From assembly GCF_012932425.1 (NCBI RefSeq), contig NZ_JAAIII010000006.1:1-64000 (forward strand): a stretch of DNA of 64,000 nt, written 5' to 3'. This document shows, piece by piece, positions 1 through 64,000 of this stretch. This DNA is from Bifidobacterium oedipodis (GTDB lineage: Bacteria > Actinomycetota > Actinomycetes > Actinomycetales > Bifidobacteriaceae). A program made the translations under genes and the position numbers. Positions within the stretch are counted from its first letter, which is position 1. Each line of letters opens with the position of its first letter. The notes beneath the pieces were generated by a model. The model searched no databases. It was not told the origin of the DNA and worked only from the letters and a program-made list of their open reading frames with translations.

Positions 1-81
1 GGAGGGGTAGCCACGCCCCTCCTCATACAGCTCGACGGCGCGCATCCTCATCCCGACATCGTAGATGGCTTTTCCAGTCAT
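1..81 (-). CDS. IS3-family transposase OrfA, N-terminal 27 codons only
   Basis: Translating the minus strand from the ATG at 81 gives MTGKAIYDVGMRMRAVELYE followed by a Gly/Pro-rich stretch. This is the usual start of an IS3/IS150-type OrfA helix-turn-helix, which binds the element ends and initiates transposition. The reading frame is open to the window edge, so the gene is partial here and its integrity cannot be judged. The start lies 41 bases inside the presumed IS end, the usual IS3 layout. The family call rests on this short N-terminus and the adjacent terminal inverted repeat. Confidence 0.55.
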   Translation of the reverse strand, partial: MTGKAIYDVGMRMRAVELYEEGRGYPS

Positions 82-122
82 AAAAGAGCCTCCCATTTCT
101 CGTGTCCAAGAAATGGGAGGCA
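1..122 (-). mobile_element. Terminus of an IS3-family insertion sequence (cut by window edge)
   Basis: The minus strand starts an OrfA-type transposase at 81. Ahead of it lies a terminal sequence beginning TGCCTCCCATTTCTTGGACACG at 122, with the TG start typical of IS3-family ends. The same end contains a perfect 12-bp inverted repeat (89-100 against 109-120, 8-nt loop). Only the outer end is visible; the rest lies left of the window. Confidence 0.6.
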
Positions 123-771
123 GTTCATTGCAGTGCCGGGCCTTGATTGGTTATCGGCTTTCGCCCTTAACCAAAGGGTACAAATGAATAATATCACGGT
201 GCATGGCGAGCTGACCGTGCGCGGACAGTCCGTGACCATCCATCTGGGTGGTTCCGAACACTACGCCACGGTTAACGGTGTACGTTTCAACGTGCATAGT
301 CTCTGGCAACTCTACCAGCTGCTTAGGCTCATAGCCTAGCCGATTCATAAGGCGCGGTATCGTTACCGGTACCGCGCCGGTACCCCTAACCACATTCGAT
401 CCTGTCACGACACATGATCACATCGGCAAGCACCCGCAAGTTTTATGGCAGTACTTATACGAATCCCAGCGCTGCTACACCATGCTGGAGCACAGATTAT
501 CGGGAGACGGGGTATCTGACACACAGCAATTGAGACAACTTGCGAGCCATGCGGCATCGGAGAGGAATGGTAGTTGATATTGGCATCACATATCTCCGTC
601 TGCATCTGAGTCTCAAAAACGTTGGGATCATGAGGTTCCCCTCGACCTTGCTTTTCTGGTCACGTTAATCCAACGCAATCATAGAATCAACATTCACAAC
701 GATGCGCGCACCTTTCACTACGCGTGTCTGGAGATATACTTAGCCAAACGCTAGGTCAAGGAGGCCTGACA
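123..771. other. Intergenic region, no supported gene; possible decayed transposase tail and one hairpin
   Basis: I see no convincing gene here. A plus-strand stretch 184-339 encodes about 51 residues (start MNNITVHGELTVRGQSVTIH) that loosely resembles the beta-rich C-terminal tail of DDE transposases, so it may be IS debris; this is weak. At 351-378 a 9-bp GC-rich inverted repeat (GGCGCGGTA against TACCGCGCC, 10-nt loop) could be a terminator. The rest shows no coding signal. It carries the promoter region for the downstream DUF262 gene, but I could not assign clear -35/-10 boxes. Confidence 0.35.
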
Positions 772-2508
772 TTGAGCGATAATAAGTATCAGATGCCGAT
801 TACCATCAATGAAGCAATCAAGAACATCCGTCAAAGGAAGTGGCTGCTGCCCGGTATTCAAAGACGCTTTACCTGGGACACAGAACGCATCGAGAAGCTG
901 TTCGATAGCCTGATGCAGGATTATCCCATCAACACATTGATGCTCTGGCATATCACAGACTCCAATATCAAGAAGGACTATCGCTTCTACGACTTCATTT
1001 GCGACTACTCGGAATTCGCAGGCGGAACAACGAATCAAATATGCAACGCCTCTGGCCAAGAGGATTTCGACGCTGTTATTGATGGACAGCAACGTCTAAC
1101 AAGCCTGTACATCGGTTTGCTGGGCAGCTACTCAAGCCACAAGAAAAATAAGTCGTGGAAGAATGAGTCCAATTTCACGAAGCGATACCTGTATCTTGAC
1201 CTCATGAAAGAAACCGAACCTGATGAGGACAACGTTGTTTATGATTTCAAATTCAGGGAACCATCTGACAGCGATGAAACCATACAGGACGGCAGCTACT
1301 GGTTCCCAGTCGGGGAAATCTTAAACTTGTCTAAACCCGGCGAGGACAACGACATAAGTGACTATGTGATCAATCACAATCTGCCGAAACCAGCCCGCCA
1401 GATGCTTGATCGTCTTTATTCGGCAATTTGCCAGAATCCTTCTGTCACCTACTATCAGCAGAACGACCAAAACCAAGACAAGGTACTCGATATATTCACC
1501 CGTACCAACAGCGGTGGGGTTCCCCTCAGCAAGTCCGATCTCATCATGGCCATCGCCACCTCGAATTGGCCGGAAATCCGCGAAAAGTCGGAAGAGCTCG
1601 TCAGAACCGTATGGAACGACACCGGTTTTGGTGTCAGCAAAGACTTCATCTTGAAGTCGTTCCTCGTCATCTACAACCCCAACGACATCCGGTTTAAAGT
1701 CAATAACTTCGGGCAGTCTCAAGTTGATCTGTTGCGAGAAAAATGGGATGAGCTGACCGAGGTCACCACCAATACTTTCCTATTCCTGAAGAATCAGAAC
1801 TTCACTGACGATCTGTTCCGCGCCAAGAACGCGGCAATCCCATTGATGCACTACTTCCAAAAGACGGGACTGTACCATTCAGCAGCAAAGACCACGTTCT
1901 CGACAGAGATCACGATGGATATTATCCATTGGCTTACAATTTCTTTCCTGAAAAACATCTTCAGCGGCCAGACCGATACGCTACTCAAGCGTCTGCATGA
2001 CGTCATCGAACAGCATGGCACTGACCAGCGCTTCCCGTTCCAGGAAATCATCGCCGAATTCAAGGGCACCAACAAGAATTACAGTGTGGACGACGATTTC
2101 CTCGATCAAATCATGGACTACCGTTACCAGCAGTCAGGCACCGAATACGTGCTGCGCCTGCTGCAGGGAGCCGTCAATCCCGGACTCAGCTACGAGCAGG
2201 ACCATCTACACCCGAAGTCAGTGTTCCATGATGAGAAGAAGCTCGAAGAGACCTTTACCAATAATGAGGATCTCCAATTTGCAAAGGATGAAGCGAATTG
2301 GAACAGCATCGCCAACCTCCAACTCCTCGAGAAGCTCAGCAATATCGACAAGTCCAACATGTCACTCGCTGAATGGGCTTCCAAGCCTAATGCACCCAGA
2401 AACTTCTACGTGCCAGAGGGAACCAGCCTCGAGCTCAAAGATTTTCGAGCTTTCATCGAAGCCCGTAGAGCAGCAATCCGCGCAATGATCCGAGAAGCCG
2501 TCGCATAA
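772..2508 (+). CDS. DUF262 / HNH-type (GmrSD-like) protein, probable DNA-targeting defence nuclease
   Basis: The 578-residue product has an N-terminal DUF262 domain with the DGQQR motif (in VIDGQQRLTSLYIG, about residue 103) and NTLMLWHI and TRTNSGGVPLS segments. The C-terminal part carries a DUF1524-like HNH motif, DHLHPKS, and NLQLLEKLSNIDKSN. GmrSD-type proteins combining these domains are type IV restriction enzymes that hydrolyse NTP and cut modified DNA; this assignment is by family. The start is decided by a strong AAGGAGG at 758-764, seven bases before an in-frame TTG at 772. An upstream GTG at 724 is possible but has no Shine-Dalgarno. It stands alone, between IS debris and an HTH gene, at the edge of an accessory region. 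The substrate is unknown. Confidence 0.8.
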   Translation: MSDNKYQMPITINEAIKNIRQRKWLLPGIQRRFTWDTERIEKLFDSLMQDYPINTLMLWHITDSNIKKDYRFYDFICDYSEFAGGTTNQICNASGQEDFDAVIDGQQRLTSLYIGLLGSYSSHKKNKSWKNESNFTKRYLYLDLMKETEPDEDNVVYDFKFREPSDSDETIQDGSYWFPVGEILNLSKPGEDNDISDYVINHNLPKPARQMLDRLYSAICQNPSVTYYQQNDQNQDKVLDIFTRTNSGGVPLSKSDLIMAIATSNWPEIREKSEELVRTVWNDTGFGVSKDFILKSFLVIYNPNDIRFKVNNFGQSQVDLLREKWDELTEVTTNTFLFLKNQNFTDDLFRAKNAAIPLMHYFQKTGLYHSAAKTTFSTEITMDIIHWLTISFLKNIFSGQTDTLLKRLHDVIEQHGTDQRFPFQEIIAEFKGTNKNYSVDDDFLDQIMDYRYQQSGTEYVLRLLQGAVNPGLSYEQDHLHPKSVFHDEKKLEETFTNNEDLQFAKDEANWNSIANLQLLEKLSNIDKSNMSLAEWASKPNAPRNFYVPEGTSLELKDFRAFIEARRAAIRAMIREAVA

Positions 2509-2524
2509 TTGACCGGTTTAACCG

Positions 2525-2590
2525 ACATGTTGCCATATGACATAAGCCTCTCATTGAGAGAATCACAGCACTTACCGTATGGCAACATGT
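2525..2590. repeat. Inverted repeat downstream of the DUF262 gene
   Basis: ACATGTTGCCATA (2525-2537) is perfectly repeated in inverse as TATGGCAACATGT (2578-2590). The 40-base loop holds a second small hairpin (CTCTCA/TGAGAG). There is no U-rich tail, so it is a poor intrinsic terminator; an mRNA 3'-end structure or the relic of an insertion is possible. The remainder of the gap 2509-2848 has no supported gene. Confidence 0.45.
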
Positions 2591-2803
2591 TTCATCAGCT
2601 CCTTCTTAATTTCCCGCAAATGAAAAGCCAAGCATGGGCGGCTGTCTGCCATCGACGTCATTGTTCCTGTGGCACTACGAACAACGCGGCAACATGAAAC
2701 GTATTGATGCCAGCAGATTTCGCGCCCCAGGCGACAGCATCCCATCCCCAAGGCACCGCCCATCTATTCAACAGTTTTGGTATTTTTCGAGGATTAATTA
2801 TTA

Positions 2804-2809
2804 TATAAT
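2804..2809 (+). promoter_or_regulatory. -10 box for the two-HTH gene
   Basis: A perfect TATAAT lies 40 bases before the ATG at 2849, in an AT-rich stretch. The best -35 candidate with a 17-base spacer is TATTTT at 2781-2786, which is weak. Confidence 0.5.
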
Positions 2810-2848
2810 CCAATTACCGATTCGGAATATCTCACAACGGGAGGCCCT

Positions 2849-3343
2849 ATGGACGACAAGCCTATAGTTTTCGACACACGAAAGCATAAACTCCCCGAAT
2901 CTGAGCGGCTTGAGAACCGCCGCCGCCGAGCAGAGTACTACTTTGCACAGTATGCAAACGGGAAAACATTCGATGAAATCGCGGCAACCGTTGGGCTTAC
3001 AACCGCTCACGTGAGAAACGAAAGAAAATGGTACATCACTAATTGCATACCGCCAGAGCAAGCAGCAGAAATCCTCAAACGAAAATACCAAATCAGGAAA
3101 GAGGAAGCAGAGGAACGACGCCGGCTACGCGCTGAGCAGCGCCTGAATCGCGCCCGGCACATCGCCGACGAGTTAATCGGGGGCAAAACAATCGATGAAG
3201 TCGCGTCCGAGTTGGGATTTAGACGCGAATCCATCTACCCGATACTCCATGTGCTAGATGAAAACGATCCAGAATATGCAGCCAAATATCATGCGGCAGC
3301 CAGAACTCACCATTTCGGACACCATCTGACCAGTCGCAAATAA
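2849..3343 (+). CDS. Small basic protein with two helix-turn-helix repeats, function unknown
   Basis: The 164-residue product is highly charged. It contains two similar HTH-like units: YANGKTFDEIAATVGLTTAH (about residues 36-55) and LIGGKTIDEVASELGFRRES (about 110-129). They are joined by a long Arg/Glu-rich helix (KRKYQIRKEEAEERRRLRAE) that is probably a coiled coil. The shared pattern GKTxDExAxxxGxxxxxV/I is that of sigma-like or resolvase-like HTH motifs, so DNA binding is likely. I do not recognise a named family. The start is supported by GGGAGG seven bases upstream and a TATAAT box. The stop codon abuts a 27-bp perfect hairpin. It may regulate neighbouring accessory genes, which is inference. 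Confidence 0.6.
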   Translation: MDDKPIVFDTRKHKLPESERLENRRRRAEYYFAQYANGKTFDEIAATVGLTTAHVRNERKWYITNCIPPEQAAEILKRKYQIRKEEAEERRRLRAEQRLNRARHIADELIGGKTIDEVASELGFRRESIYPILHVLDENDPEYAAKYHAAARTHHFGHHLTSRK

Positions 3344-3405
3344 TGAAGTGGCCTGATTTTTGTTCCGCCTTCATAGTGAGGCGGAACAAAAATCAGGCCA
3401 CTTCA
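3344..3405. terminator. 27-bp perfect inverted repeat immediately after the HTH gene
   Basis: Bases 3344-3370 are exactly complementary to 3379-3405, with an 8-base loop. The stem starts at the base following the TAA stop. An internal T5/A5 run could give a U tract if transcription stops within the far arm. It is longer than a normal terminator and may be a bidirectional terminator or a MITE-like element. Confidence 0.5.
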
Positions 3406-3442
3406 GTTGCGAGAAAAATGGGAGAACCGACTGAAGTAAGAC

Positions 3443-3524
3443 AAGGGACTGCGGGCGTTTTTCGGAGACTAAGCACAAAAGGAGCATGAGTGTTCAGTCT
3501 TCAAGGAGACGCCCGCAGCCCCTT
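3443..3524 (+). promoter_or_regulatory. Possible attenuator stem-loop with a leader start codon in its loop
   Basis: AAGGGACTGCGGGCGT (3443-3458) pairs with ACGCCCGCAGCCCCTT (3509-3524) with one mismatch. The loop carries AAAAGGAG and an ATG at 3486. Partial complementarity (around 3474-3484 with 3490-3500) could extend the stem. A ribosome moving along the small frame would open the 3' arm, which is the geometry of a translation-coupled attenuator. No U-tract is visible straight after the stem. Confidence 0.35.
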
Positions 3525-3548
3525 ACCAGCATGCCAATTTCGATTTAA
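3486..3548 (+). CDS. Putative 20-residue Arg/Pro-rich leader peptide
   Basis: A good Shine-Dalgarno (AAAAGGAG, ending five bases before the ATG) precedes a 20-codon frame reading MSVQSSRRRPQPL then seven more residues and TAA. The three arginines are encoded AGG AGA CGC, including the tandem rare codons AGG-AGA, inside the 3' arm of the stem described separately. It ends about 115 bases before the zinc-ribbon gene. A role as regulatory leader is inferred only from this geometry; I know no family for it, and a chance small frame cannot be excluded. Confidence 0.3.
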   Translation: MSVQSSRRRPQPLTSMPISI

Positions 3549-3664
3549 CAGAGCCTTCTGTTCTGGTATCTTCACCTGTCATTTTGGCGGCTGCGGCGAG
3601 TGGTCACGTTCGTCAGTGGAACAATGGAAGACGGAAAGATTCTTAACGGAGAGAGGAATCAAAG

Positions 3665-5125
3665 ATGTTCTGTCGGCATTGCGGCACTGGTATGCCCACT
3701 GATTCAAAGTTCTGTCCCAAATGTGGACGTCCAGTAGACGCACCCGACACAAATACGAACGCACAGATTAACAAGCCAGCACAGTCTGTTACAGATCCAA
3801 CACCGATAGCGCCACAGCAGAAACCATTACCAGCATGGGCGCATCAGACATCCAATAATCCGGATTCGGACGAAAGCGCTTCCAGCACTGGGAATACGTC
3901 ACATAAGAGACTATCGCTTGGCGCAATCATCGGCATCATTATCACTATTATCGTGATCTCTGCTCTAGTTATCGGAGTCATTGTCGCGGTGAATACCAAA
4001 CCAGTGAAAGACAATGGTTCCGATGATTTAGACACGTCGCAAACGACAACCGATGAGGCTGATTGGTCGAATGCTCCAACCTTGAAGAAGGTCAATGATG
4101 TATGCGCTCCGAGTAATGATGTCGATTCCCTTCTAGCAGTTGGACAGGTAAAGAAAGACGGCCCGTACAAGGGCGATCTCTTACTGACGGCTCCTTCAAA
4201 GGACTTGCTGGAGGCAGACAGTTTGGACTCCAAAGTGCTGGCTCTCTTCGGTTGCGTGGCAAAACAGCTGGGCATCGCTTCAGAATCCGACCTAGATCAA
4301 ATTGCTGCCATGAACTTGGCAACCAAGGTGATGCAAGGTCCGGTAATTGTTCCACAGTCCGATGGCTCCTACATTTCGATGAAGGACCAATCCCATCTTG
4401 ATGAAGATGGTGTGCATGACTTGATGGAGGCCAATCGAATCCAACTTACTAGCAGCGTATCAATGGTGTCGGCACTAGGGCAAGGAGCAGGTGTAGCAAC
4501 ATTCGTCTACTTCCATGAAGACATTAGCAATATGGCCGCTTCAGACGATTCCATTCCTAACGAAGAACAAGCTGCCAACGATAACGACACAACCGCCGCC
4601 ACATCTACGCCACTTTCAGTCATTGTGAACCAGCTCAATACTCTGGATTGGTCTGGCCTTGCCGGTCAGTATTGCAGGAATGATGGGGCATGTCTGACGT
4701 TCAATTCGGATGGTTCAGTAGCACGTACGATGACGGATGGGACAGACAACACGAATGGCTCATACCCATTTTCATCCAAGCTACAAGGTTTGACTTTGCA
4801 AGTGGCATGGCAGTCAACACCTCCACAAACTTCGGCAGCAATCAATCTTGGCATTCGCGGCGACGCGAACCTATCATGTCCAAATGGCACTGAGGGAAAT
4901 GCAGGCACTTGCAATTCTTCAGATGGAAGCTATACACCGTTAGCTGCTTGGTTCTATTATGTTGCGGCAGGATCGGATTTGGGCACTGCAGAGCAAGAGT
5001 CATTTTCTGTAGTTCGGGGAAGCGACCCGGATATGTCACGATCGTTCCTCGTGTTCCAGCAAGAGTCGGGCTCCAACGGTCCGTTTGAAATCGGGAATGA
5101 TTTCGTGTTCTACAAGGTGAGTTGA
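3665..5125 (+). CDS. Zinc-ribbon, single-pass membrane protein with extracellular C-terminal domain
   Basis: Residues 1-22 form a zinc-ribbon (CRHCG...CPKCG, two CxxC pairs). A Pro/Ser-rich linker leads to one transmembrane helix near residues 80-105 (LGAIIGIIITIIVISALVIG). The remaining roughly 380 residues are rich in Ser/Thr/Asp and presumably lie outside the membrane. The C-terminal third has Cys pairs (GQYCRNDGACLTF, LSCPNGTEGNAGTCN) that may form disulfides. The zinc ribbon plus TM plus variable outer domain layout is common in Gram-positive surface proteins of unknown role. The start has GGAGAGAGG upstream. A terminator follows at 5195. No specific function can be assigned. Confidence 0.65.
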   Translation: MFCRHCGTGMPTDSKFCPKCGRPVDAPDTNTNAQINKPAQSVTDPTPIAPQQKPLPAWAHQTSNNPDSDESASSTGNTSHKRLSLGAIIGIIITIIVISALVIGVIVAVNTKPVKDNGSDDLDTSQTTTDEADWSNAPTLKKVNDVCAPSNDVDSLLAVGQVKKDGPYKGDLLLTAPSKDLLEADSLDSKVLALFGCVAKQLGIASESDLDQIAAMNLATKVMQGPVIVPQSDGSYISMKDQSHLDEDGVHDLMEANRIQLTSSVSMVSALGQGAGVATFVYFHEDISNMAASDDSIPNEEQAANDNDTTAATSTPLSVIVNQLNTLDWSGLAGQYCRNDGACLTFNSDGSVARTMTDGTDNTNGSYPFSSKLQGLTLQVAWQSTPPQTSAAINLGIRGDANLSCPNGTEGNAGTCNSSDGSYTPLAAWFYYVAAGSDLGTAEQESFSVVRGSDPDMSRSFLVFQQESGSNGPFEIGNDFVFYKVS

Positions 5126-5194
5126 GTCATATCGTTAAGGAGAAAGTAAACATCTCTTTTTTGGTTCCACTAAGCCCTACCATCCTCCGCCATC

Positions 5195-5226
5195 AGGGTT
5201 TTGAACGAAATCTCAAAACCCTTTTG
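5195..5226 (+). terminator. Intrinsic terminator after the zinc-ribbon gene
   Basis: AGGGTTTTGA (5195-5204) pairs with TCAAAACCCT (5213-5222) around an 8-base loop, and TTTGTT follows. Confidence 0.75.
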
Positions 5227-5352
5227 TTATCAAAAACAGAGGGAGTCTGACCCTGACGTTTATCGGTGTTGAAACCGAGGCTTTGCTTTGTACCATTGGG
5301 AGAAAACGCTGTTCAAATCATTTTCTAGTTCGAACATTGGCAAGAAGAAATA

Positions 5353-6495
5353 ATGCGCAAGTCCTTGTCGGGGTTGTTCTCGAATGCCGTACGGCCATAT
5401 TCTCGCGGCTATAGGCTGGCATACCTGCTCATGGCGGCGTCGATTGCGGTTTTGGAGGTTGTTTTCCACGCGATTTCAAGTCCGCTGAATGGCTCCGACA
5501 CACTGTTGTTGGCGATGCTGTGCACGTTGCTGGCAGCAGCACCTTGGCTGGGCAATATTGGGGATTTCCTGTATGCGGGCGCGTTCGCCGCGGTGGGGAT
5601 CCTCCACTATGGTTTCTCGCTTACGTTTCCTGTGCTTGGCGTGTTTCTGATCGCCGCTGTATGGATCGTCCGCCATCAGGCGATCCGTGCCGTTCTGCTG
5701 CTTGCCGGGTATGTTCTGCTGATGTTCTGGCAGACGGATGCCGGACTGTACCGTCTTGCAAGCGATACCCTGCTGATGGTCGTGGTGCTCACAGTCGGCT
5801 TCGCATTCAGAAAATTCATGGATGAGGCCGAGCAGTCTCGACAGGATTTAGAGAAAACCAAAGAAGAGTCCGCCAAAGCGGCGGAGGCGATTCGCGCCAA
5901 GCTCGCCATGGGATTGCACGACACAATCGCCAGGGATCTCGCCCGCATCTCCATTTCACTGGAAAGTCTCGCCGCAGCACACCCGGATCTGACCGATGAA
6001 ATCACTCCAATCGTTGGTCTCGTGCATAACTCCTCGCGCCGTCTGCGGCCCGTGATCATGGAACTCAGCGCCGACGCACCTACCCCAAGCCTGAACAATG
6101 CCATAGCGGAATCCAAGCTGATGTTGCAATCCCGACAACTCGACCTCGTTGCGCATATGCCTGAGGATATTGACCAACTGCTTTCGAGGCAGGCGATTCT
6201 TACGGGATCGCTGTTCGCGCGCGAAGCCGCCACGAATGCCTTGAAATATGCGCAGCAAGAAACCTCTGTGGATCTATTCGTGGAGGTTGGAGACGGGGAA
6301 CTGTCGCTGATGATGACCAACGCAATCGCCGAGAAGCCTTCGAAGAATGCACTGACAGGAGGCTTCGGCCTCGGCAATCTGAAGTCCCGAATCGAGAGCG
6401 AGGGTGGCAGACTATCTTTCGTTTCGAATTCGGGGCACTGGATCGTCAATGCAGTCATACCGAATCAAAGGGAAACCGGAGGCTCTAATGAGTGA
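5353..6495 (+). CDS. NarL/DesK-type sensor histidine kinase
   Basis: The 380-residue product starts with about five or six hydrophobic segments (to about residue 155) and no large extracellular loop. A short coiled coil follows, then a HisKA_3 dimerisation domain with the phospho-acceptor in MGLHDTIARDLARI (about residue 182), and a C-terminal ATPase domain with an N-box (REAATNALKYA) and a G-box (GGFGLGNLKSRIE). This is the intramembrane-sensing class that phosphorylates LuxR-type regulators. The gene overlaps its partner response regulator by eight bases, so translation is probably coupled. The signal is unknown. An FtsX-type ABC transporter lies convergently next door, a frequent partner of such systems. 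Confidence 0.9.
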   Translation: MRKSLSGLFSNAVRPYSRGYRLAYLLMAASIAVLEVVFHAISSPLNGSDTLLLAMLCTLLAAAPWLGNIGDFLYAGAFAAVGILHYGFSLTFPVLGVFLIAAVWIVRHQAIRAVLLLAGYVLLMFWQTDAGLYRLASDTLLMVVVLTVGFAFRKFMDEAEQSRQDLEKTKEESAKAAEAIRAKLAMGLHDTIARDLARISISLESLAAAHPDLTDEITPIVGLVHNSSRRLRPVIMELSADAPTPSLNNAIAESKLMLQSRQLDLVAHMPEDIDQLLSRQAILTGSLFAREAATNALKYAQQETSVDLFVEVGDGELSLMMTNAIAEKPSKNALTGGFGLGNLKSRIESEGGRLSFVSNSGHWIVNAVIPNQRETGGSNE

Positions 6496-7147
6496 GGCAA
6501 TTCGCGTTCTGCTCGCCGACGATGACGCAATCATTCGCGAGGGGCTTGCCAGTCTGCTGAATCGTCAGAATGGTATCAGCGTGGTCGCCGTCGCGGAGAA
6601 CGGAAGCCAAGCCTTGCGCGAGCTTTCCAAGCAAACCGTGGACGTGGCCCTGTTGGACGTAGACATGCCTGTCCTCGACGGAATAGCAACGGCGAAGGAA
6701 GTGGCAAGACTCTACCCGTCAGTCGCCGTAGTGATGCTCACCGTGTTCGAACATGAGGAATCACTCGCCAAATCGCTGGCCCTGAACGTACGCGGATTCC
6801 TGACCAAAGACATTCCTTCCGCACAGCTCGCCCAATTGATTAAACAAGCTCACGCAGGATACTCGGTGTTCGGGCCGCGCCCCACACAGATTCTCGCCGA
6901 CAGTTACCTGAGCTCCGGGAAAAACGACCCCGGGTACGATGATTTCCGCGCACAGGTGGAACAGCTCCCGGACTATCTGCGTGCCACATTTGACCTGCTC
7001 ATCCAGGCGCTACCGAACAAGACAATCGCCAAAAAGCTTGGTCTGAGCGAAGCCACTGTGCGCTCCTACATATCCGAAATATTCACCGCACTCGGATACA
7101 CCAACCGCGGCGAACTCACCATAACCGCCATAAAAGCCGGATACTGA
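6488..7147 (+). CDS. LuxR/NarL-family response regulator
   Basis: The ATG at 6488 follows GGAGG directly and sits inside the kinase stop region, giving 219 residues. The receiver domain has the acidic pair in LLADDDAIIREG, the phosphorylation Asp in VALLDVDMPVLDG (about residue 55) and the conserved Thr/Lys (MLTVF, LTKDIPSA). The C-terminal LuxR HTH reads NKTIAKKLGLSEATVRSYIS. It is the partner of the preceding kinase. It may control its own operon or the facing ABC transporter genes, which end 40 bases away in the opposite direction; that link is inference. Confidence 0.9.
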   Translation: MSEAIRVLLADDDAIIREGLASLLNRQNGISVVAVAENGSQALRELSKQTVDVALLDVDMPVLDGIATAKEVARLYPSVAVVMLTVFEHEESLAKSLALNVRGFLTKDIPSAQLAQLIKQAHAGYSVFGPRPTQILADSYLSSGKNDPGYDDFRAQVEQLPDYLRATFDLLIQALPNKTIAKKLGLSEATVRSYISEIFTALGYTNRGELTITAIKAGY

Positions 7148-7186
7148 CGTACGTGAATACTGACTTACAGATACTTACAGATCTGA

Positions 7187-8380
7187 CTACTTGCGCAACA
7201 GCTCATCCGGCTGCGTACGCGCAATCGTCATACTCAAAGGAAGCGCGCCAAGAATCGTACCAACGCCAGTGATACCAAGCATCTCAAGCGCCAGCAGTGG
7301 GTCGAAAACCATTGCATCCAAACTCACAAGATTAAGCAAATCGTTGGTATTGATGAAGTTCGTCAGCAGCAGGTTCACACATACGCCCACAATGATGCCG
7401 GCGATGCCCGACGCGATGACCATTTGGATGACCTGGACAAGCGCGAGAGCGCTTAGCTGACCGGCCGTGTATCCCAAGCATCGAAGCAGAGCCAGCGAGC
7501 GCTTGCGCTGCTTCATCCATATCACGCTCAGGAAGGCGCCGAATACCAGGGAACAGATAAGCACAACAGGGAACACGAACCTGCCTATGTTCATAAGCGT
7601 GGCAAGAATTCCCATAGTGTCTTGCTGCCCCGCGGCACCGGTCACTCCGAAGCCCTTGCTTGCAAGTTCCTTCTGAACTGCCGAGGCATGCTTGCCCGAA
7701 TCGACTTTCACATAGGCGAATGTGTAGGATTCCGGGGTCTTTTCGTCGAACAGAGTATTCATCGTGTTTTCGGAAACATAGGATGGATTCTCGCCGTCTC
7801 TATCGGGCACGGAGTTGTCGTAAATGCCCACCACCTTGAGCGGGATGGTTCTATATGATCCCTGATATTGGCCGTCGATGTGCGTGTAACCAAACGTCAC
7901 TGTCTTGCCATACAGCTGGCTGAGATCGCCTCCAGGAACGGAATGAGGCAAAAGAATCTCGTTGTCTTGCAAGGTTGAGGGCCTGTCTCCCTTGATCATT
8001 TTCGGAAGCCGGGGCTCGAAATACGTGGTGGCCCACAAGGATCCGGGGCCGACTGTCGGATCCGGCCAATCTCCCTCATCGGCCAGATCCAAGTCATGCT
8101 GCATCCATGGAGACACGGAAACAACATGTTCCAAGTTGGATATCTCGGAGAGTGATTTCTTGTTCAAAACACGTGCGTCCGGACGCATTGTGTTGAGTTC
8201 GATGACGGAAACGTTGGAGTGTTTCTCGACATTGCTCGCATGCGCCTGAACGGCACCGACCACAAACCCCTGAAGGCAGTAACAGGTGCCGACAACGATT
8301 GCCAGCAGAACAACCAGCGCGCGTGACGTTTTGAGCGTATACGATCGTTCAAACCAGACCAGTCGCAGAACCCTTTTCAT
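7187..8380 (-). CDS. ABC transporter permease, FtsX/MacB-like
   Basis: The 397-residue product has an N-terminal membrane helix (about residues 18-40), a large extracytoplasmic domain of the MacB core type (about 45-260) and three C-terminal helices. The helices include FVFPVVLICSLVFGAF and a segment with KQRKRSLALLRCLGYTAGQL, the typical FtsX signature. Such permeases work with a LolD-type ATPase in export, antibiotic detoxification or lipoprotein handling. It overlaps the upstream ATPase gene by one base, so the two form an operon. It lacks the ten-helix layout of BceB, so bacitracin-type resistance is not specifically supported. Confidence 0.85.
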   Translation of the reverse strand: MKRVLRLVWFERSYTLKTSRALVVLLAIVVGTCYCLQGFVVGAVQAHASNVEKHSNVSVIELNTMRPDARVLNKKSLSEISNLEHVVSVSPWMQHDLDLADEGDWPDPTVGPGSLWATTYFEPRLPKMIKGDRPSTLQDNEILLPHSVPGGDLSQLYGKTVTFGYTHIDGQYQGSYRTIPLKVVGIYDNSVPDRDGENPSYVSENTMNTLFDEKTPESYTFAYVKVDSGKHASAVQKELASKGFGVTGAAGQQDTMGILATLMNIGRFVFPVVLICSLVFGAFLSVIWMKQRKRSLALLRCLGYTAGQLSALALVQVIQMVIASGIAGIIVGVCVNLLLTNFINTNDLLNLVSLDAMVFDPLLALEMLGITGVGTILGALPLSMTIARTQPDELLRK

Positions 8381-9048
8381 CAGCTCATAACCACCTTTCC
8401 GGCCTCAAGACGCAACGATTTGGTCTCCAACCCGTCCAAACGAGGGTCGTGGCTGGCCAGCAGAATCGCCACTCCCCTTTCGCTCAGCATGCGAATAACA
8501 GATGCCACTTCATCGGCGGCCGCATCGTCGAGTGATGAAGTGGGTTCGTCCAGCAACAGCAGTCTCGGCCGGTTAATCAGCGCACGGCATATTCCGGCGC
8601 GTTGGAGTTCGCCGCCGGAGATTCTGCCAGCCTTCACATTTGCCAGTCGCTGGATATTGAACCGGGCGAGCATTTCCAAGCATTCCTCGCGGTTCCCGTT
8701 CCCTTGATCGGCGACGAGGAGGTTCTGCAGCACTGTCAGATGATCGAACAGATTGGCGTTCTGGAACACTATTCCGATGCAGGCGGCACGGAGTCGGTCT
8801 CGATTTTTCTCACTGGCCGCCTCTTCGCCGCAGACGTGCACGCTGCCGCGATCCGGCACCGTCAGCAGGCCGGCGATTCTGAGCACCGTGGTCTTTCCGG
8901 AGCCGGAGTCGCCTCGGATTCTCAGGATTTCGCCGCTTTTCAGCGAGAAGGAGATCTTTCCCAGCACGAATCGGCGGTTCGCGTCCCTTATGTAGCGTTT
9001 CGACACTTGGTCGAAGACGAGAATGCTGTTTTCGATGTCCTGCGTCAT
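8380..9048 (-). CDS. ABC transporter ATP-binding protein, LolD/MacB-like
   Basis: The 222-residue product carries a Walker A GDSGSGKTTVL, a Q-loop (FQNANLFDHLT), the signature RISGGELQRAGICRAL and a Walker B RLLLLDEPTSSLDD. I start it at the ATG at 9048, which gives the normal short N-terminus before FDQVSKRY; a TTG at 9075 or an ATG at 9069 are alternatives without a better ribosome site. It energises the permease encoded immediately downstream. Substrate unknown. Confidence 0.87.
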   Translation of the reverse strand: MTQDIENSILVFDQVSKRYIRDANRRFVLGKISFSLKSGEILRIRGDSGSGKTTVLRIAGLLTVPDRGSVHVCGEEAASEKNRDRLRAACIGIVFQNANLFDHLTVLQNLLVADQGNGNREECLEMLARFNIQRLANVKAGRISGGELQRAGICRALINRPRLLLLDEPTSSLDDAAADEVASVIRMLSERGVAILLASHDPRLDGLETKSLRLEAGKVVMS

Positions 9049-9344
9049 AGCGCTGCCGCCCCGATCCATAAACAAATGCGCTCAAGCAACGCGAACCATT
9101 ACGGTTGCCGGAACCATTGGCCAATGTTCCATCATTCGGCATCAGTCAAACACAGCAACGCAGCGCCATTACACCGTCAACATTCGGGGACGAACACCGC
9201 AGTTCGTCAGGGTAGGTTTCATCCCGCTACTCCCTGATACGCGATGCCACCACCTACGGAATCCCCATTGATATGACGGGCCGTTTACCAGCGTAAGCCA
9301 ATAAGCAAAAGGCCCGGCACAGCAATACAACTTCGACACTACCG

Positions 9345-9360
9345 TCGAACATATGTTCGA
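9345..9360. promoter_or_regulatory. 16-bp palindrome in the promoter of the methyltransferase gene
   Basis: TCGAACATATGTTCGA is a perfect palindrome. It overlaps the region where a -35 box would stand for the -10-like CATAAT at 9373-9378, about 56 bases before the methyltransferase start. A second partial inverted pair (TTCGAC 9332, GTCGAA 9344) lies next to it. This looks like an operator; autoregulation by the methyltransferase is one possibility. The rest of the gap 9049-9415 shows no gene. Confidence 0.4.
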
Positions 9361-9415
9361 TACACCATGTATCATAATTTAAAAATGAGCAGTACGGGCG
9401 AGGTAAGGTGGAGCC

Positions 9416-10591
9416 ATGGCAGACAACCGCACGCACACGACCACCAATTTGGCATGCCCCAAAGCGCTTGAGTTTTTTGCAGGCATAGGCCTCGCACGAC
9501 TCGGGCTTGAAGAAGCCGGCTTCCAAGTTGAATGGTCAAACGATATCGATGCTGCCAAATGCGAAATGTACCGTAATCATTTCGGCAATTCGCCAGAACA
9601 TAAGCTTATTGAAGGCGACATGAGCAATCTCCATGGCGAAGATCTGCCGCGAGATGCCTCCCTCGCCTGGGGGTCTTCGCCTTGTACCGATTTATCCCTT
9701 GCCGGCACGCGCACAGGTCTGAACGGTAAGCAGTCCGGCGCTTTCTGGCAATACGCACGCCTGCTGAGAGAACTCGGCTCCGACCGTCCGCCAATCGCAG
9801 TGCTAGAGAACGTGAACGGCCTAGCAACCTCCCATTCAGGCGAAGATCTCGCTGCTGCAGTGCGCGCATTTAACGAACTTGGCTACTCCGTAGATGTGTT
9901 GTCCATCGATACCCGCCGATTTATTCCACAATCCCGGCCAAGACTATTCCTCATCGGGCTGCAGGATCCGCCTGCCATTGAACAGTTCAATTCCCCGTTG
10001 CGCCCGGATTGGATGCAACAGGTATTCGCTGATAGTTCCTTACGCACACACCGCGCGCCACTGCCTGAGCCTCCGTCTCCCCTCATGTCTGGGTTGAGCA
10101 TGTATATCGAAAACATGCCTGACAATGACGGCCGTTGGTGGGACGCTGAAAAAACCGACAAATTTCTCGACACTCTATCGCCCGTCCAATTCAGCCGCAT
10201 CGAATCGCTACGCAAGAGCACGAACGAATCCTATCGAACCGCTTATCGCCGCACCCGCAATGGCAAAGCCGTTTGGGAAGTGCGCGCAGATGATGTATCA
10301 GGATGCCTGCGCACTGCTCGAGGTGGATCTTCCCGGCAAGCCGTCATTCGACTGGGCAACGGTAAAGCCTCCGTTCGCTGGATGACGCCCCGAGAGTATG
10401 CAACTCTTATGGGCGCGGCCCATTACAACATTGACGGACTGCGTCCAAACCAAGTTATGTTCGGCTTTGGTGATGCCGTATCCGTACCCGTCGTGGAATG
10501 GCTTGGCAAACACTATTTCATGCCCGCTTTGCACGGGTCTCTTGGCAAAGACCTCTACACCGAGCAGACACTGCTTGCCTCTGCCAGTTAA
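9416..10591 (+). CDS. DNA (cytosine-5) methyltransferase of a type II restriction-modification system
   Basis: The 391-residue product shows the m5C methyltransferase motifs in order: motif I LEFFAGIGLARLGL (AdoMet binding), motif IV GSSPCTDLSLAG with the catalytic Cys, motif VI VLENVNGL, motif VIII-like RRFIPQSRPRLFLIG, and a C-terminal motif IX/X region (TPREYATLMGA and GFGDAVSVPVVEWLG). It protects host DNA from the endonuclease encoded 12 bases downstream. The recognition sequence cannot be read from the protein. The start has GGTGGAG seven bases upstream. A palindrome upstream hints at self-control. Confidence 0.92.
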   Translation: MADNRTHTTTNLACPKALEFFAGIGLARLGLEEAGFQVEWSNDIDAAKCEMYRNHFGNSPEHKLIEGDMSNLHGEDLPRDASLAWGSSPCTDLSLAGTRTGLNGKQSGAFWQYARLLRELGSDRPPIAVLENVNGLATSHSGEDLAAAVRAFNELGYSVDVLSIDTRRFIPQSRPRLFLIGLQDPPAIEQFNSPLRPDWMQQVFADSSLRTHRAPLPEPPSPLMSGLSMYIENMPDNDGRWWDAEKTDKFLDTLSPVQFSRIESLRKSTNESYRTAYRRTRNGKAVWEVRADDVSGCLRTARGGSSRQAVIRLGNGKASVRWMTPREYATLMGAAHYNIDGLRPNQVMFGFGDAVSVPVVEWLGKHYFMPALHGSLGKDLYTEQTLLASAS

Positions 10592-10603
10592 GGAGAATTC
10601 CAC

Positions 10604-11524
10604 ATGGATCTGCACCATCTCAACGAATTCTGCATTGCCCATAATGTCGCTGAAACCAAAGGCGCATTAGCAGCGGCCCTTCAACTAACAAGGCTTTTCT
10701 CAAAGGACACGCTTCCGATCAACCCTGAGAATTACCTCACCGACAAGGAAGGCCAGATAAAAGGTCTTAGCGGTTCGCGACTCAAGCAGATTCTCAGCGA
10801 ACACGGCATGAATCGACGATTTGTCTCCGAAGGAGGCCGCACTAATCGCGGCAATATGAGTCTTATGCGGGACTATGCCGTACTCATCAATGCCATTGCG
10901 CCTTCAGAGCAAGAATTCGCAATCATTGAACAATATTGGGTTGATCGCATCCTCGACTTTCTTAATCGACAGCCTTTAAAGCTGGAAGCCGATAATTCGC
11001 TCTCCATCAGCACAGCAATTGATCACCTACTGCAACAAGCCACCAAACGACAACAAGGCATTCCTGGTGCCACCTACACAGGAACCGTCCTACAACAACT
11101 TGTAGCTGCCAAACTATCTTCCATAATCGAAAATATCGAAATCAACGGCGCTTCCACAGCGGATACACCCACCGGCAGAGACGGCGACTTTAATGTGGGA
11201 GATACTGCCATTCACTGCACCACAGCACCCGGTTCGCTTCTTATCGAAAAATGCAAACACAATATCAATGACGGGCTTCATCCCATCATCGTCACCATTC
11301 GCGAGCGCACTAACACCGCATATACTTTGGCAGCCGATGCAGGCATCGCCGAGAACATCGAAGTCTGGGACATACAATCGTTCCTATCCACCAATATTCA
11401 CGAGCATGGGCGTTTTGACAGCGCATCGCGCCATGCGTCGCTGTCCAAGCTCATAGCCACTTACAACAGAATCATCGACGAGCAAGAGACCGACCCCAGC
11501 CTGCGCATCGAATATAACGGCTGA
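10604..11524 (+). CDS. DUF4928-like protein, probable type II restriction endonuclease
   Basis: The product has 306 residues. The segment FVSEGGRTNRGNMSLMRDYA matches what I recall of the DUF4928 family, which is commonly found beside m5C methyltransferases. A candidate PD-(D/E)xK-type active site is GRDGDFNVGD followed by LLIEKCKH (about residues 190-215), where an Asp and a Glu-x-Cys/Lys pair could bind metal. It starts 12 bases after the methyltransferase stop with TAAGGAG, so the pair is one transcription unit. The family name is from memory and the nuclease role is inferred mainly from context. Confidence 0.72.
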   Translation: MDLHHLNEFCIAHNVAETKGALAAALQLTRLFSKDTLPINPENYLTDKEGQIKGLSGSRLKQILSEHGMNRRFVSEGGRTNRGNMSLMRDYAVLINAIAPSEQEFAIIEQYWVDRILDFLNRQPLKLEADNSLSISTAIDHLLQQATKRQQGIPGATYTGTVLQQLVAAKLSSIIENIEINGASTADTPTGRDGDFNVGDTAIHCTTAPGSLLIEKCKHNINDGLHPIIVTIRERTNTAYTLAADAGIAENIEVWDIQSFLSTNIHEHGRFDSASRHASLSKLIATYNRIIDEQETDPSLRIEYNG

Positions 11525-11602
11525 TTCGTTCCAATCGGCTGATGGCATTCATGCGCCGCGCCCAGGACACGGCGCAATATCGTTCGTCACTATCCTGGTT
11601 GT

Positions 11603-12451
11603 ATGGCAACAAACGTCAGCTCGAAAATACCCCGCCGCAATTGGTCGCGCGAGGAAACGATGATGGCGTTTGCGCTGTACAGAATACTTGAACCACGCGA
11701 ATGTGATGACAAAGGGCTTGACGTTCAACGATTAGCACGTTTTTTGCAGCGCACGCCCGGCTCAGTGGCGTTAAAAATCTGGAATATTGCGGCTTATGAC
11801 GTCAACCGCCAAGCTCGAGGCCTTGCCGGCATGAAGCATGGCAGTAAGATGGACGCCCGGATTTGGGAATGGTATGCAGCAGAGCCGGATAACTTCATGG
11901 CGGAATGCTTGACCCTGCTAGAGAACGCACTGCTCCAAGCAGACGAAAGCACTTCCACGCTCACACCTCTCGCGCCAGACAGGCACTCTTCATTGGAATC
12001 CGCCACCAAGCTATTGCTCGCAGGGAAGACGCCCGATGGCAAAGAACGTATGGCGACAACTCTCCAGCGAGTTAACCAGTCTTACTTCCGCAACTCATTG
12101 CTGCAGAATTACCGCAATACATGCTGCATGACCGGAATACAAATCCCCTCACTACTTGTGGCAAGTCACATCAAACCGTGGAAGGCATCAACGCCGTCAG
12201 AGAAAACCGCAGCAGCCAACGGACTGCTACTCAATGCGTTTCACGATCGTGCTTTTGACCAGGGGCTCATTACAATCGACGACGATTATCGTGTCGTGGT
12301 TAATCATGGCAGAGTGAAGCACTCCGAAATTAACGATAAGTGGATCTACAGCTTTGAAGGGCACGCGATTACTCTGCCGTCAATCAACCTGCCATCTCAT
12401 GAATTCATCGAATACCATCACAAACACATATTTCTTGCCGACGCAGCATAA
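11603..12451 (+). CDS. HNH endonuclease (HNH_2 type) accompanying the restriction-modification genes
   Basis: The 282-residue product starts with a basic segment RNWSREETMMAFALY and FLQRTPGSVALKIWN, a DNA-binding region often seen in front of HNH_2 nucleases. Its C-terminal half carries CCMTG...LLVASHIKPWKAS...NGLLLNAFHDRAFDQGLITI, the HNH_2 motif with the conserved SHI, N and FD residues. It follows the DUF4928 gene by 78 bases on the same strand. It may be a second nuclease, for instance acting on modified DNA or as the real partner of the methyltransferase. Upstream of the start I see no strong ribosome site. Confidence 0.82.
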   Translation: MATNVSSKIPRRNWSREETMMAFALYRILEPRECDDKGLDVQRLARFLQRTPGSVALKIWNIAAYDVNRQARGLAGMKHGSKMDARIWEWYAAEPDNFMAECLTLLENALLQADESTSTLTPLAPDRHSSLESATKLLLAGKTPDGKERMATTLQRVNQSYFRNSLLQNYRNTCCMTGIQIPSLLVASHIKPWKASTPSEKTAAANGLLLNAFHDRAFDQGLITIDDDYRVVVNHGRVKHSEINDKWIYSFEGHAITLPSINLPSHEFIEYHHKHIFLADAA

Positions 12452-12490
12452 TTCTCATGCCCACCCTCAACTCCAGTTCGCCGACACAAA

Positions 12491-12813
12491 CACCTACGGA
12501 GGCCCAGTTGCAATGCTATTTCGCCTTCCGTAGGTGCCTCACTTGCTTAAGTACTGAATCACATCTCTAACAAATGGCTTATTTCCGCCAATTTGCCGCT
12601 CCTCACTCCGATAAGCAGTTCCGTCAAACACCTACGGAAGGGCCAATAGGCAGGTAAATGCGCTTCCGTAGGTGTTGCAACACCGCCACGCAAATTGCAG
12701 GAATATGCAAAATGGCTTATTTCCGCGGTTTACGCGACACACAAACCGAGACATCACCTAAAGACGACACCTACGAAAGCCGAAATAGCATCGCAAATCG
12801 CCCTCCGTAGGTG
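12491..12813. repeat. Three 46-nt palindromic units spaced 138-139 bp apart
   Basis: Units at 12491-12536, 12629-12674 and 12768-12813 are each 46 bases. Each begins CACCTACGRA and ends TCCGTAGGTG, so each can fold into a hairpin. Between them a 17-mer AAATGGCTTATTTCCGC recurs at 12572-12588 and 12710-12726, again 138 bases apart, while the rest of the spacer has diverged. This is a decayed tandem duplication or a repeat array filling most of the 470-base gap between the HNH and RNA ligase genes. I see no gene in the gap. Confidence 0.75.
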
Positions 12814-12922
12814 CGTCCGAATGACAGCAGACAACCTAAACAATATTCATATTGTTTGCGACGCATCTCATTCTCAGCGGGTAGATAAGCCATGAGTCAG
12901 TTTGCCAAGTCGGCATAGGGAC

Positions 12923-13984
12923 TTATAGGCCGTGCTTGAGCAAATATTTATTGTTGATGATTTTGAAGCAGCGATTGGCACTCAGCCGTCCGGCAACATC
13001 ACTACTTAGCAGCTGATCAGCGTCCAAATGCCATACGATGCCTTCGTCCAGCACTCCATCTGTTACGCAGCCTCGCAACCCGTCAACCTTGGCCACCATG
13101 TCTTCCACAGAACCTTCCAGCCGCCATCGTGCAGCATCAAGCACAGGTACCGCATGGTTTAAACAGGCTTGCGGCCAATCGGAACGATTGATTTTCCGAT
13201 GATTACGCCACACCGCGAACACGAATGGAGTAGGACGACGCAGCTTCAACCTATTCGATTGAATCCCAAGGCCGACCAGTTCAAATTGAATAGCCATCCC
13301 CGGTTCAAGAGCGTCAACCAAACCATCACGCTGCGCAACAACCATATTCGTGCATTCCGGCTTAATTTCCCAGTTACGCGAATACACGTGTGCAATACCG
13401 TTATCATCACGCGCAATGGTGGTGCTGGTGCCATCCACTTTCACCGTCGGCGTAGCCCTTAAACCAACCAGTTCACTCCAGACATCAGTTAAGTTTTGCA
13501 GTCGTGGAGCATCCGACTTCGAAGCATATGCTGAGCCAAACGGGCCAATCATATCACCGCCACGCAATGGCGGTAGCTCTTCGTATTTATATACCCCTGC
13601 CTCGCGCGTGACATCCGCGCCCACCGGAGTCTCGGGATCGATTCCCAACTCGCTTAACGGCATGATAAGCCCCTGTGAATAAGTACCACGCAGTCGTACG
13701 GTACGCAGCACATGACCAGAAACCTCTACGTCCTTGCCCGTATTCGGATCTTCCACAATCAACGTCTTCACACCACGTTTCTGGAACGCCGCATATCGAG
13801 GATCATCAGCTGGCAACAGGCAATCCACTTCAAAATATGCAACATGATCACCCGGCTTGAGTCCCATATCTTTGCCGACCACAACAATCCAACCCAGCAC
13901 CTTCGCCTTTTCGATACGATCCGCATCCTTGACAGGATATATACCGGCAATTTCTTGCACAGATACCATCTTGCGCTCAGCCAT
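12923..13984 (-). CDS. RNA ligase, DraRnl/Rnl5-type
   Basis: The 353-residue product has an N-terminal OB-like domain (about residues 1-130, from VSVQEIAGIYPVKDADRIEK). A nucleotidyltransferase domain follows, with motif I TVKVDGTSTT (Lys about 182 as AMP acceptor), motif IIIa/IV-like AIQFELVG and EGIVWHL, and motif V FKIINNKYLLKH. The OB-first arrangement is that of Deinococcus RNA ligase (Rnl5), which seals nicked RNA with ATP. It is alone on the minus strand between a restriction-modification cassette and a DUF3800 gene, suggesting a role in RNA repair linked to defence; that link is inference. GAGGGG precedes the ATG. Confidence 0.85.
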   Translation of the reverse strand: MAERKMVSVQEIAGIYPVKDADRIEKAKVLGWIVVVGKDMGLKPGDHVAYFEVDCLLPADDPRYAAFQKRGVKTLIVEDPNTGKDVEVSGHVLRTVRLRGTYSQGLIMPLSELGIDPETPVGADVTREAGVYKYEELPPLRGGDMIGPFGSAYASKSDAPRLQNLTDVWSELVGLRATPTVKVDGTSTTIARDDNGIAHVYSRNWEIKPECTNMVVAQRDGLVDALEPGMAIQFELVGLGIQSNRLKLRRPTPFVFAVWRNHRKINRSDWPQACLNHAVPVLDAARWRLEGSVEDMVAKVDGLRGCVTDGVLDEGIVWHLDADQLLSSDVAGRLSANRCFKIINNKYLLKHGL

Positions 13985-14268
13985 GAGCCCCTCACTTTCG
14001 TTGAACCAACACGAAAAACCAATGCCAACACCATAACATGGTTTTGCTTATCTGCAATTTCGTTGACAGCATAATCCAGTAGCAAAAGCTCTCAAAAAAC
14101 AAGTAACACCAGCAAACCAAACATCATGTATACAGATTGACAAAAGTCATACATCATGCACTTTCACAAGAATTTCAAGCATGATGCTCCAACTGCCTCA
14201 TGACATCATTGCAACAGCCAACAGTCTGTCAACAATATGACATCGACCTCAGTGAAGCTAATTTCAGG

Positions 14269-14283
14269 TACAATAGCGTGCCA
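14269..14283 (+). promoter_or_regulatory. -10 box giving a probable leaderless mRNA for the DUF3800 gene
   Basis: TACAAT at 14269-14274 ends eight bases before the ATG at 14283. Transcription would start at or within a base or two of the start codon, and there is no Shine-Dalgarno. No good -35 is visible. The gap to the RNA ligase start (13985-14268) is AT-rich and holds no gene. Confidence 0.5.
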
Positions 14284-15149
14284 TGGACACCAAGGAGCTT
14301 GCTGTACACACGGGGGACAATCATCGCTTTATCGATGAGGCTGGAGACATGACTTTCTTTTCAAGCAAAAGAGGCTCAAAAACTTCTCTCATCGGAGACC
14401 CCGGCGTCTCTAGATGCTTCATGGTAGGCATGGTGCACGTTAAAGGAGATCTGGCGGAAGCACGTTCAGCAATCAAAGTCTTTTGCGAAATGGTAGACAC
14501 CAACGAATTCTTCCAAAGCTTTCCAAGCGTTGCCTCCAGAACAGAAAAAGGGTGGCAGGGATATTATCCTCATGCGAGTAAAGACCCGGCAGAATTACGC
14601 TATGAATTTCTCAAACTCATGAAGGAGAAGATTGATTTCTCTGCTCAAATCGTTGTAGGCCGCAAGCTACCGGATGTCTTTTTGCGCAAACACCAAAGGT
14701 TGCAGCGCGAGTTCTATGCCGATCTCATGTCTCATCTGCTCAAATACACTCATAAAATCGACCCGTTGATACTTGATATCGCAGAACGCGGCAGCAGCAC
14801 TTCTAACATGAATTTGCAACATGCAGTTGATGTCGCCCGCGAGCGCAGTCGCCGCGGGACTTTGACAAAAGAGATGAACAACAAGGTTAAGTTCAACGTA
14901 CAGCCTTATGACCATGAATTGTTGCTATCACTAACCGATTACTGCCTATGGTCCGCGCAAAGGGTGTTCGAAAAAGGCGATACAAAGTACTACAAACTTC
15001 TGGAATCAAAAATTAAGTTGGTTCATGACGTCTACGACCAAAGTCGTTACGAAAAATCAAAAAATTACTACAGAACCAAATACAATCCGCTGACAGCTGA
15101 AGCAATCGGTTTCGCTGACTGGCGTAAGCCTGAGTGGCCAGAACCATAA
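14283..15149 (+). CDS. DUF3800 domain protein
   Basis: The 288-residue product begins with RFIDEAGDMTFF, the D-E-x-G-D signature of DUF3800. Further acidic residues recur at ILDIAERGSS and LTDYCLWSAQRVFEK near the C-terminus. The fold is thought to be RNase H-like, so a nuclease-type activity is plausible but unproven. Family members are frequent in accessory and defence regions, as here beside restriction genes and an RNA ligase. The ATG lies just after a -10 box (leaderless). Base composition is more AT-rich than in the core genes to the right, consistent with transfer. Confidence 0.78.
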   Translation: MDTKELAVHTGDNHRFIDEAGDMTFFSSKRGSKTSLIGDPGVSRCFMVGMVHVKGDLAEARSAIKVFCEMVDTNEFFQSFPSVASRTEKGWQGYYPHASKDPAELRYEFLKLMKEKIDFSAQIVVGRKLPDVFLRKHQRLQREFYADLMSHLLKYTHKIDPLILDIAERGSSTSNMNLQHAVDVARERSRRGTLTKEMNNKVKFNVQPYDHELLLSLTDYCLWSAQRVFEKGDTKYYKLLESKIKLVHDVYDQSRYEKSKNYYRTKYNPLTAEAIGFADWRKPEWPEP

Positions 15150-15344
15150 GCAAAAGGAACGGCCCGTCACAACTCTAGTTGCTTATGCAACAACGGCATG
15201 CAGCCGACTTTCGAAGAAGGACAGGCCAAACAACACGGTTATTATACCAAACATTGAATTCAGCAACAGGACGCGTGTTCAATCTCTTCTCAACCACTAT
15301 ACAGAGTGTTTGAGAATATTCACCAGATAAAAGCACCTACAATG

Positions 15345-15420
15345 ACGAAGCTCATGGCATATTGTTTGCGGCGAGCTTCGTAAGAATAATTTGTATTGGT
15401 ACCAAAATGGTACCAATACA
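15345..15420. repeat. Two consecutive inverted repeats between DUF3800 and tRNA-Gly
   Basis: ACGAAGCTC (15345-15353) pairs with GAGCTTCGT (15373-15381), and TGTATTGGTACCA (15392-15404) pairs perfectly with TGGTACCAATACA (15408-15420) over a 3-base loop. The second may end transcription of the DUF3800 gene, although no T-run follows. The rest of 15150-15474 is AT-rich without a gene. Confidence 0.5.
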
Positions 15421-15474
15421 CAAATTATCAAGCGATAAAAGCCTTGAAAACGTTGAAATTCCAATGATTTGAAG

Positions 15475-15548
15475 TGGAGCGGATGACGGGAGTCGAACCC
15501 GCCTTTAAAGCTTGGGAAGCTTTCGTTCTACCGATGAACTACATCCGC
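15475..15548 (-). tRNA. tRNA-Gly (anticodon CCC)
   Basis: The minus strand folds into a full cloverleaf: acceptor GCGGATG/CATCCGC, D-arm GTTC/GAAC, anticodon stem AAAGC/GCTTT with loop TTCCCAA (anticodon CCC), T-arm GCGGG-TTCGACT-CCCGT, discriminator T, and an encoded CCA. Its 3' end faces the accessory block to the left. Confidence 0.93.
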
Positions 15549-15752
15549 ATGCGGCCCTTGTGGGGCACAAGTGGTTAGTCTAGCATGCCTTTGCCAGCGG
15601 CAACGCCTGTTGCCCATTTTTATCCGTTATTCCGCCGGCACGTTGCCGCCATGTCACCACTGTTCCCCAAGACAACGCCGGGGATGGGGGCTATAACACA
15701 CCGTCGGCACCTCGAGCCGGCACCCGCAGCCAGCACCCAGTAGCCGACACCA

Positions 15753-16736
15753 TCAATAACGAACCTGACCACCCCCGACACGGCCTCCGACATACCCGCC
15801 AGCAGCATACCCGCCAGCACCTTGCCCAATGCCAGCCCCGCGCATTTCAGCAGCCATCTGCATCAGCCTTGCGATGCGATCCTCGGTCGGCGGATGGGTG
15901 GAAAACAGTTTGGAGAATCCGGCGGCGGAGAATGGGTTGGCAATCATCATCGCCGAAACGGATTGGGTGCCTGCAGTTTTGCGCATCGGCGCAGACTGCG
16001 CGCCGTAGGAAATTTTATTGAGCGCAGAGGCGAGCGCTTCGGGATCTCCGGTCAGCACACTGCCATCCTCGTCGGCATCATATTCGCGCGTACGCGAGAT
16101 AGCCATCTGTATCAGAGAAGCGGCCACGGGAGCGAGAATCATGCTCAGCAGCAAGCCGATCAGCCCCAGTCCGCCCGAAGCATTATCGCGGTCGTCGCGC
16201 GAGGATCCGCCGCCGAAATACATCAGCGAATACCCCAGATATGTGATGACGGTGGCCATGGCGGAGGCGATGGCAGAGGTTCGGATGTCGCGGTTGTAGA
16301 CGTGCATCAGTTCGTGCCCGAGCACACCGCGCAATTCACGGGCGTTCAGTATCTGCAGGATGCCCTGTGTGCAGCATACTGCCGCGTGACGTTCGTTGCG
16401 TCCGGTGGCAAAGGCGTTGGGGCTCATAGTTGGCGCGATATAGATGCGAGGCATCGGCTTGCCGGCCTTGGCGGATAGTTCGCGTACGATCTGGTAGATT
16501 TGCGGCGCTTCCTGCTCGGACACCTCGCGCGCGCCCATCGAAGCGATGGCGAGTTTGTCGGAGAACCAGTAGGAGCCGAATGTTGTGGCCAAACCGATGA
16601 TGATGTATATGCCGAGTGTTTGGCGGCTGCCACCAGTGGCCCACCAAATCAGCATGACAATGGCCCACATCAGGGCGAACAGCAGCGTTGTTTTCAAGCC
16701 ATTGTAATGGCCATGAACCCGTAGTTTGGCATCCAT
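15753..16736 (-). CDS. htpX: Membrane zinc metalloprotease HtpX (family M48)
   Basis: The 327-residue product has two N-terminal membrane helices (about residues 15-35 and 40-58), the zinc-binding HELMHVYNRD (HExxH, about residue 140), two more hydrophobic segments, and the third ligand region SRTREYDADEDG. A Gly/Tyr-rich C-terminal tail ends the protein. HtpX degrades misfolded membrane proteins at the inner face of the membrane during stress. It is monocistronic here. Confidence 0.93.
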   Translation of the reverse strand: MDAKLRVHGHYNGLKTTLLFALMWAIVMLIWWATGGSRQTLGIYIIIGLATTFGSYWFSDKLAIASMGAREVSEQEAPQIYQIVRELSAKAGKPMPRIYIAPTMSPNAFATGRNERHAAVCCTQGILQILNARELRGVLGHELMHVYNRDIRTSAIASAMATVITYLGYSLMYFGGGSSRDDRDNASGGLGLIGLLLSMILAPVAASLIQMAISRTREYDADEDGSVLTGDPEALASALNKISYGAQSAPMRKTAGTQSVSAMMIANPFSAAGFSKLFSTHPPTEDRIARLMQMAAEMRGAGIGQGAGGYAAGGYVGGRVGGGQVRY

Positions 16737-16838
16737 GAGGCTCAGCGTAAAGATTTTGGCTGAAAATTATCTGAACGTGCGCTTACAGACGAAAATCCAA
16801 AATCACACGCATACGATGCTCAGAATTCTGATCACAAC

Positions 16839-16887
16839 AACGCCGGAGTCGGAGCACCCCACAGGGAGATGCTTCGACTCCGGCGTT
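16839..16887. repeat. 17-bp inverted repeat between fprA and htpX
   Basis: AACGCCGGAGTCGGAGC (16839-16855) pairs with GCTTCGACTCCGGCGTT (16871-16887) with one G-U pair. It sits downstream of fprA and upstream of htpX, both on the minus strand, so it is a likely fprA terminator, although no clear U-tract follows in that direction. Confidence 0.5.
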
Positions 16888-16961
16888 GCCCCGCTCAGCA
16901 TGACGGCCAATACTTGCGGCAATGCTTGCCCTCAAACGCCGCGCGTAATCACATGCGAGAA

Positions 16962-18410
16962 TCAGGCGTGAGCCAGCTCGCGCATCTGCTCAGGTTCGAT
17001 AACCTTCTTGTGTTCGCGGCCTTCCTTCGCGCCTTCGGCACGCTCGTAGGCATCGACCTTCTTCCAACCAGCGAAGTCGATCGGCTTAATGCCACGCTCA
17101 GCCAGCAAGCGGTCGATGGATTCGGGGTCGCGGTCGGCAGCCACGCGTCCGCCCTCAGCAGCCTTGGCCAGATCCTCCAGCATATTGGTCACAATGGCGA
17201 GCGCATCGGACTTAGTGGAGCCGATCAGACCCACCGGTCCGCGCTTGGCCCAACCGGTGGCATACAGGCGTTCGCGCACCTCGGAGCCGGCTTCGGCTTC
17301 GACGGTGATGCGACCGTCGCCATTGGCGTTGGCCAGGTGCGCACCCTTAGTATCGTAGGCGATGCCGGGCGCTTCGGCGGGCTGGTAGCCGATGGCGTGA
17401 TACACGGCTTCGACCGGATAATCGGTGAATTCGCCGGTGCGGCTCATCTTGCCGTCGGCGGAGGTTTCGGTGCGCTCCACACGAATCGCCTTCACCTTGC
17501 CATCCTCGCCGAGAATCTCGGTGGGGGCGGAGTTGAAGTGCACGTAGTACTTGCGGTCGGCGGGGTTGCCTTCGAAGTCGACGTCGCCGTCGTCTTCCAT
17601 GTCTTCGGCCATCTCGCGGATGGTGAACAGCTCTTCGACCATCTGGCGGGTGAGCTTGTCCTGACCGGCCACCTCGATGGTTTCCTCGTCGAGGTCGAAA
17701 TCGTCTTCGTTGATGATGAGCTGCACGCCGGGCAGCTTCTCCATCTCACGAAGTTCCTGCACGCTGAACTTGGCCTGGGCCACGCCGCGACGGATGAACA
17801 GGTGCAGCACGCGCGCCTTGTTGGCACCGATGCCCTCGTACACGTTGTCGGGGATGTCGGTTTTGGCTTTGAGATCGTCAGCGTTGCGCATCAGTTCGCG
17901 GGCCACGTCCATAGCCACGTTGCCGCCGCCGATGACCGCCACGTTTTCGGCCGTCAGCGGCCATTCGCGAGCACCGGTGGGGTATCCGTCGTACCATTCG
18001 ACGAACTTGGCCGCACCGTACACGCCGTCAAGGTCGGCGCCGGGCAGGTTCAGCGGCTTGTCCTTAACCGCGCCGGTGGCGAACAGCACGGCGTCGTAGC
18101 GGGCGAGCAGCTCGTCAAGCGTCACATCCTTGCCGAATTCCACATCGCAGTAGAGGTGGATGTCGGGGTTGTCGAGCGTCTTTTCGAGCGCGTCGGCGAT
18201 GAACTTGATGGACGGATGGTCGGGAGCCACACCGTAGCGCACCAGGCCGAAGGGCACAGGCAGCTTTTCGAACAGGTCGATGCGCGCCTTGGTGCCCAGA
18301 CCCAGTTCCTCGCCGAGCTTCTTGAGCTGGCGCAGGAAGATGTCGGAGGAATACACGCCGGCCGGACCGGCGCCGATTACGGCAATACGAAGTTCTTGAG
18401 ATTCAGTCAC
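16962..18410 (-). CDS. fprA: Ferredoxin/adrenodoxin-type NADP+ reductase, FprA-like
   Basis: The 482-residue product has an FAD-binding Rossmann motif VIGAGPAGVYSSD at residues 11-23, the adrenodoxin-reductase segment PVPFGLVRYGVAPDHPSIK, and an NADP-binding motif VAVIGGGNVAMDVAREL (about 160). The C-terminal part has YATGWAKRGPVGLIG, typical of FprA. It transfers electrons between NADPH and ferredoxin or flavodoxin in the cytoplasm. In strictly fermentative bifidobacteria it probably supplies reductant to iron-sulfur enzymes. The tail after about residue 455 (YERAEGAKEGREHKK) is charged, as in other actinobacterial members. Confidence 0.9.
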   Translation of the reverse strand: MTESQELRIAVIGAGPAGVYSSDIFLRQLKKLGEELGLGTKARIDLFEKLPVPFGLVRYGVAPDHPSIKFIADALEKTLDNPDIHLYCDVEFGKDVTLDELLARYDAVLFATGAVKDKPLNLPGADLDGVYGAAKFVEWYDGYPTGAREWPLTAENVAVIGGGNVAMDVARELMRNADDLKAKTDIPDNVYEGIGANKARVLHLFIRRGVAQAKFSVQELREMEKLPGVQLIINEDDFDLDEETIEVAGQDKLTRQMVEELFTIREMAEDMEDDGDVDFEGNPADRKYYVHFNSAPTEILGEDGKVKAIRVERTETSADGKMSRTGEFTDYPVEAVYHAIGYQPAEAPGIAYDTKGAHLANANGDGRITVEAEAGSEVRERLYATGWAKRGPVGLIGSTKSDALAIVTNMLEDLAKAAEGGRVAADRDPESIDRLLAERGIKPIDFAGWKKVDAYERAEGAKEGREHKKVIEPEQMRELAHA

Positions 18411-18464
18411 GGGGACAAGCCTAGCGCAAGACGGCGAATCGCAACAGGGGCCGACAGCGGAATA

Positions 18465-20852
18465 TCACTGCGATTCCTTATCCACCAAGGCCATCAGCGA
18501 CCACAGAATCGAAACCACATCAATGGCCTCCTGCAAGAACGCACCGACCACCACAGGGATGAGGTTGAACGCGGCGGCGATCATGCCGATCAACGCCAGG
18601 CCGAGGCCCAGCAGCACGGCTTGCAGCATCACCGTCTTGGTACGGCGGGCGATGGCGATGGCGCGCGGCACGCAGGCAATGTCGTCGTTCATGATCACCA
18701 CTTGCGCAGATTGCGAGGCAGCCGTTGACGTGCCGTCGGTGATGGCCATGCCGATGGTCGCGGCGGCCAGCACCGGCGCATCGTTCACGCCGTCGCCCAC
18801 CATCATCGTCACGGCTTTGCTGTCGCGCACGGTGGCTTCGCGCACCGCAGCTACCTTGTCTTCAGGGAACAGTTCAGCATGCACCTCGTCGATACCAACC
18901 TCCTGGGCGATGACGGCCGCCGACGCGGCTTTGTCGCCGGTGAGCATGGTCAGTTCGCCTACGCCCAGCTTGTGCAGCCATGCCAGTGCCGATTGCACAT
19001 TGTTGCGCGGCACGTCACGCAGCACGATGCGCGCGACCAGCACGCCGTCGATGGATACATAAGTGGCCATTTCGTCCGCCGCCAGGGGCGCGAAACGCAC
19101 GCGAGGCACCGTTGTTTCGCCGTTCGTCGCGGCTTTGGCTCCAGTCGTAACGCCAGAAACCGTATTAGCCGCAGCCGTAGCAGTTGTGTCACCGACCGCG
19201 CTCACCGCAGCACCACCAGCCGGCACAACCGGCTGGAATCCGTCGGCACGGGCACTGGCGAAAGCCAAGCGACCGACGCGCACCACATGGCCGTTCACCT
19301 CGCCGCTGACGCCCTTGCCTGCGTCCTCGACGATGTTCTTCACCACCGGATAATCGCGGCCATGGCCCGGCATATCACGCTCAGGGCACTGGCGCTGTCC
19401 AGCGGCATACCGCCCGTTAAGACGGTTCATGGCTTCAAGACCGGCCGCAGCGATGCCCTTGGACAGAATATGCACGGAGTAGCTTTCGACCACGCCCGCC
19501 ATCATGAGCACATGATCGTCGTTCAGCGTCTGTGGCCGCTGTTGCGCAGCCGTAGAGGCCGACGCTGGCCCACCATTGCCGAGCGCACTATTATCCAACG
19601 CAGTATTGCTCAGCGTTGCATTGCCCAGCGCAGTATTGCCCAATGGACGGTCGACGCGCACCACCTGCGGTTGTTTGACGGTAAGCGTGCCGGTTTTATC
19701 AAAGAACACGTGATTCACGCGCCCAAGGTTTTCGAGCACATCCTGTGCTTTGATCAGAATGCCTGCCTTAGCCAATCGCCCAGTGCCAGCCACATAGGCC
19801 ACTGGCGCGGCAATCAGCAGCGGGCATGGCGTGGCCAGCACCAGCACCTGCGCAAAACGCAGCGGCGTGCCAGACACGGCCCACGCCACGCCAGCGATGA
19901 TGAACGCCAATATAGTGAACGGCACCGCAAGCCGATCGGCGGTTTTCACCACGGCCGGTCGCGATTCCTGCGCAGAGGCCACAAGCTCCAGAATGCGCTG
20001 ATACTGCGAATCCTTGGCCACTTCGGTGGCGCGCATGGTCAGCGTGGTGGATCCGTTCACCGCTCCGGACATCACACGCGCACCGGCGAATACCTCGCGC
20101 GGCACAGGCTCTCCGTTGATATTGGATAGGTCGAGCGTGGCCGAGCCAGACAGCAGTTCGCCGTCCACCGGCACGGTTTCGCCGGGCAGCACAATAAGCA
20201 CGTCGCCCAGCGCCACTTCGTCCACCGGCACCGTGCGGAAATGGGCGGACGACTGGCTGTTGTGATTCGCTTTCGTGCGCGCTGCAGCAGCCGAAGCTAC
20301 AGGGCGGAAACCGTCGTCGGCTTTGCCGCTTTGTTCGGCATCGCCAGATTGTCCAGATTCCCCGGATGCTTCAGAGGTAACAACTCTGCCATCGCCAGCT
20401 CCTGCACCAGCACCCACGCCCGGCAGCGTGGCGATATGTGCGATCTGCGGCGCAGCTTGCATCAGCGCGGTCAGATTGCTTTCGGCTTTACCCTGCGCGT
20501 ATTCCTCAATGGCCTCGCCCGAAGAAATCATGAGGGTAACGGCCCAAGCCGCCCAATATTCCTGCACGGCGACAGTGCTGGCAATGGCCACGACGGCCAG
20601 CAAATCAACGCCCACCTGACCATGGCGAATATCGTCGATCATGCCGCGCACAGTGTCGATAATCGTGTACACAACCAGCGCGATAACAATCCACTGGCCC
20701 ACGCCGGGATTCACCGGCCAATCCAACTGCCCCCACGGTCGCCAAGTGGGACACACTATCAGCGGAATCGCCGCGAGGATAACGATGGGCAGCAGCGGTA
20801 CGCGACGGCACAGGTCAATAATTTTAGTGAAGATAGAGATGATTCGACTCAT
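18465..20852 (-). CDS. Heavy-metal-translocating P-type (P1B) ATPase
   Basis: The start is the ATG at 20852, with AAGGAG five bases before it; a TTG at 20855 is less likely. The 795-residue product has the P1B pattern: metal-site helix TPCPLLIAAPVAYVAG (CPL rather than CPC), phosphorylation loop FFDKTGTLTV, TGDKAASAA and VGDGVNDAPVLAAA. No N-terminal metal-binding domain is present. Two inserts are odd: a Gly/Ser/Ala-rich segment in the cytoplasmic loop before the actuator domain, and a five-residue repeat NTALG-NATLS-NTALD-NSALG soon after DKTGT. The metal specificity is not clear; zinc, cadmium or cobalt export is likelier than copper given CPL. It probably confers metal tolerance. Confidence 0.88.
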   Translation of the reverse strand: MSRIISIFTKIIDLCRRVPLLPIVILAAIPLIVCPTWRPWGQLDWPVNPGVGQWIVIALVVYTIIDTVRGMIDDIRHGQVGVDLLAVVAIASTVAVQEYWAAWAVTLMISSGEAIEEYAQGKAESNLTALMQAAPQIAHIATLPGVGAGAGAGDGRVVTSEASGESGQSGDAEQSGKADDGFRPVASAAAARTKANHNSQSSAHFRTVPVDEVALGDVLIVLPGETVPVDGELLSGSATLDLSNINGEPVPREVFAGARVMSGAVNGSTTLTMRATEVAKDSQYQRILELVASAQESRPAVVKTADRLAVPFTILAFIIAGVAWAVSGTPLRFAQVLVLATPCPLLIAAPVAYVAGTGRLAKAGILIKAQDVLENLGRVNHVFFDKTGTLTVKQPQVVRVDRPLGNTALGNATLSNTALDNSALGNGGPASASTAAQQRPQTLNDDHVLMMAGVVESYSVHILSKGIAAAGLEAMNRLNGRYAAGQRQCPERDMPGHGRDYPVVKNIVEDAGKGVSGEVNGHVVRVGRLAFASARADGFQPVVPAGGAAVSAVGDTTATAAANTVSGVTTGAKAATNGETTVPRVRFAPLAADEMATYVSIDGVLVARIVLRDVPRNNVQSALAWLHKLGVGELTMLTGDKAASAAVIAQEVGIDEVHAELFPEDKVAAVREATVRDSKAVTMMVGDGVNDAPVLAAATIGMAITDGTSTAASQSAQVVIMNDDIACVPRAIAIARRTKTVMLQAVLLGLGLALIGMIAAAFNLIPVVVGAFLQEAIDVVSILWSLMALVDKESQ

Positions 20853-21032
20853 CAATTCTCCTTACGCTCGTATACGGAGCCGGACGTCGAGGCTTTCGCC
20901 CGCGCCGGCACTGCAGTCACGCCTTGTTAACCCACCGGCGTCATTGCCAAGGCACTAAGCCCGAGCGCGACCTTCCGATACACGGCGTAAGAATGTCATA
21001 TTCAGTTATCGGTGATTACCGTACCAAAGGTC

Positions 21033-21081
21033 CGGCAAAAACACAAAACCCGCGGCGAAGCGATGTGCTTGCCGCGGGTTT
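21033..21081 (-). terminator. Intrinsic terminator of the htrA-like gene
   Basis: On the minus strand AAACCCGCGGC/GCCGCGGGTTT (21046-21056 with 21071-21081) forms an 11-bp stem followed by TTGTGTTTTTG, 33 bases past the stop codon. Confidence 0.8.
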
Positions 21082-21113
21082 CGCGCTATGGTGCCGTTAG
21101 TAACGGCTTGGGT

Positions 21114-23033
21114 TTACCACAGACCGAACGGATCGTACAGGCCGCCGCCGTCACCGTAGGGGCTCTGGCTGTTGCCGTCCTGATCCTGCTGATCCTGCTG
21201 ATTCTGCTGGTTCTGTTGGTTCTGGTTGTTGTTCGACTCAGAGCGGTTGGAACCGTTGACTGCGGATTCCTCCTGATCAAGAGTGACTTCCACATCCATG
21301 GTCTTGCCGTTCCTTACAAGGGTCAGGGTCGCCTTGTCACCGAGGGCTGCCGCGCGCACGAAGCCGAGCAATGAATAGTTGCTGCTCACCGCGTTGCCGT
21401 TGAAGGCCACGATGGTGTCGCCGCTCTTGATTCCGGCCTTGTCGCCGGGGCCGTCGGAGACCACGTTGGAGACCTGGGAGCCGGCGCGGGTCACGCCGTC
21501 AGCGGTGACCGTGGTGCTCTTGATGGTCACGCCCAGCGCCACATGCTTCACGGAGCCGTCCTTGACGATCTCTTCGGCCACGCGCTTGACCAGGTTCGAG
21601 GGGATGGCGAAGCCGATGCCGATGGAGCCGGCGGAGCTGGACGAGCTGGCAGTGGAAGCGATCGACGAGTTGATGCCGATCACCTGGCCAGCCGCGTTGA
21701 AGGTCGGGCCGCCCGAGTTACCCGGGTTGATGGCCGCATCGATCTGCACGGCGTTGGTCACGATTTCGGAGTTGTTGTCGTCCATCACGCTCACCGGGCG
21801 GTTAAGCGCGGAAACGATGCCGGTGGTGGCTGTGTCGTCATAGCCGAGCGGGTTGCCGATGGCCATCACGCCTTCGCCCACGGCGAGCTTGTCGGAGTCG
21901 GCGAATTCCACAGCCTTCAAGTCGCTCGGCGGGTTGTCAAGCTTGATGACGGCCAGATCGGTGGTGGTGTCGGTACCGACGACCTGCGCGGAATACATGG
22001 TGCCGTTGGACAACGTCACCGTGATCTGCTGAGCGCCGGAAATCACGTGGTTGTTGGTCACAATATGACCTTCAGTGTCGAGGATCGCACCAGAGCCCTG
22101 TGCGGTGCCGTCGCTGGTTTGGGTGGTGATGGCGACCACGGAATCGGAGACGCTGCTAGCCACTGCCTGCCAGTCGGCGGCCTCACCGGACTTGGCGGTA
22201 GCGCTGCCGGAACCGGACTTATTCGAGCTCACATTGCTGAGCGAATTGGAGGTCGGCACCTTGACCCAACCGTTGGTGATGGCAGCAAAGCCAAGGCCGA
22301 GGCTCAGCGCCACGGCCACCACGGCGGCAATCACTGCGGAAAGAATGCTGACGGCGGTTTTCGACATGCCGCGCTTGGCCGCGGCCGGCTGGCCGTCGGG
22401 GCCGTTCGGAACTCCGGGAGCGCCAAACGGGCCTGTTGGAGGCTGCTGGCCACCGTTGTTGGCACCGTTCTGCCCATTCGGATTGATGAAGGGGTTGCCG
22501 TTGTTCTGCGACTGAGCGTTTTGCGCGTTCTGCTGGCCGGCCGGCGTGGAGAACGGGGTATTGGTGAAGTAAGGGTTGCGATTGCCGCCCTGGGGCTGCT
22601 GGCCGTTCTGCGAAGCAGGAGTCTGCGGCTGGCCGCCGAACGGGAATCGCTGGGTTGGCGCGTTCTGCGGGTTCTGCGCATTCTGTGCGTTGGTAACCGA
22701 GGTCGGAACCGGGCCATACGCACCGAATTCGGGGGCAGGGCGGTAAAGCGGCGCGGTCGGCTGCTCTTGTGCGCTGGGCTGCTGGCCCATATTGATCGGC
22801 TGGGTCGGCGCGTTGGAAACCACGGTGCTTTCGCCCTTAGCGGACGCGTAGTCGGGCGCGGGCTCGGAGGTGACCGGAGTCTGAACGGCGGTATCGCCAC
22901 CGTTGGTTTCATTGTTAGTAGTGTTGGTATTGGTAGTGTTGTCGGCGTTGGCGGCGGTTGATCCGCCACTGGTGGTCGGCTGGTTCTGGTCGCCGTTCTC
23001 GGCGTTCCAGGTGCCATTGGTTTCGTCAGCCAT
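21114..23033 (-). CDS. HtrA/DegP-like membrane serine protease with PDZ domain
   Basis: The ATG at 23033 has AAAGGAG five bases upstream, giving 639 residues; a longer frame to 23090 lacks such a site. Residues 1-230 are a low-complexity Asn/Gln/Pro/Gly-rich cytoplasmic region. One transmembrane helix follows (AVSILSAVIAAVVAVALSLG, about 240-265). The trypsin-like domain has the triad in HIVTNNHVISG (His), TTDLAVIKLD (Asp) and NPGNSGGP (Ser), and a PDZ domain (VTRAGSQVSNVVSDGPGDKA) comes next. The C-terminus is Asn/Gln/Asp-rich. Such proteases degrade misfolded proteins outside the membrane. It has its own terminator. Confidence 0.9.
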   Translation of the reverse strand: MADETNGTWNAENGDQNQPTTSGGSTAANADNTTNTNTTNNETNGGDTAVQTPVTSEPAPDYASAKGESTVVSNAPTQPINMGQQPSAQEQPTAPLYRPAPEFGAYGPVPTSVTNAQNAQNPQNAPTQRFPFGGQPQTPASQNGQQPQGGNRNPYFTNTPFSTPAGQQNAQNAQSQNNGNPFINPNGQNGANNGGQQPPTGPFGAPGVPNGPDGQPAAAKRGMSKTAVSILSAVIAAVVAVALSLGLGFAAITNGWVKVPTSNSLSNVSSNKSGSGSATAKSGEAADWQAVASSVSDSVVAITTQTSDGTAQGSGAILDTEGHIVTNNHVISGAQQITVTLSNGTMYSAQVVGTDTTTDLAVIKLDNPPSDLKAVEFADSDKLAVGEGVMAIGNPLGYDDTATTGIVSALNRPVSVMDDNNSEIVTNAVQIDAAINPGNSGGPTFNAAGQVIGINSSIASTASSSSSAGSIGIGFAIPSNLVKRVAEEIVKDGSVKHVALGVTIKSTTVTADGVTRAGSQVSNVVSDGPGDKAGIKSGDTIVAFNGNAVSSNYSLLGFVRAAALGDKATLTLVRNGKTMDVEVTLDQEESAVNGSNRSESNNNQNQQNQQNQQDQQDQDGNSQSPYGDGGGLYDPFGLW

Positions 23034-23265
23034 TGCTGCTCCTTTGTCCTTGTACGTTGAACGTCTTGTGTGGTGCGGCGCTTGCTTCATCCGCCGCTTT
23101 CGTTCGCTACCTATGTAGTAAAGATATCCGCTCTGGAAGTTTCCTGAATGTTAGTTGGAAGAAATAATCGAATCTTCTCGCAACTCACAGGGCAAGCCGC
23201 CTAAACCCCTCAATTTCGGCCATCAATCGATGCACAGCTCCCCCTGTTCGCCTAAAGTGAATCAT

Positions 23266-24555
23266 ATGACAGACCTGCTTGAGCACCCACGCGGAGCCGA
23301 GGCCGGCAAACCCGGCGACCGCAGCGCATTCTCCTTCGAAACCATCACCCGTTTGTCCCCCAGCGCGCAAGGCCTAGGGCGCGACGGGGCCCGATATGGG
23401 CGCACCGGCATCATCCATACGCCGCACGGCGACATTCGCACGCCTGCTTTTGTGCCGGTGGGCACGCAGGCTGCGATGAAAGCCGTGCTGCCTGAAACGA
23501 TGAAGGAGCTTGGTGCGCAGTGCATGCTCGCCAACGCCTTCCATCTGTTCGAACGCCCCGGCGAAGACGTGCTGGACGCGGCCGGCGGTTTGGGGCGTTT
23601 CATGCACTGGGATCGGCCCACTTTCACCGATTCCGGTGGTTTCCAGGTGCTTTCGCTGGGTGCCGGTTTCAAAAAGACGCTGGCGATGGACGTCACCGGC
23701 ATGAAATCCGACGATGTGATCGCCAAAGGCAAGGAACGTCTGGCCTTCGTGGATGAGGACGGTGTGACCTTCAAATCGCCGCTGAATGGCGACAAGCACC
23801 GGTTCTCTGCTGAGATTTCGATGGGCATCCAGCACAAGATCGGCGCGGATATCATGTTCGCGTTCGACGAACTAACCACGCTGATGAATACGCGCGGCTA
23901 CCAGGAGCAGTCGGTGGAGCGTACGTTCCGTTGGGCCAAGCGGTGCGTGGCGGAGCACGAACGACTCACTGCCGCACGCTTGGGCAAGCCGTATCAGGCG
24001 CTGTATGGCGTGGTGCAGGGCGCGAATTATGAGGATCTGCGCCGGCATGCGGCCGAGCAGATCGCCTCGCTGGACTTTGACGGCGTGGGCATCGGTGGTG
24101 CCATCGAAAAACGCATCATAGGCAACACCTGTGCGTGGATCTGCGATGCGATGCCCGAAAGCCGGCCTCGCCACGTGCTCGGCATCGCCTCGGTGGACGA
24201 TATCTTCGCATGCGTGGAGAACGGTGGCGACACCTTCGATTGCGTGGCCCCCGCGCGCTGCGGCCGCAACGGCGCAATCTTCACCCGCTTCGGCCGCTAC
24301 AACATCAAACGCGCCGAACACAAGCTCGATTTCGGCCCGCTGGAGGAGGGCTGCGACTGCTACACCTGCCGCAACTATTCCAGGGCCTATGTGGATCATC
24401 TGCTGCGCGCCCGCGAAATCAACGGCTTCACCCTAGCCACAATTCACAATGAGCACTTCTTCGTGAAGCTGCTCGACGACATCCGCGACTCCATCGACGG
24501 TGGATATTTCGAAGAATTCCGCGACGAGTCGCTGGCGCACTTCTACGGGAAGTAG
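23266..24555 (+). CDS. tgt: Queuine/preQ1 tRNA-guanine transglycosylase
   Basis: The product from the ATG at 23266 has 429 residues. Marks of Tgt are the substrate-pocket DSGGFQVLSLG, the region VQGANYEDLRRHAAEQI, IGGAIEKRI in the GGLSVGE position, the nucleophile region GGDTFDCVAPARCGRNGA, and the zinc site CDCYTCRNYSRAYVDHLL. It exchanges guanine for a 7-deazaguanine at position 34 of tRNAs with GUN anticodons. The longer frame back to 23155 is not supported by a ribosome site. The Shine-Dalgarno before 23266 is weak. No other queuosine genes are visible nearby. Confidence 0.92.
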   Translation: MTDLLEHPRGAEAGKPGDRSAFSFETITRLSPSAQGLGRDGARYGRTGIIHTPHGDIRTPAFVPVGTQAAMKAVLPETMKELGAQCMLANAFHLFERPGEDVLDAAGGLGRFMHWDRPTFTDSGGFQVLSLGAGFKKTLAMDVTGMKSDDVIAKGKERLAFVDEDGVTFKSPLNGDKHRFSAEISMGIQHKIGADIMFAFDELTTLMNTRGYQEQSVERTFRWAKRCVAEHERLTAARLGKPYQALYGVVQGANYEDLRRHAAEQIASLDFDGVGIGGAIEKRIIGNTCAWICDAMPESRPRHVLGIASVDDIFACVENGGDTFDCVAPARCGRNGAIFTRFGRYNIKRAEHKLDFGPLEEGCDCYTCRNYSRAYVDHLLRAREINGFTLATIHNEHFFVKLLDDIRDSIDGGYFEEFRDESLAHFYGK

Positions 24556-24634
24556 GAGGAGGGCTGCCTGTACGGCTCATGTTGTGCGCTGGTTTGCGGG
24601 TGGTTCAGTTGGGTTATAAGGATAGCTCCGCTGG

Positions 24635-24715
24635 GCGAAAGCCCACTGGGCTTTCGCTATTCCAGCTCGTGTCGCGCCGTGACTTTCCTTTCAGGAAAGT
24701 CACGGCGCGACACGC
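24635..24715. terminator. Two hairpins after tgt, the second a perfect 22-bp stem
   Basis: GCGAAAGCCCA/TGGGCTTTCGC at 24635-24657 forms one hairpin. A second runs from 24668-24689 to 24693-24714 with a 3-base loop, pairing perfectly for 22 bp (it includes GTGACTTTCC/GGAAAGTCAC). They separate tgt from tRNA-Leu. The second lacks a U-tail and is unusually long for a terminator, so it may be an intergenic repeat. Confidence 0.55.
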
Positions 24716-24760
24716 CAATTTGCCTACCGCACCCAGTAGTGGTAAATTGTCCTTTTGTCT

Positions 24761-24846
24761 GCGAGTGTGGCGGAATGGTAGACGCGCTGTCTTCAGGTGG
24801 CAGTGAGTGTATGCTCGTGGGGGTTCAACTCCCCCCACTCGCACCA
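24761..24846 (+). tRNA. tRNA-Leu (anticodon CAG)
   Basis: An 86-base class II tRNA: acceptor GCGAGTG/CACTCGC, anticodon stem CTGTC/GGCAG around TTCAGGT (anticodon CAG), a long variable arm (TGAGTGTATGCTCG), T-arm GGGGG-TTCAACT-CCCCC, discriminator A and encoded CCA. Confidence 0.94.
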
Positions 24847-24851
24847 GCAAG

Positions 24852-24890
24852 AAAAGGCTGGAACCGAAAGGTTCCAGCCTTTTTGCTTTT
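24852..24890. terminator. Bidirectional terminator between tRNA-Leu and the ABC permease gene
   Basis: AAAAGGCTGGAACC (24852-24865), a GAAA loop and GGTTCCAGCCTTTT (24870-24883) form a 14-bp stem with T-runs on both strands, serving tRNA-Leu on the plus and the export operon on the minus strand. Confidence 0.85.
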
Positions 24891-24928
24891 CGCTCGCACA
24901 TACGGCAAAAGAGCGCGTCACCCTCAGC

Positions 24929-26095
24929 TCAAGTGGAGCGCAACAACTCCGCAGGATTGACCTTCGTGGCCTGCACGGCGGGCAGTGTTCCGGACACTGC
25001 TCCAGCCACCGCCCCCAGCACAGGTACACCCAGAACCGACACAGGAAGAAGAAACCGCCATCCGTTGGCATAAGCAATTACAGCCGCCGCCTGTGCGCCG
25101 ACGAACATCCCAAGCATGCCGCCAGCCAATCCCAGTAGCATCGCTTCCAGCAGAAACTGCGCGGCGATATGCCATGCAGGCATACCAAGGGCGAGGCTGA
25201 TGCCAATCTCCCTGCGTCGCTCGGACACGGCCATCTGCATCGTGTTGATGATACTGAACGCGGTCACGCCGACCATCACACCAGTGATGATGCCGGCGGT
25301 AGTTTCGGAGTCCTCAAGAAGACCGGCCCGCAGCCGCGCCGGGTCGGATGGGGCGCGCACGGCCACCGTCTCGGGATCGGAGGGCAGCAGCGCCACAGGC
25401 AGAGCCTGTGCCACACGTGTCACGGAACCGTCCTCCACAGCCACGTGCATGACACGTTGCATCGGCAGTATGCCGAGCATGCGCGCGGTGTCCGGCCCCA
25501 TGATGACGGCTGTGGAGAGCGCGGAGCGTCCATCTGCGTCCTGTATGGTTCCCGTCACCCTGAGTCTGACACCGCCTATGTCCACCGCCGCGTCGGGCTG
25601 TGCCATGGTGATACCAAGTTGTCGCGCGAGCCTAGTCCCCAGCAGCACGATGCGGTGGTCGTTGGACGGATCTTCGTCCGGGGGAAGAGGCAGTCCCGCA
25701 GTCAATGCGGCACCACGTGCTTCCAGGCCTTCCATCGAAGCGATGGCGGCGCTGGCCGACACAGATATCCCCCATGCGGTGGACGACACGTCCAAGGAGA
25801 CGCCGGAACCGTCGGGAATGTTGAGCGTACCGGCCTCGATCACTTGGGCAATACCGTCAAGGCGCGCCGTCAGTTCACGTTCATTCAATTCCCAAGCCGA
25901 GGTCGGCAACGTAACCTCGACAGTGGAATCCTCCATGTCGAGGAAGCGTTGCGCGGTGCGGTCACCGGATGCTAGGCCTATGCCTTGCAACGCGACCAGT
26001 GTGGCCGCGCAGAACAGCACGGCGAGCATCGACAGCAGGTTCCTGCGCCATCGGCGCGCCAATGCCAGTAGCGCGCATGTCACGGGGTTCGTCAT
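24929..26095 (-). CDS. MacB/FtsX-like ABC transporter permease
   Basis: The ATG at 26095 overlaps the ATPase stop (ATGA), giving 388 residues. The product has an N-terminal helix (LLSMLAVLFCAATLVALQGI), a large extracellular core domain, and three C-terminal helices. The sequence MAVSERRREIGISLALGMP is the FtsX/MacB hallmark near the second of these. It is the last gene of a four-gene operon encoding lipoprotein, adaptor, ATPase and permease, a Gram-positive MacAB-like exporter. Substrates of such systems include peptides and antibiotics; the one here is unknown. Confidence 0.87.
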   Translation of the reverse strand: MTNPVTCALLALARRWRRNLLSMLAVLFCAATLVALQGIGLASGDRTAQRFLDMEDSTVEVTLPTSAWELNERELTARLDGIAQVIEAGTLNIPDGSGVSLDVSSTAWGISVSASAAIASMEGLEARGAALTAGLPLPPDEDPSNDHRIVLLGTRLARQLGITMAQPDAAVDIGGVRLRVTGTIQDADGRSALSTAVIMGPDTARMLGILPMQRVMHVAVEDGSVTRVAQALPVALLPSDPETVAVRAPSDPARLRAGLLEDSETTAGIITGVMVGVTAFSIINTMQMAVSERRREIGISLALGMPAWHIAAQFLLEAMLLGLAGGMLGMFVGAQAAAVIAYANGWRFLLPVSVLGVPVLGAVAGAVSGTLPAVQATKVNPAELLRST

Positions 26096-26814
26096 CCTTC
26101 CCCCTCCCGGACCGTTCCATCGGCAACATGTAACCGTCGGTGGCAAGAGCGGGCCACGTCCTCGTCGTGGGTGACGACGAGAAGGGTGGTGTCCCCTGCC
26201 GTCGTACGATGCAGCAGATCCACGACGAGACGTGAGTTAACGGAATCCAAGTTGCCGGTAGGCTCGTCGCACAGCAACAAACGAGGAGGGCTGGCGATGG
26301 CCCGGGCAATGGCAACACGTTGCCGTTCTCCGCCAGAGAGATCCGCCGGCCAGGCACCAGCCTTGTCCGCGAGCCCTACAAGGGCAAGCGCCCGTTGCGC
26401 CAGTGTCCGCGACTGCACTCCCCTGATGCCTTTGATAGCAAGCGCATAGCGGACGTTTTCCTCCACTGTGAGGTGATCAATGAGATGGAAGGCTTGGAAC
26501 ACAAAACTCACATATTGACGCCTCAGCCGGTTACGCACACGAGGTGGCGCGTGTCCCGCATCCATTCCGTCCAGCAGGACCATGCCGTCGGTGGGGCGAT
26601 CCAGCAGGCCGATAATGGCAAGCAACGTCGATTTGCCGGATCCCGACGCCCCGGTAACAGCTACAGATTCTCCAGCATGCACGTCAAGACTGGCATGACG
26701 CAAGGCGACGCTGCTCGGTGGGAACGTGCGGCTGACGTTCACCAACCTGAGCAGAGGTATATCGACGTTTGTTTCTTCCCCGCCATTGCCGCGTCTTCGG
26801 CTATCTTGGTGCAC
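26092..26814 (-). CDS. MacB/LolD-like ABC transporter ATP-binding protein
   Basis: The 240-residue product has Walker A GASGSGKSTLLAIIG, Q-loop FVFQAFHLIDHLT, signature LSGGERQRVAIARAI, Walker B RLLLCDEPTGNLDS and the switch His in LLVVTHDEDVARSC. The first 15 residues are basic and lie before the domain, so a later start is possible. It begins 15 bases after the adaptor gene and overlaps the permease gene by four bases. Confidence 0.9.
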   Translation of the reverse strand: MHQDSRRRGNGGEETNVDIPLLRLVNVSRTFPPSSVALRHASLDVHAGESVAVTGASGSGKSTLLAIIGLLDRPTDGMVLLDGMDAGHAPPRVRNRLRRQYVSFVFQAFHLIDHLTVEENVRYALAIKGIRGVQSRTLAQRALALVGLADKAGAWPADLSGGERQRVAIARAIASPPRLLLCDEPTGNLDSVNSRLVVDLLHRTTAGDTTLLVVTHDEDVARSCHRRLHVADGTVREGEG

Positions 26815-26829
26815 TTCTTATCCCATTGG

Positions 26830-28152
26830 TTATTGCGACACATCGCCGGCCGTCCCTGTCCCATCGGCCGCAGAGACTTCTCCGGCCGCACCAGCGGAGG
26901 AGCCATCGGTCGGGACGATGACAACCATGCCTTCCTTAAGGTTCTCTCCACTGATCTCGCACTCACCCTGATAGCAGAAGCCCATTTTCACGTCCACCCT
27001 TTCACCGTTCCGCTGTTCCAGCCAGCGCGACGTGCCATCGCCCCGCAAGGCGACGACATCGGTGACAAAGGTATTCTCGGCGCTCGCCCCTAACGTGACG
27101 GTGACCATGGTCTCACCTGGATCAACTGGCAACGACACACCCCGAGCATCGGCAAGACATACCCACGTACGATCCTCGACCTGCCGCTCGCTGGCGGAGT
27201 CCGAAAGACTCGACGCTGAAGCTCCTGTCGATGCGCCGCCCTCCAAATCATCACCCACTGCGTTTTGTGGCGAGGCACAAGAGCCTCCCAGAGTCACTGT
27301 GGCGGGCTCACCTAGCAGTATCGTCGCTTCCTTGCCGGCGAGCACAGTGACATCAGGCACGTCGACTTTGAGGAAGCCGACCATATAGTCGCGGGCGACG
27401 GTTTCCATTCCGCACAGCTTGTCCTGAACTTGCTGCCCGGCAATGCCGCAAGTGGTGACGGCGCGAAGCGGCAGCTGGCTCGCAAACACGACCTGCCCCT
27501 GGGGTATGGCACTGTTCTTCCAGTCGGCGCTGGCGAGTTCGGCGCCGGAGGCGTCCACCGTGGCGAATCCCAAGTTCCGCATGAAGTGGTACAGGGCAAG
27601 AGCCGTGGATTCGCCGTAGGTTCCGGCTTCGTCGTATGACACATAACCGAGGCGCCCCAACGCCGCCTGAAGCTGACGCACGTCCGTGCCACTCATGTTG
27701 GGAGCCATAGTCCGGTAGGCCGGCACATCGCCTTGCATCAGCAGGACGGGACGCTCATCAATGGTTCCGATGACGTTGCCTTCCGCTGCCTCCGCGCCGG
27801 CGACAAGACCGTTGCGGGTCACGGTTCCCGTAGCACGCACCGTAATCTTGCCGTGAGACGAGGCCTCGAGACGACCGGTGGCGTTGTGACGAAGTGTCGT
27901 CCTGCGCACCGTGGTAGTCACCTTAATGGGTTCGGGTTCGGTCTCGCGTTCCCATTCCGCCCGGATACCAAGGGTGGCCACGCATGTGCCGACGACCAGC
28001 ATAAGCGCCAGCAATGCGCCAAGCAACACCGATCCCAGTCTGGATGGCGCACGATTGTTTTTCTCCGCTATAGCAACGTCTGGCGTCCCACTGCCGTCGA
28101 AACCGCGCTCCTTGCCGCCGGATGCGGCCTTGCCCCGCGTCGTGTGTCTCAT
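26830..28152 (-). CDS. Efflux adaptor (membrane fusion) protein with peptidoglycan-binding domain
   Basis: The ATG at 28152 follows GGGGGG closely, giving 440 residues. A basic N-terminus leads to one membrane helix (LGSVLLGALLALMLVVGTCV). The outer part has a MacA/HlyD-like lipoyl segment (ATGRLEASSHGKITVRATGT). A peptidoglycan_binding_1-like helical domain is inserted (GTDVRQLQAALGRLGYVSYD), then beta-rich C-terminal domains. In Gram-positive bacteria such adaptors work with MacB-type transporters and may anchor to the cell wall. It lies second in the operon, after the lipoprotein gene. The tail is Gly/Ala/Ser-rich. Confidence 0.85.
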   Translation of the reverse strand: MRHTTRGKAASGGKERGFDGSGTPDVAIAEKNNRAPSRLGSVLLGALLALMLVVGTCVATLGIRAEWERETEPEPIKVTTTVRRTTLRHNATGRLEASSHGKITVRATGTVTRNGLVAGAEAAEGNVIGTIDERPVLLMQGDVPAYRTMAPNMSGTDVRQLQAALGRLGYVSYDEAGTYGESTALALYHFMRNLGFATVDASGAELASADWKNSAIPQGQVVFASQLPLRAVTTCGIAGQQVQDKLCGMETVARDYMVGFLKVDVPDVTVLAGKEATILLGEPATVTLGGSCASPQNAVGDDLEGGASTGASASSLSDSASERQVEDRTWVCLADARGVSLPVDPGETMVTVTLGASAENTFVTDVVALRGDGTSRWLEQRNGERVDVKMGFCYQGECEISGENLKEGMVVIVPTDGSSAGAAGEVSAADGTGTAGDVSQ

Positions 28153-28179
28153 CTTGCCCCCCACTACAGCCCGTGCCCA

Positions 28180-29082
28180 TCAGGGGGCCATGAGACTGTC
28201 AAAATCCGCCTGCCCGTTAATGACTTGGTTGGCCTTGCCAAGGGCTTCTTCCAATGTTTCATACCGAGCCAGCAACGTCGCCTCATTCGCAGCCATCCAC
28301 GCGCCAGCGTTGCGTTCCATGGCCATGTCAATGCGTTCCATGATCCCAGCCTCACTTTGACATGCATAATCCTGCCGAGCCATGGCCTGCTCCTCGGCGT
28401 TCGGAGGTTCGTTCCACGCACGGTATCTGCCGAACCGTTCGCCGGCGAGTTCGCCGGCCTTCAGTCCCCTCAACGGATAGCCGGCCTTTGTCATGCACGG
28501 CGCATAGACATCGGTGATCGCTTTGCGAACCTCACCGTCATCCAAAGACGTGCGCGTCTGTTCGTTCGCCATCTCGTTAAAGGTGTTGAGCACCTCGTTG
28601 GACTTCTCATAGGATCCAAACAACGCGGCGTATGCTTGCGCCGCACAACTGCCGAAGAAAGATTTTTCGTCAGAAATGTCCCCAATCACCTCATGTTCGT
28701 AGCGTTTCCGATCCTCGGCTCCCAAGGTTTTCTCGAAATCCTCCTCAGAGAAATCCCCCTCGACTTGGTCCATGGTCTGCATGCTGTATCCCAAGGACAC
28801 AGCCTCCTGTTCGCTGCGAAAGATACCTCCAACATCCGCATATCCTTGAAGCATCGGGATGGTCGAGTAGTCCACGGGAACGTCGAAACCTCTGCTCCGA
28901 GCGCACTGCTGCCGTAGAATGCCATAGGCTTGCATAATCTCCGGGTCGATGGTGACGAGGTCACTAGTCGCCTTCACCACTGAATCGGATACCTCGGCTT
29001 CCTGAGCATTTCCGCACCCTCCAGCCCCAACTGCCAGCGTCACGGCGAGAATCGCGAGCACCACCTTCTTCAAATGCTTCAT
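28180..29082 (-). CDS. Lipoprotein of the MacAB-like operon, function unknown
   Basis: The 300-residue product has a lipoprotein signal: basic MKHLKK, a hydrophobic stretch (VVLAILAVTLAVGA) and a lipobox-like AGGC with Cys at 23. The mature part is acidic and helical (EQEAVSLGYSMQTMDQVEGD) with Cys residues at QQCARSRGF, SCAAQAYAAL and APCMTKAGYPL that could pair. I do not recognise the family. As first gene of the export operon (28 bases to the adaptor) it may be a substrate-binding or immunity-type partner; that is inference. Confidence 0.75.
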   Translation of the reverse strand: MKHLKKVVLAILAVTLAVGAGGCGNAQEAEVSDSVVKATSDLVTIDPEIMQAYGILRQQCARSRGFDVPVDYSTIPMLQGYADVGGIFRSEQEAVSLGYSMQTMDQVEGDFSEEDFEKTLGAEDRKRYEHEVIGDISDEKSFFGSCAAQAYAALFGSYEKSNEVLNTFNEMANEQTRTSLDDGEVRKAITDVYAPCMTKAGYPLRGLKAGELAGERFGRYRAWNEPPNAEEQAMARQDYACQSEAGIMERIDMAMERNAGAWMAANEATLLARYETLEEALGKANQVINGQADFDSLMAP

Positions 29083-29455
29083 TGCATGCTCCTTGTATGA
29101 AAGGAAAAGAAGTTATGGACACTGACGAACCCCATGTCAGATAGTGCAGCTTCCCAACTACCAGCAAGCTGTAGACATAATTTATGTTACGCCTTTCAAA
29201 ACATCGACACACCTTATCCCCGTGCGTAATGCATCTCACGGTGAACCGGCAATAAGATGAGGCGAGCAGACTCAAACAACATCGCTCCATGTCTCTGGCA
29301 ACAACATCATGCCATCAGCAGCACGCTACAAAGTCAAGCAAAATGAATCAGAAATGGATATCACAGGGATACCCATGGTCATCCACGCCATGATCCGTCA
29401 TGTTAGGCTCCACCGCACCGACATAGGGCACTCTGATACGCAATCACATACGGCA
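29083..29455. other. Intergenic region, promoter area of the export operon
   Basis: I see no gene in this stretch. Short frames on either strand have no ribosome site or family resemblance. It must hold the promoter of the lipoprotein-led operon, but no convincing -35/-10 pair stands out. Confidence 0.4.
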
Positions 29456-29485
29456 AAGGGCCGAAACCTTGCGGTTTCGACCCTT
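29456..29485 (-). terminator. Terminator of hsp20
   Basis: AAGGGCCGAAACC (29456-29468) pairs with GGTTTCGACCCTT (29473-29485) with one mismatch, 25 bases past the hsp20 stop on the minus strand. Confidence 0.65.
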
Positions 29486-29509
29486 ATCAAACAGTCTTAA
29501 GCTGTGGAA

Positions 29510-29968
29510 TCAGCCTTCGATGGCAATCTGGTGCTTGGCCTCGACCTGCGGCTTGGCTTCAGCCTTCGGCACTTCGAGGCACAGCGTGCCGTCCTTGTAG
29601 GAGGCGTGGATATCGGATTCCTTCACGTCCTCGCCCACATAGAAGCTGCGGGACACAGAGCCGGCGTAGCGTTCGCGGCGCAGCCACTTGCCGTCCTCGC
29701 CCTTGTCTTCGTGAGAGCCGTCACGATGCGCGGACACGGTCAGATAGCCGTTCTGCAGTTCCAGATTGATATCGTCCTTCTTGAAGCCGGGCATATCGAT
29801 ATCAACATCGTAGCTGTGCTCGTTTTCCTTCACATCGGTGCTCATCAACGCTTGCGAGGGCATGCGATCGGCAGCGGTGTTCGCAGCCTCACGCCATCCC
29901 GAGAAGAACGGATCATCGAACAGATCGGAGAACATTGTGTCATTCATCAAAGCCGGAAACATTGCCAT
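29510..29968 (-). CDS. hsp20: Small heat-shock protein, Hsp20/alpha-crystallin family
   Basis: The 152-residue product has a Met/Phe-rich N-terminal arm (MFPALMNDTMFSDLFDDPFF), then the alpha-crystallin domain (about residues 45-140) with VDIDMPGFKKDDINLELQNG, RRERYAGSVSRSFYVGEDV and ASYKDGTLCLEVPKAEAK, the last being the conserved G-x-L motif. It is an ATP-independent chaperone that holds unfolding proteins. AGGGAG eight bases before the ATG supports the start. It is monocistronic. Heat induction is expected, but I could not identify a CIRCE or HAIR element upstream. Confidence 0.93.
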   Translation of the reverse strand: MAMFPALMNDTMFSDLFDDPFFSGWREAANTAADRMPSQALMSTDVKENEHSYDVDIDMPGFKKDDINLELQNGYLTVSAHRDGSHEDKGEDGKWLRRERYAGSVSRSFYVGEDVKESDIHASYKDGTLCLEVPKAEAKPQVEAKHQIAIEG

Positions 29969-30293
29969 AATCCATACTCCCTAGTTGGAGCTGGAGCGGT
30001 TTGGCTTGCCGGCCAGAACCCCAAGCCCCTGCACCTTGCGGCACAAGCCCAAGCGATCCGGCCGGCTTTTCGTAGCCGTTCCCGGAACCCCTCACCGGGG
30101 CTCCATCGTTTTCCTTGTTCACTTCACCCAACATTCCGAGGCAAAGGTCATTCCGGAATTATTCCCACAGCAAAATCATGTCTGATGTCACTATGTAGCG
30201 ACAGTTTCCCTCAGCCTCTTCGGTTATTCGGATCATTCCGACCGTCCCTATTCACAGGCTCCCCAAGCCCAATCGTTGGGAACTTGCCGAAAT
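29969..30293. other. Intergenic region upstream of hsp20
   Basis: No supported gene. It contains the hsp20 promoter and the 3' end of the YddG-like transcript. GC-rich short inverted pairs (for example around 30005-30065) are present, but I cannot assign a defined heat-shock operator. Confidence 0.35.
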
Positions 30294-31235
30294 CTAGCGG
30301 CGGGATTGCTTGCGCTGAGCTATGTAGTTGAGCATGGAACCTGTCACCACGAGCGCCACGCCCACCCAGAACGGCAGCGACAGCGACAATCCCAGCAGTA
30401 CCGTGCTGGCTGCGGTCGACAGCACCGGCGTGGCATAGGACGCGACGGCCAACGTCTCCATCGAGCCGCGCAGAATGCCATGGCCCCAGCAGGCATAGCC
30501 GCCACCGATGGACACAGCGGCAATCAGCACGAACAACCAATCCACCACGTTTGGCGCGACAACCGGCATGCCTTGCCCTGAAGCGAAGTGAATAATCCAC
30601 AGCGCCACAGCCACACAGGGGAAGAACAGCGACGTACCATCCACTCCGCGTGACAGGGCGGGGGTGAACACCGCATACACCGACCAGGCCGACGCCCCCA
30701 TAAACGCCAGCGCATACGGCAACGGGTTGGAGATAATGTGCTGGGCCGCCGCGCCCCAGTCCAACCCGGAATTGCCGCCGACCGCAAGCATCACGCCGCA
30801 GGTGGCCACAATCGCACCGGGCAGCACCTTAAGCAGACCATGCCGCCGGCGCGAAACAATCGCAGTGAGCAGCACCATCATGGTGGGCCACAGATAGTTG
30901 ACCAGGCTCACCTCCACCGAAGAGGCAGCGGTGGATGCCAGTCCAAGCGACAGCGAAATCGAAGATTCGTAGAACACGAACAATGCGCCGCCGATAATCA
31001 GGTATCGTTTGGGAAATTCCTTAAGCGGTGCGGGACGCCGGAATATCAGCAGTAATACGCTGCCAACGGTATAGATCAGCGCCGAACCAAGCGTGGCACC
31101 AAACGCTTCAGCAACGATGCGCACAGTGCCGGCCATCAAGCTCCACAGGGCGATTGCCAGCAATCCTACGCTGGTGGCCCGGCTGGAAATCACATGGCTT
31201 CCAGCCGGAAGCCGATTGTTGTTGATACCCGCCAT
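30294..31235 (-). CDS. EamA/DMT-superfamily exporter, YddG-like (aromatic amino acids)
   Basis: The ATG at 31235 follows GAGGGG, giving 313 residues with about ten membrane helices in two EamA halves. The segment LGLASTAASSVEVSLVNYLW followed by PTMMVLL matches the YddG subgroup, which exports aromatic amino acids. The second half has GGYACWGHGILRGSMETLAV, also typical. A longer start at 31268 (MRRNMFVCEG) lacks a better ribosome site. It is monocistronic. Substrate assignment is by family only. Confidence 0.82.
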   Translation of the reverse strand: MAGINNNRLPAGSHVISSRATSVGLLAIALWSLMAGTVRIVAEAFGATLGSALIYTVGSVLLLIFRRPAPLKEFPKRYLIIGGALFVFYESSISLSLGLASTAASSVEVSLVNYLWPTMMVLLTAIVSRRRHGLLKVLPGAIVATCGVMLAVGGNSGLDWGAAAQHIISNPLPYALAFMGASAWSVYAVFTPALSRGVDGTSLFFPCVAVALWIIHFASGQGMPVVAPNVVDWLFVLIAAVSIGGGYACWGHGILRGSMETLAVASYATPVLSTAASTVLLGLSLSLPFWVGVALVVTGSMLNYIAQRKQSRR

Positions 31236-31362
31236 AATCCCCTCGCATACGAACATGTTCCTACGCAATACAGGGACACTCTATCGACCACGACCTACCG
31301 CGCCAACCCACCGCACACGATACGGTCTGTCGCGATGTGTGCGAGCCATTGACGGGTCGGAA

Positions 31363-32523
31363 CTAATAGGATGCGCTGGCAATCATTGGATCGTCGTAGA
31401 AGTTCAGGATGCGTTCCAGATATGGCTGGTAGGTGGCGTTGGGCATGGAGAAAATCTCATGCTGGGATTCGGCGAATCGCACCAGCTGTGCCTCGCCGCC
31501 GCCGTCCTTCACGCGTTGGACGAACGTGTTCTGCGGTTTATTGAGCACCCACACATCGCGCCCGGCCTGGAACAGCAGCAACGGCGTTTCGATTTCGGCG
31601 CACGCCTCGGGTTGGAGAATCGCACGGTTCAGTCGCAGCGCCTCACGCACCCAGCTGAACGTGGCGCAGTAAGTCTGGTATTCGGGATGCTCACAGCGCA
31701 GCTTGTGATACCAGCGTTCGCGGGCTTCGCTGGAGTATTGGTAGGAGCTCAGGTCGAGCACACCGTCGAAATCCTTCTGCCCGAATACACGCTGACGACC
31801 CATGCCCAACGCGCATAGCGCTCCGACCAAACCACGCGTCAGCCATAGCGGCATGCCGGTTTGCGGGGCGATCATGGGAGCGGACAGCACAGCCTTATCG
31901 AACAGCGAGGGGTAGCGTTCCAGCAGCGCCGCACCAATACCGCCGCCCATCGAATGGCAGAACAGATTCAGCGGCATACCGCCCGCATACTGTTGGCCCA
32001 CGCTGGACGCGAATGCGGCGAGGTCGACCACATACCGTTGCCAATCGTCGATCCACACCATGCTGGGATTGTCCACGTTGCGTTCGGACTTGCCATGCCC
32101 GCGATGTTCCAGCACGCACACCGAATAGCCGGCGAGCAGGAAATACCACACCAGTTCGTCGTATTTTTCAGCGAATTCGGTGAAGCCATGGCTGATAACG
32201 ATACAGCCACGGAAACTGGCCGTGGCACCCTGCTCGCGAATCTCGTCGAATTTGCCGGCATCGTAAGCCAGATAGTGCAGTTTGCCGTTTCGTTCGTCGG
32301 CGAGTGTGCTGGATACGGTGCCCTGTGCAATCGGCTGGGTCGTGCTGTCGAGCTCGACGACGAATCCGCCATCGGTCAACGGTTCCAAACCGGCGTCACG
32401 CTCGGCCTTGGTCGGGTCGAACCAGCCTTCTTGGCGGCAGCGGGCGAGCGCAGGCAGAACCGTGCCTTCCATCTCGGCCTGGTAATTGGACTCGTCAATC
32501 AAGCTGAATTCCATATCGACCAT
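31363..32523 (-). CDS. Alpha/beta hydrolase, monoacylglycerol-lipase-like (serine aminopeptidase S33 fold)
   Basis: The product from the ATG at 32523 has 386 residues. It shows the oxyanion-hole motif VISHGFTEFAEKYDEL, EHRGHGKSERN, the nucleophile elbow FCHSMGGGIGAALLE (Ser), and a C-terminal Asp/His region (LLFQAGRDVWV, FAESQHEIFS). These define a Hydrolase_4-type lipase or lysophospholipase. A start at 32514 is also possible, with AGGA eight bases upstream. No signal peptide is visible, so it is cytoplasmic. It precedes the S9 peptidase gene's 3' end on the same strand, with 139 bases between. Confidence 0.82.
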   Translation of the reverse strand: MVDMEFSLIDESNYQAEMEGTVLPALARCRQEGWFDPTKAERDAGLEPLTDGGFVVELDSTTQPIAQGTVSSTLADERNGKLHYLAYDAGKFDEIREQGATASFRGCIVISHGFTEFAEKYDELVWYFLLAGYSVCVLEHRGHGKSERNVDNPSMVWIDDWQRYVVDLAAFASSVGQQYAGGMPLNLFCHSMGGGIGAALLERYPSLFDKAVLSAPMIAPQTGMPLWLTRGLVGALCALGMGRQRVFGQKDFDGVLDLSSYQYSSEARERWYHKLRCEHPEYQTYCATFSWVREALRLNRAILQPEACAEIETPLLLFQAGRDVWVLNKPQNTFVQRVKDGGGEAQLVRFAESQHEIFSMPNATYQPYLERILNFYDDPMIASASY

Positions 32524-32662
32524 CCTAGCGGGGCGTTCGCCGCCAATCGGGCTCATTGGCCCGATTAATCCGGTCAGCGCAATTGCGACAAATCGGATCA
32601 ATCGGGCCAATCAGTTCTGAACGTTGTCTCTAGGTGTTGTCTCTAGGCGTTAGCGTGAGGCG

Positions 32663-35386
32663 TCAGTCAGCCAGTGCTTGCTTGAGGAAGTCTCGCTGGA
32701 GCACCAGCAGGTTTTCGGCCACCGTCTCATCGTTGGTCATATGCGTGATGCCGGTCAGCGGCAGGAAGGTATGCGGTCGGCCTGCGGCCATCAACGCTTG
32801 GCTGAGGCGCAGGGAGTGTGCGATGGTCACATTGTCGTCCGCAAAACCGTGAATTAGCATCAGCGGACGCACGAGCTTCGGCGCGTCGGCGATGATGGAG
32901 TTGCGCTCGTAAACGGCTGGGTCGAGACCAAGATAGCGCTCGGTGTAGTGCGTATCGTACAGCGTCCAATCGGTGGGCGGCGCGCCGGCACAGGCGGCCT
33001 TGAACACATTCGGCGCGTCCAGTACGGCGAGCGCGGAGAGGAATCCGCCATAGGACCATCCAATCATCGACACCTTGTCGAGATTCGGACGAGGCGCATC
33101 GGCCGGCCACTGCTTCATCAACTCGGCAAGACCGTGCACGGCTTCGACCTGATCGGCGAGCGTCACGGCCTTCATATTCTCGAAAATCTCACGATCCCAC
33201 TTCGGGCCTCGGCCTGTGGTGCCGCGACCGTCCGCCGTAACCACCACGAAGCCCTGATTGGCCCACCATTGTGCGTCGCGATAGTAGCTCTGCGCAAGCG
33301 CGACCTGCTGGAAGCCGGGGCCACCATACGGCAACATCAGCACCGGCAATTGCGCAGCCTTCGCATACTCACTACCTGCGCTTGGCATGGTGATGGCGGC
33401 CAGCAGCGCATGTTCGCCGGGCATGGTGACGAAGTGAGTGTTTGGCGTGAAGCCCGGGTCGGCGGCGTAGCTGGCGATGCTAACGCAGGATGTGCGGTAT
33501 TCTGCTGTCACATCGTCGAATGCAGTATCGGCTGTCCAATCACCAGATCCGGCATCGTTGGCCGCGCTATCGGCAATCGCAGCGTTCTCAGAAGACATAG
33601 TCTCAGAAGACATAGCCTCACCAGCTGGCGTTTGTTGCGGCTGAGACGACTGCGAACCGCGCTCCCCCTGCACCCCGCACAGGCAATGCAGCATAGTGGG
33701 CTGACGGTCGCCCATCGTGCGCCCGGAAACGACCAGACCGCTCTCACCGCGAGTCGCGGTCCATACGCCCGGCGTAGTAGTAATCGGGCGCACATGCCCG
33801 TCATAATCGAAGCTCACCACATCGAAGCTGCGTGCATCGTGCTGGTCTGTGTCGGCATGTTCGCCCCATTCGGCCGGCACATCATGGGCCAGCTGCGGAT
33901 CACGTTGAATAACGCACAGCACGTCCTGATCGGTTACCGACAGCACCGTACGCACATTCCAGCCCACCGGCGTGAACGGACGGGCATCCACAGTCAGCCG
34001 GTTCGTGTCCGACTGCATATCGTTCAGCGCGCATACCAACCGGCCATCCGGCGTGTATGCGGGAGTACCGGCGATCAAATCAAGCCACTGGTCGTTGTGA
34101 TGTTCCTGCAGCACACGGGTTTCGATCATCGGCCATGACGTGGCGGAAGCTTCCGGCTGGTCAGCGTCGACTGCGACTTCAGCATCAACGGCAGCATCCA
34201 GAACATCAGCATCCAACCAATGCGCATCATCCCCCGCAATCAATACTTCCAGCACCTGGTCGTCCGTTTGCCGGCGATTCTGCACCAACAGCAGCGGATT
34301 GTGGCCCTGACGCCAGTTCACCACGGCAAGATATTCGTACGCGTCGCTATCCCAAGCCACACGGCCCGCAGCCTCCACATGCGTGCCGTTCTCGCCCAAA
34401 CGCACCGCATACAATGCCACCTGCGCGTTGGACGACAGCGCCCGCGGGTAGCGGCGGGCCGTAGCGGCCGCTTCGGGGTTGGTGGGATCGCTGATATACC
34501 AAACCGGCTCCTGCTCGGCACTGAACCGTTCGATCAATAGCGTCCGTGAATCCGGCCCCCACCAGAAGCCCTCATAGCGGTCCATTTCCTCGCCTGCGGC
34601 GAATTCTGCAAGACCGACTTTCACCACATCCCGATGCTCAGGCGTCACGCCCATCACCGCGTCGATGGCATGCGATTGCAGGTCGAACACCACCAGCAGT
34701 GAACCCGTGCTCCAAGCCACACGACGGCCATCCGGGCTGATACGCGGATTGAGCACCGGAGTGGGATCGAAATCATCCTGCGACTGATCCGCCAAGTCGG
34801 CGACGAGAATTTCGCTGGTGCGCACCTCCACGCACGCAGGCCGCTGGCCCTGTGAATCTTGCGTACCGTCAGCAATATCAACTGTCGATACGAACAGGCG
34901 GGAGCCGATCACATACACCACTCGTTTGCCCGCATCGTCAACGCTATAGCTCACAATGCCGGCACCGCCTTCGCGTGCGCGTTCACGACGTGCCCGTTCC
35001 TCCGGCGGCACGTCTTCGTCACCTGCAACATCCTTGTCGTCTTGCTCGGCACCCAACGGGTTGCGTGCATCGACCAGTTCGGTTTCATGATGATTGCCGG
35101 CGGCATCGAACCAGCTCATCCACAGGTTGTTCACCAGGTCTTCGGCACCATCCGACCGCAGGAATAACGCCCGCGTGCCATCGCCAATCGCTTGGGCCGC
35201 ATGCGGTGCACCACAACCAAACCGCAAGGTGCGGGCCTTAATACGCGGATATGCCGCAATCGCCGCGACTTCGCTCATCTCATCATGCTGTGTCTGCTGC
35301 GTCATTTTGCTCGCCATTGCCGGCACTGATTGTCCATTCGATTCAGATGCCGATACAAATTTCTTGTCATCATGCTGTTCGCTCAT
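32663..35386 (-). CDS. Prolyl oligopeptidase-family (S9, DPP IV-like) serine peptidase
   Basis: The start is the ATG at 35386, with GGGGAG just before it, giving 907 residues. The frame upstream runs into a repeat array and is not coding. The N-terminal two-thirds is a beta-propeller, ending at about residue 640 with an Ala/Glu/Ser-rich insert (SETMSSENAAIADSAAND). The peptidase domain has VLMLPYGGPGFQQVAL, the nucleophile in MIGWSYGGFLSAL, Asp in IHGFADDNVTIAHS and His in PLTGITHMTNDE. It cleaves short proline-containing peptides, probably in the cytoplasm since no signal peptide is seen. This fits peptide utilisation by a gut or milk-adapted organism. Confidence 0.88.
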   Translation of the reverse strand: MSEQHDDKKFVSASESNGQSVPAMASKMTQQTQHDEMSEVAAIAAYPRIKARTLRFGCGAPHAAQAIGDGTRALFLRSDGAEDLVNNLWMSWFDAAGNHHETELVDARNPLGAEQDDKDVAGDEDVPPEERARRERAREGGAGIVSYSVDDAGKRVVYVIGSRLFVSTVDIADGTQDSQGQRPACVEVRTSEILVADLADQSQDDFDPTPVLNPRISPDGRRVAWSTGSLLVVFDLQSHAIDAVMGVTPEHRDVVKVGLAEFAAGEEMDRYEGFWWGPDSRTLLIERFSAEQEPVWYISDPTNPEAAATARRYPRALSSNAQVALYAVRLGENGTHVEAAGRVAWDSDAYEYLAVVNWRQGHNPLLLVQNRRQTDDQVLEVLIAGDDAHWLDADVLDAAVDAEVAVDADQPEASATSWPMIETRVLQEHHNDQWLDLIAGTPAYTPDGRLVCALNDMQSDTNRLTVDARPFTPVGWNVRTVLSVTDQDVLCVIQRDPQLAHDVPAEWGEHADTDQHDARSFDVVSFDYDGHVRPITTTPGVWTATRGESGLVVSGRTMGDRQPTMLHCLCGVQGERGSQSSQPQQTPAGEAMSSETMSSENAAIADSAANDAGSGDWTADTAFDDVTAEYRTSCVSIASYAADPGFTPNTHFVTMPGEHALLAAITMPSAGSEYAKAAQLPVLMLPYGGPGFQQVALAQSYYRDAQWWANQGFVVVTADGRGTTGRGPKWDREIFENMKAVTLADQVEAVHGLAELMKQWPADAPRPNLDKVSMIGWSYGGFLSALAVLDAPNVFKAACAGAPPTDWTLYDTHYTERYLGLDPAVYERNSIIADAPKLVRPLMLIHGFADDNVTIAHSLRLSQALMAAGRPHTFLPLTGITHMTNDETVAENLLVLQRDFLKQALAD

Positions 35387-35481
35387 GCTCCCCACCCTAA
35401 TACCCCTAGCCGCCCTCTGCCACGCCCAGTGCCAGTCCAACGACAATGCAGCGGCCTGAGCAGTCGGTGCCCACCGTTCAT

Positions 35482-35700
35482 GGCACTTTTTACGGGAAAC
35501 CCCGCAATAAGTGCCTCGTAGAACCGTGTTTTGCTCCGTTAGAGGCACTTCTCGTAGGAAATCCACAATAAGTGCCATCTACCGCCCATTTCCCGACCGC
35601 TCGCGGCACTTCTTACGGAACAATCCGCAATAAGTGCCTCGTAGCACCGTGCTCAGTTCCATTCGCGGTACTTCTTGTAGAAATTTCCGCTAAAAGTGCC
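35482..35700. repeat. Palindromic repeat array A (four 33-34 nt units, 61-62 bp period)
   Basis: Units at 35482-35515, 35544-35576, 35605-35638 and 35667-35700 each start GGCACTT (GGTACTT in the fourth) and end AAGTGCC, with a conserved centre around GGGAAACCCCGCAAT. The 28-base spacers are also related (for example CGTAGAACCGTG...CTCCGTTAGA), so this is a tandem repeat of stem-loops rather than a CRISPR. It fills the gap between the S9 peptidase and the DUF559-like gene; the remaining part (35701-35922) has no supported gene. Confidence 0.9.
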
Positions 35701-35922
35701 CCGACCATACTGCCGCGCGCCTGTTGTTGCAATAACCTCCATCTCAACGCATCAGTGCGAACAACGCACCAACCCCGTATCAATGTGGATAACTGCGCAC
35801 ATTACCGCACAAACACATCGGAGAAACCGCCATCGAACAACATATCCTCGCATAATCGAAAGCTCTCTCCACATGCCTCATTTTTATGGCAATCCGAACG
35901 CAAAATCAGCTATGGTCCCAAC

Positions 35923-36957
35923 ATGAGACGTAACAAACGACTAGAGCAAGCGCTCAACCAAGCCGAGCATGCCAAACGCTGCCTATGGGCCACAACCAAC
36001 GCCGGGCGCAAAACCCTGTACCGGCACCATCGCGGCGGCTATCTCACCCGCGTTCGCAAAACGCTGTACACGCGAACAAGCTATTGGGAATCGCTAAGCC
36101 ATTATGAACGCATCATGCATATTCTGCGCGCGGTATCCGCTAAGCAACCGAATTGGACACTAATAGGAATCAGCGCGGCCGCAGTCTGGGGGCTCACACA
36201 ATCCTATGCCTTGCATTCACGAACCTTCATCACTACGAAATATCTCTCACAGCCCCTCAAGCGCAACTTCCTCATCTTCATTCCCATACCGACAACGGAT
36301 GAACAACTTGTGCAGGGCATCAAAGTAACCGGACTATCACGCACTCTTTTTGACTGCGCGCGGATGCTGCCATTCCGCGACGCAGTCGCCATAATGGATG
36401 CCGGACTTGCCAAAATGATTGCCGATGCTTCACGAATAGGCATGGCTAGCGGCAATAGTAAAGCCGAGCTACGCCGCTATTTCCAATCACTCCACGAGCA
36501 AGGCCGGGAACGTGTGCTATTCGTTCTGGATTGCGCCGATCCACGCAGCGAAAGCGGAGGTGAATCCATCGCCCGTGCCGCCATGCGCGAATGGGGATAT
36601 ATGATTCCGGACGTTCAAGCAACCTTCACCGATCCCATTTCGCAGGGAACCTACCGTGTCGACTTTCTCTGGAAACTTCCCAACGGACGCATAGTTATCG
36701 GCGAACTTGATGGCAAGGCAAAGTACACCGACCCGGCAATAACCAATGGACTTGACGCAGTAGACGTGGTACTCAAGGAAAAAGAGCGAGAAAGTAACTT
36801 ACTGCTCTCTGGCAATATCGGTTTGGTGCGGTTCTCTTTCAAGCAGCTCATACAACAACCCGAGATTGTCAAACGCAAGCTGGATCTGGCCGGCATTCCT
36901 CGAGTAGACATATTTCCTTCATCGTTGTTTTACGAGAATTACGGAACTATCTTGTAA
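35923..36957 (+). CDS. AbiEi-like / DUF559-type protein with PD-(D/E)xK-like C-terminal domain
   Basis: The ATG at 35923 gives 344 residues. The N-terminal 180 residues resemble AbiEi-type antitoxin/regulator proteins of Actinobacteria (IGISAAAVWGLTQS, IKVTGLSRTLFDCAR). The C-terminal part looks like a Vsr/DUF559 nuclease fold: SGGESIARAAMREWGYMIPD, then YRVDFLW and IVIGELDGKAKYTDP, which supply the D...ExDxK residues. No AbiEii-like nucleotidyltransferase follows, so a toxin-antitoxin pair is not supported. The -10-like TATGGT at 35911 suggests a leaderless mRNA. The gene stands alone between two nearly identical repeat arrays, suggesting a mobile cassette. Confidence 0.7.
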   Translation: MRRNKRLEQALNQAEHAKRCLWATTNAGRKTLYRHHRGGYLTRVRKTLYTRTSYWESLSHYERIMHILRAVSAKQPNWTLIGISAAAVWGLTQSYALHSRTFITTKYLSQPLKRNFLIFIPIPTTDEQLVQGIKVTGLSRTLFDCARMLPFRDAVAIMDAGLAKMIADASRIGMASGNSKAELRRYFQSLHEQGRERVLFVLDCADPRSESGGESIARAAMREWGYMIPDVQATFTDPISQGTYRVDFLWKLPNGRIVIGELDGKAKYTDPAITNGLDAVDVVLKEKERESNLLLSGNIGLVRFSFKQLIQQPEIVKRKLDLAGIPRVDIFPSSLFYENYGTIL

Positions 36958-37037
36958 TGACGAAATAGCACATATGCGGTATCACGCAGCGACGAACTAT
37001 CTGTGCGCCCTACCGACGTTTTGTATAACATCACTAC

Positions 37038-37256
37038 GGCACTTTTTACGGAGCAATCCGCAATAAGTGCCCCGTAGAACCATGCTCTGCTCCGTTAGAG
37101 GCACTTTTCGTGAGAAATCCACGATAAGTGCCGCCAACAGCCCATTTTCCGACCGCTCGCGGCACTTTTTACGGGAAACCCCGCAATAAGTGCCCCGTAG
37201 AACCAAACTTCACTCCGTTAGAGGCACTTCTTGCGGGAATACAGACAAGAAGTGCC
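37038..37256. repeat. Palindromic repeat array B (four 33-34 nt units, 61-62 bp period)
   Basis: Units at 37038-37071, 37100-37132, 37161-37194 and 37223-37256 match array A in sequence, order and spacing, and lie in the same orientation. Spacers are again 28 bases and related to those of array A (CCGTAGAACC...CTCCGTTAGA alternating with GCCAACAGCC...GACCGCTCGC). The remainder of 36958-37383 contains the promoter of the fhaA operon and no gene. Confidence 0.9.
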
Positions 37257-37329
37257 ATAAGAACATGCCCCTGCAATTCTCGACGCTTACGGCACGCAAT
37301 GAAGCTTTTGCAAGTATTCACAAGTGGTT

Positions 37330-37358
37330 TTGGCCTAATGCGGCTCGGTGCGTACTAT
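37330..37358 (+). promoter_or_regulatory. Promoter of the fhaA-pknB operon
   Basis: TTGGCC (37330-37335), a 17-base spacer and TACTAT (37353-37358) lie 26 bases before the fhaA start codon, which has AAAGGGAGGA upstream. Confidence 0.6.
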
Positions 37359-37383
37359 AGTCCAAGAATAGAAAGGGAGGACT

Positions 37384-38085
37384 ATGAGCGTTCTCGACCG
37401 TTTTGAGAAAAGCGTGGAAGGCGCGGTCAACGGAGTATTTGCCAAATTCGGCTCCAAAGACCTGCAGCCCGTCGATCTATCCAGCGCCCTGGAGCGCGAG
37501 ATCGACGCCGAAGCCATGCCCGTGGGCCGCGACCGCACGGTGGCCCCGAACGAATACCGATTCAAGCTGAGCACCCCGGATTTCGACCGCATTGAAGCAT
37601 GGGGCAGCGAAACCCTGGCCAACGAGCTGGCGGACAACCTCACCGAATACGCCAAAAGCCAGCATTACGCTTTCGTAGGCCCGGTGGTGGTGATCTTCGA
37701 AGAGGATCTGAACCTGAGCAAGGGCAACTTCAATCTGTCTTCCGAATCGGTGCAGGGCAATGCCGTGCCCGTCACCACCGACGCGCAGACCCAGGACAGC
37801 CCCGTGCTTGAGGTGAACGGCAACCAGTACCTGCTCACCAAGGAAAAGACCATTATCGGCCGCGGCTCCGGCTGCGACATCGTTATCGACGACCCGGGCA
37901 TTTCACGCAAGCATCTGGAGATTGACATCACCGATAATGGCGTGATTGCACGCGATCTGGGTTCCACCAACGGCACCTACGTCGAAGGCCATCAGGTTCC
38001 TGCCGCCACACTGCTGGACGGCAATACCATTACGATTGGCCGCACGCGCATCCTGTATTGGGCCTCCGCGCAAGCCCAGGAGTAG
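37384..38085 (+). CDS. fhaA: FHA-domain protein FhaA (DUF3662 plus FHA)
   Basis: The 233-residue product starts with a DUF3662 domain (LDRFEKSVEGAVNGVFAKFG, about residues 1-115). A C-terminal FHA domain reads IIGRGSGCDIVIDDPGISRK and DLGSTNGTYVEG, with the Gly-Arg, Ser and Asn that bind phosphothreonine. In Actinobacteria FhaA binds phosphorylated partners such as MviN and slows peptidoglycan synthesis. It is the first gene of a seven-gene operon with phosphatase, RodA, PBP and two Ser/Thr kinases, all with short gaps or overlaps. Confidence 0.93.
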   Translation: MSVLDRFEKSVEGAVNGVFAKFGSKDLQPVDLSSALEREIDAEAMPVGRDRTVAPNEYRFKLSTPDFDRIEAWGSETLANELADNLTEYAKSQHYAFVGPVVVIFEEDLNLSKGNFNLSSESVQGNAVPVTTDAQTQDSPVLEVNGNQYLLTKEKTIIGRGSGCDIVIDDPGISRKHLEIDITDNGVIARDLGSTNGTYVEGHQVPAATLLDGNTITIGRTRILYWASAQAQE

Positions 38086-38097
38086 TCAGGCCGGCTT

Positions 38098-38619
38098 ATG
38101 ACCGAACTGACATTCGCCCTGTTAAAGTACGGGTTTCTGATCCTGCTCTGGGTGTTCGTATGGCTGGCGATTCGTTCGCTGCATAAGGACATCGAGACGT
38201 TCAGCCCGCGACCTTCGCGCACGCGTCGTCGCCGCGAACGTGAGGCGACCGCCGCCAAATCGGCGACGCCGGTCGCACCTCAGGTTCAGCGCCCGCAGCA
38301 TCCCCAGCAGCCGGCCTCCCGTGTGGAGCCCACGCTGTTGGTTATTATCGACGGGCCGCTGGCCGGTAGTTCCGTGCCGCTGACCGACACCGAAATCAGC
38401 CTTGGTCGCGCCGCGTCGAATACCGTAGTGCTGGATGACGAATTCGTCTCATCCCATCACGCCCGCGTATACAAGGATTCCCGTTCCGGCCAGTGGGTCA
38501 TCGAGGATCTCAACTCTACCAATGGCACCGTGGTCAATCAGCAGCGCATTAGCCAGCCTGCTATTCTGCCCGCCCGCGTTCCCGTGCGCATCGGCGCCAC
38601 CACCTTCGAACTGAGGTAG
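38098..38619 (+). CDS. fhaB: FHA-domain membrane-anchored protein FhaB
   Basis: The 173-residue product has an N-terminal membrane helix (LTFALLKYGFLILLWVFVWL), a basic Pro/Gln-rich linker, and a C-terminal FHA domain with ISLGRAASNTVVLDDEFVSS followed by HHARVY and EDLNSTNGTVV. FhaB (FipA-like) is recruited to phosphorylated division or wall proteins. It starts 12 bases after fhaA. Confidence 0.92.
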   Translation: MTELTFALLKYGFLILLWVFVWLAIRSLHKDIETFSPRPSRTRRRREREATAAKSATPVAPQVQRPQHPQQPASRVEPTLLVIIDGPLAGSSVPLTDTEISLGRAASNTVVLDDEFVSSHHARVYKDSRSGQWVIEDLNSTNGTVVNQQRISQPAILPARVPVRIGATTFELR

Positions 38620-38623
38620 CCGC

Positions 38624-40327
38624 ATGCCCACATCCGCCGCTTCACAACCGTTGTTCCTGTATTCCACCACCGTGTCCGACGTGGGCACTGTGCGTTCGAA
38701 TAATCAGGATTCATCCTTCGCAGGTGAGCATCTTATCGCCATCTGCGATGGCATGGGCGGCCACGCCGGCGGCGACACAGCTTCCAGCATCGCCATCCGC
38801 TCACTCGCCCATATCGAGCAGGACGACACCGGCGGCGACGTGGAAGTCATCTCGCGCATGATGGAAACCTCCGTGATGGCCGCGCATGACGCCATCGTGG
38901 GCAAGGCCAAGCGCGAACGCAAGCTTGCCGGCATGGGTACCACCGTCACCGCAGTGGCGCTGGTGGCCGGCTATTGGGTGGTTGCACACATCGGCGATTC
39001 GCGCGCCTACCTGCTGCGCGACGGCCATCTGCGCCGCATCACCTGTGACCACAGCTATGTGCAGCACTTGATCAGCACTGGCCGCATCAGCGAATCCGAG
39101 GCCAAGAATCATCCGCAGCGCAACGTGGTTATGCGCGTGCTCGGCGATTTCGACATCGACCCCAGGCCTGATATTTCGATTCGCAAGGCCCACCCTGCCG
39201 ACCGCTGGCTGTTATGCTCCGACGGCCTGTGCGGTGTGCTGGAGGATTCCACGCTCGAAGAGGCCCTGACCACCATGTCTGATCAGGGCGAATGCGCTCA
39301 GCGGCTGGTGCAGATGGCCCTGCGTGCTGGCAGCACCGATAATGTCACCGCCGTAATCGCCGACGCCACACTGGCGCTGGATGCCGATGCGTTCGATTTG
39401 CCGCATCAGACGCCTTTGGTGGGTGGCGCGGCCAGCAGCAATCTGGAGCCGATCGCCGATATCGTCAACGAACCGGTGGCCACCGCCCCTCCCCTGCGCG
39501 AGGATGATTCGCCCGCCCAGCGCGCGGCGGCGCTGATTCAGTCCGCTTCAGCCCCGGCAAACGACAATGAAACACAGCAGGATACGCAGGATTCTGAGGA
39601 ACAGGCTTCTCGCGTGGTGCAGCCGTCAACCGTGCGCGAAGAGATCGGCGAGCGTCCGAATCCCGACACCGGTGAGATTCCGGTGGTGCAAAAGCCGGAC
39701 GGCCGTATTTCCGCCGATCCGAACGACCCGGAGGTGGCCAAGGCCATTCGCGCCGAGCAGGCCGAACAGCGCAAGGCCACGCGCGCCAAGAAACGCCGCA
39801 GCCGTCTGGCAACGATTATCATCTCCGTACTTGCGGTGCTGGCGCTGGTTGGCGCAGGTTTTGGTACCTACGCCTGGAGCCAGACGCGCTACTATGTGGG
39901 CAATAGCAACGGCAAGGTTACGATTTATCAGGGCGTGCCCACGAATTTGTTTGGATTTGAATTGTCTCACGAGGTGACGCGCACATCCATCGTCACGTCA
40001 TCGCTGCCGCAGACCTGGCAGGATCAATTGGAGCAGGGTATTACCGTGGATTCGCTCAGCGAAGCTGAGTCCCATGTGGACATTATCCGCAGCGAAATGA
40101 ATAAGCTGCGCAAGCAGCAGGAAGAGGATACCAAGCGATCCGAATCCTCTGATAAGTCCGAAGATAAGTCGGATACGTCCGATAAGTCTGATGCATCCGA
40201 TAAGTCTGATGCATCCGATAAGTCTGATGCATCCGACAAATCGGATACGTCGAATAAATCCGACCAATCCGACAACAAGCCGGATATTGGCGCAGCCGAT
40301 GATGCGACAACGGGAGGCACGCAATGA
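38624..40327 (+). CDS. pstP: PP2C-family Ser/Thr protein phosphatase (PstP-like)
   Basis: The 567-residue product begins with a PP2C domain (about 1-245) carrying the metal-binding NNQDSSF, AICDGMGGHAGGDTAS, AHIGDSRAYLLRDG, LLCSDGLCG and STDNVTAVIAD. A long acidic/Pro-rich cytoplasmic linker leads to a membrane helix near residue 400 (LATIIISVLAVLALVGAGFG) and an extracellular domain. The protein ends in a Ser-Asp-Lys repeat tail (about 500-550), a variable tract. PstP reverses PknA/PknB phosphorylation. It overlaps rodA by four bases. Confidence 0.92.
   Translation: MPTSAASQPLFLYSTTVSDVGTVRSNNQDSSFAGEHLIAICDGMGGHAGGDTASSIAIRSLAHIEQDDTGGDVEVISRMMETSVMAAHDAIVGKAKRERKLAGMGTTVTAVALVAGYWVVAHIGDSRAYLLRDGHLRRITCDHSYVQHLISTGRISESEAKNHPQRNVVMRVLGDFDIDPRPDISIRKAHPADRWLLCSDGLCGVLEDSTLEEALTTMSDQGECAQRLVQMALRAGSTDNVTAVIADATLALDADAFDLPHQTPLVGGAASSNLEPIADIVNEPVATAPPLREDDSPAQRAAALIQSASAPANDNETQQDTQDSEEQASRVVQPSTVREEIGERPNPDTGEIPVVQKPDGRISADPNDPEVAKAIRAEQAEQRKATRAKKRRSRLATIIISVLAVLALVGAGFGTYAWSQTRYYVGNSNGKVTIYQGVPTNLFGFELSHEVTRTSIVTSSLPQTWQDQLEQGITVDSLSEAESHVDIIRSEMNKLRKQQEEDTKRSESSDKSEDKSDTSDKSDASDKSDASDKSDASDKSDTSNKSDQSDNKPDIGAADDATTGGTQ
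40181..40234 (+). repeat. Three perfect 18-bp tandem repeats in the pstP 3' end
   Basis: GATAAGTCTGATGCATCC is repeated exactly at 40181, 40199 and 40217, flanked by degenerate copies. It encodes Asp-Lys-Ser-Asp-Ala-Ser. Being a multiple of three, changes in copy number keep the frame. Confidence 0.95.
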
Positions 40328-42021
40328 TCGTGACCCGTTTGCGTCAGATTTCGCTGCTGCTGATCGCCATGGGCATCGGCTTTCTTGCGTTCTTCCAAAT
40401 GTTCATGCGCACCGCAGGCAGTTTCCCGACGAATTATGCGATTATGCTTGGCATGGTCGCACTGCTGAACGTGGTGGTGTGGGGTTTGGTCGTTAAATTC
40501 CAGCCCTACGCCAGTCAGTCGATTGCACCATGCGTGCTGTTGCTGACGGCCACTGGTGTGGTGATGATCGCTCGCATCGATCAGTCGTTGGATACTGCCA
40601 GTGCCATGCGCCAGCTGCAGTGGCTGTGTCTGGCGTTGGTTTTGGTGGCGATTATCATCGTGGGATTGCGCGATTACCGCCTGTTGCGGCGTTTTTCCTA
40701 TGTGTCGATGGTGGTGGGTTTGGCGCTGCTGCTGTCGCCTATGCTGCCGGTGATCGGCAGCGAGGTCAACGGCGCGCGTATTTGGGTAAAGATTCCCGGT
40801 CTCGGCTCGTTCCAGCCGGGCGAATTCGCCAAACTCTTCCTCGCCTTCTTCTTCGCCGCCTACCTGTTCGATCATCGTGACCAGCTGGCTGTGGGCGGTA
40901 AAAAAGTGTTGGGCTTGCAACTGCCGCGCATCAAAGATTTAGGCCCGATTATTCTGGTGTGGGTCGCTTCGATGGGCGTGCTGGTTATGCAGCATGATCT
41001 GGGCACGTCACTGATGTTCTTTGCCATGTTCGTGGCGATGCTGTATGTGTCCACCGGCCGCACCAGCTGGATTATCATCGGTCTGATCGCTTTCGCTGCC
41101 GGTGCGGTGCTGGCGGCCAGCGTATTCAGCCATGTTGGCTCGCGTGTGGATGCCTGGCTGCATCCGTTCAGCAACGAGCAGTACACCAAGCCGTATGGCG
41201 GCTCCTGGCAGCTAGTTACCGGCATTTTCGGCCTGGCGTCCGGCGGTATGGTCGGCACCGGCTTGGGCCAGGGGCATCCTGCACTCACCACATTCGCGAA
41301 CTCCGACTTTATCTATGCCTCTTTGGGCGAAGAGTTGGGATTGGTCGGACTGCTGGCCATTTTGGTGCTGTATTTGCTGATTATCGCCTCCGGCTTCATC
41401 ACTGCCATGAAAATCAAGGATGGGTTCGGCAAGCTGCTGGCCTCCGGACTGGTGTTCACCATGGCCTTCCAGGTGTTCACCGTGGTCGGTGGCATTACGC
41501 TGGTGATTCCGCTTACGGGCCTGACCCTGCCGTATATGGCGGCTGGCGGATCCAGCCTGATCGCCAACTATATTCTTGCCGCACTGCTGATTGTGATTTC
41601 CAATGCGGCCAACAAACCCGAGCCGGAATTGACGTCGGATACATTCCAGTACGAGGCTCTCGCCGTGCTGCGCAATAAGGAGCTTGAGGCACGCGCCCGT
41701 GCCACTGAGCCGATTGAACGCCCGCGTGCTTCGGCGCCACGATATGCCGCACAGGTTGAAGAGCCGGCGCACACGCCTGCCCACGTGCCGACCCATGCGT
41801 CGGATCACACATCAACCGATACGCCGGCCGACGCGTGGACCAGCACACGATCCGAAGCACGCCATGCCGCCACGCCAGCGCACGCCGAGGACGGCGATCT
41901 GCCGATCACCAGTGAGGCGTTGCCGACAACCGGCACGATTCCGCCGCTGCCGCCAACCAGCGGTTCAGCCAGCACAACCAACAAACCAACGATCCGCAAT
42001 AACGGAGGTGAACGCGCATGA
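40324..42021 (+). CDS. rodA: FtsW/RodA/SpoVE-family peptidoglycan glycosyltransferase
   Basis: The 565-residue product has about twelve membrane helices (to about residue 435). It shows SEDS-family motifs GSEVNGARIWVKIPGLGSFQ, PGEFAKLFLAFFFA, VMQHDLGTSLMFF and GLTLPYMAAGGSSLIANYI. A soluble, Pro/Thr/His-rich C-terminal extension of about 120 residues follows, probably a target of the linked kinases. It polymerises lipid II together with the PBP encoded next, with which it overlaps by four bases. Confidence 0.93.
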   Translation: MIVTRLRQISLLLIAMGIGFLAFFQMFMRTAGSFPTNYAIMLGMVALLNVVVWGLVVKFQPYASQSIAPCVLLLTATGVVMIARIDQSLDTASAMRQLQWLCLALVLVAIIIVGLRDYRLLRRFSYVSMVVGLALLLSPMLPVIGSEVNGARIWVKIPGLGSFQPGEFAKLFLAFFFAAYLFDHRDQLAVGGKKVLGLQLPRIKDLGPIILVWVASMGVLVMQHDLGTSLMFFAMFVAMLYVSTGRTSWIIIGLIAFAAGAVLAASVFSHVGSRVDAWLHPFSNEQYTKPYGGSWQLVTGIFGLASGGMVGTGLGQGHPALTTFANSDFIYASLGEELGLVGLLAILVLYLLIIASGFITAMKIKDGFGKLLASGLVFTMAFQVFTVVGGITLVIPLTGLTLPYMAAGGSSLIANYILAALLIVISNAANKPEPELTSDTFQYEALAVLRNKELEARARATEPIERPRASAPRYAAQVEEPAHTPAHVPTHASDHTSTDTPADAWTSTRSEARHAATPAHAEDGDLPITSEALPTTGTIPPLPPTSGSASTTNKPTIRNNGGERA

Positions 42022-43484
42022 ACAAATGTCTTCGTCAGCTGTTCACTGCCGTCGTGGTCTTGTTTGTGGTGCTTGGGCTGAGTTCCACGATACTGATGGC
42101 GATTCGCGCCGATGAGTTGAACAGCGATTCTCGCAACACCCGCTCGCTGTATCACCAGCTGGGTGCCTATCGCGGTGCAATCCTCGCTTCAGACGGCACG
42201 GTGATGGCCAAATCCGAGCCTGTTAACGACGCTTTCAAATATCAGCGCTCGTACACGAATGGTCCGCTGTATGCGCCGGTTACCGGCTACTTCTCGATCA
42301 GCCAACCGGCAGACCGCGGTCTGGAAGCCTCCAGCAGCCAGCTGCTCAACGGCGAATCTGATTCGCTGATGTGGCAGCGTTTGAAGAACCTGCTCACCGG
42401 CGGTGTGAATCAGGGCGCCTCGCTGGAAACCTCCATCAGCCCCGCGTTGCAGCAGGTGGCCTACGATCAGCTGGGCGATCGCGATGGTGCCGCTGTGGCC
42501 ATTGAGGTGAAAACCGGCCGTATTCTGGCCATGGTGAGCACGCCAAGCTACGATCCGAACACACTGGCTACGCACGATACCAAGGCCGCGGCCGAAGCCT
42601 ACAACTCACTCGCCCAGGGCGAGAATAGCCCGCTGATCAACCGAGCCACATCCCAGGTGTACCCTCCGGGATCCACTTTTAAGACGATCGTGGCTGCGGC
42701 TGCGTTGGAAACCGGCGATTATCAGCCCGATACGCAGATACCGGCCGGCTCCACCTATACCTTGCCCGGCACGGCCACCCAGCTGCCGAATTCAAACGCG
42801 GCTGCCGATGGCACCAATGGTCAGATTTCATTGCAGGACGCCGTTGCCTACTCGTCCAACACCGCTTTCGCGCAGTTGGGCGTCACGCTTGGTGCCGACA
42901 AGGTAAGCGATATGGCCACCAAGCTGGGATTCGGCAGCACCATCACTATCGATGGCAACGAGTCCACCGGCACACCGATGACGGCCACCGCCTCCTCGTT
43001 CCCCAATGATCCGGCTGACGACAGGCTGGCTTTGGCATCCATCGGCCAGGGCGATGTGACTGCCACCCCGTTGCAAATGGCTATGGTGGCTCAGGCGATT
43101 GCCAATAACGGCGAGCTGATGCGCCCGACGCTGGTTGACCGCGTGCGTGCCGCCGATTTGAGCGTGATTTCGCAGACCAAGGCTCAGATTATGGCCAATG
43201 TCTTCAGCAAGGAGACCGCGGACAAGCTCACTTCGATGATGCAAGGCGTAGTGACCAAGGAAAACCAGCAGTTGGCTCTTGATGGTATTTCCGTGGCTGC
43301 GAAAACCGGTACCGCCCAGATTGGTGTCAATGGCGAAAGCATCGACGGCTGGGTTATCGGCTTCGCTCCGGCCGAAGACCCGAAAATCGCCATCGCCGTG
43401 GTGGTGCATAATACAGATCTTTATGGTTCGCTCGCCGCTGGCCCGATCATGCGTGCGATGATGCAGGAGGCGTTGCAGCAATGA
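42018..43484 (+). CDS. pbpA: Class B penicillin-binding protein (PbpA-like transpeptidase)
   Basis: The 488-residue product has an N-terminal signal-anchor helix (LFTAVVVLFVVLGLSSTILM), a dimerisation domain with YRGAILASDGTVMAK, and a transpeptidase domain with SxxK in YPPGSTFKTIV (about residue 220), SxN in AYSSNTAFAQ and KTG in AAKTGTAQ. It crosslinks peptidoglycan in the partner complex with RodA. It overlaps the next kinase gene by four bases, so translation is coupled. Confidence 0.94.
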   Translation: MNKCLRQLFTAVVVLFVVLGLSSTILMAIRADELNSDSRNTRSLYHQLGAYRGAILASDGTVMAKSEPVNDAFKYQRSYTNGPLYAPVTGYFSISQPADRGLEASSSQLLNGESDSLMWQRLKNLLTGGVNQGASLETSISPALQQVAYDQLGDRDGAAVAIEVKTGRILAMVSTPSYDPNTLATHDTKAAAEAYNSLAQGENSPLINRATSQVYPPGSTFKTIVAAAALETGDYQPDTQIPAGSTYTLPGTATQLPNSNAAADGTNGQISLQDAVAYSSNTAFAQLGVTLGADKVSDMATKLGFGSTITIDGNESTGTPMTATASSFPNDPADDRLALASIGQGDVTATPLQMAMVAQAIANNGELMRPTLVDRVRAADLSVISQTKAQIMANVFSKETADKLTSMMQGVVTKENQQLALDGISVAAKTGTAQIGVNGESIDGWVIGFAPAEDPKIAIAVVVHNTDLYGSLAAGPIMRAMMQEALQQ

Positions 43485-44425
43485 AACTGATCGAAGGACA
43501 GCTGATTCATCGTCGATATCGTCTCGACAGCCGACTCGCGCAAGGTGGCATGGGCGAAGTGTGGAAGGGCTACGACATTCAGCTCGGCCGCACCGTAGCG
43601 ATCAAAGCGTTGCGATCGGATGTGACCAGCGCCGAGGCCAAACTGCGTCGCCTGCGTGCGGAAGCGCATAATTCCGCCAATTTGGCGCATCCGAACATCG
43701 CAGCATTGTTTGAATACTACGAGCACGATGGCATCGGCTTCCTGATCATGGAATACGTGCCGTCAAAATCGTTGGCCGACCTGTACCACGAAAAAGGCGC
43801 GATGGATCCCATCGAATTGCTGCCGATCCTGATTCAAACGGCACGCGGCCTGTTCATTGCGCATTCGCATGGCGTGATTCACCGCGACGTGAAGCCCGCA
43901 AATATCATGGTCTCCGATTCCGGCGAAGTCAAAATCACCGATTTCGGCGTCAGCTACTCCACCGGCCAAGGCCAGATCACGCAGGATGGCATGGTGGTGG
44001 GCACCGCGCAATACATTTCCCCCGAACAGGCGCAGGGACAGCAGGCCACACCCCAGTCAGACATCTATTCGCTGGGCGTAGTGGCCTACGAAGGACTTGC
44101 CGGCCATCGACCGTTCACCGGTGCCACACCGGTGGATATCGCGGCCGCACACGTTAACGACCCCGTACCGCCCCTGCCGGATACGGTGGATGTTCAGCTT
44201 CGAGAATTCGTAATGTCGATGCTGGCCAAAGACCCTCTCGATCGCCCGAAGGATGCGCTGGTGGTGTCGCGCACATTGGCGCGCATCGAACGCCGTTTGT
44301 TGGACCAGCAAACGGAAATGATGGATAGCACCATGGTCACTAGCGGCAGCCGCTTGCCCCGTAGAGTCTCCAGCACACCTCGCATTGTGCTCAGCGGCCG
44401 CACGACAATTGGAAGAAGGGATTAG
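43481..44425 (+). CDS. pknA: Serine/threonine protein kinase, PknA-like
   Basis: The 314-residue product is almost entirely a Hanks-type kinase domain: glycine loop LAQGGMGEVWKG, VAIKALRSD with the ATP-binding Lys, catalytic loop VIHRDVKPANIMVS, DFG in ITDFGVSYS, and the activation segment GTAQYISPEQAQGQ. After about residue 275 a short basic tail (RRLLDQQTEMMDSTMV) follows. No clear membrane helix or sensor domain is present, unlike mycobacterial PknA, which has a TM segment. Confidence 0.9.
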   Translation: MKLIEGQLIHRRYRLDSRLAQGGMGEVWKGYDIQLGRTVAIKALRSDVTSAEAKLRRLRAEAHNSANLAHPNIAALFEYYEHDGIGFLIMEYVPSKSLADLYHEKGAMDPIELLPILIQTARGLFIAHSHGVIHRDVKPANIMVSDSGEVKITDFGVSYSTGQGQITQDGMVVGTAQYISPEQAQGQQATPQSDIYSLGVVAYEGLAGHRPFTGATPVDIAAAHVNDPVPPLPDTVDVQLREFVMSMLAKDPLDRPKDALVVSRTLARIERRLLDQQTEMMDSTMVTSGSRLPRRVSSTPRIVLSGRTTIGRRD

Positions 44426-44427
44426 CA

Positions 44428-46488
44428 ATGAGCAGCACTATGCCCAGTGCGCTGGCTTCCGGGCGTTACCAGCTCGGTCAGCTCATCGGACGCGGTGGTA
44501 TGGCCGAGGTTCATGTGGCCCTGGACACGCGTCTGGGCCGTACCGTGGCCATCAAGATCATGCGCGCCGATCTGGCCACCGATAACATCTTCCTTAAGCG
44601 TTTCCGCCGCGAAGCTCATGCCGTGGCGCAGATGAATAATCCGAACATCGTCAACATCTATGATTCCGGCGAAGAGGTTGTTGAGGGGCCGAACGGCACC
44701 ACCGAAACCCTGCCGTATATCGTGATGGAATACATCAAGGGTCAAACCCTGCGCGACATCATCAAGGTGAACGGTGCCCTGAGCCAGCGCGACAGCGAAA
44801 TGGTGATGCTCGGCGTGCTGGGTGCCCTTGATTATTCGCACCGCATGGGTGTGATCCACCGCGATATCAAGCCCGGCAACATCATGATTTCCGAACAGGG
44901 CGTGGTCAAGGTCATGGACTTCGGCATCGCCCGCGCGCTCGACGATTCGGCCGCCACAATGACCCAGAGCCAGGGTGTGGTGGGCACCGCGCAATACCTG
45001 AGCCCCGAACAGGCTCGCGGCGAAACCGTGGATATGCGCTCCGACCTGTATTCGGCCGGTTGCGTGCTCTATGAGATGCTGACGGGACGCCCGCCCTTCA
45101 CCGGCGATTCCGCTGTGGCCATCGCTTACCAGCATGTTTCCGAAATCGCCACGCCGCCGTCTTCGGTGGTGCCGGGCTTGCCGCCCATGTGGGATCGCAT
45201 CTGTGCGAAGGCCATGGCCAAGGATCGCCAGAACCGTTATGCCACGGCCGCCGAATTCCGCAACGATATTCTGTCGTTCATGAACGGTGGTGTGCCGGTG
45301 GCGGCCGCGTTCAACCCGCTAACCGACCTGTCGAATGTCAAGGCGCGCAAAGCCGCCGAGGATGACGCGTATAAAAACGGCACTGCCCCCACAACGGCCA
45401 CGCAGACGTTCAATCCGATCACCGGGCAGTTCGAGCGCGTCACACCGTCGCCGCTCAACAACCCCACCGCCGTCAAATCACGCGCCGAGCAGCGTGCGGC
45501 GGCGGCCAAAACCAAGCGTCGCAAGCAGATCATCATCGGTTCGGTAATCGGCATACTGGCGTTGCTGGCGATTATTCTGGGCATCGCCTTCGCCATTGGC
45601 AACCCGAAGAACAACACCACCGAAATGGTCACCGTGCCCACGTTCAACGCCACCATGTCCAAAGACACCATCAGCGCCAAGCTCAAGGCGTTGGGCCTGA
45701 CGATGGTGGAGCGGCAGGACACCGATTCCACCGAAAAGGCCGGAACCTTCACCGATCAGGATCCGGAGGGCGGCACCAGCGTGGAGAAGGGCTCCAAAGT
45801 GGAGGTCTGGTTCTCGGCCGGACCGCAGTCCGTGCCTGTGCCTGACGTTAAGGATAAGAGCCAGGAAGAGGCCCGCCAAGAGCTTGAGGATGCCGGCTTC
45901 ACGGTAAGTTCCAGCATACGCACCGAAGATAGCGACACTATCAGCAAGGATATGGTGACCAGAACCGATCCGGCTATCGGCTCCTCGCAGCCCAAGGGCA
46001 CGTCGATTACGATTTACGTCTCGTCCGGCATGACCAAGGTGCCTGACAATCTTGTGGGGCAAACGCAGGATGCGGCGCAGAAGTCGTTGACCGACCGTGG
46101 CTTCTCCGTGGTGATTCAGAGCGAAACATCCAACGATGTGGCAGCCGGTTCGGTTTCCCGTGTGGAGCCCGGCTCCGGCACATCGGTGATGCAGGGCAGC
46201 ACCATTACCATCTGGGTGTCGTCCGGCAAGAGCCAGGTCGCCGTGCCAAGCGTGACTGGCTGGACGTTCAGCCAGGCCAAGGCACAGCTGGAATCGCTCG
46301 GATTCAAAGTGACGCAGTCCGGATCCTCCGGAAACAGCGATATTGTGCTGTCCACCAACCCGGCATCCGGCACAATGGCCGATGAAGGCGCAACCATCAC
46401 CGTCACCACCCAGAGCAGCAGCACAACGGAGCCGACGCCTACACCCACCCCAACGCCGGATCCTGACAGCGGTAGCGACACCGACTGA
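44428..46488 (+). CDS. pknB: Serine/threonine protein kinase PknB with four PASTA domains
   Basis: The 686-residue product has a kinase domain (about 1-280) with IGRGGMAEVHVAL, VAIKIMRADL, VIHRDIKPGNIMIS and MDFGIARAL. A juxtamembrane linker and one helix (IIIGSVIGILALLAIILGIA, about 365-390) follow. Outside are four PASTA repeats, starting near VTVPTFNATMSK, VPVPDVKDKSQE, TKVPDNLVGQTQ and VAVPSVTGWTFS, then a Thr/Pro tail. PASTA domains bind muropeptides or lipid II, coupling growth signals to phosphorylation of division and wall enzymes. It is the last gene of the operon and is followed by a strong terminator. Confidence 0.95.
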   Translation: MSSTMPSALASGRYQLGQLIGRGGMAEVHVALDTRLGRTVAIKIMRADLATDNIFLKRFRREAHAVAQMNNPNIVNIYDSGEEVVEGPNGTTETLPYIVMEYIKGQTLRDIIKVNGALSQRDSEMVMLGVLGALDYSHRMGVIHRDIKPGNIMISEQGVVKVMDFGIARALDDSAATMTQSQGVVGTAQYLSPEQARGETVDMRSDLYSAGCVLYEMLTGRPPFTGDSAVAIAYQHVSEIATPPSSVVPGLPPMWDRICAKAMAKDRQNRYATAAEFRNDILSFMNGGVPVAAAFNPLTDLSNVKARKAAEDDAYKNGTAPTTATQTFNPITGQFERVTPSPLNNPTAVKSRAEQRAAAAKTKRRKQIIIGSVIGILALLAIILGIAFAIGNPKNNTTEMVTVPTFNATMSKDTISAKLKALGLTMVERQDTDSTEKAGTFTDQDPEGGTSVEKGSKVEVWFSAGPQSVPVPDVKDKSQEEARQELEDAGFTVSSSIRTEDSDTISKDMVTRTDPAIGSSQPKGTSITIYVSSGMTKVPDNLVGQTQDAAQKSLTDRGFSVVIQSETSNDVAAGSVSRVEPGSGTSVMQGSTITIWVSSGKSQVAVPSVTGWTFSQAKAQLESLGFKVTQSGSSGNSDIVLSTNPASGTMADEGATITVTTQSSSTTEPTPTPTPTPDPDSGSDTD

Positions 46489-46509
46489 TTCGGCGATAAT
46501 CAAACAAAC

Positions 46510-46565
46510 GAAAACTGCCCTTGGCAGTGTCAACTTAATAGCTGACACTGCCAAGGGCAGTTTTC
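46510..46565. terminator. Bidirectional terminator between pknB and trpG
   Basis: Bases 46510-46532 pair perfectly with 46543-46565 (23 bp, 10-base loop). The stem ends in AAAA/TTTT on both sides, as suits two convergent transcription units. Confidence 0.9.
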
Positions 46566-46593
46566 GTAAGACAGATTGTTGTCAGGTGACCGC

Positions 46594-47238
46594 CTACTTA
46601 TTGACCTTAGGCTGCAAACCGGCCGACAATTCGACCGCGCTGGGCTGGCCACACACCTTCAGCCAGTTGGCCAGCAGACGGTAGCCGTCCTGGGTCATCA
46701 CCGATTCCGGGTGGAACTGCACCGCATACATCGGCTTGTCCTTCACCCTAATGCCCTGCACAATATGATCATCCTGCGTCCAAGCGGTGACGACCAGCGT
46801 ATCGGGCACCGAATCGGGCTCCACTGCCAGCGAATGGTAACGGGTGGCGGTCATCGGATTGGCCACACCTTCGAAAATCTCATCATCCACATGCTCTACC
46901 AAGCTGGTTTTGCCGTGCATAATGGTGGGCGCGTGGCTCACCGTGCAACCGTAGACCTCCGCGAGCGCCTGCAATCCCAGGCACACACCGAACATCGGCA
47001 TGCCTTCGGCGGCGCACAGGCGAATCATATCCTCGCTGGCACCGGAGTCGGCCGGAGCGCCAGGGCCAGGGGAAATGAGCACGCCGTCATAACCGTCAAG
47101 CACGCCGGGTGCGGACGGATCGATGGCATCGTTGCGCACCACGTCCACGGTGGCACCCAGGGTTTTCAAATATCCGACGATGGTGTAGACGAAGGAATCG
47201 TAGTTATCCACCACCAAGATGTGCGCCGAATCAGTCAT
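46594..47238 (-). CDS. trpG: Anthranilate/aminodeoxychorismate synthase glutamine amidotransferase subunit
   Basis: The 214-residue class I amidotransferase has ILVVDNYDSFVYTIVGYL, VLISPGPGAPADSG, the nucleophile Cys in MFGVCLGLQALAEVYG and the His-Glu pair in AVQFHPESVMTQDG. It supplies ammonia from glutamine to a TrpE or PabB partner, which is not in this window. Its place beside pknB is conserved in Actinobacteria. Whether it serves tryptophan, folate or both cannot be told from sequence, so trpG/pabA is open. Confidence 0.85.
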   Translation of the reverse strand: MTDSAHILVVDNYDSFVYTIVGYLKTLGATVDVVRNDAIDPSAPGVLDGYDGVLISPGPGAPADSGASEDMIRLCAAEGMPMFGVCLGLQALAEVYGCTVSHAPTIMHGKTSLVEHVDDEIFEGVANPMTATRYHSLAVEPDSVPDTLVVTAWTQDDHIVQGIRVKDKPMYAVQFHPESVMTQDGYRLLANWLKVCGQPSAVELSAGLQPKVNK

Positions 47239-47278
47239 GCTTGTTCTCCTTCACGTCTGGTACTGCAAGCCATACTAC

Positions 47279-48442
47279 TCATTCAACGGCCACGAAATTC
47301 GACATCTGTTGCAACAGTGGAATATTGGCGGCAGCCCATGGGAATCCCCACTGGAACAGCGCGGCAGCAGCGGCGAACAGCAACAGCAACAGCAACAGGC
47401 ACCGGATCGGCAGTACGCCGGGCTGCAAGCGCTGCAGAGTGCCGTAGATGGAGGCATCGGGGCGGCGACGACGGCCCTCACGAATCGCACGCAGCGCAGG
47501 CCAGCGCCAGGCCACAGCGGCGGCGATGAATACTATCGCCCAAGCCACCAACGCCCACGCCACCACTTTGTCCAGCGAACCGATGCGCGAGGCGACGGAG
47601 GGGGTCTGTTTGACTGCGAACGTCACCGTGCCGGACGAATCGGTGGTGGCCAGCTCGGCGGGTACGCCGTCGGATACTTTGGCCCAATATTTCAGCTCGC
47701 CGTAGCTAATCCACCGGTGTGTGGGAGTGGAATATTTCGGCTCGCAGGTGGTCAGAGTGATCATGCGTTTGGTGGCTTCGGCTCCCGGATTCTCCGGATT
47801 GGCACCGATTACATACACGTCGGTGGGCAGCACGATTTCGTAGCTGGCATAGGAATAGACGTACCAGTAATCCTGCGTGCGGATGATGATTGCGTCACCA
47901 ACCTGCAACTTATCCACGTCGCCCAACGGCTGACCGTAGCCGTTGCGATGCCCGGCAATGGCGAAATTGCCGACCTGACCGGGCAGTTGGCTGGTGGAAT
48001 AATGGCCAAGCCCGTGACGGTTGAGCTGTTCGAGTGTGGTGCCCTCGACCAGATTGCGATGCCAATTCTCACCAAAGCGGGGAATGTACACCTGTGCGAT
48101 CAGATCACCGTATTGCGGGCTTTCGGGTTGAACTGGCGGATCACCCTCTTGCGCTTGGGCGACACTGACCTGTTCGCCGTCCTGCCCGGGTTCGCTCCAC
48201 GACACCGACTGCATGGTTTCATTCTGCGTCTGTTCCGCTTCGACGCCGGTCCACCACATCTGCCAAACGATATACAGCGCGCAGATCGCAGCGCAGGTAA
48301 TCAAGATTTCCGCCAGAATGCCCAGCAGCTGCCACAGCACGCCACGACGTTCGTGCGTAACGACGTTCGCACTGCCGGTCGCCTCTGTGTTCAATGCTTT
48401 ACCTTCACTGGAACGATGGGCTGCGTGCCTACTGCGTGCCAT
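47279..48442 (-). CDS. srtE: Class E sortase
   Basis: The 387-residue product has a basic N-terminus, a membrane helix near residues 30-55 (LWQLLGILAEILITCAAICA), the sortase domain with His in NFAIAGHRNGYG, Cys in RMITLTTCEPKYSTP and Arg in THRWISYGELKYW, and a second helix plus basic tail at the C-terminus. The class E pattern (TLTTC) is that of high-GC Gram-positive housekeeping sortases recognising LAXTG-type signals. It is in a minus-strand cluster with a DUF881 gene. Confidence 0.92.
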   Translation of the reverse strand: MARSRHAAHRSSEGKALNTEATGSANVVTHERRGVLWQLLGILAEILITCAAICALYIVWQMWWTGVEAEQTQNETMQSVSWSEPGQDGEQVSVAQAQEGDPPVQPESPQYGDLIAQVYIPRFGENWHRNLVEGTTLEQLNRHGLGHYSTSQLPGQVGNFAIAGHRNGYGQPLGDVDKLQVGDAIIIRTQDYWYVYSYASYEIVLPTDVYVIGANPENPGAEATKRMITLTTCEPKYSTPTHRWISYGELKYWAKVSDGVPAELATTDSSGTVTFAVKQTPSVASRIGSLDKVVAWALVAWAIVFIAAAVAWRWPALRAIREGRRRRPDASIYGTLQRLQPGVLPIRCLLLLLLLFAAAAALFQWGFPWAAANIPLLQQMSNFVAVE

Positions 48443-48462
48443 ATATATGCCTTCTGTTCCTG

Positions 48463-49281
48463 TTAGTTTTCGTTGCTTGTACCGTCACCGGAGCCTGTAC
48501 CCGTGCCCGACTGCGTGCTCTGCTGGCCATCTTCCAGTTTCGACGTATCAACCGTGGCATATTGCAGTTGCTGCAACAACTGGGCGGTGGCCGGAAAATC
48601 AAGATCCGTTTTGGTTTCCACCTTGTACCCGATACCGAATGTGGTGACGTATTGTTTAAGAATCGTAATGGCATCCGAATCGTTGAGCGCCTTGCGCAGC
48701 TCCTCCGGATCACCGATGGCGGAGATGGTGAACGGAGGCGCGTATTTCTTACCGTGCAGCGACAACACGTTGCCCGAACAATAGACTGCCGAATTGAATA
48801 GCACGCGTTGATCCATAATCATCAGCGCATCGGCCCCACCCGCCCATAGCGCGTTCACCACGGCCTCGACGTCTTGCTGGTGGATGACATAGTCGTTGAT
48901 ATTGGCAGTCGAACCACTGTCGTTGACGGCGGTCTCCCACATCGGCGAATCATCCAGGGTCACGGTGACGCCTTCACCCGTCAAACGTGGCAGCATCAGG
49001 CTGGAACCGGTGTCATCGCTATCCGTGCCTTGTTTGCCGTCACCGAGCACTTCGGTGAGGTTACCCACTTGAGCTGTCAGATCGGTGATATCTTTCTGCA
49101 ACTCGTTGACTTCGTCAACGCTTTGCTCCACACGGTCGGCAGTATCGTTATATACGGTGGCAGTCTGATTGACGCGCATATTGGTGGTCAGCAGGAATCC
49201 GCTGAGCGCCACTACGACAAAAACGGCCACACTGCCCCATATGGAGCGGCGTATGCCGTGTCTGCCGACGTGCTTAGCCAT
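48463..49281 (-). CDS. DUF881 (YlxW-like) membrane protein
   Basis: The 272-residue product has an N-terminal helix (IWGSVAVFVVVALSGFLLTT), a coiled coil (DRVEQSVDEVNELQKDITDL), and an extracellular DUF881 domain including GEGVTVTLDDSP, LWAGGADALMIMDQRV and SAIGDPEELRKAL. Proteins of this family sit near division or sporulation genes and their function is unknown. It is encoded 20 bases upstream of srtE, as one operon. Confidence 0.88.
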   Translation of the reverse strand: MAKHVGRHGIRRSIWGSVAVFVVVALSGFLLTTNMRVNQTATVYNDTADRVEQSVDEVNELQKDITDLTAQVGNLTEVLGDGKQGTDSDDTGSSLMLPRLTGEGVTVTLDDSPMWETAVNDSGSTANINDYVIHQQDVEAVVNALWAGGADALMIMDQRVLFNSAVYCSGNVLSLHGKKYAPPFTISAIGDPEELRKALNDSDAITILKQYVTTFGIGYKVETKTDLDFPATAQLLQQLQYATVDTSKLEDGQQSTQSGTGTGSGDGTSNEN

Positions 49282-49380
49282 GAATTTCCTGCCTTTACCC
49301 TACTTTTTTGGTGGATTGTGCGCTGCTTTCGAGTCTACCCACTATTATGATTTCTAGCCTAATGAATGGAGACTAAGCTG

Positions 49381-49860
49381 ATGGCTGACGAAGAGCTGCA
49401 CGAAACCGACTCGAACGACCAGAAGAACCTGCAGGCGGAGGCTTCCGCCGAAAGCGTCGAGACCACCGACGCTGCTGCGACCGATACTGCCGCCGCTGAT
49501 ACTACTGCTGATGCAACGGCCACGGATGATGAGGACTTTGGCGTCAACATGGAAGAAGTCCAGGCCGTGCTCAACGCAACCGCCGACAAGGCCACGCTGA
49601 CCCCGCAGATGCAGCGTATGATGAGCCGTCAGGCAGAGAACACCAAGCGTGTGGAAGAGACCATCAAGGGCACCAAGTCGAACCCGCGCTGGTTCGTGCC
49701 ACTGTTCTGCTTCTTCATGATCATCGGCCTGATCTGGTGCGTGGTCTACTACCTCTCCCCCTCCGGCTCCTGGCCCATCCCGAACATCGGCGCTTGGAAC
49801 CTTGCCATCGGCTTCGCCCTGATCATGGTCGGCTTCCTGATGACCATGGGATGGCGCTAA
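49381..49860 (+). CDS. crgA: Cell division protein CrgA
   Basis: With the ATG at 49381 (GGAG nine bases before it) the product has 159 residues. An acidic Thr/Asp-rich N-terminus of about 65 residues precedes the CrgA core: NPRWFVPLFCFFMIIGLIWC, YYLSPSGSWPIPNIGAWNLA and a second helix ending MTMGWR. CrgA coordinates FtsZ, PBPs and CwsA at the septum in Actinobacteria. The N-terminal extension is longer than in mycobacteria. A start at 49366 is possible. Confidence 0.92.
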   Translation: MADEELHETDSNDQKNLQAEASAESVETTDAAATDTAAADTTADATATDDEDFGVNMEEVQAVLNATADKATLTPQMQRMMSRQAENTKRVEETIKGTKSNPRWFVPLFCFFMIIGLIWCVVYYLSPSGSWPIPNIGAWNLAIGFALIMVGFLMTMGWR

Positions 49861-49905
49861 AGCGTTTGGTTTTAGAGTAATTGAGCTTGCTCTAGTTTGA
49901 TTTGA

Positions 49906-50122
49906 GGCACTTCTTGTTGAATACCCACAAGAAGTGCCTCAAATAGTCTGTTATATGCCTGTTGCCGGCACTTTTGTTGGGGATTCCCTCAAAAAGTGCC
50001 GGCAACAGCATTATTACGCCCTGTTCGCGGCACTTCTTGCGGATTTTCCACGATAAGTGCCGCGAGTAGCCCATTCTGTGTCTGTTAACGGCACGTTTCG
50101 GGGAAAATCCACAAGAAGTGCC
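49906..50122. repeat. Palindromic repeat array C (four 33-34 nt units, 61-62 bp period)
   Basis: Units at 49906-49938, 49967-50000, 50029-50061 and 50090-50122 share GGCACTTSTTG...AAGTGCC with arrays A and B. Spacers are again exactly 28 bases but differ more. Several stems are longer here: the first pairs 17 bp (49901-49917 with 49927-49943). It occupies the gap between crgA and the bacteriocin accessory gene, which contains no gene. Confidence 0.9.
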
Positions 50123-50174
50123 GCGAACAGGTCTGCTTCAAGCAGGTTTAGTACGATTCAGCACCGCCTCGGCA

Positions 50175-51539
50175 TCACGGATGCACTAATTTGTCCCAGT
50201 AATAGGCCAAATAGGGCTTCTTCCCCGTGATAATCACGGTTTCGCCCTGAAATCCATACCGTAGATACTGCGACTGGCCAGGTTTACTGACTACGCTCGC
50301 ACGCACTTCATAATAATTACCTTGCTCCGTACGAGTAGGAGACAAGGCGATGGAGCGAACCGTTGCCTCAAGAATTAGCGGCTTCGCTGAATTCTGATAA
50401 TTACTGAGACGCACCCCCTGCCCCTTTCGGATTTCCGTGATTTCGGATACCGGCACCATCAGCATCACGTCCAGCTGTGTTCCATCAGTCAGTTTTGGGT
50501 ACACTTCAGCCACGGTCGTTCCCGCAGGTATCTGCTTAAGTCCCTTCACTTCCTCATTGACGTGCAGCACACCATTCGCGGTCGCTTCCACCCACAGATT
50601 CTCTGTGTCACCTTGGGCAAGGGCAATGCTGGTTTTCAATTCCAATTGTTTCGACTGCACGGTAGCCAGTTCTTTATCGGCATTCAGTTGATATTGGGCT
50701 TGCAAGGCTTCTATTTGGCTGTCGAGGCTGCTGGATTGAGCGGTTATCGAGCCGGCACTTGCTCGCTGTGTGCGCAATGACGCGATTGACTCATTCAGTT
50801 CCCGCACGGACGAATCAATATCGGCGAGGGTTTGGTTTTGCAGGGTTGTTTTCTGTTCCGCATCTGTAGTTGCATTCGCTTGGGCCTGGTATGTAGCATA
50901 CGATGCGATAAAAGCATTGTCGTCGGGCAGCACTCCGTCAGAGGCCACTGCTTGTCGCAATTGTGCATAGTCATCAAGCAATTGCTGCGCGTGAACTATC
51001 TGCTCATCCACGGATGCCTGAACTGTGGCGATAGCGGCATTCTGATCAGCAGTGGATTGATACTGCGTAGCCGCATCACGACGCAGTGCGTCCACCCGCG
51101 CATGAAAATCGTCCAGCATGGCGCTGTAACCAAATTCATCAGTCTCGATGGAAGCTCCGGTGTCGTCGTTCAATCCTGCGATCAGACGTTCCAAGGCGCG
51201 ATGCTGTTGGTCGGCCACTTCTAACTGTTGACGTAGTGCTTCCAACTGAGTGTCATCTTCCGCACTGTCGTAGGCGAGCAGCAAATCGCCTTTATGCACT
51301 TCACGGTTTTCTTCCACATGATTAACCGTTATCGGTTTGTTGCTTGTGGATTGGATACGTGTCACAGTTCGCGACGGCACGATTTCACCAACGGTTTTCA
51401 CGGTAATCTCACGCGTACCGATCAATGAAAACGCCAATAATCCCACCACAATGGCAAGCACCGGCATGATTACCATTGTTGAAAAATTCCTGTATCGCCG
51501 GCTGTAGTATTCCGAACTTTCAAACAGTCGTGAGTCCAT
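50175..51539 (-). CDS. Bacteriocin secretion accessory protein, HlyD/ComB-like
   Basis: The 454-residue product has one N-terminal helix (VIMPVLAIVVGLLAFSLIGT), a lipoyl half (ITVNHVEENREVHKGDLLLA), a long coiled coil (about 90-320) and the returning lipoyl half (LWVEATANGVLHVNEEVKGL) followed by a beta-barrel domain. Size and layout match ComB/LcnD-type accessory proteins that pair with C39 peptidase ABC exporters. It begins 18 bases after the exporter gene, completing the secretion apparatus of the bacteriocin locus. It is the last gene of the minus-strand unit. Confidence 0.9.
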   Translation of the reverse strand: MDSRLFESSEYYSRRYRNFSTMVIMPVLAIVVGLLAFSLIGTREITVKTVGEIVPSRTVTRIQSTSNKPITVNHVEENREVHKGDLLLAYDSAEDDTQLEALRQQLEVADQQHRALERLIAGLNDDTGASIETDEFGYSAMLDDFHARVDALRRDAATQYQSTADQNAAIATVQASVDEQIVHAQQLLDDYAQLRQAVASDGVLPDDNAFIASYATYQAQANATTDAEQKTTLQNQTLADIDSSVRELNESIASLRTQRASAGSITAQSSSLDSQIEALQAQYQLNADKELATVQSKQLELKTSIALAQGDTENLWVEATANGVLHVNEEVKGLKQIPAGTTVAEVYPKLTDGTQLDVMLMVPVSEITEIRKGQGVRLSNYQNSAKPLILEATVRSIALSPTRTEQGNYYEVRASVVSKPGQSQYLRYGFQGETVIITGKKPYLAYYWDKLVHP

Positions 51540-51557
51540 AACAATCCCGTTTCGTCA

Positions 51558-53711
51558 TCAATCGGTGAACAGGTGATAATATTCGCCGCGCTTCGCCATC
51601 AGCTGCTCGTGGGTGCCTTGTTCGCAGATACGCCCGTGGTTCATCACCATAATTGATCCGCAGCGCGAGGCAACAGTAAGACGATGTGCAATAAATATGA
51701 TGGTCTTGTCATGCAAGGCCAATAGGTTATCAATGATTATCTTTTCCGTAGCCACGTCCAGACTGCTGGTGGCTTCATCCAGCACCATCACGGGCGCATC
51801 CGCAAGCAGGGCACGGGCAAGAGCGATCCGTTGTTTTTGCCCGCCGGAAATGGCAGCCGCGTCACTGGTAAGTTCAGTGGAATAATTCATCGGCATCGAT
51901 TCGATATCCGCTCGAATTCCAGCGATTTCCACGGCCCGTATGATGTCTTCCTGCGTGGTTCCAGGCTTGGCACCAAGCGTCAGGTTGTCCATGATCGATC
52001 CGGAGAAAATGTAGGGTTCCTGCGGCAAGTAATTGATATGACGACGTAGAACGTTTCGTTCCACGTTGTTCACGTTCGCATTGCCAACAGTCACGCTGCC
52101 TTCGGTAACGTCATAGAAATCAACTAACAGCTTGGCTAATGTGGTCTTGCCCGAACCACTCATACCGACGATTGCCAGCTTGTCACCTGGCTGAATGGTC
52201 AGGTTGATATCCGTAAGGGTGTTGCGCCCATATCCGAATTTATATGACACATGATCAAGTTTGATAGGTCCGGCAAGCTGCGCGGAGTCGGTGACGGTTT
52301 GGCTGTTGTTGTGTTCCGATGCAACCAGAAACACCTCGTTGAGGCGGTTATTGGCGACTCGCGCGGATTGCAATTTGGTCTGCAAATTGATGATGTTCAA
52401 CAATGGCTCAGTGAAATAATTAAGCAGCGTATTGTAGGTAACCAGTTGGCCGACGCTGATTGCATTATCCATTACCAATCGCGCACCCACCCACAGCACC
52501 ACCACATTGAGCAGCAGCCGCGCAGCACTTTTCAAGACGGTTTGCAGCGTCTCAGCCTTGGCATAGGAAAAAGACTTGTCAAGGTATTTCACGAACTCAC
52601 GATCGATTTTGCTGTAACGCTCCTGCTCACTGGACAAAGATTTGACAGTTTCCACGCCATTGATGTCTTCGATGATGGATGAGCTGACGATGGAGTTTGC
52701 CTGCATCGTATCGTTGTTCATACGCTCGAATGGCTTCACGAACACGAAGATGATCAGTGCATACACCGGCAATGCCACCAGCGTCAGCAGGAACAATTGC
52801 ACGTTCTGCAGGCCGAGCACGGCTCCGACGATTACCACTGTGCCGACGTCAAGGAACACGGAGATGATGGTGCTGGCAAGAGCGTCAATAATCGAGTTCG
52901 CATCGGTAAAACGCGAGATGATTTCTCCCGTGCGGCGAGTGGAGAAAAAGCTCATGGGCAGTTCGAAGATGTGACGGATATATGAAAGAATCACATCAAT
53001 GCTGAGACGCTGCCCAAGCACGGTGAGCAAATATTGCCGCGCATATGACAGCACCTGTTGGATAGCATAAGCAGCGATAAGACCGACGGAGACGATGCCC
53101 AACGTTGATTTCATCTGATCTGGAATATACGTGTCAATCAGCGCTTGCAGAAAGTATGAACCCACCACGTTGATGAGGGTGACCAGTAACGCGGCAACAA
53201 TGATGTTGGCGATGAGCCGTTTGTTTTTCAACAGTAGCGGCACGAAGCCAAGCAGACCACTGTTTGTCTCCTTGTGCGGCCGGTATTGTGGTGCCGGCCC
53301 CATGAACAGGGCCACGCCCGACCACTCTTTTTCAAAATCGCTTTTGGCGACCTTGCGCACGCCCGTGTGCGGGTCGGGATCGGCGATAACCAGATTGTCT
53401 TTTACGGACTTGTACACCACCACATAGTGCAGAAGCTTGCCTTGTTTAAGGATATGAGCGATGAACGGATACGGCACATCATCCATGCCGAATAACGACA
53501 TGTCTGCTTTGACGGCTTTGGTCTCGAAACCGATGGCTTTGGCAGCTTCAACCAAGCCAAGCGCAGTAGTGCCCTCCATATTGGTTTTCGCCAATTCCCG
53601 CAGATGCGCCAGAGAATAGTCAGAACCATAATGCTTGGCGATGGTAGCCAGCGCAGCCACACCGCAATCACGCATGTCCACCTGCGGCACATAAGCGTAT
53701 CGCTTGAACAT
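51558..53711 (-). CDS. Peptide cleavage/export ABC transporter with C39 peptidase domain
   Basis: I start it at the ATG at 53711 (GGGGG four bases upstream), giving 717 residues, the usual ComA/LcnC size. The in-frame extension to 53813 runs into a hairpin and is doubtful. The N-terminal C39 peptidase has YVPQVDMRDCGVAALATIAK (Gln10, Cys16), LLHYVVVY (His) and IADPDPHTG (Asp). A six-helix ABC core and an ATPase domain follow, with GMSGSGKTTLAKLL, ISGGQKQRIALARAL and APVMVLDEATSSLD. It should cut the three double-glycine precursors encoded upstream after Gly-Gly and export them. Confidence 0.94.
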   Translation of the reverse strand: MFKRYAYVPQVDMRDCGVAALATIAKHYGSDYSLAHLRELAKTNMEGTTALGLVEAAKAIGFETKAVKADMSLFGMDDVPYPFIAHILKQGKLLHYVVVYKSVKDNLVIADPDPHTGVRKVAKSDFEKEWSGVALFMGPAPQYRPHKETNSGLLGFVPLLLKNKRLIANIIVAALLVTLINVVGSYFLQALIDTYIPDQMKSTLGIVSVGLIAAYAIQQVLSYARQYLLTVLGQRLSIDVILSYIRHIFELPMSFFSTRRTGEIISRFTDANSIIDALASTIISVFLDVGTVVIVGAVLGLQNVQLFLLTLVALPVYALIIFVFVKPFERMNNDTMQANSIVSSSIIEDINGVETVKSLSSEQERYSKIDREFVKYLDKSFSYAKAETLQTVLKSAARLLLNVVVLWVGARLVMDNAISVGQLVTYNTLLNYFTEPLLNIINLQTKLQSARVANNRLNEVFLVASEHNNSQTVTDSAQLAGPIKLDHVSYKFGYGRNTLTDINLTIQPGDKLAIVGMSGSGKTTLAKLLVDFYDVTEGSVTVGNANVNNVERNVLRRHINYLPQEPYIFSGSIMDNLTLGAKPGTTQEDIIRAVEIAGIRADIESMPMNYSTELTSDAAAISGGQKQRIALARALLADAPVMVLDEATSSLDVATEKIIIDNLLALHDKTIIFIAHRLTVASRCGSIMVMNHGRICEQGTHEQLMAKRGEYYHLFTD

Positions 53712-53800
53712 GAAACCCCCATCATCCGTAAGCCGCCGTATGAATGATTCCATCCAATCAGGCGCACGGTCATTCCACGACTCATATGCTTCTCTTAATA

Positions 53801-53840
53801 AACGAATGTCCACAATGATTACTCATTGTGGACATTCGTT
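53801..53840. promoter_or_regulatory. 18-bp perfect inverted repeat between the immunity candidate and exporter genes
   Basis: AACGAATGTCCACAATGA (53801-53818) and its exact complement (53823-53840) flank a TTAC loop, just after the upstream stop codon at 53851. It could be an attenuating hairpin setting the bacteriocin:exporter mRNA ratio, or a regulator site. No long U-run follows. Confidence 0.6.
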
Positions 53841-53850
53841 TACTGCATCG

Positions 53851-54060
53851 CTATTCTTTGCTTGCCTTATTGATTGTTTTAGACGGATTATGAATCGCCG
53901 TCAAATATGTCAAAAAGGTCGCAGGTAATCCTAGCAATAATACTGTTTTACTCGACGGTGGAAATACAAAGCCGCAGCAAGCCAACGCTAACATAACTGC
54001 TTGCGCAATCATCGCGCTGATAAGAATCACCTTGGCTACCATACGTCCAGTAATGACCAC
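53851..54060 (-). CDS. Small two-helix membrane protein, candidate bacteriocin immunity protein
   Basis: A GTG at 54060 (four bases after the preceding stop) gives 69 residues; an ATG at 54042 gives 63. Two hydrophobic helices (VILISAMIAQAVMLALACCG and TVLLLGLPATFLTYLTAI) are joined by a short Pro/Ser loop, and the C-terminus is Lys-rich (NPSKTINKASKE). Small basic two-helix proteins directly downstream of class II bacteriocin genes are usually immunity proteins. I do not recognise the family, so the role rests on position and shape. Confidence 0.55.
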   Translation of the reverse strand: MVITGRMVAKVILISAMIAQAVMLALACCGFVFPPSSKTVLLLGLPATFLTYLTAIHNPSKTINKASKE

Positions 54061-54064
54061 ATGC

Positions 54065-54217
54065 TTATTTTCCGAAAAAAGCTTGACCAATTGGCACTCC
54101 TACAGCAAAGCTAGCGGCAAAAATACCGACACCCAAAGCTACCATGCTACCTGTAATAACAAATCCACCGTCTACAGTCTCGAGCTCGGCAACTGTCAAT
54201 TCAGTTTGATTTTCCAT
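54065..54217 (-). CDS. Double-glycine bacteriocin precursor, peptide 2 (50 residues)
   Basis: The ATG at 54217 has GGAGG six bases upstream. The leader MENQTELTVAELETVDGG has the class II pattern (L at -12/-4 type hydrophobics, ending Gly-Gly). The predicted mature peptide has 32 residues, starts FVITGSMVALG, is hydrophobic, contains glycine-zipper spacing (GVGIF, AVGVPIGQA) and ends FFGK. It lies 16 bases after peptide 1. Shared N-terminus (VIT) and glycine spacing suggest the two act together as a class IIb pair. Confidence 0.8.
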   Translation of the reverse strand: MENQTELTVAELETVDGGFVITGSMVALGVGIFAASFAVGVPIGQAFFGK

Positions 54218-54233
54218 TTCTATCCTCCATAAA

Positions 54234-54392
54234 TCACAAATGAGCGCCAACAAAAATACCAGCCGCAAGGCCAACAACGGCAATTCCCAAACCGATAGCG
54301 GCACAAGTCGTCGCCGTGATGACCACACCGCCTTCGACCTGCATTAACGCATCTTCTTGCAGTGAGTCAAACTGCGCCATCGCATTACTCAT
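54234..54392 (-). CDS. Double-glycine bacteriocin precursor, peptide 1 (52 residues)
   Basis: The ATG at 54392 has AAAGGA six bases before it. The 22-residue leader ends EDALMQVEGG and the predicted mature 30-mer starts VVITATTCAAIG and ends FVGAHL. It contains a single Cys and repeated glycine spacing (GLGIAVVG, GLAAGIFVG) including GxxxG-type motifs typical of two-peptide bacteriocins that insert as helix pairs in membranes. It is the first structural gene after the regulatory block. Too short for usual gene callers, so probably often missed. Confidence 0.8.
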   Translation of the reverse strand: MSNAMAQFDSLQEDALMQVEGGVVITATTCAAIGLGIAVVGLAAGIFVGAHL

Positions 54393-54600
54393 ATGCAATC
54401 CTTTCATTCGTTTTCTTGTTATAGGCCGAATATGACGACCTATGTTCAGTTCAACACATCTTCGATGCCATCATCCATTCCCCGAAAGAAACGATAAACT
54501 CTCGTTTACAAAACTCTCTTCCATGCAGCAACCGTCCACAACGCGATAGCCTTAATCAAGGATTAATATAAAACTCTTCGATATATTAATGCGCCATAAG
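54393..54600 (-). promoter_or_regulatory. Promoter region of the bacteriocin operon with AGAGTTT direct repeats
   Basis: On the minus strand the octamer GAGAGTTT occurs at 54503-54496 and 54518-54511 (15 bases apart), with a near copy AAGAGTTT at 54578-54571, 60 bases further. This phasing upstream of peptide 1 suggests binding sites for the locus response regulator. AT-rich -10-like sequences are abundant and I could not choose one. Confidence 0.4.
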
Positions 54601-54621
54601 CGAATGTTTCTACATTAACAA

Positions 54622-54652
54622 AATGGCTACGACAGTTATCGTCGTAGCCATT
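54622..54652 (-). terminator. Terminator after the pheromone gene
   Basis: AATGGCTACGAC (54622-54633) pairs perfectly with GTCGTAGCCATT (54641-54652); on the minus strand TTTTGTTAATG follows. It separates the regulatory transcript from the bacteriocin operon. Confidence 0.75.
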
Positions 54653-54727
54653 ATCATAAGTTTCATATAATTACGAATTATATTTCGTAAGAGCATCAAA
54701 TCTTAATATTTCTCACAGTAAAAACTG

Positions 54728-54844
54728 TCATCTTTTATTAAATATCAGGTTCAAAAGAAAACTGGCAAGATCACCACCGTTGATCTCACCCAGCTCATCA
54801 GGTTCGCACGCCTGAAATGACAAAACTTCATCATACTTGTCCAT
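54728..54844 (-). CDS. Double-glycine precursor of a 14-residue peptide, probable inducing pheromone
   Basis: The ATG at 54844 has AAAGGG seven bases upstream. The 38-residue product has a 24-residue leader ending DELGEINGG and a predicted mature peptide DLASFLLNLIFNKR. This amphipathic, cationic-ended 14-mer is too short to be a pore-former of class IIb and has the size of induction factors such as PlnA, Blp or ComC pheromones. It is encoded directly after the histidine kinase gene on the same strand and ends at a terminator. Signal function is inferred from leader type, size and place. Confidence 0.72.
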   Translation of the reverse strand: MDKYDEVLSFQACEPDELGEINGGDLASFLLNLIFNKR

Positions 54845-54982
54845 GATAATGCCCTTTCTTTCATCACGGATTACAACTTCAGTTTCATCACACACCTAGA
54901 GACATCTGCTGCGTTAGCAAATTATTCAAAATGTCAACATACGTCTACACCACTGTAGTTTTTGTACGCATATGTTCACACG

Positions 54983-56158
54983 TCAAACAGGAATCCAGCA
55001 GTTCAGCATCCATGTTCCATCCTCAAAACCGGTCTGCAAATGGCCTCCCAGAGATTGTGCCGCCTGCTGATACAACGACAAGCCACGCCCTGAGCGAACC
55101 CCTTCCATATGACGCGCTCCATTCGCACATGTATTCGTTTGTATAACACGAACACCGTCAACAGACAATTTGACCACTACAGAGTATTCATCTACGCCAC
55201 CACTGCAATGACGAAGAATATTCGTATATAATTCCTGTAATAAATCCGCTATGAATTCTTCGCGCTCGTCCGAAAGCAACACGTCCCCCATGACAGCTGA
55301 AGTTCCTTGTATTCCTTGACGACTCAGATCTTTATCTTTCTGGTCGCATATCTCACGTAGAGATTTCACCCCCTGCATATGATGAACACTCAAGTCCTCT
55401 GAATGGCCATTCATATCTAAATTCAACAAATCAATCACTTCATGCACATGATTAAGAGCCTGACGCGCATGCTCATCGATACCAATCCGTACGGATTCCG
55501 CAGACGCACTATCCGACAGCTGCCCCGTCAACAGAAGAATGGCGGATAAATCATTGGTCACCGAATCATGGATACGCCTTGCCAACGCATTATTCTGCTC
55601 TTGCTGCGCTAACCTCATACGAGCTTTTTCCAACGCAAAACGAGCGCTCATTTCTTCTTTCTCAATCATCCAACGTTGCATTGCACGCCCCATCAACCAC
55701 GGCAAAAGCGTGATGCCCCCATACAGTATGACCGCCAGCACCTCCCCATTCCTCAGAAATGCCCCCACACATAATGCCACTGCTGACAAAGACACAAATA
55801 CGATGGAATACCATCTGCTGCGCTCAACATATCCAAATATGAAACTTGCGCATATCGTCATTGCCAATGTCACCAACGGAGAAACCCAGTAGGATGGAGC
55901 ATTGTCGATAAAAACGCTCAGCCCTATTGCCGCAATCGCACCAATACGACTATACGGAATCATTAACATCAGAACGCACTCAGCACAGATCGTCAGAATA
56001 ATTCCGGTCCAACCATATGCATACGTTTTATCGACAATCGACAACGTAATGCAGCAAACCATGCCTATAAGCACGATTGGCACCACGCCGCCTCTTTTGA
56101 CAATCAGAGCCACCCACTTGCTTATTTGCGCTGTCAGTTGTTTCAGTTTCACTGCCAT
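54983..56158 (-). CDS. Histidine kinase of the bacteriocin locus (NarL-type partner)
   Basis: The 391-residue product has six or so N-terminal helices (to about residue 160), a coiled coil, a HisKA_3 segment RRIHDSVTNDLSAILLLTGQ (phospho-His about residue 196) and an ATPase domain with ELYTNILRHC and GRGLSLYQQAAQSLGGHL. A polytopic sensor with short outer loops fits sensing of a small hydrophobic peptide. It overlaps the response regulator gene by ten bases and precedes the putative pheromone gene by 138 bases. Unlike blp/com systems, which use HPK10 kinases with LytTR regulators, this one is of the NarL class. Confidence 0.88.
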   Translation of the reverse strand: MAVKLKQLTAQISKWVALIVKRGGVVPIVLIGMVCCITLSIVDKTYAYGWTGIILTICAECVLMLMIPYSRIGAIAAIGLSVFIDNAPSYWVSPLVTLAMTICASFIFGYVERSRWYSIVFVSLSAVALCVGAFLRNGEVLAVILYGGITLLPWLMGRAMQRWMIEKEEMSARFALEKARMRLAQQEQNNALARRIHDSVTNDLSAILLLTGQLSDSASAESVRIGIDEHARQALNHVHEVIDLLNLDMNGHSEDLSVHHMQGVKSLREICDQKDKDLSRQGIQGTSAVMGDVLLSDEREEFIADLLQELYTNILRHCSGGVDEYSVVVKLSVDGVRVIQTNTCANGARHMEGVRSGRGLSLYQQAAQSLGGHLQTGFEDGTWMLNCWIPV

Positions 56159-56895
56159 GTACCCGTCACCCAGATGGCTATGGCTTGGCTCAAGGTGTTG
56201 GCATTGAGTTTTTTGACTGCACGATGTGACTGTGTGCGAATCGAGGATTCGGTAACGCCAAATTCCTCAGCAATCTGAGCATACTTTCTTCCCTGAGATA
56301 GTAGGTCCAGAATTCGAGCTTCCTGCGCGCTAAGCTTGGGCCGCGTGGAGGCAGGTTCGCTGATAATGCGCCTGTGCGCCTCTTCCGTAGTCTCAAACTG
56401 CACACCACTTACAGGGCTGAAGGTTCCTCCTCGACGAAGCCGACTAATCGCTAATGACATCATGGAACTATCGGATTTAGTGGCCAGTCCTTGGGCACCG
56501 GCAGCGGCAAGTTTTGCCGCGTAATAGGTCAGACTGAATGATGTGATGCCCAACACTGGCACTTTATCCGTATCCGAGCGAATCAGGCGGCAGACATCCA
56601 AGCCGCTTTCGCCGTCGTTCAACGACATATCAAGCATCAGAATATCCGGGGCCAGTTCGGGGTTGGTGCATTTGCGTGCCGCATCACCGCCGGATTGCGT
56701 GTACCACATCACTTGCACTCCAGGTACCCATCTGGGCACCGCCTGTGCCAACAGCTTCACCGTCAACGGGTCGTTATCCACGATGGCCAAACGCAATGGC
56801 TGAAAGCCATCAGCACCATTATCAAGACTATCCATATAGTGCAATCTACCGGCTGGATCATCTGCGTTTGCCCAATCAAGCAAATTTGTGGACAT
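56149..56895 (-). CDS. LuxR/NarL-family response regulator of the bacteriocin locus
   Basis: The 248-residue product has about 33 extra N-terminal residues, then a receiver domain (RLAIVDNDPLTVKLLAQAV, phospho-Asp in ILMLDMSLNDGESG, GLATKSDSS) and a LuxR HTH (LSAQEARILDLLSQGRKYAQ followed by VTESSIRTQSHRAVKKL). It is the first gene of the minus-strand regulatory unit. It probably activates the bacteriocin operon in response to the peptide sensed by its kinase. Confidence 0.9.
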   Translation of the reverse strand: MSTNLLDWANADDPAGRLHYMDSLDNGADGFQPLRLAIVDNDPLTVKLLAQAVPRWVPGVQVMWYTQSGGDAARKCTNPELAPDILMLDMSLNDGESGLDVCRLIRSDTDKVPVLGITSFSLTYYAAKLAAAGAQGLATKSDSSMMSLAISRLRRGGTFSPVSGVQFETTEEAHRRIISEPASTRPKLSAQEARILDLLSQGRKYAQIAEEFGVTESSIRTQSHRAVKKLNANTLSQAIAIWVTGTWQ

Positions 56896-57134
56896 ACGTT
56901 GTCATTTAGCCATCTCGCCTACATTCCACGCACCGATTCTCATATCCACAAGCAACAATCGTCCACACGCGCCAAATATCAGTGGACACCCGTTAACAAA
57001 AGCCGGCATACACGCGATGAAATCGCTTACCACGAGAGAACCTATATAAGCCATGCGAAACACAACCGCGTTTCGCAACAATATGGAATGTTGCTCTGCA
57101 ATTCCTCACGCCAGAAATATCGCCGGCATATAAT

Positions 57135-57189
57135 CAAGCGCAATGGTGGGGACACGGCATTGTTCTGACATGCCCCGCCATTGCGCTTG
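57135..57189. repeat. 17-bp inverted repeat before the 57210 membrane-protein gene
   Basis: CAAGCGCAATGGTGGGG (57135-57151) pairs with CCCCGCCATTGCGCTTG (57173-57189) with one G-U pair over a 21-base loop, ending nine bases before the ribosome site of the next gene. It could be a leader hairpin or regulator site. The rest of 56896-57209 shows no gene. Confidence 0.5.
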
Positions 57190-57209
57190 CCCACAGAGAA
57201 GGAAGATTG

Positions 57210-57779
57210 ATGACATCACGGCTTTTGCGCATACTGCGCTCGATGCTGCTTTGGACAGGCATAGGACTTTTGTGCCTTATCCCCAGCTATTCCAACGTGA
57301 ACACCAGCGACGTCGCCGCATTGTTGCGCCAACTGTCGCCGCTGTTCAGCTTCGCAGGTGCCTGTTGCGGCATTCAGCTGGCAACCCTCACCTTTCATAA
57401 TGACGCCGATACCCCCAAAATCCGGGCAATCGTCGCACCGTCGAATATTGCGCGCATAACGGCGTTGGTGTGCTGCGAGGTGGTGCTTATCGCCGCCATC
57501 GTCACCATCGTGCTCGCCGCCATCGGGGACTTCCCACGGCAGGGATTCACCGCAGACGCCCTTCCTGTGCTGCTGCTGAATATTCTGAGCAGTTGGCTGT
57601 ATGCCATCGCCCTGTTTATCGCGGGTGCCTATTGCCCCACTCGCCCATTGATTGTCATCGCCGCTCTGGCATGGCTTGTGGTGCGATACGGAAACCTATG
57701 GATCGAGGCAGCCTACCTGCTCCTTCTGATAGCAGCCGTCTTCTATTGCCGATATCAGCGGGCGCACGCTCGGCAGTAA
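57210..57779 (+). CDS. Polytopic membrane protein, function unknown
   Basis: The ATG at 57210 (AAGGAAG upstream; a TTG at 57207 is in frame) gives 189 residues with five or six hydrophobic segments, for example MLLWTGIGLLCLIPSY, ITALVCCEVVLIAAIVTIVL and AAYLLLLIAAVFYC. No motif points to a family. It stands between the bacteriocin regulator, which is divergent, and a DnaA-box cluster. A bacteriocin-related immunity or transport role is possible by position but not supported otherwise. Confidence 0.6.
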   Translation: MTSRLLRILRSMLLWTGIGLLCLIPSYSNVNTSDVAALLRQLSPLFSFAGACCGIQLATLTFHNDADTPKIRAIVAPSNIARITALVCCEVVLIAAIVTIVLAAIGDFPRQGFTADALPVLLLNILSSWLYAIALFIAGAYCPTRPLIVIAALAWLVVRYGNLWIEAAYLLLLIAAVFYCRYQRAHARQ

Positions 57780-57811
57780 CGCCCTCTTCTCCAACCATTT
57801 CAAATCCGATA

Positions 57812-57854
57812 GAGCCGCTTTGAGCTTAATGGCAAGCTCCGAGCGGCTTATTTT
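57812..57854 (+). terminator. Terminator of the 57210 gene
   Basis: AGCCGCTTTGAGCTT (57812-57826) pairs with AAGCTCCGAGCGGCT (57834-57848) with two central mismatches, followed by TATTTTAT. Confidence 0.75.
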
Positions 57855-57924
57855 ATGCACTTACTCGCATATTCCCACCTGTGCACACTACGGTTGCCAA
57901 GTTATCTGCATCAGTTACCCACCG

Positions 57925-58206
57925 TTGTGCACAGGTTATCCACGAGTTATCCACATGGTTTTCCACAGAATGTGGATGAATTACACACTTGTAGTTCTCC
58001 ACATAATGTGGATAACTCCGTGGATAAGTGGTGGACAACCTTGATTTCAGCGTGTAAAACCGGTGGATAAGTGGTGGATAACCAGTGGATAGTGGAAACG
58101 AGAATCCACACCACTACATGTAGTGGTGTGGATAACTTGAGTTATCCACATTCTTTCGTTGTGTACAACTTCAAGTTATCCACATAAGGCGAATGCCTGT
58201 GGATTG
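57925..58206. other. Dense cluster of DnaA boxes (possible replication origin or DnaA-titration site)
   Basis: In about 280 bases I count some 17-18 nonamers matching TTNTNCACA or its complement. Perfect TTATCCACA boxes occur at 57947, 58142 and 58176 on the plus strand and at 58007-58015 and 58127-58135 on the minus strand. One-mismatch boxes include 57925 (TTGTGCACA), 57936, 57959, 57995, 58019, 58062 and 58073. Boxes occur in both orientations around a 30-bp palindrome. There is no gene in the stretch and no dnaA or dnaN next to it. An AT-rich unwinding element is not obvious. Confidence 0.8.
58104..58133. repeat. 30-bp perfect palindrome within the DnaA-box cluster
   Basis: The sequence runs ATCCACACCACTACA then its exact complement TGTAGTGGTGTGGAT with no spacer. 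Its ends overlap DnaA-box half sites (TGTGGATAA at 58127). Confidence 0.9.
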
Positions 58207-58271
58207 TTAGCGGGCATGCAGCTGCGAAGCACAGCTGTGAGGTGCAACCACGGAGTGAACTGCGAGGGCGA

Positions 58272-59054
58272 TTACAGCATCGCGCTGTATGGATTGGCAA
58301 GATTGCACAATGCGATCAACGCAAGCACCAGCACGGTCATCGTGCCACCATACACGCGCATGCGCCATGCAAGACTTTTGCCATGCCATGCGGGAATCCC
58401 GGCCACCAGCAGCCATGTGAGCGCGCCACCCACCACAAAGCCGCCGATATGCGCCTGCCACGCCACGCCACCAACCACGAACGGCAGCAGGAAGTTGATT
58501 GCCATCCACACCAGCATTGAACGAATATCCACACCGATGCGGCGATACACCACCAGCAGCGCGGCAAACAGTCCGAACAGCGCACCGGAGGCACCATAGG
58601 CGGCTCCCTGCCAGCCCTGACCGTTCGGGGCAACCACCGCCCAAACCATGAGGCCCAGCGAGCCGCCGAAGCCGGAAATCATATACAATCCCAGAAAACG
58701 CCAATGGCCCATCATGCGTTCCAGCACCGGACCCACGGAATATAGCGCAATCATATTGAATAGAATGTGCATAATCGAATTCGGCGCATGCAGGAACATC
58801 GACGTGACCAGCGTCCACGGCATACGCATTACAGCGGACGGCGCAATCATGCCCATCGAAATGAACCACCCCTGCAATATTGGGGACAGGAAGCCAAGCA
58901 GCACCTCGATCAGCCACACGGCTACACAGACGAGGATGATCGCCCACGTGATCACCGGCCCACCATGCTTCCACTCGTAGGCGATCGTCTTCCTGTTCAA
59001 ACCGCCAAACATCGGGGACTGCGGAAACATGCTGAATCGTGTCATAAATTCCAT
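58272..59054 (-). CDS. Rhomboid-family intramembrane serine protease
   Basis: The 260-residue product has six or seven helices. Rhomboid marks are MHILFNMIALYSVGP (Asn-containing helix), the catalytic Ser in GASGALFGLFAAL and the His in WQAHIGGFVVGG. It cleaves membrane-spanning substrates within the bilayer. The first four codons may not be translated (a second ATG is at 59042). Many rhomboid genes in Actinobacteria lie near the pkn cluster and the origin; here it directly adjoins the DnaA-box cluster. Confidence 0.9.
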   Translation of the reverse strand: MEFMTRFSMFPQSPMFGGLNRKTIAYEWKHGGPVITWAIILVCVAVWLIEVLLGFLSPILQGWFISMGMIAPSAVMRMPWTLVTSMFLHAPNSIMHILFNMIALYSVGPVLERMMGHWRFLGLYMISGFGGSLGLMVWAVVAPNGQGWQGAAYGASGALFGLFAALLVVYRRIGVDIRSMLVWMAINFLLPFVVGGVAWQAHIGGFVVGGALTWLLVAGIPAWHGKSLAWRMRVYGGTMTVLVLALIALCNLANPYSAML

Positions 59055-59131
59055 GGTATCGGTTGTTGTAGGTCAGTCTCAAACTCAACCATTGAAGGCG
59101 AAACTGACACGTTCCTACGCCAAGAATGTAC

Positions 59132-59165
59132 ACGTTCGTATACAATATAGATTGTACACGAACGT
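59132..59165. promoter_or_regulatory. Operator-like 15-bp inverted repeat before the HipB-like gene
   Basis: ACGTTCGTATACAAT (59132-59146) and ATTGTACACGAACGT (59151-59165) are inverted copies with one mismatch around ATAG. Its outer edge is 20 bases before the HTH gene start, overlapping TATA-like -10 sequences. It lies in the divergent promoter with the rhomboid gene, so the repressor may control both. Confidence 0.65.
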
Positions 59166-59185
59166 AATCAAACAGACGAGGCAGT

Positions 59186-59398
59186 ATGAAAATTCTCACC
59201 ATGTACGATATGGGTCTCGCCATTCGCGATGCTCGCGATGAACTGGGATTGACGCAAGAGCAATTGGCATCCAAAGCCCATGTATCGCGCAGCTGGTTAG
59301 CGCAAGTGGAAACAGGAAAGGCTGCCTTCGACTTCCGCCGCGTACTCATGGTGATGGCAGCTCTCAACCAACACATCGAGGTACTCCCCAATGAATAA
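59186..59398 (+). CDS. XRE/HipB-like helix-turn-helix regulator
   Basis: The 70-residue product is a single HTH domain (LAIRDARDELGLTQEQLASK, then VSRSWLAQVETGKA) with a short beta tail AALNQHIEVLPNE like HipB, which forms a dimer through that strand. GAGGCAG precedes the ATG. No hipA-type kinase gene follows, so the antitoxin is an orphan or a stand-alone repressor. An inverted repeat just upstream is a likely autoregulatory site. Confidence 0.85.
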   Translation: MKILTMYDMGLAIRDARDELGLTQEQLASKAHVSRSWLAQVETGKAAFDFRRVLMVMAALNQHIEVLPNE

Positions 59399-59593
59399 TC
59401 GCCAACTTGCTTAGACCACAGACGGCTGTTGTAGAACTGTTGTGAGCTTTTGGCATTGGGCGGGGGCGGAATCGACACGTTGGGTGTTCGTCTGGCAAGC
59501 TCACTCAATCGTCACAACAACGGGATTATGATGGAAGGCAGGGTCGGCTTGAATGGGCAGACCGGCCAAGAATCCTCAGGGAAAGGAGCCGTC

Positions 59594-59821
59594 ATGGAGA
59601 ATAAGTCTTCTAACGGTTGGAAGTTTTTCGCTCTGCTGTTCGGCGCGCTGCTCGCCGCAGTGGTAGGCCTGTACATCTATAAGCAGCAGAACCCGGATTA
59701 CGATCCGTGGGAGGAGCCGTGGGAGAACAGCTCTTCGCCGGTTGACCTGGGCCTGAAGAAGGCTGAGGAAGCCGCCGAACCGGAGGCCGAAGAGGCTGAG
59801 GTCGCTCCCGAAGTCGCCTGA
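59594..59821 (+). CDS. Small membrane protein with acidic C-terminal tail
   Basis: The ATG at 59594 has AAAGGAG eight bases upstream, giving 75 residues. One helix (WKFFALLFGALLAAVVGLYI) is followed by DPWEEPWEN and a Glu/Ala-rich tail. It resembles small actinobacterial membrane proteins of unknown role found near DNA or protein-quality genes. A longer frame from 59450 lacks a ribosome site. A bidirectional terminator follows 14 bases after the stop. Confidence 0.8.
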   Translation: MENKSSNGWKFFALLFGALLAAVVGLYIYKQQNPDYDPWEEPWENSSSPVDLGLKKAEEAAEPEAEEAEVAPEVA

Positions 59822-59835
59822 ACCTTCGCAACCGT

Positions 59836-59880
59836 TAGCAAAGAACCCCGCAACCATTACAGTTGCGGGGTTCTTTGCTA
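59836..59880. terminator. Strong bidirectional terminator
   Basis: Bases 59836-59854 pair perfectly with 59862-59880 (19 bp, including AAAGAACCCCGCAAC) around a 7-base loop, directly after the small membrane-protein gene. Confidence 0.85.
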
Positions 59881-60167
59881 TGTGCCCTGCGCGCCGAACG
59901 GCACCAGCCGTAAGGCAGGAGAGCCGTCAGGCGAGCGGAGCGAAAGTGATGATGCGTGCGTCCTCTAGGCGCGGAAGGCGAAGGCGTATTGGAATACGTC
60001 GAGCCTTCCGCAACGACGAGGACGCTCCATCATCACTGAAGCGGGCCGGTGTGCCAGAGTGCGGCGCCGTATAGCAAACACCCCAGTGGGGTGTTTGTAG
60101 GCGACGCCGAACGACGACAGTCGTGAGGCAGGAACCAGCGCGCATCTGGCGCGCCGGCTCCGAGCCG
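59881..60167. other. Region downstream of glgP with hairpins and short copies of the glgP 3' end
   Basis: No intact gene. On the minus strand 60059-60033 reads Leu-Trp-His-Thr-Gly-Pro-Leu-Gln-stop, very close to the glgP C-terminus (Ile-Trp-His-Thr-Gly-Pro-Leu-Ala-stop), with 15 identical bases. GAGCCGTCAGGCGAG, which spans the glgP stop at 60162-60176, recurs at 59921-59935. A perfect CAAACACCCC/GGGGTGTTTG hairpin at 60075-60097 may terminate glgP. Another inverted pair, GCGGAAGGC/GCCTTCCGC, lies at about 59969-60011. Confidence 0.5.
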
Positions 60168-62612
60168 TCAGGCGAGAGGGCCGGTGTGCCAGATGCGCTC
60201 CAAATAATCCTCCATCGAGCGATCCGAGCTGAAGTAGCCGGAGTTGGCGACGTTGAGGATGGCCTTGCGGTTCCACTCGAGCGGATCGCGGTAGAGGGCT
60301 TCGATATCGCCCTGGATCTCGGTGTAGGCGTGGAAGTCGGCCAAGGTCATGAACCAGTCCTTGGTCAGCCAGTCGGCAACCAGCGGAGCGTAAGCGTTGC
60401 GGTCGCCGTTGGAGAAGGTGCCGTTGGAGACCATGTCGATGGCCTGCTTGAGGCGAGGATCGGCCTCGTAGAACTTGGCCGGATCGTAACCTTCGGCATA
60501 GAGGGCGTCCACCTCGTCAACGGTCATGCCGAAGAGGAAGAAGTTCTCGGCACCCACACGCTCGCGGATCTCAACGTTGGCACCGTCGAGGGTACCGACG
60601 GTGAGCGCGCCGTTGAGGGCGAACTTCATGTTGCCGGTGCCGGAGGCTTCCTTGCCGGCCTGCGAGATCTGCTCGTCGAGGTCGGTGGCGGGGATCAGGT
60701 GCTGAGCCAGGCGCACGTTGTAGTTCCACGGGAAGTACACGTGCAGAGCGCCCTTGACGTCCGGATCGTTGTTGACCACGCGGGCCACGTTGTTGATCAG
60801 CTGGATCGTCATCTTGGCCAGGTAGTAGCCGGGGGCGGCCTTGGCACCGAAGACCACAGTGCGCGGCAGCACTTCGTCGGCCTTCATGTTGCCGTTCTTG
60901 ATGTCCGCGTAACGGGCGATCAGGGCGAGGATCTTCAGGGCCTGGCGCTTGTATTCGTGCAGACGCTTGACCATGGTGTTGATCATGGTGTTCGGGTCGA
61001 TGTCGAAGCCGTACTCGCGCTTGGCGTAGTTGGAGAAGTCGACCTTGTTGGCCTGCTTGACGGCGGCGAACTTCTTGACGAACTCATCATCGGCAGCCAG
61101 CGGTTCGAGGCCCTTGAGCAGCTCGAGGTCGCTCAGCCACTTGTCGGTGCCGAGGCCTTCGGTGATCAGGTCGGACAGGCGCGGGTTGGCGAGCTTGATG
61201 AAGCGACGCGGGGTGACGCCGTTGGTCACGTTGGTGAACTTGTCCGGGTAGACGTCGGAGAAGTTCTTCAGCGTGACGTCCTTAAGCAGCTGGGAGTGCA
61301 GTTCGGCCACGCCGTTGACGTGGGAGCCGCCGTAGGTGGCGAGGTAAGCCATGCGCACGGAGTCGCCGGTGTAGATCGCCATATCCTTGATGGTGGCGGC
61401 GTCCACATTCTTGGTCTTAAGCTCGGCCTCGAACTGCTCGTTAATCTTCTTGATGATTTCAAGATGACGCGGCAGCAGTTCGCCGATCAGGCTGGCCGGC
61501 CAGACCTCAAGAGCCTCAGGCAGCAGCGTGTGGCAGGTGTAGTTGAAGGTCTTGGTGGTGATGGACCAGGCGGTGTTCCAGTCGTAGTCGTACTCGTCGA
61601 TGAGGATGCGCATCAGCTCGGGGATGCCGATCACCGGGTGGGTGTCGTTGAGCTGGAAGACGATCTTGTCGGGGAAGGTGGTCAGGTCGGGCTTGTCCTG
61701 GCCGGGGTAGAACACGCGGATGGCGTCGTGCAGGGAGGCGGAGACGAAGAAGTACTGCTGTTCGAGGCGCAGTTCCTTGCCCACCTTGGTGGAATCTTCC
61801 GGATACAGAATCTTGGAAATGTTCTCGGCCTTGACCTGCGGCTCAACGGCTTCCATGTATTCGGAACGGTTGAAGGCGAGCAGATCGAACTCGTCGTAGC
61901 TCTTGGCACTCCACAGACGCAGCGTGTTCACGCGGCCGGAAGCATAGCCGGGCACCAAGTAATCAACCGGCACGGCGCGCACGGACCACGCCGGCTTCCA
62001 GACCTTCTTGCCGCTTTCCTCGACGACTTCGCCGCCGAAGGAGACCTTCTGGGAGCGGTTGTAGTCGATGTGACCCCACGGCTCTTCATTGGCCAGCCAG
62101 TAGTCCGGGGTTTCCACCTGCTTGCCGTCCTTATCGAAGGCCTGCTTGAAGATGCCGTACTTGTACTGGATGCCGTAGCCGAAGGCCGGCACGCCGAGGG
62201 AGGCGAGAGAATCGATGAAGCAGGCGGCCAGACGACCAAGGCCGCCGTTGCCCAGACCAGGCTCGTATTCGGCGTCGACCACGTCCTGCACCGAGAAGCC
62301 CAAGGCTTCCACAGCGGCTTCAAACTGGTCGGTCAGGCCGGCGTTCAGCAGGGCGTTGCGCAGCTGCTTGCCCATGAGGAACTCGGCGGACAGATAGCCA
62401 ACGGCGCGGGTGTTGCCGTTGACGGTGTCGGCCTGGGTCTTGAACCACGAGTCGGCGAGATGGTTGTGCACGGCCTTGGAGGCGGCAACGTACACGTCGG
62501 CAGGGGTGGCCTGCTCAGGGGTGACGTTCTGGGTGTACTTGAGTTGTTCGCGAATCTCCTCGGTGAACTGCTCGGCAGTCACGGGGGACTTCGGTGCGGT
62601 GATTTCGGTCAT
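60168..62612 (-). CDS. glgP: Glycogen/starch (maltodextrin) phosphorylase
   Basis: The ATG at 62612 (AAGGAAAG upstream) gives 814 residues; a longer frame to 62726 is unsupported. Typical segments are RAVGYLSAEFLMGKQLRNAL, YEPGLGNGGLGRLAACFIDS, FQLNDTHPVIGIPELMRILI, LEVWPASLIGELLPRHLEII, and the pyridoxal-phosphate site EASGTGNMKFALNGALTVGT (Lys about 650). It splits alpha-1,4-glucans with phosphate to glucose-1-phosphate in the cytoplasm. It is monocistronic, with a TATAAT box upstream. Confidence 0.95.
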   Translation of the reverse strand: MTEITAPKSPVTAEQFTEEIREQLKYTQNVTPEQATPADVYVAASKAVHNHLADSWFKTQADTVNGNTRAVGYLSAEFLMGKQLRNALLNAGLTDQFEAAVEALGFSVQDVVDAEYEPGLGNGGLGRLAACFIDSLASLGVPAFGYGIQYKYGIFKQAFDKDGKQVETPDYWLANEEPWGHIDYNRSQKVSFGGEVVEESGKKVWKPAWSVRAVPVDYLVPGYASGRVNTLRLWSAKSYDEFDLLAFNRSEYMEAVEPQVKAENISKILYPEDSTKVGKELRLEQQYFFVSASLHDAIRVFYPGQDKPDLTTFPDKIVFQLNDTHPVIGIPELMRILIDEYDYDWNTAWSITTKTFNYTCHTLLPEALEVWPASLIGELLPRHLEIIKKINEQFEAELKTKNVDAATIKDMAIYTGDSVRMAYLATYGGSHVNGVAELHSQLLKDVTLKNFSDVYPDKFTNVTNGVTPRRFIKLANPRLSDLITEGLGTDKWLSDLELLKGLEPLAADDEFVKKFAAVKQANKVDFSNYAKREYGFDIDPNTMINTMVKRLHEYKRQALKILALIARYADIKNGNMKADEVLPRTVVFGAKAAPGYYLAKMTIQLINNVARVVNNDPDVKGALHVYFPWNYNVRLAQHLIPATDLDEQISQAGKEASGTGNMKFALNGALTVGTLDGANVEIRERVGAENFFLFGMTVDEVDALYAEGYDPAKFYEADPRLKQAIDMVSNGTFSNGDRNAYAPLVADWLTKDWFMTLADFHAYTEIQGDIEALYRDPLEWNRKAILNVANSGYFSSDRSMEDYLERIWHTGPLA

Positions 62613-62744
62613 ATTCTGCTTTCCTTCCGGGATTATTCCCCAAACAACATTATGCCCGGATATGCTCCGGTTGACGAGAGTGTGTATGAACTCTTGGTTA
62701 CATAAAGGCCTCACTGTCTTTTGCATACGTTGTCATCGCGCTTC

Positions 62745-62750
62745 ATTATA
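62745..62750 (-). promoter_or_regulatory. -10 box of glgP
   Basis: The minus strand reads GGTATAATG at this place, about 135 bases upstream of the glgP start. No good -35 is visible. The remaining gap to 62956 contains no supported gene. Confidence 0.5.
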
Positions 62751-62956
62751 CCGTAGCCCACGCACGGACACCTACTCCAGCGCCGGTTCTTTGCTTATTG
62801 TGAGACAACACACCCCGAGCAACTGCGGCACGCCCTGTCCTCACCAATGATGACAACGCCTTACTATCCGTCCGCACCATTGATGACATCGTTTCCGTAG
62901 CACTTGTGAACCGCCCTATGTTGGCAGACAAAGCTCACATAGCCAAGGAGTTGATT

Positions 62957-64000
62957 ATGAGTTGCGCCAGCGTACGTCCAACCTATGCAAATCTGTTGCG
63001 CACCACCGACTATGGCTGGTGGCTGGGAGCCGACACCTTCGGCGCGCTCAGCGAAAGCATCGCAACCTTCGCGCTGCCGCTTATCGCCCTATCCGCCACC
63101 GGCTCTCCGGCCATCGCCGCGTTCGTGCAAGCGGCCGGCGTCGCCGTGCAAACCGTAGTAGGACTTGCCGGCGGACTGCTGCAGGATCGTTGCGATCGCA
63201 AGCTGCTCATGGCCCTATGGGGCGGCACCGGTCTGACGCTGTTCGCGCTGGCCGCACTCATGCAACACTTAGGTTGGCTTACGGCACCCACCATCGTCGC
63301 ACTCGCCCTGCTGATGGGCGTGCGCGGCGGACTGCTGCAGGACGCCTCGAACACCATGCTGCGCGGACTGGTGCCCGACAGCGCGCTACCCAAAGTATTG
63401 TCGATGAATGACGCACGCGACAACACCGTATCGCTACTCAGTGGCCCTATTAGTGGCCTTATGATGACGATCAGCAACGCATGCCCGTTGTTGGCCAGTG
63501 CGGTTCTGAGTTTGATGGGCATGGTATCCACCGCACCCATCCACCGGTATTGGCAGCGCACGGATACTCATCGCACGGACTCTCAGCGCAAAGCCTCCCA
63601 TCCCAGCAACGATGACGCAGCGAATCACACATCGACGGACGCCCCCGCAGCAGCGCAGACCTCCGCATGGAAGGATGCGTTCAGCGGACTGACATGGCTG
63701 CTCACCAACCGTTTCCAACGCCGTCTGCTGCTGATCAGCGCGGCTCTGGTAGGGGCTTCGAATGCTTTTCTGCTCGTCACCGTCATGCACATATCCGCCA
63801 GTGGCACCGCCACGGTGTCAGCCGGATTACTCAACATGGTGTCGGCTGCCAGCATGATCGTCGGCGCGCTCATCGCCCCGACGCTGATCGACCGCGTTCC
63901 AGGCGGCATACTTATCGGCGTGATGTTCGTAGCCATGGGCATCGGGTTCACTGGCGCGGCCTTCACCCCCGACGCAAGCGGCAAAGCAGCATTCGTAGCA
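62957..64000 (+). CDS. MFS transporter (truncated by the window end)
   Basis: An ATG at 62957, six bases after AAGGAG, opens a frame that runs 348 codons to the window end without a stop. It has repeated membrane helices and the MFS loop motif GGLLQDRCDRKLLMALWGG between helices 2 and 3, an equivalent LQDASNTMLRGLVP region, and a hydrophilic central loop (residues about 195-235). This is the 12-helix drug or siderophore-exporter layout. About 60-80 residues are probably missing. Substrate unknown. Confidence 0.85.
   Translation, partial: MSCASVRPTYANLLRTTDYGWWLGADTFGALSESIATFALPLIALSATGSPAIAAFVQAAGVAVQTVVGLAGGLLQDRCDRKLLMALWGGTGLTLFALAALMQHLGWLTAPTIVALALLMGVRGGLLQDASNTMLRGLVPDSALPKVLSMNDARDNTVSLLSGPISGLMMTISNACPLLASAVLSLMGMVSTAPIHRYWQRTDTHRTDSQRKASHPSNDDAANHTSTDAPAAAQTSAWKDAFSGLTWLLTNRFQRRLLLISAALVGASNAFLLVTVMHISASGTATVSAGLLNMVSAASMIVGALIAPTLIDRVPGGILIGVMFVAMGIGFTGAAFTPDASGKAAFVA

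Follow-up and report, generated by a model that had tools for sequence, protein, structure and literature searches.

A predicted peptide-regulated class II bacteriocin locus with a NarL-type two-component system in Bifidobacterium oedipodis

Do the eight minus-strand genes at 50175-56895 of the B. oedipodis window (the whole stretch of DNA analysed, 64,000 nucleotides) form a complete bacteriocin system, and if so, what would switch it on? Every gene was found at the coordinates claimed in the initial annotation with all eight frames open (Table 1), and the gene content supports the reading of a complete peptide-regulated class II bacteriocin locus. We consider it likely that this is a cluster for two small, probably antibacterial peptides with predicted export by a streptococcal-type C39 transporter and predicted switch-on by a secreted signal acting via a NarL-type two-component system. 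In the mechanism proposed here, cleavage of the 38-aa precursor behind its Gly-Gly site would give a 14-mer for export. The membrane kinase would sense this 14-mer and phosphorylate the regulator, which, bound to 20-bp dyads, would activate its own genes as well as those of the pheromone and the exporter and, directly or indirectly, the peptide operon. The exporter used by the 14-mer would also carry out peptides A and B, which would permeabilise related bacteria, probably together, and the small membrane protein would protect the producer.

Table 1. Features of the locus and its candidate regulatory sites, in window coordinates.
Feature	Position	Strand	Remark
Bacteriocin secretion accessory protein, 454 aa	50175..51539	-	TIGR01000
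C39 peptidase-ABC exporter, ComA type, 717 aa	51558..53711	-	TIGR01193
Palindrome upstream of exporter	53796..53845	.	Two 13/16 candidate dyads overlapping in symmetry
69-aa membrane protein, GTG start assumed	53851..54060	-	One clear hydrophobic segment
Peptide B precursor, 50 aa, predicted mature 32 aa	54065..54217	-	TIGR03949, 23.1 bits
Peptide A precursor, 52 aa, predicted mature 30 aa	54234..54392	-	PF10439, 39.4 bits
Terminator-like hairpin, 13 pairs	54622..54652	-	3' of pheromone gene
38-aa double-glycine precursor	54728..54844	-	Predicted mature 14-mer DLASFLLNLIFNKR at 54731-54772
Candidate operator dyad, 12/16	54931..54950	.	86 nt 5' of pheromone start
Candidate operator dyad, 12/16	54962..54981	.	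117 nt before pheromone start
Membrane histidine kinase, 391 aa	54983..56158	-	Overlaps end of regulator gene
NarL-type response regulator, 248 aa	56149..56895	-	Response_reg and GerE over cut-off
Candidate operator dyad, 12/16	56886..56905	.	Overlaps annotated regulator start
Candidate operator dyad, 12/16	56980..56999	.	84 nt 5' of regulator start

The double-glycine leaders and the C39 exporter proposed in the initial annotation were both borne out. The exporter scores 1090.4 bits against TIGR01193 (cut-off 523.85) and matches Streptococcus pneumoniae ComA over its whole length (1056 bits). The exporter cysteine that had been called visible aligns with Cys17 of ComA, and His96 and Asp112 are retained as well; we take these three ComA residues to be the catalytic ones. 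As in its relatives, translation of the exporter probably begins with the ATG at 53711 and not with the GTG further upstream at 53813. The accessory protein scores 426.5 bits against TIGR01000 (cut-off 258.85).

The regulator had been described as NarL type rather than LytTR, which agrees with its domains: Response_reg (43.3 bits) and GerE (33.2 bits) are both above their cut-offs, and the Pfam search gave this GerE domain instead of any LytTR match. It is identical to the Bifidobacterium bohemicum regulator at 118 of 242 aligned residues, and its true start may lie downstream of the annotated one, for example at 56835. In the kinase, five hydrophobic segments lie within residues 1-200. Its Pfam scores are under the cut-offs for both HisKA_3 (17.4 against 24) and HATPase_c (13.5 against 26.4), and the residues of its His box, IHDSVTxxLS, are invariant across eight aligned relatives. 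The predicted structure has a pTM of 0.40, at which whole-chain matches were uninterpretable, and the catalytic domain alone was used; this resembles DosS and DesK (TMt 0.73-0.76). The kinase is likely to be the pheromone receptor. For the 38-aa precursor, Pfam yields nothing and NCBIfam only weak hits, to BlpC (14.2 bits) and ComC (13.4 bits), both far under cut-off. Its predicted 14-mer is short and basic at its end, and its gene directly follows that of the kinase, as in B. bohemicum, where a 40-aa FGG precursor occupies the same position. The 14-mer is likely to be the pheromone.

Peptide A is over the cut-off of PF10439, the double-glycine class II model (39.4 against 27.1 bits), with peptide B under it at 23.2, and B is over the cut-off of TIGR03949, the class IIb model of lactobin A and cerein 7B (23.1 against 21.5 bits), with A under it at 16.6. 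The average masses predicted for the 14-mer, mature A and mature B are about 1664, 2779 and 3160 Da. GxxxG-like helix motifs are typical of class IIb two-peptide bacteriocins. Mature A contains two GxxxG motifs, a number reached by 10% of shuffled peptides, and mature B one (63%); we rejected these chance-level counts as proof of class IIb membership. Family models and the shared operon favour A and B probably acting jointly as one two-peptide class IIb bacteriocin. The 69-aa protein encoded next to peptide B is a likely immunity protein and has no match in Pfam or NCBIfam. The initial annotation gave it two helices, and a Kyte-Doolittle scan shows one clear hydrophobic segment (Table 1). Its start resembles mature peptide B, with 0.45% of 2000 shuffles scoring as high.

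The half-site GTCCACAA, noticed in the window and in promoter regions of B. bohemicum, was the seed for the candidate operator. The plain 8-mer was rejected as an operator: the window contains four copies, a count attained by 10 of 100 shuffles, and therefore a dyad was examined instead. With the other arm and the N4 spacing taken from four B. bohemicum sites, the pattern became TTGTRGAC-N4-GTCYACAA, a 20-bp dyad. The whole B. bohemicum genome contains four sites with no more than one mismatch, every one of them inside the locus, upstream of the regulator, the pheromone and two peptide genes; a 13/16 site precedes the exporter. The pattern itself had been drawn up from three of these four near-perfect sites, and the one before the regulator, like the genome-wide counts, was obtained later. 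The B. bohemicum dyads stand 79-117 nt before four locus genes, and 94 nt before the likely start of the response regulator.

The dyads of the window are weaker than those of B. bohemicum. Two dyads of at least 12/16 are present in the region of the pheromone, in that of the regulator and in that of the exporter, a number that 0 of 2000 dinucleotide shuffles reached in each case, and the distance of 117 nt from dyad to pheromone start is common to both species. The two exporter dyads form the arms of a single palindrome and are not independent of each other, and a role of this palindrome in terminating the peptide operon is just as plausible. No dyad of at least 12/16 precedes the window's peptide operon, where the best reaches 11/16. 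The seed half-site is contained in the dyads at 53796, 53826 and 56886 and absent from those at 54931, 54962 and 56980. Across the genome of the window, 16 of the 18 dyads with at most three mismatches lie outside the locus, and a backwards control pattern matched more often than the dyad pattern, both here (55 against 18) and in B. bohemicum (33 against 19), so that an operator is favoured solely by the local clustering and by the near-perfect sites of B. bohemicum. Dyads at 59126 and 59152 were not counted, since they immediately precede an unrelated helix-turn-helix gene. A sigma-70 scan was uninformative (10 found, 9.7 expected).

In streptococci and lactobacilli, the blp, pln and com systems combine a ComA/ComB-type exporter and accessory protein with double-glycine peptides in the gene order regulators-peptides-export. 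The bifidobacterial locus is alike in these respects, but those systems use LytTR regulators and HPK10-type kinases. We take a COG2197 regulator together with a COG4585 kinase to be a NarL/FixJ-type two-component pair. Known antimicrobial peptide producers are few among bifidobacteria according to the available part of one account (PMC11305057). Lantibiotic clusters of the genus, such as pseudocin 196 (PMC11305057) and those of B. longum subsp. infantis (PMC4573289), are described there as likewise carrying a two-component system, in the latter case given as a COG2197 regulator and a COG4585 kinase beside a cluster (PMC4573289). As far as these excerpts go, however, they encode modified lanthipeptides (PMC11305057, PMC4573289), whereas no modification-enzyme gene was seen among the eight genes of our locus. 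Bifidocin B of B. bifidum is likewise an unmodified class II bacteriocin from a bifidobacterium (PMC11305057, PMC8399906). It is called class IIa (PMC8399906) and presumed to be plasmid-associated (PMC11305057), but the available passages of these papers describe no peptide pair with a pheromone circuit. The gallocin locus of Streptococcus gallolyticus, regulated by GSP-BlpH/BlpR, resembles the predicted composition of ours, in the portion of the report available, in its two-peptide class IIb bacteriocin, secreted double-glycine inducing peptide, membrane kinase with response regulator, ABC exporter and conserved binding site in regulated promoters (PMC8545106). It differs in its streptococcal host, in a kinase of another family and in the LytTR DNA-binding domain of BlpR, against the GerE of the NarL-type regulator here (PMC8545106). 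Relative to what these partial sources contain, the candidate operator and the pheromone-type class II locus in bifidobacteria appear novel, the NarL/FixJ-type pair beside a lantibiotic cluster being already published (PMC4573289). The locus supplies named, synthesisable peptides, a 14-mer predicted to switch production on and a candidate operator. If our reading is true, class II peptide quorum sensing can use a regulator family other than LytTR, and the locus would be a natural case of a signalling circuit rewired following gene transfer.

The initial annotation knew of no described bifidobacterial example. We too found no description of such a locus in the literature searched, but this kind of locus is not unique to this genome on the sequence evidence, since B. 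bohemicum carries the same plan. The suggested search of Bifidobacterium genomes recovered an identical gene order there, but with different precursor peptides. Among 112 Bifidobacterium species genomes, three score over the TIGR01000 cut-off, the other two being B. bohemicum and B. aemilianum; the latter has the export module and a weakly lactococcin-G-beta-like peptide. Relatives of the accessory protein in plasmids number 173 records from 14 genera, all below 60% identity. In an exporter tree of 22 proteins among the best 120 of 3679 matches, plus one outgroup, the bifidobacterial and Bacilli labels need two changes each because P0031, which we had assigned to Bacilli, clusters with B. aemilianum. 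With so distant an outgroup the tree cannot be rooted, and therefore we claim no direction of transfer from it. The kinase-family model matched in 107 of 112 Bifidobacterium genomes, and viral contigs held no kinase relatives. Given a Bacilli-like exporter and a kinase family widespread in Bifidobacterium, the locus resembles a module of Bacilli-like export and peptide genes that has come under bifidobacterial control. We are evenly divided on a bolder reading, namely that this is the first pheromone-controlled unmodified two-peptide system of the Actinomycetota, in which a streptococcal-type module was rewired via a 20-bp dyad regulon and peptide cassettes were exchanged between Bifidobacterium species. 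GC content is about 41% in the 1-kb windows that surround the pheromone and peptide genes and 59% in the flanks. The locus is an insertion between the crgA and rhomboid genes, with an interval of 8.4 kb in this genome against 0.7-0.9 kb in the three relatives whose rhomboid gene is most similar.

Within the same regulated locus, A and B might instead each be a one-peptide class II bacteriocin acting independently, or one of them might be active and the other its diverged duplicate. This is a real though minority possibility: A and B resemble each other beyond shuffles (0.7% of 2000 as high), their GxxxG content is at chance, and B. bohemicum has several unlike peptides and no obvious A/B pair. 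The adjacency of A and B, the single putative immunity gene and the score of B (though not A) over the class IIb model point the other way, towards the joint action that we prefer.

That the 14-mer is a third effector peptide, with the kinase activated by A, B or another cue, seems to us unlikely. In 5 of 10 stretches read, relatives of the kinase have ABC-2-type transporters as neighbours and no peptide gene is visible, so the kinase family need not sense double-glycine pheromones; on the other hand, the shortness and basic end of the 14-mer, the position of its gene directly behind that of the kinase, as in B. bohemicum, and the dyad ending 117 nt before the precursor start in both species argue for a signal. 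More improbable again is that the locus was acquired horizontally and is now silent or decaying and without function, a view to which the low GC, the rarity in the genus (3 of 112) and dyads weaker than those of B. bohemicum would lend themselves. Against such decay, eight of eight frames are open, the Cys-His-Asp triad of the exporter is intact, and neither the exporter nor the accessory protein is truncated relative to its family model.

All eight minus-strand genes of the bacteriocin locus proposed in the initial annotation were located, and the regulator, peptides A and B, the exporter and the accessory protein pass curated cut-offs; the 69-aa membrane protein gave no match to curated family models (Pfam, NCBIfam). 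The GC content of the locus genes is 40-53%, against 59% in the flanks. Judged from its sequence, the locus is a real and complete peptide-regulated class II bacteriocin system of a known kind, distinguished by its bifidobacterial host, its NarL-type regulation and a candidate operator.

Predicted features of the bacteriocin locus, in transcription order
Feature	Position	Strand	Remark
NarL-type response regulator	56149-56895	minus	first in transcription order; over curated cut-off
Membrane histidine kinase	54983-56158	minus	start overlaps regulator end; family match below cut-off
38-aa precursor with INGG motif (predicted pheromone)	54728-54844	minus	family match below cut-off
Terminator-like hairpin	54622-54652	minus	after 38-aa precursor gene
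Peptide A precursor, 52 aa	54234-54392	minus	PF10439 over cut-off
Peptide B precursor, 50 aa	54065-54217	minus	TIGR03949 over cut-off
69-aa membrane protein (putative immunity)	53851-54060	minus	
C39 ABC exporter	51558-53711	minus	over curated cut-off
Accessory protein of exporter	50175-51539	minus	over curated cut-off

Divergent to the regulator gene lies a 190-aa protein with four hydrophobic segments (57207-57779), for which a Pfam search gave no match over cut-off; it could belong to the locus or simply lie next to it.

In the gallocin system the kinase is activated by a secreted peptide, and the regulator, once phosphorylated, switches on the genes for the bacteriocin (PMC8545106). By analogy, the 14-mer predicted as mature pheromone would activate the kinase of the locus, the regulator would turn up expression of the pheromone, the exporter and the peptides, and the exported peptides would form pores. 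As the initial annotation had supposed, neither such a bifidobacterial locus nor the candidate operator was found described in the open-access papers searched. Two bifidobacterial clusters, one with a COG2197 regulator, are given as lantibiotics (PMC4573289), and class I clusters and propionicin SM1 are reported for B. longum, with bifidocin B classed as class IIa (PMC8399906).

Of 112 Bifidobacterium species genomes, 3 score over cut-off with the accessory protein model TIGR01000 (our own, B. bohemicum DSM 22767 and B. aemilianum XV10), and three more match it weakly. Among 396 Actinomycetota genomes drawn evenly, our own alone passes, with weak matches in 32 others; B. bohemicum and B. aemilianum evidently fall outside this sample, as they are absent from the matches. 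The gene plan, for whose composition the initial annotation knew of no described bifidobacterial example, recurs in B. bohemicum, and the export module in B. aemilianum. PF10439 matches our genome alone among the 112, and a search with peptide A returned only itself, a weak negative as only four candidates had words in common with it.

The B. bohemicum locus comprises a regulator, a kinase, a 40-aa FGG-motif precursor, several double-glycine peptides, an exporter, an accessory protein and three membrane proteins carrying a PF02517 (CPBP) domain. Identity to the window is 76% for the exporter, 49% for the accessory protein and 33% for the kinases, and 118 of 242 aligned regulator residues are identical. 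In B. aemilianum two double-glycine peptides adjoin an exporter (71% identical) and an accessory gene (43%). The 15.6 kb read there, up to the contig end, showed no kinase; the genome holds a single kinase relative (E 3.5e-18, position not listed). The machinery is kept while the peptides differ between species, as if peptide cassettes had been exchanged.

The two B. aemilianum peptides adjoin each other (L030:10282-10701, on the stretch read) and are perhaps another two-peptide bacteriocin; one shows weak similarity to lactococcin G-beta (E 5e-5, 23.8 against a cut-off of 29.4 bits). The bacteriocin genes there are flanked by a whole gene (L030:9533-10135), presumably nitroreductase-like, and a further copy of that gene's 3' end (L030:15420-15638), as if inserted with a duplication.

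The candidate operator, TTGTRGAC-N4-GTCYACAA, is well supported by sequence in B. bohemicum. The regulator gene, the pheromone gene and two peptide genes are each preceded by a site that fits 15 of 16 positions, and the exporter gene by one that fits 13. These sites end 117 nt before the pheromone, 114 and 113 before the peptides, 79 before the exporter and 94 before a likely regulator start, distances that shift with alternative gene starts. A genome-wide count allowing up to three mismatches gave 19 sites. The four with a single mismatch all fall inside the locus, the two with two mismatches fall outside, and the 13 with three include the exporter site. The reversed pattern has 33 matches, so the overall count shows no enrichment, and what carries weight is the near-perfect sites and where they lie. 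A 160-kb sample from nine other species gave two sites of 13 of 16 and none of 14 or more (each site counted once).

In the window the operator is likely present in a diverged form. The locus has six sites of at least 12 of 16; the rest of the 64 kb has five. The four intergenic regions of the locus hold five (mean 0.08, maximum 3 in 1000 dinucleotide shuffles), and the sixth overlaps the regulator start. The pheromone, regulator and exporter regions have two each, each equalled in none of 2000 shuffles, the exporter pair being both arms of a single palindrome; the peptide operon region has no dyad of at least 12 of 16. Allowing up to three mismatches, the whole genome yields 18 sites, of which two fall in the locus; the backwards control yields 55. 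The predicted recognition helix (VTESSIRTxxHRAVKKL) is nearly the same in both regulators.

Mature A and B are alike beyond shuffles (as high in 0.7% of 2000), as are mature B and the start of the putative immunity protein (0.45% of 2000), which hints at an origin of these genes by duplication. After the two bifidobacteria, the best-named exporter relatives among the matches listed (120 of 3679) are from a Streptococcaceae genome, Listeria and Streptococcus (65-69%), and the exporter can be aligned with S. pneumoniae ComA over its length.

The kinase model has matches in 107 of the 112 Bifidobacterium genomes (E up to 1e-3). Some species have a great many members of the family (16 matches in our genome, 20 in G109, another of these genomes), and many of these could respond to unknown peptide signals. 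Ten stretches from nine other species that carry relatives of the kinase/regulator pair were read by eye from their ORF ends: ABC-2-type transporter genes adjoin the pair in five, the pair falls in the dnaA-dnaN region in three, and neither setting was recognised in the other two. In L055, L059 and L062, stretches of other Bifidobacterium genomes, the pair of the dnaA-dnaN region adjoins very large proteins.

The locus is flanked by what we take to be crgA-like and rhomboid genes, 8.4 kb apart. In 23 same-genus relatives the two share a contig within 15 kb in 16 and not in 7; the gaps, calculated by hand, span 0.1-14 kb between match ends in those 16 and 0.7-0.9 kb in the three with the closest rhomboid gene (72-77%). 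The B. bohemicum locus is on a separate contig from both genes, so the two loci lie at different places. Several alike near-palindromic repeats (GGCACTT..TTGTGG-like) were spotted by eye between the accessory and crgA-like genes (49900-50110).

Two GTnnAC-type dyads (59126-59171) directly before a plus-strand 70-aa helix-turn-helix gene (59186-59398) are likely that gene's own operator. DnaA-box-like sites (TTATCCACA-like, no more than one mismatch) crowd at 57936-58184, twelve within 250 bp, near the cumulative GC skew minimum (58.5-59.5 kb); the window holds 31 such sites against a shuffle mean of 10.3, and the cluster may be a replication origin or a region bound by DnaA.
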